Shown: positions 1 to 35,349 of the stretch, piece by piece
How the letters are laid out: every line of letters starts with the position of its first letter
How positions within the stretch are numbered: position 1 is the first letter of the stretch
Assembly: GCA_013824585.1 (NCBI GenBank)
Contig: PNOB01000004.1
Location: 1-35,349 of the forward strand
Source of the DNA: Desulfobacterium sp.
Lineage (GTDB): Bacteria; Desulfobacterota; Desulfobacteria; Desulfobacterales; SURF-7
Direction of reading: 5' to 3'
DNA length: 35,349 nucleotides
The notes under the pieces: model-generated
Seen by the model: only the letters and a program-made list of their open reading frames with translations
What the model was told of the DNA's origin: nothing
Databases searched by the model: none
Position numbers and translations under genes: made by a program

Positions 1-1029
1 GATGCTGCGCTTGTAAATGTTCCATTGATTCTTGAATTAGCTCTCAATCAGGGCAAAAGGTTTGGTTCCCGATTCAGGTCCGGGGCTAAAAGTATGCCGG
101 TCAAAAAAATGAAGTCCATGGATGATGTCAAAACCGCTTTTGAGGTTCAGCTTGCAGACCAGTTATCCCGGTTGATGAAAGATCTTCAAGCCATTGAAAT
201 TGCAAATCGAAAATACCATCCGACCCCTCTTTCAAGCTGCCTCCTGGACGGATGTCTTGAAAGCGGCATCTGCTCAACAGCAGGAGGCGCTCGCTATAAT
301 TTTTCCGGTATCCAGTGTGTGGCCCCTGCAGATACCGGCGATTCCCTTTATGCCATTGAAAAATCGGTATTTATGGATAAGAAAATTACGCTCCCTGCTC
401 TGGTGGAACAACTTATCCAGAATCTGCCGGACAAGCAACTCCGGGCTTATTTAAGAGGGATTGAAAAATTCGGCAATGATCATTCTGATGCGGATAAATG
501 GACGGTTTATGTGATTGATAAGTTTACCGATGAATTGAACCGATATCAAAATACCCGCGGCGGCCGTTATGTTACGGGCCTCTACTCGGTTACTTTACAT
601 GAATACTACGGAAGAATAACAGGTGCTCTTCCAAACGGCAGGAAAATGGGAGAGAGCTTTGCTTCAGGAATTTCTCCCTCCAATGGAATGGACAGGCTTG
701 GCCCGACAGCGCTCATCAATTCGATCAATCGAATCGATTTTACCAAAACCGCCAATGGAATCAACTTTAACCTGAAATTTGACAGCCAGACACTCCGGGG
801 ATCAACCGGTAAGCTTGCATTAAAAAACCTATTGTCAACCTATTTCAGAAAAGGAGGCATGCAGGCCCAGGTGAATGTCCTGGACCCAGCCATATTACTT
901 GCTGCAAAGGAAAATCCGGATCTGTATCCCAATCTTCTTGTCCGGGTTTCCGGTTATTCAGCCTATTTCAACGATCTTTCACCGAAAATGAAGGATGAAA
1001 TTATCCAGAGAAGCTGTCTTAAAAACTGA
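1..1029 (+). CDS. Glycyl radical enzyme (pyruvate formate-lyase-like family), C-terminal part; 5' end lies outside the window
   Basis: Frame is open from base 1 (DAALVNVPLILELALNQG...). Contains GGARYNFSGIQ...DSLYAI and the C-terminal glycyl radical motif RVSGYSAYF (Gly codon 952-954). Confidence 0.9.
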   Translation, partial: DAALVNVPLILELALNQGKRFGSRFRSGAKSMPVKKMKSMDDVKTAFEVQLADQLSRLMKDLQAIEIANRKYHPTPLSSCLLDGCLESGICSTAGGARYNFSGIQCVAPADTGDSLYAIEKSVFMDKKITLPALVEQLIQNLPDKQLRAYLRGIEKFGNDHSDADKWTVYVIDKFTDELNRYQNTRGGRYVTGLYSVTLHEYYGRITGALPNGRKMGESFASGISPSNGMDRLGPTALINSINRIDFTKTANGINFNLKFDSQTLRGSTGKLALKNLLSTYFRKGGMQAQVNVLDPAILLAAKENPDLYPNLLVRVSGYSAYFNDLSPKMKDEIIQRSCLKN

Positions 1030-2125
1030 CCGGTGAATGTTTCATCCCAAAAGCATTGGCAACCTCTTCACAGGTTAACTGCCCCTTGTAAACATTCAGG
1101 CCCTGTTCCAAAGCTGAATTTTCCTTCAGGGCTTTTTTCAAACCTTTATTCGCCAATTCCAGAACATATGAGAGAGTTGCATTGGTCAATGCATAGGTTG
1201 ATGTACGCGGTACAGCACCCGGCATATTGGCAACACAATAATGCACGATGTTATCAACAATATACATTGGATCATCATGGGTTGTGGGTTTGCTCGTTTC
1301 TGCGCATCCTCCCTGATCAATAGCAATATCAACCAATGCCGAACCGGGTTCCATGCCTTTAAGATAGTCTTTTTTGATCAGTTTGGGTGCTTTTGCTCCA
1401 GGTATCAATACCGCACCGATCACCAGATCTGCATTGAGAATACTTCGCTCCAGATTAACGGGATTTGACATCAATGTCACTGCTTGTGAATAAAAAAGAT
1501 GGTCTAGGTAGCGGAGTCTTTCCTGATTAATATCGAGAATGGTAACCCTGGCACCCATGCCAATGGCAACCTGTGCTGCATTAATCCCGGATATCCCTCC
1601 TCCGACAATGGTTACACGGGCAGGAGCAACACCCGGAACTCCGGATACAAGAAGTCCCTTTCCTCCATTTTTGGCTTCCAGACAGGCGCAACCCATTTGA
1701 ACAGAAAGCCTTCCGGCTACCGCACTCATGGGCGCAAGCAAGGGAAGAGATCCATTTTCAAGCTGAATGGTTTCATATGCGACTCCGATCACCTTTCGAT
1801 CCAGCAATACCTGGGTCAGTTTCTGATCCGCCGCAAGATGTAAAAATGTAAATAGAATCTGGCCTTCCTTCATCAAACCGAATTCCGGTTCAAGCGGTTC
1901 TTTCACCTTAATAATCAAGTCCGCTTCCGCCCAAACAGCATCCGGAGTATGTAGAATTCGGGCACCGGTTCGTACATACTCCTGATCGATAATTCCAGAA
2001 CCGTCGCCAGCCCCTTTTTCCACATAAACCGAATGCCCGCACTCTACAAGAGCCGCAACCCCGGCTGGTGTTAATGAAACCCTATTCTCCTTGACTTTTA
2101 TCTCTTTTGGAACCCCGATTTTCAT
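1019..2125 (-). CDS. ald: Alanine dehydrogenase
   Basis: [24 protein letters not shown]-terminus and a Rossmann region [28 protein letters not shown]; 368 aa. Confidence 0.93.
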
Positions 2126-2173
2126 GGTAAATTACCTCCTGGATCAAAAATGTGATAATGTCTACTTGCTTAT

Positions 2174-2881
2174 TTATTTCCCCGCCTTTGGATGTGAAGA
2201 AAGTGCATTTCTGATAAAATGCATCATTCCCTGAATGATTTTTTCATCATGGTCGTTAACTTCTTCACCGACGAATATCTTCATTCTCTCCCGAAAATAA
2301 TCGGTTGTATAAGAGTACTGTAATAAAAGGATCAAGTTATCCAAACAAAAGGAGGCAACATACTCATCAATTTCAGGATCAACGATTCCTGATTTTTTTG
2401 ATTCTGAGAGCATGGAACGATAAAACAGTGCAGAGATCGTTTCCATCTTGCGGGAAAGCAATATTGAAAGATGTGATAGCCCTTGGGAAGTAATATCAAG
2501 ATAGATCTGATTTAACTCCGGATATTTCTTTGTGTACTTCTGGGCAGCCCGTAAGAGTCTTTCAATTTTATCAAAAATATCCCCTTTTTCAAGATCGATT
2601 TCAGAAATTACCTTTTCAAGAACCTGATAACCGTAATCCATAACAGTCAAAAACAGGTCTTCCTTGGAATTGAAATAATTGTACATGGACCCGATACTGA
2701 CCCCTGCCTTTTTTGCAATAACATTGATATTCGCAGCTTTGAGTCCATGCTTTGCAAATTCCGAAACAGCCACAGTTTGGATTTTCTCCCGCTTTTCCGG
2801 AGAGATCTTTTGAAAAGCCTCTTTAAAGTGTTTAAGCTGTGTATATCCATCTTTTTGATCTATCTTATATCTATTTTTCAT
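2174..2881 (-). CDS. TetR/AcrR family transcriptional regulator
   Basis: N-terminal HTH: AVSEFAKHGLKAANINVIAKKAGVSIGSMYNYFNSKEDLF. Confidence 0.92.
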   Translation of the reverse strand: MKNRYKIDQKDGYTQLKHFKEAFQKISPEKREKIQTVAVSEFAKHGLKAANINVIAKKAGVSIGSMYNYFNSKEDLFLTVMDYGYQVLEKVISEIDLEKGDIFDKIERLLRAAQKYTKKYPELNQIYLDITSQGLSHLSILLSRKMETISALFYRSMLSESKKSGIVDPEIDEYVASFCLDNLILLLQYSYTTDYFRERMKIFVGEEVNDHDEKIIQGMMHFIRNALSSHPKAGK

Positions 2882-2935
2882 AAAACAAATTCCACTTGAC
2901 TTTTATACTCTGTTTTGTTTTAGTAAAAAAAATTA

Positions 2936-2951
2936 GAGTGAGTTATCACTC
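2936..2951. promoter_or_regulatory. Candidate operator palindrome GAGTGA-gtta-TCACTC between divergent tetR and SCP2-like genes
   Basis: Perfect 6-bp inverted arms with a 4-nt centre in the divergent intergenic region of the TetR gene. Confidence 0.4.
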
Positions 2952-3001
2952 ATTTTTTATGATAGCATATTTTTTCCCCCCAGACAATAGGAGGATTTTT
3001 C

Positions 3002-3763
3002 ATGGGTCATGAACTGATTAAAGCCCGACTCAACCTCTATGCTGTAATGAAAAACCTTGAAGATCTCGTGCAATTTGATCCGGAAATGGCCGCTCTATCA
3101 AAAACGTGGAATGTGTCCATACAGTTTTCCGTACTATTCGGGCCAAAGGCATTTATCGAGTTTCAAAACGGAAGATGCCGGGTAGAAAAAGGCAAGCTTT
3201 CCAAACCCACCATCAGGCTGTTTTTTATCTCTCCTGCACATTTAAACTGGATGATGGATGGCAAGGGATTTCCCATTCCCTTAAAAGGATTTACAAAAAT
3301 ACCATTCCTGAACGGCGATTTTCAAAAACTGACTAAGAAACTGGAATACTACCTTAAGCCGACAGATGATCTCCTGAAGGATGAAAAATACGTTGAACTC
3401 AATACCCGATTCACATTAAACACGGCTGCCCATGCCATTCCGGAAATTGGAAACCTGGATCGGATCGGCAAACATGCTGTCTCTCATATCCAGACCGGTG
3501 ATATTCTCATGAAGATTTTGCCGGATGGACCAGCCGTAACCTTACGGGTTCGAAACGGAATCATAACCCCCCTTCCAGAAGAGACAGACAGGCCCATGGC
3601 GTGCCTGTATATGAAAAACATACGGGTTGCAAACGATTTCCTGAATGCAAAACTGGATGCATTCACGGCGATAGCATCCGGTGATGTGATGATTAAAGGT
3701 CAAACCCCCATGCTGGATTCCATGGGTCTGATATTGGACAGAATCCCGGTCTATCTGGGGTAA
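3002..3763 (+). CDS. SCP2-like (sterol carrier/lipid-binding domain) protein
   Basis: Strong RBS (aggagg). Layout SIQFSVLFGPKAFIEFQNGRCRVEKGKLSKPTIRLFFISPAHLNWMMDGKG resembles SCP2 domains. Confidence 0.55.
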   Translation: MGHELIKARLNLYAVMKNLEDLVQFDPEMAALSKTWNVSIQFSVLFGPKAFIEFQNGRCRVEKGKLSKPTIRLFFISPAHLNWMMDGKGFPIPLKGFTKIPFLNGDFQKLTKKLEYYLKPTDDLLKDEKYVELNTRFTLNTAAHAIPEIGNLDRIGKHAVSHIQTGDILMKILPDGPAVTLRVRNGIITPLPEETDRPMACLYMKNIRVANDFLNAKLDAFTAIASGDVMIKGQTPMLDSMGLILDRIPVYLG

Positions 3764-3815
3764 GCATTGAACAGATGATAAAGGCTGTCTATCCGTAACA
3801 ATGAAGGAATTGCAT

Positions 3816-5066
3816 ATGAAATCATACCAATATTCAAAATCACAGGAACTGTTTAAACGAGCCGCAAAGGTTATTCCCTGCGGTATTTACGGGCATTTCA
3901 GTCCTGCCCCTCTTGTGCCCGCAACATCCTATCCATTTTATACAGCAAGATCTGCTGGTGCCAGATTCTGGGATGTGGATGGAAATGAGTTTATTGATTA
4001 CATGTGTGCTTACGGCCCCATGATTTTAGGATATAACCATCCAAATGTTGATCAGGCTGCTGCAAACCAAATCAAGTTATCCAATTGTACCACCGGTGCA
4101 CCCAGCGTCATGGTTGAACTGGCTGAGTTCATGGTGGACTTGATTCCAGCAGCAGACTGGGTGTTTTTTGCAAAAAACGGTGCTGATGTGACCAACTATT
4201 CAACCATGATTGCCCGGGATGCGACTGGAAGGAAAAAAATTGTTATGATCAAAGGCGCCTACCATGGAGCTTCCTCATGGATGCAGGCGCCGGGCCATCA
4301 TGGGACAATTGAAGAAGATGCTGAGAATATCATCCGTGTGCCTTGGAATGATGTTTCCGCATTTGAAAAAGCAATCGAGAACAATCCAGACGATATCGCC
4401 GGTTTTATTGCAACCCCTTATCATGTTCCAGCGTTTGCAGACAATGAACTGCCGGATGAAGGATATTGGAAAAAAATAGAATCCCTTTGCAGAAAAAATG
4501 GGATTGTTCTCATTGTCGATGACATACGTCACGGTTTTAGATTGAATATGGGAGGCTCCTGCAAATATTTCGGATTTACACCGGATCTGATATGCTTCTG
4601 CAAAGCCCTTGCAAACGGATACCCGATTTCCGCACTCATGGGGAGCCAAGCACTCAAAGATGTCACGGCACGGGTTTTTTACACCGGAAGCTATTGGTTC
4701 CAGGCAGAACCCATGGCTGCCGCCCTTGAAACCCTGAAAGAGCTGAAACGGATGGATGGCCCAAAAACAATATTATCCATTGGCAAAAAACTTTTAGATG
4801 GACTGGTTGATATGGCTAAAGGTTATGGGTATGATTTAAAGGTAACAGGCGCTCCCTCCATGCCCTACTTGAGAATCACCAATGATGAAAGCCTGATGCT
4901 TCACCAGGACTGGTGTGCTGAATGCACCCGACGAGGGGCCTACTTTACATCTCATCACAACTGGTTTCTTTCAACAGCCCATACAGATGAGGATATTCAG
5001 CAAACATTTACAATTGCAGATGATGCATTTCAATCCATCAAAAAGCAATATGGTAATCGATTTTAG
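3816..5066 (+). CDS. PLP-dependent class III aminotransferase (glutamate-1-semialdehyde aminomutase-like)
   Basis: GSA/class III layout: DGNEFIDYMCAYGPMILGYNHP, IKGAYHGASSWM, LIVDDIRHGFRL, FCKALANGYPISALMG (PLP Lys). ATG 3816 has a nearby AAGGA; ATG 3801 is an alternative start. Confidence 0.85.
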   Translation: MKSYQYSKSQELFKRAAKVIPCGIYGHFSPAPLVPATSYPFYTARSAGARFWDVDGNEFIDYMCAYGPMILGYNHPNVDQAAANQIKLSNCTTGAPSVMVELAEFMVDLIPAADWVFFAKNGADVTNYSTMIARDATGRKKIVMIKGAYHGASSWMQAPGHHGTIEEDAENIIRVPWNDVSAFEKAIENNPDDIAGFIATPYHVPAFADNELPDEGYWKKIESLCRKNGIVLIVDDIRHGFRLNMGGSCKYFGFTPDLICFCKALANGYPISALMGSQALKDVTARVFYTGSYWFQAEPMAAALETLKELKRMDGPKTILSIGKKLLDGLVDMAKGYGYDLKVTGAPSMPYLRITNDESLMLHQDWCAECTRRGAYFTSHHNWFLSTAHTDEDIQQTFTIADDAFQSIKKQYGNRF

Positions 5067-5127
5067 CACAAAGGGTAAAACAAAACGCAGCAAACACGAT
5101 AAAAATCCAGCACAACAGGAGGAGAAA

Positions 5128-5985
5128 ATGCCGGTTACAGATCAGGAAATCAAAGTATTACATGAAAAGGCATGCCAGTTACGGAAGGATATTATCGATA
5201 TCACTTACTGGGCCGGTGGGGCTCATATCGGTGGCGCCATGAGCATGGTTGAAATACTGATCCTTCTCTACTACAAGTATATGAAAATTGACCCAAAAAA
5301 TCCGACCTGGAAGGAGAGAGACCGGATGGTTCTGAGTAAAGGCCATGGCGGTGTGGGGTATGCCCCGCTGCTTGCCCGAAAAGGATATTTTGATTTTCAA
5401 GATCTGAAAGAATTCAACAAATTCAAGTCTCCATTTGGAATGCACCTGGACAGCCTGAAAGTGAAAGGCGTGGATGTTTCCACCGGCTCACTGGGTCATG
5501 GCCTTCCCATGGCAGTCGGGATGTCATTAGGAGCCAGGGTACAAAAACAGTCCTGGCTCACATACTGTATTTTAGGTGATGGCGAATGCAATGAAGGCTC
5601 GATCTGGGAAGCAGCCATGGCCGCCTCCCATTTTAAGCTGACCAACCTGATAACCTTTGTTGACCGGAATAGACTGATGATCGATGGAACAACAGAAGAG
5701 ATCATGGGACTTGAACCTTTTGTTGATAAATGGAAAGCGTTTGGTTTTGTTGTTAAGGAAGTGGATGGCCACAATTTCACCGCTCTTGCAGATGCAATCG
5801 AATCCGCCCAAAAAGAAACCAAAGCTCCGGTTGTCATCATCGCAAACACATTTAAGGGCAAGGGCGTTGACTTTATGGAAAACAATGTAAAGTGGCATTA
5901 CGGAGGTCTGGATACAGATCTGGTTGAAAAAGCAAAGGCATCTGTAGACCGAATGTATGAACAGGCGATTAACCTCAAAAAATAG
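5128..5985 (+). CDS. Transketolase, N-terminal (TPP-binding) subunit
   Basis: LSKGHGGVGYAPLL, GSLGHGLPMAVGMSLGA, LGDGECNEGSIWEAAM, DRNRLMIDGTTEEIM, KGKGVDFMENNVKWH; RBS aggagg before ATG 5128. Confidence 0.9.
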   Translation: MPVTDQEIKVLHEKACQLRKDIIDITYWAGGAHIGGAMSMVEILILLYYKYMKIDPKNPTWKERDRMVLSKGHGGVGYAPLLARKGYFDFQDLKEFNKFKSPFGMHLDSLKVKGVDVSTGSLGHGLPMAVGMSLGARVQKQSWLTYCILGDGECNEGSIWEAAMAASHFKLTNLITFVDRNRLMIDGTTEEIMGLEPFVDKWKAFGFVVKEVDGHNFTALADAIESAQKETKAPVVIIANTFKGKGVDFMENNVKWHYGGLDTDLVEKAKASVDRMYEQAINLKK

Positions 5986-6019
5986 TGACTTGTTTGACAA
6001 TAAAGAAGAGGAGGGCGCA

Positions 6020-7030
6020 ATGACAGAAGGCTTAACATGGACAGTCTATGATGCCGATACAATGACACAGTCAGAAATATATGGTGAAGTTCTTTGCCGG
6101 TTAGGAGAAGAAAACCCAAGAATTGTCGGTCTGTCGGCGGATCTGGCCAACTCCACAAAGATCGGAAAATTTGGCAAAAAATTCCCGGATCGTTTTTTTA
6201 ATGTTGGGATTGCCGAACAAAATCTTTTTGGTGTAGCCGCAGGTCTTGCCAAAACAGGTCTGATTCCCTTTGTCTCAACCATGGCAGCATTCACCGCCAT
6301 GAGGGGAGCGGAGCAAGTACGCACAGATATATGCTACCAGAACCTGAACTGTAAAATCATCGCCACCCATGCCGGCACCTCATTTGGCTCTGCCGGCACA
6401 ACCCACCATTGCACGGAAGATCTTGCAATCATGAGATCTTTCGCCAATATGACTGTGATTGCTCCGGCTGATGGAATTGAAACTGCAAAGGCTGTAAAAG
6501 CCTGTGTAGACTACCCTGGGCCAGTGTATATCCGCATTGGAAGAGGGTTTGAACCCAAATTTTATGAAAATGAGGAGTATGATTTTCAAATCGGAAAAGC
6601 GATTGAGGTGAACCCAGGTACGGATATTACCCTGATCTGCTGTGGCGTTACCGTACTACAGGCTGCTGAGGCTGCAAAATTTCTCAAAGAAAATGACGAC
6701 CTGAGTGTACGGGTGCTGAACATGCATACCATCAAACCACTGGATGAAGAAGCAGTGATGGCTGCTGTTACGGACACCAGAAGAATCATCACCTTTGAAG
6801 ATCATACGATTCTCGGGGGGCTTGGAAGCGCTGTTGCCGATGTAATCGCTGCAAGCGGCAAAGGCTGTGCCTTTTCCAAGGTTGGCATCCCTGACTGTTA
6901 CTGCATTGTAGGATATCCGGAAGATCTTTGCAGCCACTACAAGCTGGATACCGATGGAATCATTGACAAGGTTCGGGAAGTCATGAAAATGGATTTTGAA
7001 GAGGCTGATGACTGGGAAGATGAGGTATAA
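6020..7030 (+). CDS. Transketolase, C-terminal (pyrimidine-binding) subunit
   Basis: FFNVGIAEQNLFGVAAGLAKTG, NLNCKIIATHAG, MTVIAPAD, VYIRIGRG; RBS gaggagg before ATG 6020. Confidence 0.9.
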   Translation: MTEGLTWTVYDADTMTQSEIYGEVLCRLGEENPRIVGLSADLANSTKIGKFGKKFPDRFFNVGIAEQNLFGVAAGLAKTGLIPFVSTMAAFTAMRGAEQVRTDICYQNLNCKIIATHAGTSFGSAGTTHHCTEDLAIMRSFANMTVIAPADGIETAKAVKACVDYPGPVYIRIGRGFEPKFYENEEYDFQIGKAIEVNPGTDITLICCGVTVLQAAEAAKFLKENDDLSVRVLNMHTIKPLDEEAVMAAVTDTRRIITFEDHTILGGLGSAVADVIAASGKGCAFSKVGIPDCYCIVGYPEDLCSHYKLDTDGIIDKVREVMKMDFEEADDWEDEV

Positions 7031-7031
7031 C

Positions 7032-7808
7032 ATGGCTACTGAAAGAGATCTGCTGACCGCACGATTGTTTTTACGGGCGCTGTTTCCGGTGATGAAGGTT
7101 GTTCTTTCCGATGTTCCAAAAATGAAAAACCGTTTTAAGGATGTTACTGCAAAAATACAATTTGCAGCTCAAAACAGCGCGGGAGAAGTGGGTGCATATC
7201 TTGATTTTCAACAAGGGAACTTAGATATTGTTCAGGGGATCTGCTCGAATCCTGATATCTGTTTCGGGTTCGGCAGTGTAAAAAAAATGAACGATATGCT
7301 GGCTGGAAAACCGGTAATACCCAAAATTAAAGGCTTTCTGAAACTCGGGCTTTTAATCAAAATGTTCAGTCTTCTCCTGAGTCTGAAAATCCTGATGCCC
7401 AATGTAAGACCAACTGCCGATGATAAAAAACGGCTGAAGATCAAAATGACCATTTACATGATTACCACTGCACTCAGCCAGTATAATAAAGGTGGTGATC
7501 CGGAAATGATGCGCTGGACATCCAAACAGCCGGAGCGGATTTACCAAATGTCTGTCGATCATGAAGAAATCGCAGCATATCTCCGGGTAAAGGCGGGTAA
7601 AACAAAAGCCGGAAGAGGGTTTTACAAGCGCAGACGTCCCTTTGTGCATATGCGATTCAATGGGATTGACGGCGCGCTTCCGGTTATCCTGAATGAAGTG
7701 GATATGGTGACAGCAGTGAAAAACGAATATCTCCGTGTAGAAGGATCACCGGAATATGGACGCGATATCGGGGATTTCATGATGCGGATTCAGAATATGA
7801 TTACCTAA
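7032..7808 (+). CDS. Second SCP2-like lipid-binding domain protein
   Basis: ATG 7032 directly follows the transketolase C stop. AKIQFAAQN..GAYLDFQQGNLDIVQGICSNPDICFGFGSVKKMNDMLAGK is SCP2-like in layout. Confidence 0.55.
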   Translation: MATERDLLTARLFLRALFPVMKVVLSDVPKMKNRFKDVTAKIQFAAQNSAGEVGAYLDFQQGNLDIVQGICSNPDICFGFGSVKKMNDMLAGKPVIPKIKGFLKLGLLIKMFSLLLSLKILMPNVRPTADDKKRLKIKMTIYMITTALSQYNKGGDPEMMRWTSKQPERIYQMSVDHEEIAAYLRVKAGKTKAGRGFYKRRRPFVHMRFNGIDGALPVILNEVDMVTAVKNEYLRVEGSPEYGRDIGDFMMRIQNMIT

Positions 7809-7841
7809 GAACAACAAGGCCTTTTACCGCTGCTTTCATAA

Positions 7842-7921
7842 AATCCCCCTTTTGAGGGTAGGGGGGTGTACAACACCTGCTTTTTTACAGGTAGACACCC
7901 CCCCTACCCCAAGGGGGGAAT
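7842..7921. repeat. Long imperfect palindrome (C/G-tract REP/MITE-like) between convergent genes; may also terminate transcription
   Basis: Left arm tccccctttt-gagggtaggggggtgt, right arm acaccccccctaccccaaggggggaa, with central cacctg/caggt pairing. Confidence 0.65.
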
Positions 7922-7952
7922 AACTTTTAATGGAACAGTTTAGGTGCTTTTT

Positions 7953-9518
7953 TTAGAATGTCATGGTCAGCCGACTGAAAATACAGAACAGATCATCTGG
8001 ATCAGTAGTTGTTGATCCGGCTTTCCAGTAATCTCCTGCCATTAAATAAGCAAAGGTCGCTTGATACTCCAGGTTATCCATAAGTTGCCAGGTAAACTTG
8101 GCATCCACTTCAACGCCTTGGTCATCATCCCAACCAGTCTTTGTGTCATCTGCGGTTGACATGGCTGCCAGAAGTCCGAGGGTGATGTCGTCTCTCACAA
8201 AACCCTTGTAATCCACCCCGATATACGGCATCTGGAAACCATCCAGAAGAGCTCGGGAGTAAGTAATATATCCATCTCCGACGTGATTACCAATTACAGC
8301 CCCGGTCACTGGATCAACCCCAAACGAATTGTTCAACCCGTGATAATCGGATGACAGAATAAACATTTTTTCCCAGTCAATGCCTGGTGAAAAATATCCC
8401 ATTGATTTTTCCTTATCATCTCCATCATTGGCATCACCGGTACGATGAGCCCAGCCCGCCTGAACCGTAACCGGTCCGATATCATAGGTGCCTTCCAAGA
8501 AATAGGAGAATGCCTGGGCATCACGATCCGCCGATGTATATCCATCATCTGAATAACTCAGCGTACCGTATACATAATCCAGCTCTGCCTGGATTCCCAA
8601 CTTATCAAACTTTCCTCGAAAATAGGGTGAGACAAGCCAAACGGCTGCTTCTGTTAAAGGACCTCTCGTCGCGATAATGTTCATTGGATCACTCGCGGAA
8701 CCACCTGAGGAAACCGGCGCGCCAAGCGCGGCATAGTTTGATTGAAAGGTTGGATTGGCGGTTAAGAATGCGACTACGTTTGCCCCCGGAGTACCGCCGT
8801 CCCGCGCAAGTGCTGTTCCATAGCCTACTAATTGTGTTCCATATGCGGTTGGTGAAATGCCTTGTACCCCAAACCTTCTTACCGCATCCTGCTGACCCGG
8901 GTCTTGTACACGATTAAAGTCATAGTGACCAAACAGCAGACCAGTATCATATTTTTCCCGTTTATAAATGGTCCCAAGGTAATACTTGTCATTGTCTTTT
9001 CCAGTGGTGATTGCCGGATTTGTATCATTTTCCGTAGTTTTTTCCGCAATCAGGGCAAAAATCAATTTACCTTTTGCCACATCCAGAGGAAGTACCCACT
9101 TGAAACGGTCTGTATCAGTTTCATCATCCGCCCAGGTTGTACCCCAGGTGACCCCTTCCTGACGTCCCAGCATAAACATACCGACCTTGCTGATGATGGT
9201 CATGTATGCCCGGTCAAAATCAATATTCTCAGCATCGATTTCATTCGTAAAGGCCGAATCGTCGGAGTTCCATACTTTTTCAAGCGCATCAAACCGGGTT
9301 GTAAGTTTTAAATCTTCAGTCACCTTGAAATCGGTCTGAACCCGGAGTCTCATCTGGCGGTAATACCTTGCCAAATCCGTATCTGCCAGGTTTGGATTGG
9401 AGTTGTAGATTCCTTCAATATAATACTGTCCAGTGAAATCCACATCCGCAGCCAAACCTGTGCTGACAGACATCAATGCAAAACAGATTGCAATCAGTAA
9501 TATGGTTGGTTTTTTCAT
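7953..9518 (-). CDS. Outer-membrane porin-like beta-barrel protein
   Basis: Signal peptide MKKPTILLIAICFALMSVSTGLAA, alternating aromatic beta-strand pattern, C-terminal Phe (FSRLTMTF). Confidence 0.75.
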   Translation of the reverse strand: MKKPTILLIAICFALMSVSTGLAADVDFTGQYYIEGIYNSNPNLADTDLARYYRQMRLRVQTDFKVTEDLKLTTRFDALEKVWNSDDSAFTNEIDAENIDFDRAYMTIISKVGMFMLGRQEGVTWGTTWADDETDTDRFKWVLPLDVAKGKLIFALIAEKTTENDTNPAITTGKDNDKYYLGTIYKREKYDTGLLFGHYDFNRVQDPGQQDAVRRFGVQGISPTAYGTQLVGYGTALARDGGTPGANVVAFLTANPTFQSNYAALGAPVSSGGSASDPMNIIATRGPLTEAAVWLVSPYFRGKFDKLGIQAELDYVYGTLSYSDDGYTSADRDAQAFSYFLEGTYDIGPVTVQAGWAHRTGDANDGDDKEKSMGYFSPGIDWEKMFILSSDYHGLNNSFGVDPVTGAVIGNHVGDGYITYSRALLDGFQMPYIGVDYKGFVRDDITLGLLAAMSTADDTKTGWDDDQGVEVDAKFTWQLMDNLEYQATFAYLMAGDYWKAGSTTTDPDDLFCIFSRLTMTF

Positions 9519-9800
9519 TAATTATCTCCTTATTTGTCTGTTATTACTTAAAATAAAACAAATCTATTTAATGTTTCGAGTGTAACTTTCCCAGCATCCC
9601 TCCTTTCTTAATATCAGGTCGTTGATCGTATTGTTTGGAAATCATAAGATAAAATATGTTAAACTGAATGAAAAAACTTATTTTCTGAAATCGGGTTGCA
9701 GGATTCAATATTTTAATGATTTATATTATGGCTTTTGATTATTTATGCTTTGGACAGGTATGTTACGATTTTCAGTAAATCCAAAATAGTCTTGAGAGAT

Positions 9801-9829
9801 ATTATCTACCCGATGAAGACGAATGTCAA
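9801..9829 (-). promoter_or_regulatory. Sigma70-like promoter for the 7953-9518 porin (TTGACA-17-GATAAT)
   Basis: On the minus strand: TTGACA (9829-9824), 17-nt spacer, GATAAT (9806-9801). Confidence 0.55.
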
Positions 9830-9843
9830 GTATTTATATAAAA

Positions 9844-11469
9844 TCATGGGTGTTGAATAATAAACCTGGAAAAATCCTCAGTTGCGATATAGCTTTTCGC
9901 ACTGCGAAAAGCACTTTCTCTCTCTAAAACAAGAGCGTAGATCAGTTCTTCCTGTCCATCGTTGTTGACATCTGCGACACAAAAATCACTCACATATCCG
10001 GACAGGTCTTGAGATCTTCGGTTCATTGAAAGTCCCATGCCATCCCAGGTAAAAAACAAAAACCTGGAATTGCTGTAGCTTCTGAATTTTTGAAAAAAAC
10101 GACCGGAAGAAGAATCATTAAATGGAACAATCACGATTGGTTTTTCCTCTATATTCAGACAAAAAGTTCTTTGCGGCAGATAAAACCGCTCTCCTTCGTT
10201 CTTCTGATTTTCCTCAATGGTCTTGACAAATCTTTCTCTGCCGCCATAGGGGACATCACTTTTCCAGGCCACGCTGCCTGTTTCCCTGATCATACACAGC
10301 CGATCTCTTGAATCAAAAGCTGCGACAAGATCCTTATTCTGTCCGGTAAATCCATTTGATACGCTAAAAACCATTGTATCACCCGGCAAGCTCTTTTTAC
10401 TACCAGTCACTACAGTGGTATCTTTCCATGCAAGTTCGTAAATTTCAGGTATATATGCATTTGAAACCCCCTTTTTTTGCCCCAATAGCTGTTTCCCATT
10501 TTCTGTGCGAACCACACGGAAATACCAATTTTGATCCTGAATGATCGGAGAGAACTGTTTGCCATCCCACTCCATCACAAATGACATTAAAGAACCTGAT
10601 CTGGAGTTCTCACATGAAACATAGATTTCTGCTGTTCCATTCTTGTTGATATCCGCAACATCGATTGAAAGATAGGAATGATATTTTTCTCCTTTGATCT
10701 CCCCATGATGAACAAACTCTTTTCCCTGTATATGAAAAATATGGATGTCATGACCCGATGCTGCAACAATTTCCATACTTCCGTTTGCATCAATATCTCC
10801 AACACCTATCCCGAAGATCTGAATCGGCAGTTCACTGCTTTTCCAGATGCCGGCATTTTCCTCTTGCTTCTTCTGATGTGTCAAACGATCATTTTCTGCT
10901 GAAGAAGTGATCGTTTTGCCTGGAAGCGTTACCTTGAAAACCGTTTTTCCGATTTCATTTGCTATTCCTTCCGTTGCTGGAATGAGATCATCCATGGTGT
11001 TCATTTTCCTGAAAAAAGACCAGGGCCCTTGATCTCCGGATATATTCACTACCTTTACATCAAGACTCGCATGTTTTCCAACGATGGTAATACTTCCATA
11101 AACAACATAATCAATGTTCCATTCCTTATAAATATTGCGGATCTCTTCCGGACGGGTAGCGATTTTTTTAAAGGCTTCAAAATCTGCCTTTGCTACCGGG
11201 CTGACAACCACAATCTCCTGGTTACCGGCAAGACGGGATTCCAGTATTTCGGAAACACCCTTCTGTAAATATTCCATTTCCTTTTCTGCATTGATTTGAA
11301 ACGGCAGTACAGAGATACGATTTCTATCTGCTGCCATAATGTAGGGATTCAATATCCAACCCTGAAAAAAAATAACCATTAAAATTAGTATAAAATCAAT
11401 AATATATAATCTTTTCACTCCCGCGGCTCCCGATCTTTTTTCGGCTTCTTCCAAGTTATCTGTTTTCAA
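9844..11469 (-). CDS. Membrane-anchored TolB-like N-terminal domain + FG-GAP/VCBS-type propeller protein
   Basis: TM segment IIDFILILMVIFFQGWIL; RISVLPFQINAEKEMEYLQKGVSEILESRL; repeats GDIDANGSMEI, DVADINKNGTAEI, VADVNNDGQEEL. Confidence 0.7.
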   Translation of the reverse strand: MKTDNLEEAEKRSGAAGVKRLYIIDFILILMVIFFQGWILNPYIMAADRNRISVLPFQINAEKEMEYLQKGVSEILESRLAGNQEIVVVSPVAKADFEAFKKIATRPEEIRNIYKEWNIDYVVYGSITIVGKHASLDVKVVNISGDQGPWSFFRKMNTMDDLIPATEGIANEIGKTVFKVTLPGKTITSSAENDRLTHQKKQEENAGIWKSSELPIQIFGIGVGDIDANGSMEIVAASGHDIHIFHIQGKEFVHHGEIKGEKYHSYLSIDVADINKNGTAEIYVSCENSRSGSLMSFVMEWDGKQFSPIIQDQNWYFRVVRTENGKQLLGQKKGVSNAYIPEIYELAWKDTTVVTGSKKSLPGDTMVFSVSNGFTGQNKDLVAAFDSRDRLCMIRETGSVAWKSDVPYGGRERFVKTIEENQKNEGERFYLPQRTFCLNIEEKPIVIVPFNDSSSGRFFQKFRSYSNSRFLFFTWDGMGLSMNRRSQDLSGYVSDFCVADVNNDGQEELIYALVLERESAFRSAKSYIATEDFSRFIIQHP

Positions 11470-11655
11470 CAGATATGCATTTTGTTCAATAAAACAATTA
11501 TATTATAACTGAGATACCATATTGCTTGGTATTATGAAAGGGGATTAGAATAACTTTCTGCATTTATTGCCAAAATGTCTTGACTTTTCAATGCCTGCTT
11601 GATAGAACTACAGCAAATTATTACTTTAATAGATAAAAAATTAGTATGATTTTAA

Positions 11656-11702
11656 TCCGTTACACAAACGGAAAGTTCAAATATACAAATGGAAAGTTCA
11701 AA
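11656..11702. repeat. Two 18-bp direct repeats (acaaaYggaaagttcaaa) at 21-bp spacing, with overlapping palindrome TCCGTT-acaca-AACGGA
   Basis: 11664-11681 and 11685-11702 differ at 1 of 18 positions; palindrome at 11656-11672. Confidence 0.6.
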
Positions 11703-11969
11703 AAAATTCCCCGTATTTTTATTGAAAATGTTGCTTAATTGAATTTTAAATAGAACAGAAATAGTTAGGCATTAATAAAGTAAAAGACTTTAGGCAATCC
11801 ATATCCACTATTGACCATTTGCTACAGTTATGCGTTTTATCGCGAATTCTTTTAAGGAGGTGGTGCTGAAGCGAAGTATTTGTTTGTAACACGTTCATTG
11901 AATTTTAATTCTGCATAATAAGGAACACCAAACTTCTATTGCTACTAATACAAATTTAGGAGGAAACAG

Positions 11970-13073
11970 ATGATGAAAAAACTTGTAATTTTATTTGCAG
12001 TCTTTACACTGGTTGGTAGTTTTGCCCTATCTGCTGTAGCGGCAGATTGGAGTTTTTATGGTTCAGCGCGAATGAAAACATTTCATGAAATAGATGATAA
12101 GATCACTACTCAGACCGATCCAGATGACGGAGATACAACCTGGGATCTTCAGGGGAATGCCCGGCTTGGCGCTACTGTGAAGAATGGTGACATCGGCGGT
12201 GGATTTGAGTATGGATCAACACCGAACCTGCGAAAACTATATGGAACCTATACCTTTGGCAACAACGAACTGCTTGTTGGACAGACCTACACTCCTGTCA
12301 GTAACTATTTTTACGCCAACCAGGTGTGGGGTGATGACAATGACCTGCTTGGTTTAGGTCAGGCCTATGCCGGACGCCTGCCCATGATTCAGCTTACCTT
12401 CAACAAAATGGTTAAGGTTGCTCTTGTGAGACCTTCAAGTACAATAACTATTGCTGGTACTGATTTCGATGCCGACGGAACAGTAGAAACTTCAGAAAAC
12501 CCAGATACGGATGTGATTATTCCAAAACTGGAAGTTTCTTTCAATATGAGCAAAGAAAAATTCTTTGTTGATGCTTTTATGGGAGCCCAAACCTTTAGTG
12601 TTGAAAACATTGGAACAACCGGTGGAGATAATGTGGATGTTACTTCCTATGTCGTTGGTGCTGGCGGTGGTGTAACCCTCGGCAAGGCTTATGTCAATGC
12701 AGGACTGAGCTATGCCCTCAATGGAGGTAACTACGGACTTGTTTCAACAGGCAGCAACAATAGAGGAACCTATAATTCTACAAGCATTGATGTCAACGAC
12801 AACACAACCTTATCAGGACTGCTTGTTGCCGGTTTGAAACCCAATGAAACGGTTACGGTTGAAGTGGGTGTTGGATATGACTCCCAGGATCTGGATGTGG
12901 CTGGTGCAGAAAAAGATGACACCATGTGTTACTATGTGAATACAACTTACAACATTACCAAAGGTGTATTTGTAGTACCGGAAGTCGGATACTTTGATTA
13001 CATGGATAGTAATACGGGAGCTGATCAGGGATCAATGCTGTATTTTGGTGCCAAAACCCAGATCAATTTCTAA
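11970..13073 (+). CDS. Outer-membrane porin-like protein
   Basis: Signal peptide MMKKLVILFAVFTLVGSFALSAVAA, beta-strand pattern, C-terminal ...MLYFGAKTQINF; RBS aggagg. Confidence 0.75.
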   Translation: MMKKLVILFAVFTLVGSFALSAVAADWSFYGSARMKTFHEIDDKITTQTDPDDGDTTWDLQGNARLGATVKNGDIGGGFEYGSTPNLRKLYGTYTFGNNELLVGQTYTPVSNYFYANQVWGDDNDLLGLGQAYAGRLPMIQLTFNKMVKVALVRPSSTITIAGTDFDADGTVETSENPDTDVIIPKLEVSFNMSKEKFFVDAFMGAQTFSVENIGTTGGDNVDVTSYVVGAGGGVTLGKAYVNAGLSYALNGGNYGLVSTGSNNRGTYNSTSIDVNDNTTLSGLLVAGLKPNETVTVEVGVGYDSQDLDVAGAEKDDTMCYYVNTTYNITKGVFVVPEVGYFDYMDSNTGADQGSMLYFGAKTQINF

Positions 13074-13111
13074 GCCGTTTGTATCGTAAAAAAATGTAGT
13101 CAGTCATTTCA

Positions 13112-13145
13112 AACCCGGATACGGTCAGACTGTATCCGGGTTTTC
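13112..13145 (+). terminator. Intrinsic terminator downstream of porin
   Basis: aacccggatac/gtatccgggtt 11-bp stem followed by ttttc. Confidence 0.8.
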
Positions 13146-13159
13146 TATAAAAATTTATT

Positions 13160-13310
13160 ATTCGAGCCAATTTCAAAAGTCTGTTGTTGTAGTTCCGGCG
13201 AAAGCCGAACACGCTGTAAAGCGTAGCGCTATCCAATATTTTCAGTTCTTTTCTGGGTATCGGCTTTCGCCGGTGTGACGCTTTTTAATCGTTTTGAAAT
13301 TGGCTCATTC
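13160..13310. mobile_element. MITE-like palindromic element (13164-13306, 143 bp) flanked by 4-bp direct repeat ATTC
   Basis: 15-bp perfect TIRs GAGCCAATTTCAAAA / TTTTGAAATTGGCTC, inner 14-bp perfect inverted repeat ccggcgaaagccga / tcggctttcgccgg, flanking ATTC at 13160-13163 and 13307-13310. Confidence 0.75.
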
Positions 13311-14915
13311 TTTTATTTGCTCCAGATCATATGAAACCAGAAAGCTTTTCGGATGACCTCCAATAATTGTTCCTGTTTCCACAATCAAACTGGCAACCAA
13401 TTCTTTTTTTCCATCCTGATCAATATCATCGATTACAAAACCGGTAATGGTTCCTGATAGATTTCGCGTTTCCCAGCTTGGCACAAAACCGATCCCATCC
13501 CAGGAAAGGCCCTCGATATGAGATTGATCGTTTGAACTGAAAAAACTCAATAACGATCCAGAATGATCCGGATTCTTAATAACAATAAGTTCATTTTTTC
13601 CATCTTCGGTATTATTGATCCCAATCCGCATGGGATAATACTGCCGGTTTTCAACACCCGGTTCCACTTTGGACAGCATGAAATCAAATGGAAGCCCTGC
13701 ATATGACCCTTTTCCTGACCATCTTCGATTCCCTGAAGAATCAATGGCTTGCAGTGAACCATCCCTGGTCACAACAACACATATTTCTTCGACAGTATTC
13801 AAAAGTCTTCCAAAGGCAAAACCCAATGCATTGGCAGTATTTTCAGGCAAAACCGGATCAGTTGGTTCATACTGGTTATTCTTCCAGACCATACGGACGA
13901 TTGCACCGCTGAAAATATCGGCTCGACCTGTTCGCTGCATTTGACCCAATAATTGTTTGCCCAGGGTCGGATGCTCAACCACCTTAAAATACCAGGAGGT
14001 GTCTTCAATAATTTTGGAATAAACACCCTGGTTGTACTCAACCACAAGAGAAGAAACCGTATTTTTAAGCGCATTCAGGCTGGTAACAAAAATTTCTGCA
14101 AAACCGTTTCCATTGATATCAGCAATATCAATACTGATCAGGTTCAGGTCATCATCGGAAAAAATCGTTTGTTTTTTTACAAGCCTTGATTGGTGAATTT
14201 GATAAAGATCGACTGCATGAGGTGAGAGGATAAAAATCTCTTTGATATCATCATTGTCTGTATCACCAACAGCCAGACTATAGATAATTGTTTCAATAGG
14301 CTCACTTTTCCAAAAACCACTCATAGCCTTTTCCTGTGAACTGTGATGTGTGATAATTAATGATGAATCTGCGTTATTATTTTTTCCGGATTCCTGTACA
14401 CCTTTTGTATGTTCTTGTTGAGCAGCGGTATTTAAAAATGCTTTGTTAATTTCACCTGCAAACCCATTGATCTCCGGAATGATTCCATCCACTGAAGACA
14501 ATTCTTTGGATAAGTGTACCGGTAATCTCGATCCTTTCAAATCAAATGCTTTTCCCTGGACATTTACATGATTGCCAAAAACGGAAACACTGCCATACAC
14601 AATATAATCTGCCCCTAAATCCCGACCGATCTTTTCTGCTTTTTCATTGGTCAGAGACCCTTTACCATCTTTCATTGCTTCTGCAATACGTTCCGGGTCT
14701 ATCACTCTTGTTTTTCCTTGCTTTGACAAATGAAAAGTTAACATCTCCGTAATCCCGTTTTGCAAATATGTATAATCCTTTTCCGCATTGACTGTAAACG
14801 GGATGACAGCCACTTTTGGCAGGGGATTCGCCAATACATTCATTGGAGCAAGCAGAATTAAAAAAACGATCGCATAAAAGAAAAATATACGATTCTTTAA
14901 TATCAAAATTTTCAC
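13305..14915 (-). CDS. Secreted TolB-like N-terminal domain + FG-GAP/VCBS-type propeller protein (paralog of 9844-11469)
   Basis: Signal peptide; KVAVIPFTVNAEKDYTYLQNGITEML; repeats VGDTDNDDIKEI, DIADINGNGFAEI, IDDIDQDGKKEL; shares WYFKVVE..GKQLLGQ with the paralog. Confidence 0.7.
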   Translation of the reverse strand: MKILILKNRIFFFYAIVFLILLAPMNVLANPLPKVAVIPFTVNAEKDYTYLQNGITEMLTFHLSKQGKTRVIDPERIAEAMKDGKGSLTNEKAEKIGRDLGADYIVYGSVSVFGNHVNVQGKAFDLKGSRLPVHLSKELSSVDGIIPEINGFAGEINKAFLNTAAQQEHTKGVQESGKNNNADSSLIITHHSSQEKAMSGFWKSEPIETIIYSLAVGDTDNDDIKEIFILSPHAVDLYQIHQSRLVKKQTIFSDDDLNLISIDIADINGNGFAEIFVTSLNALKNTVSSLVVEYNQGVYSKIIEDTSWYFKVVEHPTLGKQLLGQMQRTGRADIFSGAIVRMVWKNNQYEPTDPVLPENTANALGFAFGRLLNTVEEICVVVTRDGSLQAIDSSGNRRWSGKGSYAGLPFDFMLSKVEPGVENRQYYPMRIGINNTEDGKNELIVIKNPDHSGSLLSFFSSNDQSHIEGLSWDGIGFVPSWETRNLSGTITGFVIDDIDQDGKKELVASLIVETGTIIGGHPKSFLVSYDLEQIKE

Positions 14916-14918
14916 AGA

Positions 14919-16349
14919 TTATCCTCCCAATTTGTCCTGCAGGATCTTGTTCACTATTCCGGGATTTGCCTTGCCACTTGTTTCCTTCATAACCTGACCC
15001 ACAAAAAATCCGATCAATTTTCTTTTACCCCCCTTATAGGCTACCACTTCATCAGGTGAAGCATCAATTACTTTTTGAACAACCGCTTCAATGGCAGAGC
15101 TATCCGTAACCTGAACCAGTCCTTTTTCATCTACAATCTGCCTGGCAGACTTTCCGGTTTCTGCCATTTCATCAAAAACAGCTTTGGCAATCTTTGCACT
15201 GAGCACATCTTCTGAAACCAGTTTTAACAGTCCCGCTAAATTTTCAGCAGTCACCGGCGATTCCTCTATGGTCTTGCCCTGTGCATTCAAAAGCCCCAGA
15301 AGGATGCCTGTAATCCAGTTGCAGACCGCTTTGGGCTCTGAAAAAATGGTCACACAGGCCTCAAAATAATCCGCCAGCTCTTTACTCGATGTAAGTCGCT
15401 CGGCATCCTGCTCCGGAAGTGAATACTGATGGATAAATCGATCGGTTTTCTCATCCGGCAGCTCTGGCAGATCATTTCTTACCTGATCAATCCACGCCTT
15501 ATCAATAACCAATGGAAGCAGATCCGGATCTGGGAAATACCGATAATCGTGAGCTTCCTCTTTGTCACGCATGGAATATGTTTTCTGGGAATCCGGATTC
15601 CACAGACGTGTTTCCTGAATTACCTGCCCACCTTCCTCAAGAATAGCCTGCTGACGGCGAATCTCATAATGAATTGCCTTTTCCACATGTTTAAAAGAGT
15701 TTAAATTTTTCAACTCTGTACGTGTTCCAAATTTTTCATCCCCTTTTGGACGAAGCGAAATATTCGCATCGCAACGAAAACTTCCTTCTTCCATATTTCC
15801 ATCACAAATCTCAAGATACCGAAGTATTGAACGCAATTTTTTCAAATACGCACCCGCCTCTTCCGGAGATCGAATATCCGGTTCACTTACAATTTCAATC
15901 AATGGAACGCCGGTTCGATTCAGATCAACATGGCTCATTGGGCGATGAGGATCATGATTCAACTTTCCAGCATCCTCTTCCATATGTATTCTGGTGATCC
16001 CGATTTTTATTGCAGTCCCATTCACCTCAATCTCCACCTCCCCGAACGCTGCAATGGGAAGTTCATACTGGGAAATCTGATATCCTTTGGGAAGATCCGG
16101 ATAAAAATAATTTTTCCGAGCAAACCGACTGATTTCAGCAACCTGGCAACCAGTTGCCACAGCCATTCGCAAAGCATATTCCACTACTTTCTTGTTCAGC
16201 ACTGGAAGAACACCTGGCATTCCGAGACACACCGGACACACATGGGTATTGGGTGGTGCACCGAATGCTGTTGAACAAGAACAAAAAATTTTTGATTGGG
16301 TCTTAAGTTGGGCATGCACCTCAAGCCCAATAACTGGTTCAAATTCCAT
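14919..16349 (-). CDS. gatB: Asp-tRNA(Asn)/Glu-tRNA(Gln) amidotransferase subunit B
   Basis: [51 protein letters not shown]; full length 476 aa. Confidence 0.97.
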
Positions 16350-16712
16350 GTTGATTCCTTTATGGTAAATTCATCAATTGCAATTATAACATAAGAAAAT
16401 CACCCTACTAAAATCGTTTAACCCTGTCAATTTGATTGAGTTAGACTTCCGGGAAAAACCAACAAACGAAAAACTTGCCGCTTGATTTCATGCAAACCCA
16501 TTAAATACCGTTATTTATCACGTTGCTTAATAGATGAGCCAGTCCATGGACCTTCACTGACTTATACTTTTCTGGCATCAGCATATGACCATTTCATGCT
16601 TGCTGCCGGTATTTTTTCATGATACTCGCCTTTTGTTGACAAGCGGATTGAGCTGTTTCTTAAAAGTTCAAATAAATTGACACTTCATAAACCTGCTTAC
16701 CATTAAGATCGT

Positions 16713-16925
16713 ATGAGATCTCAGAAGGTTATTATGACTTTTTTTCTATGTGTTATTGGGATGGTAATGATTCTGGAAGGACTTCCATATTTTGCATTCC
16801 CAGAAAAAATAAAATTTTTTATATTAAAAATTACTGACACCCCTGACCAAACGTTGAGGGTGATAGGACTTTTGCTGATGCTCTCCGGACTTGGTCTTGT
16901 GTACCTTGGAAAACAAATAGGATAA
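16713..16925 (+). CDS. Small membrane protein, DUF2065-like
   Basis: 70 aa: FFLCVIGMVMILEGLPYFAFPEKIKFF...LRVIGLLLMLSGLGLVYLGK. Confidence 0.7.
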   Translation: MRSQKVIMTFFLCVIGMVMILEGLPYFAFPEKIKFFILKITDTPDQTLRVIGLLLMLSGLGLVYLGKQIG

Positions 16926-16932
16926 ATAATTC

Positions 16933-17994
16933 ATGTATCAGGTGTCAGACTACGATTTTGCACTTCCGGAAACACTAATAGCACAGGAACCCAATAACAA
17001 CAGAGATCAATCCAAACTTCTTGTCCTTGACAAAAACTCAGGTAAAATCAAACATCAATCTTTTTTTGAAATCGTTGAGTTACTCTCCCCCTCTGACCTG
17101 CTGGTGGTGAACAACACAAAGGTTATTCCCGGCCGCCTTTTCGGGCGTAAGGAAACCGGAGGCCAGGTTGAACTATTATTGCTGGACTATATTGAAGGCA
17201 TGCAACAGCTTGATAGTAAGGGAAAATTTGAATGCCCATGTTTGATTAAAGCATCCAAACATCCTAAAAAAGGATCCTGGATACATTTTGATAGGGATCT
17301 AAAGGCAGAAATAATTGAATTCAAAGAAGGAATACACCGTGTTCGTTTTTGGTCCACTGGGCATTTTGAAACCATTTTAGATACCATCGGCAAGGTTCCA
17401 CTTCCTCCATATATTAAACGGGACAACGATTTGAATGCGGTTGACGATCGAAACGTCTATCAAACAGTATATGCAGAAAAAAAAGGAGCCATTGCCGCTC
17501 CAACTGCAGGACTTCATTTCTCACCACAGCTTATTGAAAAAATAAAATCAAATTGCATCCCGATCGTTGAAATTACTTTACATGTAGGATATGGAACGTT
17601 TTTACCAGTCCGGGTAAATGATATCCGAAACCATAAAATTCATTCGGAAAGATTTTATATCTCCCAAAATGCCGCTGCTGCGATCAACCAGAAAAAGAAA
17701 GAAAAAGGCCGAATCATAGCTGTAGGAACCACATCGGTCCGAACACTTGAGCATGCGACTAACAAAGACGGAATCGTTGTAGACGGATCAGGAACATGCG
17801 ATCTGTTTATCTATCCGGGATATCAATTTCAAACTGTAAGCAGCATGATCACCAATTTTCATCTTCCCAAATCATCTTTGATCATGCTAGCATCTGCCTT
17901 TGCCGGTCGTTCAACTATTCTCTCCGCTTATGAGGAGGCAATACAAAAAAATTACCGTTTTTTCAGTTATGGAGATGCAATGTTCATTACATGA
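16933..17994 (+). CDS. queA: S-adenosylmethionine:tRNA ribosyltransferase-isomerase
   Basis: DYDFALPETLIAQEPNNNRDQSKLLVLD, TAGLHFSPQLIEKI, VGYGTFLPVR, FHLPKSSLIMLASAFAGR. Confidence 0.97.
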   Translation: MYQVSDYDFALPETLIAQEPNNNRDQSKLLVLDKNSGKIKHQSFFEIVELLSPSDLLVVNNTKVIPGRLFGRKETGGQVELLLLDYIEGMQQLDSKGKFECPCLIKASKHPKKGSWIHFDRDLKAEIIEFKEGIHRVRFWSTGHFETILDTIGKVPLPPYIKRDNDLNAVDDRNVYQTVYAEKKGAIAAPTAGLHFSPQLIEKIKSNCIPIVEITLHVGYGTFLPVRVNDIRNHKIHSERFYISQNAAAAINQKKKEKGRIIAVGTTSVRTLEHATNKDGIVVDGSGTCDLFIYPGYQFQTVSSMITNFHLPKSSLIMLASAFAGRSTILSAYEEAIQKNYRFFSYGDAMFIT

Positions 17995-18016
17995 TAGCAG
18001 GGATACCCAACTTTAA

Positions 18017-19244
<1,228 letters not shown>

Positions 19245-19306
19245 CCATTTTTTTTCAGCGCTTTCAAAACAACAACTCTATTATTTTATATTACTGGGAG
19301 GTTAGT

Positions 19307-20488
19307 ATGACAATTGCCGGAAAAATTGAACACTTTATTTCCAAATCATCCTGGATCAGAAAAATGTTTGAAGAGGGGACCCGACTGAAAGAACAGCATG
19401 GTGCAGAAAATGTGTTTGACTTCAGCTTGGGCAACCCATACCTTCAACCACCTGATAAATTTAGGGATGTGCTTCAAAATTTGGTTAAAAACCCGGGCCC
19501 TTGTGACCATTCCTATATGCCCAATGCTGGATATCCATATGTTTGTAAAAATGTGGCAAGTTATGTGTCTACAGAACAAGGCGTGCAGATCTCAGCCAGT
19601 GAAATCATCATGACCTGCGGTGCAGCTGGTGGTTTGAATGTAATACTAAAAACCCTGCTCAACCCGGATGAAGAGGTTATCACACCAGCTCCTTATTTTG
19701 TGGAGTATGGATTTTATGCAGACAACCATGGGGGAAAGCTGGTAACGGTTCCAACAAATGAAGATTTTACACTCGATTTGCAAAAAGTCTCCTCTGCCAT
19801 TTCCGATAAAACCCGTGTGGTTCTGATCAATTCACCCAATAACCCGACCGGACAGGTCTACAATAGAGAAAGCCTTGAATTGTTGGGTTCCCTGCTCAGA
19901 AAAAAAAGTAAAGAGCAGGGGAAAACAATCTATCTGGTTTCCGATGAACCCTATCGAAAAATTGTGTATGACGGCATTGCAGTACCAAGCCTGTTTACCT
20001 GTTATGATGACAGCATTATCGTGACCTCGTTTTCAAAGGATATTTCCATCCCTGGAGAGCGAATTGGATTTATCGCCGTAAACCCAAAAGCAGAATACAA
20101 GAAAAAACTGACTGCTGGAATGACCTTGGCCAATCGAATCCTTGGTTTTGTCAATGCCCCGGCTCTCATGCAGCGAGTAGTAGGAGAACTTCAGGGTGAA
20201 AGTGCTGATATGAGCTTGTATGCAAAAAAACGGGAAATTTTGTGCAATTCACTTTCCGATTTTGGATATGAATTTAAAAAACCAGCAGGTGCTTTTTATC
20301 TGTTTTGCAAATCACCCATTCCTGATGATGTTGCATTTGTAAGAACCCTACAGGAGGAATTGATCCTTACTGTTCCTGGAAGCGGATTTGGAGGGCCTGG
20401 TCATTTCCGGATTGCCTTTTGTGTTGACAATGATACCATTATCAGGGCATTACCGGGATTTAAAAAATCAATTGAAAAAACACTTTGA
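19307..20488 (+). CDS. Class I/II PLP-dependent aminotransferase
   Basis: FDFSLGNPYLQPP, LINSPNNPTGQVYNRESL, VSDEPYRKIVYDG, VTSFSKDISIPGERIGF (PLP Lys). Confidence 0.92.
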   Translation: MTIAGKIEHFISKSSWIRKMFEEGTRLKEQHGAENVFDFSLGNPYLQPPDKFRDVLQNLVKNPGPCDHSYMPNAGYPYVCKNVASYVSTEQGVQISASEIIMTCGAAGGLNVILKTLLNPDEEVITPAPYFVEYGFYADNHGGKLVTVPTNEDFTLDLQKVSSAISDKTRVVLINSPNNPTGQVYNRESLELLGSLLRKKSKEQGKTIYLVSDEPYRKIVYDGIAVPSLFTCYDDSIIVTSFSKDISIPGERIGFIAVNPKAEYKKKLTAGMTLANRILGFVNAPALMQRVVGELQGESADMSLYAKKREILCNSLSDFGYEFKKPAGAFYLFCKSPIPDDVAFVRTLQEELILTVPGSGFGGPGHFRIAFCVDNDTIIRALPGFKKSIEKTL

Positions 20489-20634
20489 TCGTCAGAATAT
20501 TGTAAACAGATTAACACCTGATCGAAATGCAAATTTTGAAAGTTGTTTGGCTTTGTTAACCATTTTACGATAACAAATGTGTGCAACTGCGCTTTGTGCA
20601 GTCGATGTCAGCTAGTACCCAAAAGGAGCGTCAT

Positions 20635-21036
20635 ATGAAAATACTAAAAATTGATCATCTTGGAATCGCAGTAAACAGCATTAACGAAGGAAAATCTTTT
20701 TGGACCGATGTTCTTGGCCTTGCGTTTGAAGGATCTGAAACAGTTGCCGAGCAGAAAGTGACAACCGCATTCTTTCCGGTCGGTGAAAGTGAAGTCGAAC
20801 TTTTGGAATCAACCGCACCAGATGGGCCGATTGCTAAATTCATTGAAAAAAAAGGCCAGGGAATTCAACATATTGCATTTAGAGTTGAAAATATAGAAAC
20901 CGCTTTGGCTGAACTAAAGGAAAAAGGAATTCAACTGATTGATCAAAAACCCAGAATAGGAGCTGGCGGTGCAAAAATAGCCTTTCTGCATCCCAAAGCC
21001 ACCAGTGGTGTTCTTGTGGAGTTGTGTGAACGGTAA
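20635..21036 (+). CDS. mce: Methylmalonyl-CoA epimerase
   Basis: [76 protein letters not shown] aaaggag before ATG 20635. Confidence 0.9.
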
Positions 21037-21060
21037 CACTACAAAGAAGTAGCCTTTATA

Positions 21061-21108
21061 AGTTATCGTGCCGATTTTCCATGCTTGCAAATAATCGGCA
21101 CGATAACT
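21061..21108. repeat. Perfect 16-bp inverted repeat with 16-nt loop downstream of mce
   Basis: agttatcgtgccgatt (21061-21076) / aatcggcacgataact (21093-21108); no T tract on either side. Confidence 0.7.
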
Positions 21109-21208
21109 CACTTCAGCGCACACAATTGTTTTTTTTGATATGAAGTTCCCTGCATGGATGCAACCTGATCACCTGTTTCATCGAAAATATCAATCTGAAA
21201 AAAGCCGA

Positions 21209-21766
21209 TTATGCGTTTCCAATGGGTTCTATATAGATAAGAGGGTTTTCCCTATCCTGATCTTGCAGCGTAAAATCATCTTTCAAACGATTTTTAAGTA
21301 CTTCAAGCATATATGTAACCTTTGAAATAATAAGCCCTTTTATCATATAACCAATGGTAAATCGCTGAGAGGCTGTATGGCAGTCCACATTCAGTTTATC
21401 AATTATTTCATGAATCACAGGTGTAACCTTCTTATAGATCTCCTCCTGAACCGTGTCCATTTTGCCCTTTTCCTTGGCTCCCCAGATTGCCGGAACAATA
21501 TAGGTTACTGACTCATTCAACAATTTACTCTTGTATGCATCTACAATATCAAGAGCTGCCTTATTCAACAGCGGTTCAATCAACCGGGGTACCCTCATGA
21601 TATCCTCAGAAATCTCAACATCCTTTTTTCTCTCTCGCTTGCCTAAAAATTGCCATAAAAATTTCACGGTATCAATACCCCCCAGAATATTTGACATCTT
21701 TAAAAGCTTTGTTCGCGTTAATCTCAAAATGTCAATTTTGGAATCAAAAAAATGCATTGTGCCCAA
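21209..21766 (-). CDS. Hypothetical protein, 185 aa
   Basis: Open reading frame between mce and rplU; no family recognised. Helix-rich composition. Confidence 0.55.
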   Translation of the reverse strand: MGTMHFFDSKIDILRLTRTKLLKMSNILGGIDTVKFLWQFLGKRERKKDVEISEDIMRVPRLIEPLLNKAALDIVDAYKSKLLNESVTYIVPAIWGAKEKGKMDTVQEEIYKKVTPVIHEIIDKLNVDCHTASQRFTIGYMIKGLIISKVTYMLEVLKNRLKDDFTLQDQDRENPLIYIEPIGNA

Positions 21767-22031
21767 ATATCAATTCGTTGATTACTGCAGTGAAACCTCG
21801 TTCACATAATATACCAAAAGACATAATTACAAACCTCGGTACCTGTCAAGAAAAAGTTCAATAAACTGATCTTTAGACCGCTGCTTTTTTCCGTAAACTT
21901 AGCGAAACAATTAAACATGATGCTTTTTGTGGATCAAAAAATACCAGAGTCACTATTTTTGGCAGAGAGAATCGACTGGATACACAATAATATTATCTTG
22001 GCATACAAGATCTATTTTTTTAATATTTTTC

Positions 22032-22059
22032 TTGACAAAACAAATTATAATAATACAAT
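22032..22059 (+). promoter_or_regulatory. Sigma70-like promoter of rplU operon (TTGACA-16-TACAAT)
   Basis: TTGACA 22032-22037, TACAAT 22054-22059, about 50 nt upstream of rplU ATG. Confidence 0.7.
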
Positions 22060-22110
22060 GTTTTGGTTTTAAACCTTGTTAAAAATTTTGTTATAAGGAG
22101 GTATTGAATC

Positions 22111-22422
22111 ATGTATGCGGTCATCGCCACAGGCGGAAAACAATATAAAGTTGAAAAAGGTGAAACCCTGAGAGTTGAAAAACTTCCTGGTGAAATTGGA
22201 GAAGAGGTGTCTTTTGACAATGTTCTCATGTTTTCGGATGGAGAAAAAGTCAGAATTGGCCAACCTGCTGTTGAAGATATGGCTGTTCGGGGGCATATTG
22301 TAGAGCAGGGAAAAGCCAAAAAAATAATTGTATTTAAATACAAACGCCGTAAAAAATTTCGCAAAACCCAGGGACATCGTCAGCAGTATACTGCAGTAAA
22401 AATTGACAGTATAGGAGCATAA
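22111..22422 (+). CDS. rplU: 50S ribosomal protein L21
   Basis: MYAVIATGGKQYKVEKGETLRVEKL...KFRKTQGHRQQYTAVKI. Confidence 0.98.
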   Translation: MYAVIATGGKQYKVEKGETLRVEKLPGEIGEEVSFDNVLMFSDGEKVRIGQPAVEDMAVRGHIVEQGKAKKIIVFKYKRRKKFRKTQGHRQQYTAVKIDSIGA

Positions 22423-22453
22423 TACAATTGCTTAAGTGATAAAGGAAAGTGAA

Positions 22454-22708
22454 ATGGCACATAAAAAAGCAGGTGGTAGCACTCGAAATGGACGCGACAG
22501 TAATGGTCAGCGCCGCGGAGTTAAAGTATACGGCGGACAAAACGTCAGGGCTGGCAATATTATTGTACGCCAGGTAGGGACAAAAATTCACGCTGGTGAA
22601 AATGTTGGTACTGGAAATGATTATACTCTTTTTGCTAAAATAGATGGCAAAGTTACCTATGAACGGATGGGAAAAGACCGGAAAAAAGTCAGTGTTTATT
22701 CCACGTGA
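22454..22708 (+). CDS. rpmA: 50S ribosomal protein L27
   Basis: [29 protein letters not shown]. Confidence 0.98.
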
Positions 22709-23709
22709 AATTTATAGATGAAGCGATTATTACTGTCCAATCCGGCAATGGTGGCCGAGGTTGTGTCAGTTTCAGACGTGAAAAATTCATTCCCCGCGGC
22801 GGTCCTGACGGTGGAGACGGTGGGAACGGCGGGGATGTAATATTTATTACTTCATCAAAAAAAAGGACTCTTTACCAATTTCGTTATCAGAAATTGCTAC
22901 GGGCTAAAAATGGAGGCCCTGGTCTGGGCCAGCAGAAAACCGGAAAAAGCGCACAATCTCTGGTTATTGAAATCCCCCCTGGAACCATCATCAGCGATCC
23001 TGAAACCCAGGAAATTATCCATGACTTCATCAGCCCGAATGACGAATACATTGTAGCCAAAGGCGGAAGAGGCGGTCAGGGGAACAAACGATTTGCAACT
23101 TCCACCAATCGAGCGCCACGATTTGCACAACCCGGAGAACCAGGTCAGACCATCAAACTGAAAGTGGAACTCAAGCTCCTTGCTGATGTAGGGATCATCG
23201 GCTTTCCGAATGCAGGCAAATCTACACTACTCAGTGTTCTTTCTTCTGCACGTCCGAAAATCGGAAACTACCCATTTACCACACTAACCCCCACACTTGG
23301 GATCGTTCATACGGACAGAGGAGAACCTTTTGCGGTTGCTGATATACCCGGATTGATTGAAGGTGCACATTCCGGGGCTGGATTGGGTATCAAATTTCTA
23401 CGACATATTGAGAGAACCAAAATTCTGGTCCATCTCATTGATGCATCAGCAATAAATCCAGAAAAACCGCTTGATTTATATAATACAATCAACAGGGAAC
23501 TATCTCTATATAGCAGCAAACTTGCTGAGAAGCACCAGATCGTTGCTTTAAATAAATTGGATATCACGGAAGCTCAAAAAAATGCTGACGCTTTTCAGTC
23601 AAGCATAAAAAATAAAAAAGTCATTTTAATTTCTGCTGCAACTGGCAAAAATATCTCAAACTTGAAACAAGAAATTAGCAAGCAATTAGAACAATTGTAT
23701 GATGAATGA
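22705..23709 (+). CDS. obgE: GTPase Obg/CgtA (GTG start, 4-nt overlap with rpmA)
   Basis: [80 protein letters not shown]. Confidence 0.98.
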
Positions 23710-24835
23710 TCAACAAAAAATCTTTTCTACGGCAAAACGAGTTGTTATTAAGGTGGGTAGTAATGTTCTAACCGCAGATCACGGCCTCAACATTTATTCA
23801 ATCCAGATCATCAGTGAGCAGCTCAGACTCCTGTTTGATAAAAAGATTGATGTTGTACTGGTGTCCTCAGGTTCTATGGCTGCTGGATTTAAAAAAATAG
23901 GTCTTCCAAGCAGGCCAACCGACATTCCCGGCAGGCAGGCAACCGCAGCGGTCGGTCAAGCTGGACTGATTCTTGAATATGAAAAAGCGTTTGCAAAATA
24001 CGACAAAAAAGTAGCTCAAATTCTACTTACGCAAAGTGATTTAAATCATCGAAAACGGTATTTAAATGCGCGGAACACCATTAATACACTACTTTCGTGG
24101 GGTATTCTTCCCATTATCAATGAAAATGACACCGTGGCCACAGAAGAGATTAAATTCGGAGATAATGACAATTTATCCGCCATGATTTCTCTTCTTATAG
24201 ATGCGGATATTCTGATTAATCTAACCGATATTGATGGATTGTATACAAAGGACCCCAGAACAAACCCAGATGCAGTATTGATTCCGGTCATTGACAATAT
24301 TGATCACAAAATTAAAAAAATGGCCAGTGGCATCCCTGGTGCCCTGGGAACCGGAGGCATGCTGAGTAAAATTCATGCTGCTGAAAAAGTTACAACCGCC
24401 GGGATTCCCATGGTGATTGCCAACGGAAAAGATCCAAATACCCTTTTGGATCTTTTTTCAGGAAAGAAATTAGGTACCTATTTTCTTGCCAAAACAAATA
24501 AACTTTCAAGGCGAAAATGCTGGATCGCTTTCTCTCGCAAACCAAAAGGAAAAATTCAGATCGACAGTGGTGCTGCCCACGCCCTGCTTCATAATGGGAA
24601 AAGCTTGCTGCCTATTGGAATTGTAAGTGTTGAAGGCTCATTTATGATCGGAGATTGTGTTGAATTCTTTTCAGATAACGGCCAGCAACTTGGAATCGGG
24701 CTTGTAAATTACAGTTCTGCTGATATTTTAAAGATTATGGGCCGCCGAACCAACCAGATTGAATCTGTTTTGGGATCTAAACCTTATGATGAGGTGATAC
24801 ATAGAGATAATCTTGCGATTAGAAGAGAAAAATAG
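23699..24835 (+). CDS. proB: Glutamate 5-kinase
   Basis: RVVIKVGSNVLT, VSSGSMAAGFKKIGL, INENDTVATEEIKFGDNDNLSA, GTGGMLSKIHAAEKVTTAGIPMVIANG, C-terminal PUA-like part. Confidence 0.97.
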   Translation: MMNDQQKIFSTAKRVVIKVGSNVLTADHGLNIYSIQIISEQLRLLFDKKIDVVLVSSGSMAAGFKKIGLPSRPTDIPGRQATAAVGQAGLILEYEKAFAKYDKKVAQILLTQSDLNHRKRYLNARNTINTLLSWGILPIINENDTVATEEIKFGDNDNLSAMISLLIDADILINLTDIDGLYTKDPRTNPDAVLIPVIDNIDHKIKKMASGIPGALGTGGMLSKIHAAEKVTTAGIPMVIANGKDPNTLLDLFSGKKLGTYFLAKTNKLSRRKCWIAFSRKPKGKIQIDSGAAHALLHNGKSLLPIGIVSVEGSFMIGDCVEFFSDNGQQLGIGLVNYSSADILKIMGRRTNQIESVLGSKPYDEVIHRDNLAIRREK

Positions 24836-24919
24836 TATCAATGTGAGACCTGTTTTGGAACAGACATCTGTTTGAAAGAAAGGATCAGAAAACAGCAATA
24901 GAAAATACAAGGAGAAAAG

Positions 24920-26176
24920 ATGTCCATTCAATCCACCATTATGGAAATGGCATACGCCGCTAGAGCAGCGTCCAAGCAAATCGCAATATGCTCTTCAGAT
25001 CAAAAAAATGCCTCTTTATTAAAAATTGCTGAAAAATTACAACAAAACGCTTCATTGATTCAAAATGAAAATATAAAAGATGTAAATTTAGCAAAAGAAA
25101 AAGGGCTCTCAAACGCCATGATCGACCGACTGACGATTACGGATGCAACCATCGCATCGATGATTCAAGGGCTACAGGAGGTTGTACAACTCCCCGATCC
25201 AGTAGGCACAACATCTGCCTCATGGAAAAGACCAAATCAATTACATATTTCCCGGATGCGTATTCCATTAGGAGTCATTGGCATCATATATGAGTCACGA
25301 CCCAATGTTACCATAGATGCCGCCGGACTTTGCTTAAAGGCTGGAAATGCCGTTATCTTACGAGGAGGCTCAGAGGCAATTCATTCAAACCAAGCGCTTG
25401 CAAAGACAATTCATGAAGCTCTTGCCGAAACCGGTCTTCCAAAAGAAATCGTACAAGTTATTCCGATTCCAAACCGTGAAGCAGTAACCTGGCTTTTGCA
25501 TCAGGAAGAATATATTGACCTGATCATTCCAAGAGGTGGAGAAAGCTTGATCCGTTTTGTTGTGGAAAACTCTAAAATACCGGTATTAAAACATTATAAA
25601 GGCGTTTGTCATGTTTATGTGGATGATGGGGCTGACCTGGAAATGGCTGAAAAAATCTGTTTCAATTCTAAAGTGCAACGTCCTGGAGTATGTAATGCCA
25701 TGGAAACCATGTTGGTTCATAAAAATATTGCGGAGCTCTTTTTACCTGTTATGGGAAACCAATTTTCAAATGCAGGAGTTGAAATCAGGGGCTGCCCTGA
25801 AACCTGCCGCATTCTGCCACAATCAAAGCCAGCGATGGAAGAAGACTGGCCAGAAGAATTTCTAGATCTGATTCTTGCTGTCAAAGTTGTGGAAGATATG
25901 AATTCCGCTCTTGAACATATCAGAAAATATGGTTCAAATCATACTGAAGCTATTGTCACAAAAGATTACAGTCGGGCACAAAAATTTTTAAAGGAAGTGG
26001 ATTCCTCGGTTGTTCTTGTAAATGCCTCCACCAGATTTAATGATGGAGGGCAATTGGGTCTAGGTGCGGAAATTGGTATCAGTACTTCCAAACTCCATGC
26101 TTTTGGACCAATGGGTTTGGAAGAACTCACAACAACAAAATTTATTGTACTTGGAGAAGGTCAGATTAGAGAGTAA
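24920..26176 (+). CDS. proA: Gamma-glutamyl phosphate reductase
   Basis: [77 protein letters not shown]. Confidence 0.98.
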
Positions 26177-26208
26177 ATTCCCAAAAATCTTTTTTAATAG
26201 GATTATTC

Positions 26209-26862
26209 ATGCGAATTGGCCTGTTTGGTGGTACGTTTAATCCAATCCATTTTGGTCATATCAACGTCTCTAAGGAGATTAAAGAACAGTTTGAACTGGA
26301 TACGATCTATATGGTTCCTTCAGCAATACCGCCACATAAAAAAAGGCAGGAAGTAGCTGACGCTCAAGATCGCCTGAATATGACCCGGCTCGCTGTATCA
26401 AATCTGGATGGTTATCTTGTATCAGATATTGAACTCATTCGGTCAGGACCTTCATATACCATCGATACTATAAATCATTTCAGCAAAATACTTCCTGAAA
26501 ACACAAAAACATATCTCATTTTAGGAATGGATTCATTTCTTGAAATCGATACATGGATGTCATATAAAGAATTGTTTACCAAACTGCCTTTGATCATCAT
26601 GTCAAGGCCGGGAACCGAACACGTGAAACTTCAGCAACTCAAAACATATATTCAGGAAAAAATTTCTGATAATTACTGGTTCCAAGAAAAAAAAAACTGT
26701 TTTTTGCATCAAACAAATCGATCAATATATCTTGTTACAGTTACACCTTATGATATTTCCTCCACTGAAATTCGAAAATTAATCCGTCAACAAAAACCCC
26801 TGCAAAATTTAATACCAGAACAAGTTGAGCAGTATATCAGGAGTGAAGGGCTATACATATGA
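26209..26862 (+). CDS. nadD: Nicotinate-nucleotide adenylyltransferase
   Basis: MRIGLFGGTFNPIHFGHI; MVPSAIPPHKK; ISSTEIRKLIR. Confidence 0.96.
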   Translation: MRIGLFGGTFNPIHFGHINVSKEIKEQFELDTIYMVPSAIPPHKKRQEVADAQDRLNMTRLAVSNLDGYLVSDIELIRSGPSYTIDTINHFSKILPENTKTYLILGMDSFLEIDTWMSYKELFTKLPLIIMSRPGTEHVKLQQLKTYIQEKISDNYWFQEKKNCFLHQTNRSIYLVTVTPYDISSTEIRKLIRQQKPLQNLIPEQVEQYIRSEGLYI

Positions 26863-27239
26863 CGTCCGATTTTGATTTATCCATAGAACCCTATATCACG
26901 GCTGTTTGTGGAAAGAAAATAAAAGGGCTGGCGATTCTGGATGTTCGCAAATTAACTTCCATTGCGGATGTGTTTCTAATCTGCAGTGGTAACTCAAACA
27001 GACAGGTTACATCTGTTGCTGAACACATAAAAAAAGAACTGAAAAAAAAGGGAATAAAACCATTACATATGGAAGGAGTCAAAGAAGGACAATGGGCTCT
27101 TTTAGACTATGGCCATGTAATCATACATATTTTTTATGAGCCTGTGAGAATCTTTTATAACCTTGACGGTCTTTGGGAAGATGCCAGAAAAATAAATGCG
27201 AATACGGATATGAATCCTGTTTCTGCCAACCATTCATAG
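26859..27239 (+). CDS. rsfS: Ribosome silencing factor RsfS
   Basis: LTSIADVFLICSGNSNRQVTSVAEHI...EGVKEGQWALLDYGHVIIHIFYEPVRIFYNLDGLW. Confidence 0.95.
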   Translation: MTSDFDLSIEPYITAVCGKKIKGLAILDVRKLTSIADVFLICSGNSNRQVTSVAEHIKKELKKKGIKPLHMEGVKEGQWALLDYGHVIIHIFYEPVRIFYNLDGLWEDARKINANTDMNPVSANHS

Positions 27240-27258
27240 ACCAAAGCGGAGCAATCGA

Positions 27259-28785
27259 ATGAAAATAATAAAACCCTGTATACTCATCATTCTGGATGGG
27301 TGGGGCCTCAATCCTTCAATTATAGGGAATGCAGTTGCCCAGGCAAAATTGACCTATTTATCCAAACTCACTGAAACATATCCTCACACCCAGCTTCTAT
27401 GTTCTGGTGAGGCAGTTGGGCTTCCGGATGGAGTTATGGGGAACTCAGAGGTCGGACATTTAAATATTGGCGCCGGACGTGTGGTCTACCAGGATCTTCT
27501 CCGAATCGACAAAGCGATTCAGGATAAATCATTCTTTAAAAATAAAGGGTTAACGAATGCAATCTTAACAGCAAAAAAAAATAAATCCAGTCTTCATATC
27601 ATGGGATTGGTATCGGATGGAGGAGTTCACAGCCAGATGTCCCATCTGTTTGCCCTTCTCGAACTTGCAAAACAAAAAAAACATAACAAAATCCATATCC
27701 ATGCAATTTTAGATGGACGGGATACACCACCGGATAGTGGAGTAAACTTTATTCAGCAATTACAAGATATGATTAACAGGCTTGATATCGGGTCTATTAC
27801 CAGCATATGCGGGAGGTTCTATGCAATGGATCGCGATACAAGATGGGATCGAACCCAGAAAGCGTATCAATTGTACACCCAATCACAAGGTTTGAAAGAA
27901 GCAGATCCGGTTCAGGCTGTTAAAAATGCCTACTCAAGAGGAGAAACAGATGAATTTGTTCAACCGATCGTCATCAACCCTGAAGGAACAATTTCAGATG
28001 ATGATTGTATTATTTTTTTTAATTTTCGTGCAGACCGGGCAAGACAGATCACACGAGCCTTTACAGATCCTGAATTCAATAGCTTTAAAAGAGATGTTTG
28101 TCCCCGAATCGCAAACTATGTTTGTATGACCCTGTATGATGAAAAATTTAAACTTCCACTTGCCTTTCCACCACATCATCTGGAAGGACTCCTTGGAGAA
28201 GTTGTCAGTAAACAGGGGCTATCCCAGCTTCGTATTGCAGAAACCGAAAAATATGCTCATGTGACCTACTTTTTCAATGGCGGAGAAGAAAAACCGTTTC
28301 CCGGCGAAGATAGATGTTTAATTCCGTCACCAAGAGAGGTTGAAACCTATGACAAAAAACCAGAAATGAGTGCATCGCCAGTAGGTGATGAGGTTGTGTC
28401 CCGCATCCAGTCAGGTCGCTATGATTTGATTGTTTTAAACTTTGCCAATATGGACATGGTTGGTCATACCGGTGTAATTCCTGCTGCTATTAAAGCATGT
28501 GAAGCGGTTGATGAGAATATGAAAAAAGTGGTCACCGCCATTCAAGCTTTTGGAGGGACCGCCCTGATCACTGCGGACCACGGAAATGCTGAAAAAATGC
28601 TTGATGATAATGGTCATCCGCACACCGCCCATACAGTCAATCCCGTTCCATTGATTATTGTGAACGAAGAAATGAAAAATATCAAACTCCGCCCAGGGAT
28701 ACTCGGAGACATCGCCCCCACTATCCTGGATATCATGGGAATTGCCAAACCTAAACAAATGACAGGGAAATCCTTGATCTTATGA
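27259..28785 (+). CDS. gpmI: 2,3-bisphosphoglycerate-independent phosphoglycerate mutase
   Basis: LIILDGWGLNPS; VMGNSEVGHLNIGAGRVVYQDLLRID; DGRDTPPDSG; NFANMDMVGHTG; TADHGNAEKM. Confidence 0.98.
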   Translation: MKIIKPCILIILDGWGLNPSIIGNAVAQAKLTYLSKLTETYPHTQLLCSGEAVGLPDGVMGNSEVGHLNIGAGRVVYQDLLRIDKAIQDKSFFKNKGLTNAILTAKKNKSSLHIMGLVSDGGVHSQMSHLFALLELAKQKKHNKIHIHAILDGRDTPPDSGVNFIQQLQDMINRLDIGSITSICGRFYAMDRDTRWDRTQKAYQLYTQSQGLKEADPVQAVKNAYSRGETDEFVQPIVINPEGTISDDDCIIFFNFRADRARQITRAFTDPEFNSFKRDVCPRIANYVCMTLYDEKFKLPLAFPPHHLEGLLGEVVSKQGLSQLRIAETEKYAHVTYFFNGGEEKPFPGEDRCLIPSPREVETYDKKPEMSASPVGDEVVSRIQSGRYDLIVLNFANMDMVGHTGVIPAAIKACEAVDENMKKVVTAIQAFGGTALITADHGNAEKMLDDNGHPHTAHTVNPVPLIIVNEEMKNIKLRPGILGDIAPTILDIMGIAKPKQMTGKSLIL

Positions 28786-28820
28786 AACGAATACAGTTAC
28801 AAACTCTTCCTGCATAAAGA

Positions 28821-28852
28821 TAGGAGCGGGAAAAATTAATTTTCCGCTCCTA
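28821..28852. terminator. Hairpin between convergent gpmI and the downstream minus-strand gene (likely bidirectional terminator)
   Basis: taggagcgggaaaaa..ttttccgctccta inverted repeat with A/T centre. Confidence 0.5.
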
Positions 28853-28891
28853 TGATAGTATGATGATCAATGCTGCGGATAAAAACAGAAT

Positions 28892-29569
28892 TTATATACC
28901 GGCAATATCCTTTCCGCAATGTTTACATATCATTGCTCTCTTTTTAATGATTTCTGCACAAAACGGGCATTCTCTGGTAAAAAAACGATTGTGAATTTTT
29001 TGAATTGATTCCTGAACAGCCTCGGTTAACTTGACATTCCCGAAACGAGAACTCCGGAGGGTTTCAATCACTTCAGTATCACCAAAATCTCCTATCATTT
29101 GAGCTGCTTTTAACCTTACACGGTTGGGTTCTACAGCATCAACCAACAGCTTGAGCATTTCCACCCAATCCTTTGAAACATAACAATCCGCAAGTATGGA
29201 AAAGCCCCTCTTTGTCGCTTCTTTTAATCTTTCCTGTGCAGCAAGAACTTCATCATCAATAATCTGTCCCTTTGCGCCATCAGGGCTAAATACTGGGATG
29301 CATTCAAATTGATCTGTTCCAGGATAATTCATGCAGCGGTGGGATGCATTATGGGCAAAATTCTCCCTAATACTCTCCCATCCTCTCTTATACAAAGAGC
29401 AATCATCATTAAAACAAATATATAGATAGGGTGTCCCCCAACCCAGCCCATCGCCTAATGCAATATCAGGTACATCCCATAAGCTCATCACCATATCGCA
29501 ATAAGGACACTTGGGCTTATTCTGGGAAAGAATTTGTTCAAGTACCTGCTCTTTTGTCTCAAATGCCAT
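28892..29569 (-). CDS. Protein with N- and C-terminal zinc-ribbon motifs and a HEAT-like middle
   Basis: N-terminal CPYCDM and C-terminal CPFCAEIIKKRAMICKHCGKDI; middle NRVRLKAAQMIGDFGDTEVIETL is HEAT-like. Confidence 0.65.
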   Translation of the reverse strand: MAFETKEQVLEQILSQNKPKCPYCDMVMSLWDVPDIALGDGLGWGTPYLYICFNDDCSLYKRGWESIRENFAHNASHRCMNYPGTDQFECIPVFSPDGAKGQIIDDEVLAAQERLKEATKRGFSILADCYVSKDWVEMLKLLVDAVEPNRVRLKAAQMIGDFGDTEVIETLRSSRFGNVKLTEAVQESIQKIHNRFFTRECPFCAEIIKKRAMICKHCGKDIAGI

Positions 29570-29788
29570 CCATTTATCTCCCCAATTCTTTTTACATAAA
29601 ACCTGGCCTTTAAGGAACAGGTCTTACCAGTTAATAACAAAACACAATTTACATCCGGTATTATTGTAGCCCAAACATAAGTCCCTTTTTTGATTTGTCA
29701 AATCTTGGATATGCTGCACTTCTGCTTTTTGGAATTGGAAAGTATCCTCACAAATCTGGATTTTTACAAATCCATAATAAATTCATAT

Positions 29789-29817
29789 TTGACAAAACTT
29801 CTCCCTCACTTTATAGT
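29789..29817 (+). promoter_or_regulatory. Sigma70-like promoter (TTGACA-17-TATAGT) upstream of cheD
   Basis: TTGACA 29789-29794, TATAGT 29812-29817. Confidence 0.65.
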
Positions 29818-29995
29818 CAAAATCTATCTATTGCAATCTTGGTTCTCCTGCACATGAATTAATCATAAAAAGCATCCATTATCGCAATCTCTTGTTACAT
29901 AAAGAGTAAGCTTATTGGTTTGTAAAACCTGACCGTTCTGCATGATAAAAGAAGGTAATTCCCTGCTCCATACAAAATTGGAAAGGAACATTTTT

Positions 29996-30475
29996 GTGAA
30001 AATAATTATCGGCGTTTCCGATATGAAAATGAGTAATGATATTGAAACAACCCTAATCACCTATTCTCTTGGATCGTGTATTGGTGTTTCCATTTATGAC
30101 CCTGTTGTCAAGGCCGGGGGTATTCTTCACTATATGCTTCCTGAATCAAGTATTGATGAAGTCAAAGCAAAAAACAACCCATTCATGTTCGCGGATACGG
30201 GTATTCCGAAACTTTTTAAGGCAACCTATGATCTTGGAGCCAAAAAACAAAGAATGAAGATCGTCGTTGCCGGAGGTGCTCAGATTTTAGACCAGCACGG
30301 CTTTTTCAATATCGGAAAAAGAAATCATTTAGCCCTTCGGAAAATATTTTTTAAGAACAATGTGATCATCCATCATGAAGAAGTTGGTGGAAATTGCAAC
30401 CGAACTGTTCGATTGGATATTAAAACCGGTGATACTTTTATTAAAATATCTGGAAAAGGGGAAATCAGGGTATGA
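29996..30475 (+). CDS. cheD: Chemoreceptor glutamine deamidase CheD
   Basis: TLITYSLGSCIGVSIYDPVVKAGGILHYMLPES; VVAGGAQIL; GKRNHLALRKIF; EEVGGNCNRTVRLDIKTG. GTG 29996 with AAAGGA fits the family N-terminus; ATG 29942 is an alternative. Confidence 0.93.
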   Translation: MKIIIGVSDMKMSNDIETTLITYSLGSCIGVSIYDPVVKAGGILHYMLPESSIDEVKAKNNPFMFADTGIPKLFKATYDLGAKKQRMKIVVAGGAQILDQHGFFNIGKRNHLALRKIFFKNNVIIHHEEVGGNCNRTVRLDIKTGDTFIKISGKGEIRV

Positions 30476-31323
30476 CTACAATAGAAGAACTAATCAAAGA
30501 AATAAAAGTGCTGAAGCCCATACCCCAGATCGCCAATCAAATTCTAACCATCGTAGAAAATCCGAATAGTTCCATTACGGATATTGCCGATATCATTCTC
30601 TATGACCCATCCACTACAGCAAACCTTTTAAAAATATGCAATTCCGCATATTTTGGTCAATCCAGAGGAATTGACTCGGTACGTGATGCAATTTCATTTC
30701 TTGGTATCGATCATATAATTGACCTGATTTTATTGAATGGTGGGGCTGAAAATCTGACAAAGCGCCAGGAAGGGTATGGACTTCACGAAGGTGAATTGTG
30801 GCGACAGGCAGTTGCTTCAGCTCTAATTGCAAAAGATTTGGCTGAAAAAAAAGGAATCGGACAAAAAAAACATATTCTTTTCACTGCAGCTCTTTTAAAA
30901 GATATTGGAAAAGTAATACTGGACCAGTTTGTATCGGATTCCTTTGAAAAAATATCCTACGAGGTAGAGAACAAGGGGCTGAGCTTTCGTGAAGCTGAGA
31001 AAAAAGTCATTGGAATTGATCACGCTGAATTGGGCGGCCTGGTAGCCAAAATGTGGAAATTCAGCCCGAAAATGATATTTATTATTTCCAATCACCATCT
31101 GTCCAATCCAAAGGCGCATGAGGATATTGAAACATCAATTGTGTATCTTGCCGATACGATCTGTATGATGATGGGTATTGGTGGAGGATCTGATGGACTC
31201 GCCTATCGGTTTCACAAAGATGTTCTCGACAGACTTGGGATAAATCACTACAGCCTTCAGGAAATTATCATGAGATTTGGAGAACGCATGCAAAAGGTAG
31301 AAGAATTGATAATAGCGGTATAG
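30472..31323 (+). CDS. HDOD domain protein
   Basis: LKPIPQIANQILTIVENPNSSITDIADIILYDPSTTANLLKICNSAYFGQSRGIDSVRDAISFLG; ALLKDIGKVIL. Confidence 0.93.
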   Translation: MTTIEELIKEIKVLKPIPQIANQILTIVENPNSSITDIADIILYDPSTTANLLKICNSAYFGQSRGIDSVRDAISFLGIDHIIDLILLNGGAENLTKRQEGYGLHEGELWRQAVASALIAKDLAEKKGIGQKKHILFTAALLKDIGKVILDQFVSDSFEKISYEVENKGLSFREAEKKVIGIDHAELGGLVAKMWKFSPKMIFIISNHHLSNPKAHEDIETSIVYLADTICMMMGIGGGSDGLAYRFHKDVLDRLGINHYSLQEIIMRFGERMQKVEELIIAV

Positions 31324-31354
31324 ATAATCGTTTATTCTTGAAAGGGGGCTTTAT

Positions 31355-31777
31355 ATGACCATAAAAATCCTCATCGTGGACGACTCTTTGCCTATGAGAG
31401 GGGTTATCAAAAAAACAATCAAGGCTTCTGGATATACTTCAGCCGAATTTTTTGAAGCGGAAAATGGAAAAATCGCCTTGGATATTTTAAAAAAAACATG
31501 GCTCGATATTGTAATTACAGATTATAATATGCCTGAAATGAATGGAATAGAACTAATTGAGGCGATGAAGCAGAATGATGCTTTTCAATCCATCCCTGTC
31601 TTGGTTGTGACAACAGATGGAAGTCATCAAAAAGTGAGCGAGTTTCTTGAAAAAGGAGCGACTGCTTATATCAAAAAACCCTTTACTCCTGAGGCAATAC
31701 GAAACAAATTAAACGACATATTAGGAGATATGAGAAATGAAAAACCTGAAAGCAGCGATGATGGCCTCGATTTCTGA
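31355..31777 (+). CDS. CheY-like single-domain response regulator
   Basis: KILIVDDSLPMRGVIKKTI; DIVITDYNMPEMNGIELIEAM; VTTDGS; GATAYIKKPFTPEAI. Confidence 0.95.
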   Translation: MTIKILIVDDSLPMRGVIKKTIKASGYTSAEFFEAENGKIALDILKKTWLDIVITDYNMPEMNGIELIEAMKQNDAFQSIPVLVVTTDGSHQKVSEFLEKGATAYIKKPFTPEAIRNKLNDILGDMRNEKPESSDDGLDF

Positions 31778-32210
31778 AGTTCTTGAAACCATGTTCTTTA
31801 TATCGATTGATTTTGACACTCATAAGACAATACAAAATATCGATATTATTCAAAATGGCATAGCCATGGTCTGCCGCCTTGACTTTACCGGACCATTCTC
31901 AGGCTGTTTTCTCCTGATTATACCTGAAAAGCTGCTTGCCGAAATGTCTCAAAACTTCATGGGTATGGAACAAGTTGAAATCAAACAGCAGCATTTAGAG
32001 GGAACCATACAGGAATTGACCAATATGATTGCTGGAAACACCTTCAGCACCCTGAATGATCAAATTGAATTTAATCTTTCAATTCCGGAGTTGATTGATA
32101 TCCAAACCCTATCCTCCAAATACATGGCAAATACTGAAAAAGGAGTAGAAATAATAACAGAAACCACCGGAGGCTTTCTGGCTGTCAAGATAATCCTGTA
32201 TGATACGTAA
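31737..32210 (+). CDS. CheX/CheC-like chemotaxis phosphatase-family protein
   Basis: 157 aa: VLETMFFI...LDFTGPFSGCFLLIIPEKLLAEMSQNFMG...ELTNMIAGNTFSTL (CheX-like ExxN). Confidence 0.8.
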   Translation: MKNLKAAMMASISEVLETMFFISIDFDTHKTIQNIDIIQNGIAMVCRLDFTGPFSGCFLLIIPEKLLAEMSQNFMGMEQVEIKQQHLEGTIQELTNMIAGNTFSTLNDQIEFNLSIPELIDIQTLSSKYMANTEKGVEIITETTGGFLAVKIILYDT

Positions 32211-32286
32211 CTCAAATGGTGGATAAGCGGTTTCAACAATACTAAAACCTTTTTTATTGATGAAGGAACGGTTGCTGATTCATGAT

Positions 32287-32967
32287 TCAAACTCGAATAC
32301 GATGTATAGAAGTCAGAATCGGTTTAACCTTTTGCCGATGTTCTGGTGGAATCATCAGGCAAGGTATTGCAAGATTTGAAATCAAATTTTTCCCTGTCAC
32401 CACGTCATTCCGTTGATAATCTTGCCTGAATTCTTCGGACTTCAAATGTCTCAAAATATCGACAGCATTTCCGGTTGCGCCTTGTGAATCAATATGTTCA
32501 ATATATTGCTGAAAAATAGTATTTACTGTCAGGATAAAAGGATCAATCTGGGCAAAACCCGTTTCTCCACATTGTACTTTAGAAACAAGACAGCGACATC
32601 CAAATGGTCGAAACAGATATACCGGACATTCTTCGCCTTTCAACAGAGAACAGGGCGTCCAGTTCGGATCAATTTCTTCTTCAGGTGGAGTGCCGCCATT
32701 TCTGCAACAATCCGCAAGCTGGTTAATCGTAATTTTTGGAATATATCGATCTTTGGACAGATCCAGATCCAAAAAACCAAAAAAATCTTCCTTTTCTTTA
32801 GCAGACATTTGATTAACGATATAGAACCCTTCAAGGGTTGTGATGGTCACATTTCTGGTACAACAGAAAGCGCAAAATCTTTTGCAGCAAACCTCTTGAG
32901 TATTTACAAACTCACTGTAAAGCTTGTAAAGCTGCTCCAGAACAGCCAGTTTCATGTAAATATCCAA
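32287..32967 (-). CDS. YkgJ-like cysteine-cluster protein (putative Zn/Fe chelating)
   Basis: VCCKRFCAFCCTRN; CPVYLFRPFGCRCL; multiple conserved-looking Cys. Confidence 0.7.
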   Translation of the reverse strand: MDIYMKLAVLEQLYKLYSEFVNTQEVCCKRFCAFCCTRNVTITTLEGFYIVNQMSAKEKEDFFGFLDLDLSKDRYIPKITINQLADCCRNGGTPPEEEIDPNWTPCSLLKGEECPVYLFRPFGCRCLVSKVQCGETGFAQIDPFILTVNTIFQQYIEHIDSQGATGNAVDILRHLKSEEFRQDYQRNDVVTGKNLISNLAIPCLMIPPEHRQKVKPILTSIHRIRV

Positions 32968-33057
32968 ATCATTTCCTTTTCATTTATCGTAAGTTTTGCA
33001 GCAGTAACTCTATAACATAGACTTCCAATATACACAAAAGAGTGCTATAAAATTTTC

Positions 33058-33519
33058 ATGATTCGAAAAGCAACGACAAAAGATATCCAGGTAATTCATA
33101 AAATTTTAAGTGAATATGGCAATAAGGGTGACTTGCTTCCACGACCACTGAGTCAGCTTTATGATCATGTCAGGGATTTTTTTGTTTTTGAAGATATGGA
33201 TACAAAATCAATTACCGGGTGCTGTGCACTCCAGTTTTGTTGGGAAGATTTGGCAGAAATTCGATCCCTTGCTGTATCTGCAGAATATGGAAGACAAAAA
33301 ATCGGGACAAAACTGATTGAAGCAACTCTTATGGAAGCCCGGTCTTTTAGAATTAAAAATGTATTTGCACTTACCTATAAACCTGATTTTTTTAGAAAAT
33401 TTGATTTTCAAATCATTGACAAAGCAACCCTGCCCCATAAAATATGGGCAGACTGCCTCTTATGTGTAAAATTTCCTGACTGTGATGAAATCGCCATGAT
33501 GAAGAAACTCGAACAATAA
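33058..33519 (+). CDS. GNAT N-acetyltransferase (short N-acetylglutamate synthase-like)
   Basis: MIRKATTKDIQVIHKILSEYGNKGDLLPRPLSQLYDHVRDFFVFED; EIRSLAVSAEYGRQKIGTKLIEATLMEA. Confidence 0.85.
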   Translation: MIRKATTKDIQVIHKILSEYGNKGDLLPRPLSQLYDHVRDFFVFEDMDTKSITGCCALQFCWEDLAEIRSLAVSAEYGRQKIGTKLIEATLMEARSFRIKNVFALTYKPDFFRKFDFQIIDKATLPHKIWADCLLCVKFPDCDEIAMMKKLEQ

Positions 33520-33526
33520 TTCCGAT

Positions 33527-34609
33527 TCAAGAGTATATTACATTCATGGGAATCGGCGGGTACTTCCAAACACCAGGTTTTGGAAGTACATGCTGTGATC
33601 CGACAATTAACCAGTATGGATCAGGATTAATTTCCCTTAGCTTCCCATCATCCGGGGGCCGAGCATGGTCTGTATATGCATAGGTTGCCTGAAATAAACA
33701 AACAGCTTCCTTGTTGTTTTTGTTATTGTCTTTTTCTTCATATGCAATCACATAGTTTTTTGAAAAAGCCCTTGCAGAGAGGTTATTGCTCGCAGATATC
33801 TGATCAACCTCCTCTTTTGAAAATTTGATTAATATTGCTTTTGAAACTCCTCTTTCAGAGATCCGGATTAACGACCTAGACTCACTGCTACCGGCATACA
33901 CTGTTGAGATGCACCCCAACTGCTTGATGTATTGAGCAGCCACGATAGCCGCTGTTCTTCGTCCACCTACCATAACCGGAAGGCCATAGTACTCAAACAG
34001 TTTCTTCTGAACATCCTCTGCATACTTATCCCCTTTTTCATAAATGTCCTTTGAAATATACCTCAGGCTTCGGGCAAGGTTCTCAGCAGCATCTGCAATG
34101 GGCCAATCAATGCGAACATGAAAATGGGACATGGAGTATCTGTTTTTACTATGACTCGTGGGATCTCTCTGTATAAGAAGTGCATAATCAACCGGTAGAA
34201 GTTCTCTCAAGAAATCAAAAAAATGTGCAGAGTCAAGATATTTTTGATTTCTGTCAAATTTATTTTCCAGAGACAATGCTTTTGTTTGAATCAGATTATT
34301 CTTTGTCGTTTTATTTGCATCAAAAAATCGAATATATTTTTTATGAACATCAGTAATGGTGTCTTCTAGAAAAATTACTAGAAAAGAATTTTGTGATTCA
34401 TATTCCAGATTGGGTATTCGTGCCCTAGGTTTCAATTCACGACGCTCTACAAACGGATAGGGAATATTTCGATTGATAAAATTTTGATAAGAGTCTGTTA
34501 GAGAATACTGAAGAATAAACTGATCCAGTTCATCTCGCAACAGCTCATAATATGATCTTCTCAGCCGGTTTGCATTGCTCAATTCTTCTCTATAAGCCCA
34601 GAAACCCAA
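33527..34609 (-). CDS. Hypothetical protein, 360 aa
   Basis: Long open reading frame; no family recognised by reading. Confidence 0.6.
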   Translation of the reverse strand: MGFWAYREELSNANRLRRSYYELLRDELDQFILQYSLTDSYQNFINRNIPYPFVERRELKPRARIPNLEYESQNSFLVIFLEDTITDVHKKYIRFFDANKTTKNNLIQTKALSLENKFDRNQKYLDSAHFFDFLRELLPVDYALLIQRDPTSHSKNRYSMSHFHVRIDWPIADAAENLARSLRYISKDIYEKGDKYAEDVQKKLFEYYGLPVMVGGRRTAAIVAAQYIKQLGCISTVYAGSSESRSLIRISERGVSKAILIKFSKEEVDQISASNNLSARAFSKNYVIAYEEKDNNKNNKEAVCLFQATYAYTDHARPPDDGKLREINPDPYWLIVGSQHVLPKPGVWKYPPIPMNVIYS

Positions 34610-34753
34610 TTTCTTCTCCTGTATGACACATCACGGGTTTATCCAAATGTAAGTCCGATGGATGGTCCAAAACTTTCTGTCTGGAATGCAGCCTTTTTTG
34701 AAGCCTATCGACTGAACGAAATACTTAATTAATACCACTATTTTGACGAATCG

Positions 34754-35349
34754 TCAATATGGAGATTTATGATTCAGCCGTTCTATATAGTCATACAAAT
34801 TTTTTCGAAATCGATAGGTCAAAAAAACAACTACCATGCTGATGCCAAAAATAATCATAAAGAGTTCATACAGCTGATCAAAGACATAAGAACCTTGTAA
34901 GCTCAACATCAATGTCCCCGGCATTCGACCTATAGTTGAAATAATCATGAACACCTTTATGGGAAGCACTGTCATGCCCAAGAACAAACAGAGGTAATCC
35001 TTGGGAAAGCCAGGCAAAATAAATAGAATTAATAAAACAAAAACCCCCTGTCTCTTTAAGAGAGGCTCAAACCTGTTCAGAAATTTCTGAGAGATCCATT
35101 TTCGAATATATTTTTTTCCAAAAAAACGGCCGACCATAAAATTGATCCAGGAACCAATGGTTAAACCAATACAAGAGTAACAAAAACCGGGAAAAGCGCC
35201 GAAAAGATACCCACCGATAAAACCGGTTGCCTCTCCGGGAACTGGAGCAAAAAGAACCTGAAGAAATTGAAACAAAATAAAAATTACAGGCGCCCATCCA
35301 TTAAATGATGAAATAAAATTTTGAATCTTGTCTCTGTTCGAAAAAAAAT
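34754..35349 (-). CDS. TVP38/DedA-like (VTT/SNARE-associated) membrane protein, N-terminus beyond window
   Basis: NGWAPVIFILFQFLQVLFAPVPGEATGFIGGYLFGAFPGF...FILPGFPKDYLCLFLGMT; frame open to the window edge. Confidence 0.85.
   Translation of the reverse strand, partial: FFSNRDKIQNFISSFNGWAPVIFILFQFLQVLFAPVPGEATGFIGGYLFGAFPGFCYSCIGLTIGSWINFMVGRFFGKKYIRKWISQKFLNRFEPLLKRQGVFVLLILFILPGFPKDYLCLFLGMTVLPIKVFMIISTIGRMPGTLMLSLQGSYVFDQLYELFMIIFGISMVVVFLTYRFRKNLYDYIERLNHKSPY

Follow-up and report, generated by a model that had tools for sequence, protein, structure and literature searches.

An operon of an aminotransferase, a split transketolase and two SCP2 proteins, proposed to act in anaerobic catabolism of ceramide-derived sphingoid bases

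An operon that probably serves the anaerobic catabolism (or detoxification) of ceramide-derived sphingoid bases was found in the window, the whole 35,349-nucleotide stretch of Desulfobacterium sp. DNA analysed here. With somewhat less confidence, we favour the view that it represents an undescribed pathway, independent of oxygen and phosphorylation, in which a transketolase would act on a lipid. The sphingoid base would be treated as a ketose after transamination, its head group would enter the pentose-phosphate pool, and the pathway would be widespread in anaerobes of several phyla, partly under a TetR/ceramidase regulon. Nothing relevant on transketolase with sphingoid bases, or on anaerobic sphingolipid degradation, was found in the literature searched. 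To our knowledge, no natural transketolase acting on a lipid has been described, and this one would be the first. Bacterial sphingoid-base breakdown is largely open, and the operon offers a concrete, testable route for anaerobes; it also supplies marker genes, with a candidate regulator and its operator, that occur in sulfate reducers available in culture.

Gene organization and conservation

All seven genes claimed in the initial annotation were recovered at their coordinates, each with Pfam or fold evidence. The minus strand carries Ald, an alanine dehydrogenase (1019..2125; TIGR00518, 523 bits against a cut-off of 392; Pfam AlaDh_PNT), and a TetR-family regulator (2174..2881; Pfam TetR_N). 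Divergent from these, five genes follow on the plus strand: SCPa, a tandem SCP2 protein (3002..3763); AT, a FumI-like class III aminotransferase with PLP Lys268 (3801..5066; Pfam Aminotran_3); TkN, the ThDP-binding half of a split transketolase (5128..5985; Pfam Transketolase_N); TkC, its pyrimidine-binding and C-terminal half (6020..7030; Pfam Transket_pyr and Transketolase_C); and SCPb, a second tandem SCP2 protein (7032..7808). The starts of TkN (5128), TkC (6020) and SCPb (7032) are corrected ones. A candidate operator palindrome, GAGTGA-GTTA-TCACTC, occupies 2936..2951 (no strand). A glycyl-radical enzyme at 25-1029 was considered as a further part of the system and rejected, as it lies tail-to-tail with Ald and is unrecognised at most operon loci.

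Seventeen fetched loci, with one genome entered twice, share the order SCPa-AT-TkN-TkC-SCPb. It spans at least five phyla, occurs in both metagenome-assembled genomes and isolates, and is conserved far beyond chance; gene order had been set beforehand as a refuting test, which the operon withstands. When the operon was divided into module A (SCPa-AT) and module B (TkN-TkC-SCPb), the two were found together in 13 of 395 genomes, with A present in 16 and B in 15 (Fisher P 8e-20, related genomes treated as independent). In at least nine of these co-occurring genomes the modules lie on separate contigs. SCPa adjoins AT in the Desulfobacterota loci read and SCPb is tied to TkN-TkC, while module B is found without a FumI-like AT in three genomes (G232, G515 and G131).

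In genomes of the Desulfatibacillum type, TetR-Ald lies upstream of the five genes on the same strand. Two loci (L037 and L038) form a single same-strand operon, TetR-Ald-SCPa-AT-TkN-TkC-SCPb, and in another (L171) Ald adjoins SCPa. This placement inside the operon in relatives rules out Ald as a mere neighbour. The involvement of alanine dehydrogenase suggested earlier is also supported. In neighbourhood scans, which listed ORFs of at least 70 residues, clustering of flanking ORFs returned TetR as the sole conserved extra gene beside the operon; enoyl-CoA hydratases turned up there too, as did an FMN oxidoreductase (OYE), but with weak recurrence. Ald and an aldehyde:ferredoxin oxidoreductase occur near module B at two loci (L056 and L057).

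Operator sites, ceramidase and direction

The sequence GAGTGA-N4-TCACTC occurs at exactly three sites in the 4.16-Mb host genome, and the reversed control at none. One is in the promoter of the operon; the second precedes the gene of a secreted neutral ceramidase, and the third precedes an operon for an exported protein, an MFS carrier and a FadL-type porin. The ceramidase matches the P. aeruginosa enzyme (2zws) with an E value of 3e-155 and has the conserved motifs. TetR orthologues, at 50-86% identity, flank the operon elsewhere. In one genome (G538) the orthologue is divergent from the ceramidase itself and the operator is also there, and in another (G569) operator sites are present at both operon and ceramidase. 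Within the order, the ceramidase was present in 10 of 22 operon genomes versus 6 of 162 others (Fisher P 4e-7, related genomes treated as independent) and undetected in the other 12, including the close relative G554; for Hydrogenedentota, with many weak paralogues, such counts are uninformative.

These patterns suggest that the operon is probably co-regulated with the secreted ceramidase. TetR is proposed as a sphingoid-base sensor, both its ligand and its binding to the palindrome being predictions. The initial annotation had headlined synthesis of a sphingoid-like lipid without serine palmitoyltransferase (SPT) and kept a reverse catabolic route as an alternative. Because the rare operator is common to operon, ceramidase and uptake operon, the catabolic direction is preferred; together with ceramidase co-occurrence, it leaves the biosynthetic headline unsupported.

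Enzymes and carrier proteins

Among solved structures, the best match of AT is FumI, annotated as an aminopentol aminotransferase (PDB 6hbs; E 2e-98, next family 6e-54; 39.5% identity), which leads by 146 bits. By sequence, GSAM and the remaining class III families are more distant from AT than FumI is, and in a tree FumI, although a long branch, groups with the AT family, with two further class III sequences set apart. FumI, from fumonisin catabolism in Sphingopyxis sp. MTA144, converts HFB1 and pyruvate to 2-keto-HFB1 and alanine without oxygen (PMC2933618). The likeness lies in the family and, as predicted for AT, in an oxygen-independent transfer of the C2 amino group from a 2-amino-3-hydroxy long-chain base to pyruvate; AT differs in its ceramidase regulon and in its proposed coupling to C-C cleavage. 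By analogy, AT would deaminate a sphingoid-like base with pyruvate, the transfer of substrate at 39.5% identity being uncertain. Ald would convert the alanine formed to pyruvate and ammonia, regenerating the acceptor. The FumI cluster is not known to contain a transketolase or SCP2 protein.

TkN and TkC find their best PDB matches in the chains of one split transketolase, that of Carboxydothermus hydrogenoformans (6yak for TkN, E 2e-77; 6yaj for TkC, E 6e-79). In human numbering, the equivalents of Lys75 and of all cofactor His residues (His37, His77, His110 and His258) are retained, as are the catalytic Glu366, and Ser345, His416 and Arg474. Asp424 (E. coli Asp469) is Ala or Gly in 27 of 27 family members, and Arg318 is Ala, Ser or Thr in 23 of 26. 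As judged from the alignment, the ThDP cofactor and ketol machinery are retained and the Asp that reads the acceptor α-hydroxyl is lost. The pair appears to have transketolase fold and chemistry and, because these two specificity residues are changed, is not classed as a pentose-phosphate transketolase. A housekeeping enzyme was ruled out by the loss of this Asp and by the other transketolases that the host genome encodes.

The C. hydrogenoformans enzyme, the closest solved relative, has the same split architecture and catalytic residues; it keeps the Arg318 and Asp424 equivalents, whereas the window family has Ala at both with few exceptions, as well as a conserved acidic C-terminal tail (PMC7661550). 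In E. coli, substitution of D469 was part of an engineered walk from phosphorylated towards non-polar aldehydes; the same position is altered here, in a natural operon rather than in laboratory constructs (PMC5073344).

The two Pfam SCP2 scores, 21.2 and 20.8 bits, fall just below the cut-off of 21.3, and the calls had been marked for a refuting check by structure comparison, in which they hold. The AlphaFold model of SCPa (pLDDT 94) matched SCP2, UbiJ and SdsA1 in Foldseek with probability 1.0, and that of SCPb (pLDDT 92) also gave an SCP2 fold. At the level of predicted structure, both homologous proteins are confirmed as tandem SCP2 folds. This lends support to the earlier guess of a hydrophobic substrate, which SCPa would carry.

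Proposed route and comparison with known systems

We infer the catalytic steps, their order and the exact substrate as follows. A neutral ceramidase, secreted and encoded at another site of the genome, would release fatty acid and sphingoid base from ceramide. The base would be imported by way of an MFS carrier and a porin of the FadL type, whose genes likewise lie away from the operon. SCPa would then present the base to AT, which would pass the C2 amino group to pyruvate, yielding a 1,3-dihydroxy-2-ketone and alanine, and Ald would turn alanine into pyruvate, NH4+ and NADH. The split transketolase, with SCPb, would next cleave the C2-C3 bond and free a fatty aldehyde; a sugar-phosphate aldehyde would accept the C2 ketol and become a ketose phosphate. 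Finally, the fatty aldehyde would be oxidised and enter beta-oxidation. TetR, acting on GAGTGA-N4-TCACTC, would co-regulate operon, ceramidase and uptake. The underlying chemistry put forward earlier, in which a 2-amino-1,3-diol, a 1,3-dihydroxy-2-ketone and an aldehyde plus C2 ketol are interconverted, is supported.

Eukaryotes degrade sphingoid bases through sphingosine kinase and S1P lyase, with phosphorylation first, the amine kept as phosphoethanolamine, and C2-C3 cleavage to a fatty aldehyde. The same bond would be broken to a fatty aldehyde here; in the proposed route, however, the amine leaves first and the C2 unit ends in a sugar phosphate. Synthetic transketolase and transaminase cascades yield aminodiols by the same two-enzyme logic, whereas the window operon is natural and probably runs towards cleavage. 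The sphingosine response of P. aeruginosa (SphR, SphBCD and neutral ceramidase) is likewise a sphingosine-linked regulon with a secreted neutral ceramidase (PMC11893366, PMC5150637). There, SphC is predicted to be an FMN oxidoreductase that is secreted, SphB is a cytochrome, and what sphingosine is converted to has yet to be established (PMC11893366); the window encodes cytoplasmic PLP and ThDP enzymes with a TetR regulator, in anaerobic hosts. If the route is correct, the operon would be the natural counterpart of the biocatalytic cascades, a source of oxygen-independent enzymes detoxifying sphingoid bases and fumonisins, and a marker of sphingolipid turnover in sediments and digesters.

Alternative readings

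Stereochemistry bears on the substrate. Ordinary transketolase products are 3S ketols and natural D-erythro sphingoid bases are 3R, so a route from natural bases would have to use the opposite face, or else a threo base would be the substrate. A conserved change around human His37-Pro38, where SGHP is replaced by G(A/G/S)H(I/V/A/L), may be relevant here. The same catabolic logic could, with low probability, apply to another long-chain amino alcohol, such as a 1-deoxy or threo base, a fumonisin-type toxin or a bacterial sphingoid analogue. Threo bases are compatible with transketolase stereochemistry, and the characterised FumI substrate is hydrolysed fumonisin; the co-regulated hydrolase, however, is a canonical neutral ceramidase rather than a fumonisin esterase, and ordinary sphingolipids are far commoner.

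Only slightly less plausible is SPT-independent synthesis with the identical enzymes in reverse. A fatty aldehyde would receive a C2 ketol from the transketolase, and the transaminase, with alanine supplied by Ald, would yield the 2-amino-1,3-diol of a sphingoid-like lipid; a 3S product would match ordinary transketolase stereochemistry. An SPT-like alpha-oxoamine synthase is absent at E <= 1e-20 from 6 of 11 operon genomes, D. alkenivorans among them, which fits such synthesis; the other five have matches, including one in the host, and no SPT-type enzyme stands beside the operon in the neighbourhoods read. In a Legionellales metagenome-assembled genome, SCPa-AT lies within a cluster of PKS, alpha-oxoamine synthase, P450, acyltransferase, exporter and glycosyltransferase genes, which indicates that these two genes can function in making lipids. 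Against this, in the loci read no N-acyltransferase or head-group genes recur next to the five genes, the ceramidase co-occurs, and the operator common with the secreted ceramidase and the FadL/MFS uptake operon set biosynthesis back as the main reading.

Within catabolism of sphingoid bases, the preferred reading, it is rather unlikely that the operon serves detoxification instead of nutrition, with products that are merely non-toxic. In P. aeruginosa, sphBC is required both to metabolise sphingosine and to grow when it is present (PMC11893366), but here the ceramidase and long-chain importer of the regulon would bring the base in, and recycling through Ald suggests flux. Neither sulfosugar genes nor support for the earlier amino-sugar and hopanoid alternatives were recognised in the neighbourhoods read, and an ordinary pentose-phosphate or sulfosugar transketolase beside an unrelated amino-acid aminotransferase is highly improbable: TkN/TkC are clearly transketolase-like and at one locus (L053) a gene resembling a four-carbon acid sugar kinase is found near module B, but the genome has other transketolases, the Asp is lost, AT is kin to FumI, the ceramidase belongs to the regulon, and two SCP2 carriers are fixed partners.

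Gene content and conservation of the operon

The seven genes are found where the initial annotation had placed them, with Pfam support: alanine dehydrogenase (Ald) and a TetR regulator lie divergent from SCPa-AT-TkN-TkC-SCPb, in which a class III aminotransferase (AT) and the two halves of a split transketolase (TkN, TkC) are bracketed by two SCP2-like proteins. Starts were refined to 5128 (TkN) and 6020 (TkC), each with a clear purine-rich ribosome-binding site, and to 7032 (SCPb). The SCP2-like calls hold by fold despite Pfam HMM scores of 21.2 (SCPa) and 20.8 bits (SCPb), marginally below the cut-off of 21.3: AlphaFold models built from family alignments were confident (pLDDT 94 and 92, respectively), and Foldseek matched them at probability 1.0 to SCP2, UbiJ and the SCP2-bearing alkylsulfatase SdsA1. 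The two proteins are homologous, and from the order of secondary structure we read each as comprising two tandem SCP2-type domains. Single-domain SCP2-like proteins also adjoin apparent aldehyde:ferredoxin oxidoreductase genes at two other host loci (L064, G000:C413; L066, G000:C153).

Conservation was surveyed across the phylum with SCPa as query, followed by reading of the neighbourhoods. Two fixed modules were found, A (SCPa-AT) and B (TkN-TkC-SCPb), fused in this order as one operon in many genomes, including Desulfosarcina widdelii, Desulfatibacillum alkenivorans, Desulfoluna, and MAGs labelled Spirochaetota, Hydrogenedentota, Myxococcota, Bacteroidales and Syntrophomonadaceae. Unrelated genes usually bound the operon; in Desulfatibacillum-type genomes TetR and Ald lie upstream on the same strand, and in G476 Ald immediately precedes SCPa. 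In other Desulfobacterota the modules occupy separate contigs yet co-occur: among 395 genomes, A was present in 16, B in 15 and both in 13 (Fisher P 8e-20, each genome being counted as independent). The aminotransferase tree follows host phylum only in places, suggesting that AT has moved between phyla.

A ceramidase and a shared palindrome

A PF04734 search of the host genome returned a full-length ceramidase match (E 1.7e-167; 3e-155 against Pseudomonas aeruginosa neutral ceramidase), with the conserved motifs HTHSGPGG, FAQTNAG, APxExTxMAG and SYxTTREEY and, by eye, an apparent signal peptide. Across the order, ceramidase was found in 10/22 genomes with SCPb versus 6/162 without it (P 4e-7); in the phylum sample the figures were 8/13 versus 11/382 (5 versus 3 for strong matches only). 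A conserved membrane-protein pair, one Lgt-like and the other Rce1-like (CAAX protease family), lies downstream of ceramidase at L155 (2659-4120), L184 and L185.

Comparison of promoter regions yielded the palindrome GAGTGA-N4-TCACTC, with one site in the window (2936-2951, between TetR and SCPa) and one on the ceramidase contig, 120 bp upstream of ceramidase. The whole host genome holds exactly three exact sites and none of the reversed control pattern (P about 9e-6 for at least three sites in one genome at the control rate). The third precedes an operon for an exported protein, an MFS carrier, a FadL-type outer-membrane protein and a phosphoesterase; the exported-protein/MFS/FadL operon is conserved together with its site in the same-genus genome G554. 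Over 184 genomes of the order, 23 true and 7 control sites were counted, and by our own count 15 of the 23 lie at the operon, ceramidase or MFS/FadL operon; G569 has one at the operon and one at ceramidase. Because the pattern was derived from these promoters, its presence there is not independent; at the sequence level, independent support comes from its rarity elsewhere and from the third site with its G554 counterpart. Furthermore, in G538, where SCPb was not found, a TetR sharing 60% identity with that of the window lies divergent from the ceramidase gene; this TetR falls within the operon-TetR group (50-86%) and is clearly separate from other TetRs.

An orthologous TetR (60%) with two exact sites occurs at L216 (G423:C243, 4694-8253), divergent from what appear by eye to be a 412-aa fold-III PLP enzyme and a FAD-type oxidoreductase; these may form a substitute pathway that the same regulator controls.

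The aminotransferase and the split transketolase

The closest solved relative of AT is FumI (6hbs/6hbv; E 2e-98, compared with 6e-54 for glutamate-1-semialdehyde aminomutases), at 39.5% identity, too low to read specificity from. With pyruvate as amino acceptor and no need for oxygen, FumI deaminates hydrolysed fumonisin B1, an analogue of sphingoid bases, at C2 (PMC2933618). Such pyruvate-to-alanine traffic would give Ald an obvious job.

TkN/TkC are closest among solved structures to the Carboxydothermus split transketolase and retain the catalytic Glu and cofactor histidines. Asp424 (human numbering; E. coli Asp469, which recognises the α-hydroxyl of the acceptor) is replaced by Ala, once Gly, in 27/27 family members, and Arg318 (E. 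coli Arg358, a phosphate arm) by Ala, Ser or Thr in 23/26, whereas the Carboxydothermus enzyme keeps both. Substitution of D469 belongs to an engineered E. coli series that moved from phosphorylated to non-polar aldehydes (PMC5073344). As Ser345, His416 and Arg474 remain, a sugar phosphate is still plausible as one partner. The family also carries a conserved acidic C-terminal tail (EEDEDWEDE-like; TkC, 6020-7030) outside the match to the Carboxydothermus chain.

Proposed route and alternatives

In the simplest reading, sphingoid bases are taken up and dismantled stepwise; we infer every catalytic step. Deamination would give a 1,3-dihydroxy-2-ketone, with Ald recycling pyruvate; the transketolase would cleave the ketone to a fatty aldehyde, moving the C2 unit to a sugar phosphate; the aldehyde would be oxidised and enter β-oxidation, and the SCP2 proteins would handle insoluble intermediates. 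The adjacency of module B to Ald and aldehyde:ferredoxin oxidoreductase at L056/L057 fits this scheme. An OYE-family FMN oxidoreductase near the operon or ceramidase TetR (L038 1545, L072 14910, L073 6103, L185 7112) may serve to reduce the 2-enal that sphingosine cleavage should yield.

The ceramidase co-occurrence and the palindrome shared with ceramidase and the MFS/FadL operon favour this catabolic direction over synthesis of a sphingoid-like lipid, which the initial annotation had put first. In a Legionellales MAG, SCPa-AT lies inside an apparent lipid biosynthesis cluster, so that this pair alone cannot fix direction. Also against catabolism are operon genomes without a detected ceramidase, three genomes with module B and no FumI-like AT, and stereochemistry: ordinary transketolases give 3S ketols, whereas deamination of D-erythro bases would leave a 3R ketone. 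A conserved family change beside human His37, SGHP to G(A/G/S)H(I/V/A/L), could bear on this last point. Filing TkN/TkC as a pentose-phosphate transketolase was rejected; the host has at least two further transketolases, one full-length and one split, and TkN/TkC would thus be dispensable for housekeeping.

The operon enzymes are all from known families. A literature search, with most subscription journals outside its reach, found no description of the gene combination and no transketolase in sphingolipid metabolism, and the P. aeruginosa sphingosine product is still unknown in the literature. The system is therefore filed, on sequence grounds, as a putative sphingolipid catabolic regulon with different chemistry.

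Related clusters and neighbouring genes

The Legionellales cluster (L116, 1-20092; partial in L109 and L112) comprises a reducing PKS fragment, an alpha-oxoamine-synthase-like enzyme, P450, a lipid A-type acyltransferase, SCPa, AT, an SDR, an ABC exporter and glycosyltransferases, and is a candidate for making a sphingoid-like glycolipid. At L161 (G030:C8, 3357-14319), ceramidase adjoins TetR, an FGGY kinase, another class III aminotransferase, a RuBisCO-like protein, an unknown protein, a class II aldolase and an MFS carrier 52% identical to that of the regulon. This set might provide another way of processing sphingoid bases, through the kinase and the aldolase, with phytosphingosine ketone as a ketose. 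G067 (L042) has FGGY, a GlpD-like oxidase, a RuBisCO-like protein and a protein resembling the unknown one of L161, all beside SCPa-AT. Finally, window positions 25-1029 encode the C-terminal portion of a glycyl radical enzyme that falls in the PFL2/dehydratase group but is otherwise unclassified; the gene is complete in a same-genus genome (L203, 13936-17263), with a probable activating enzyme adjoining.
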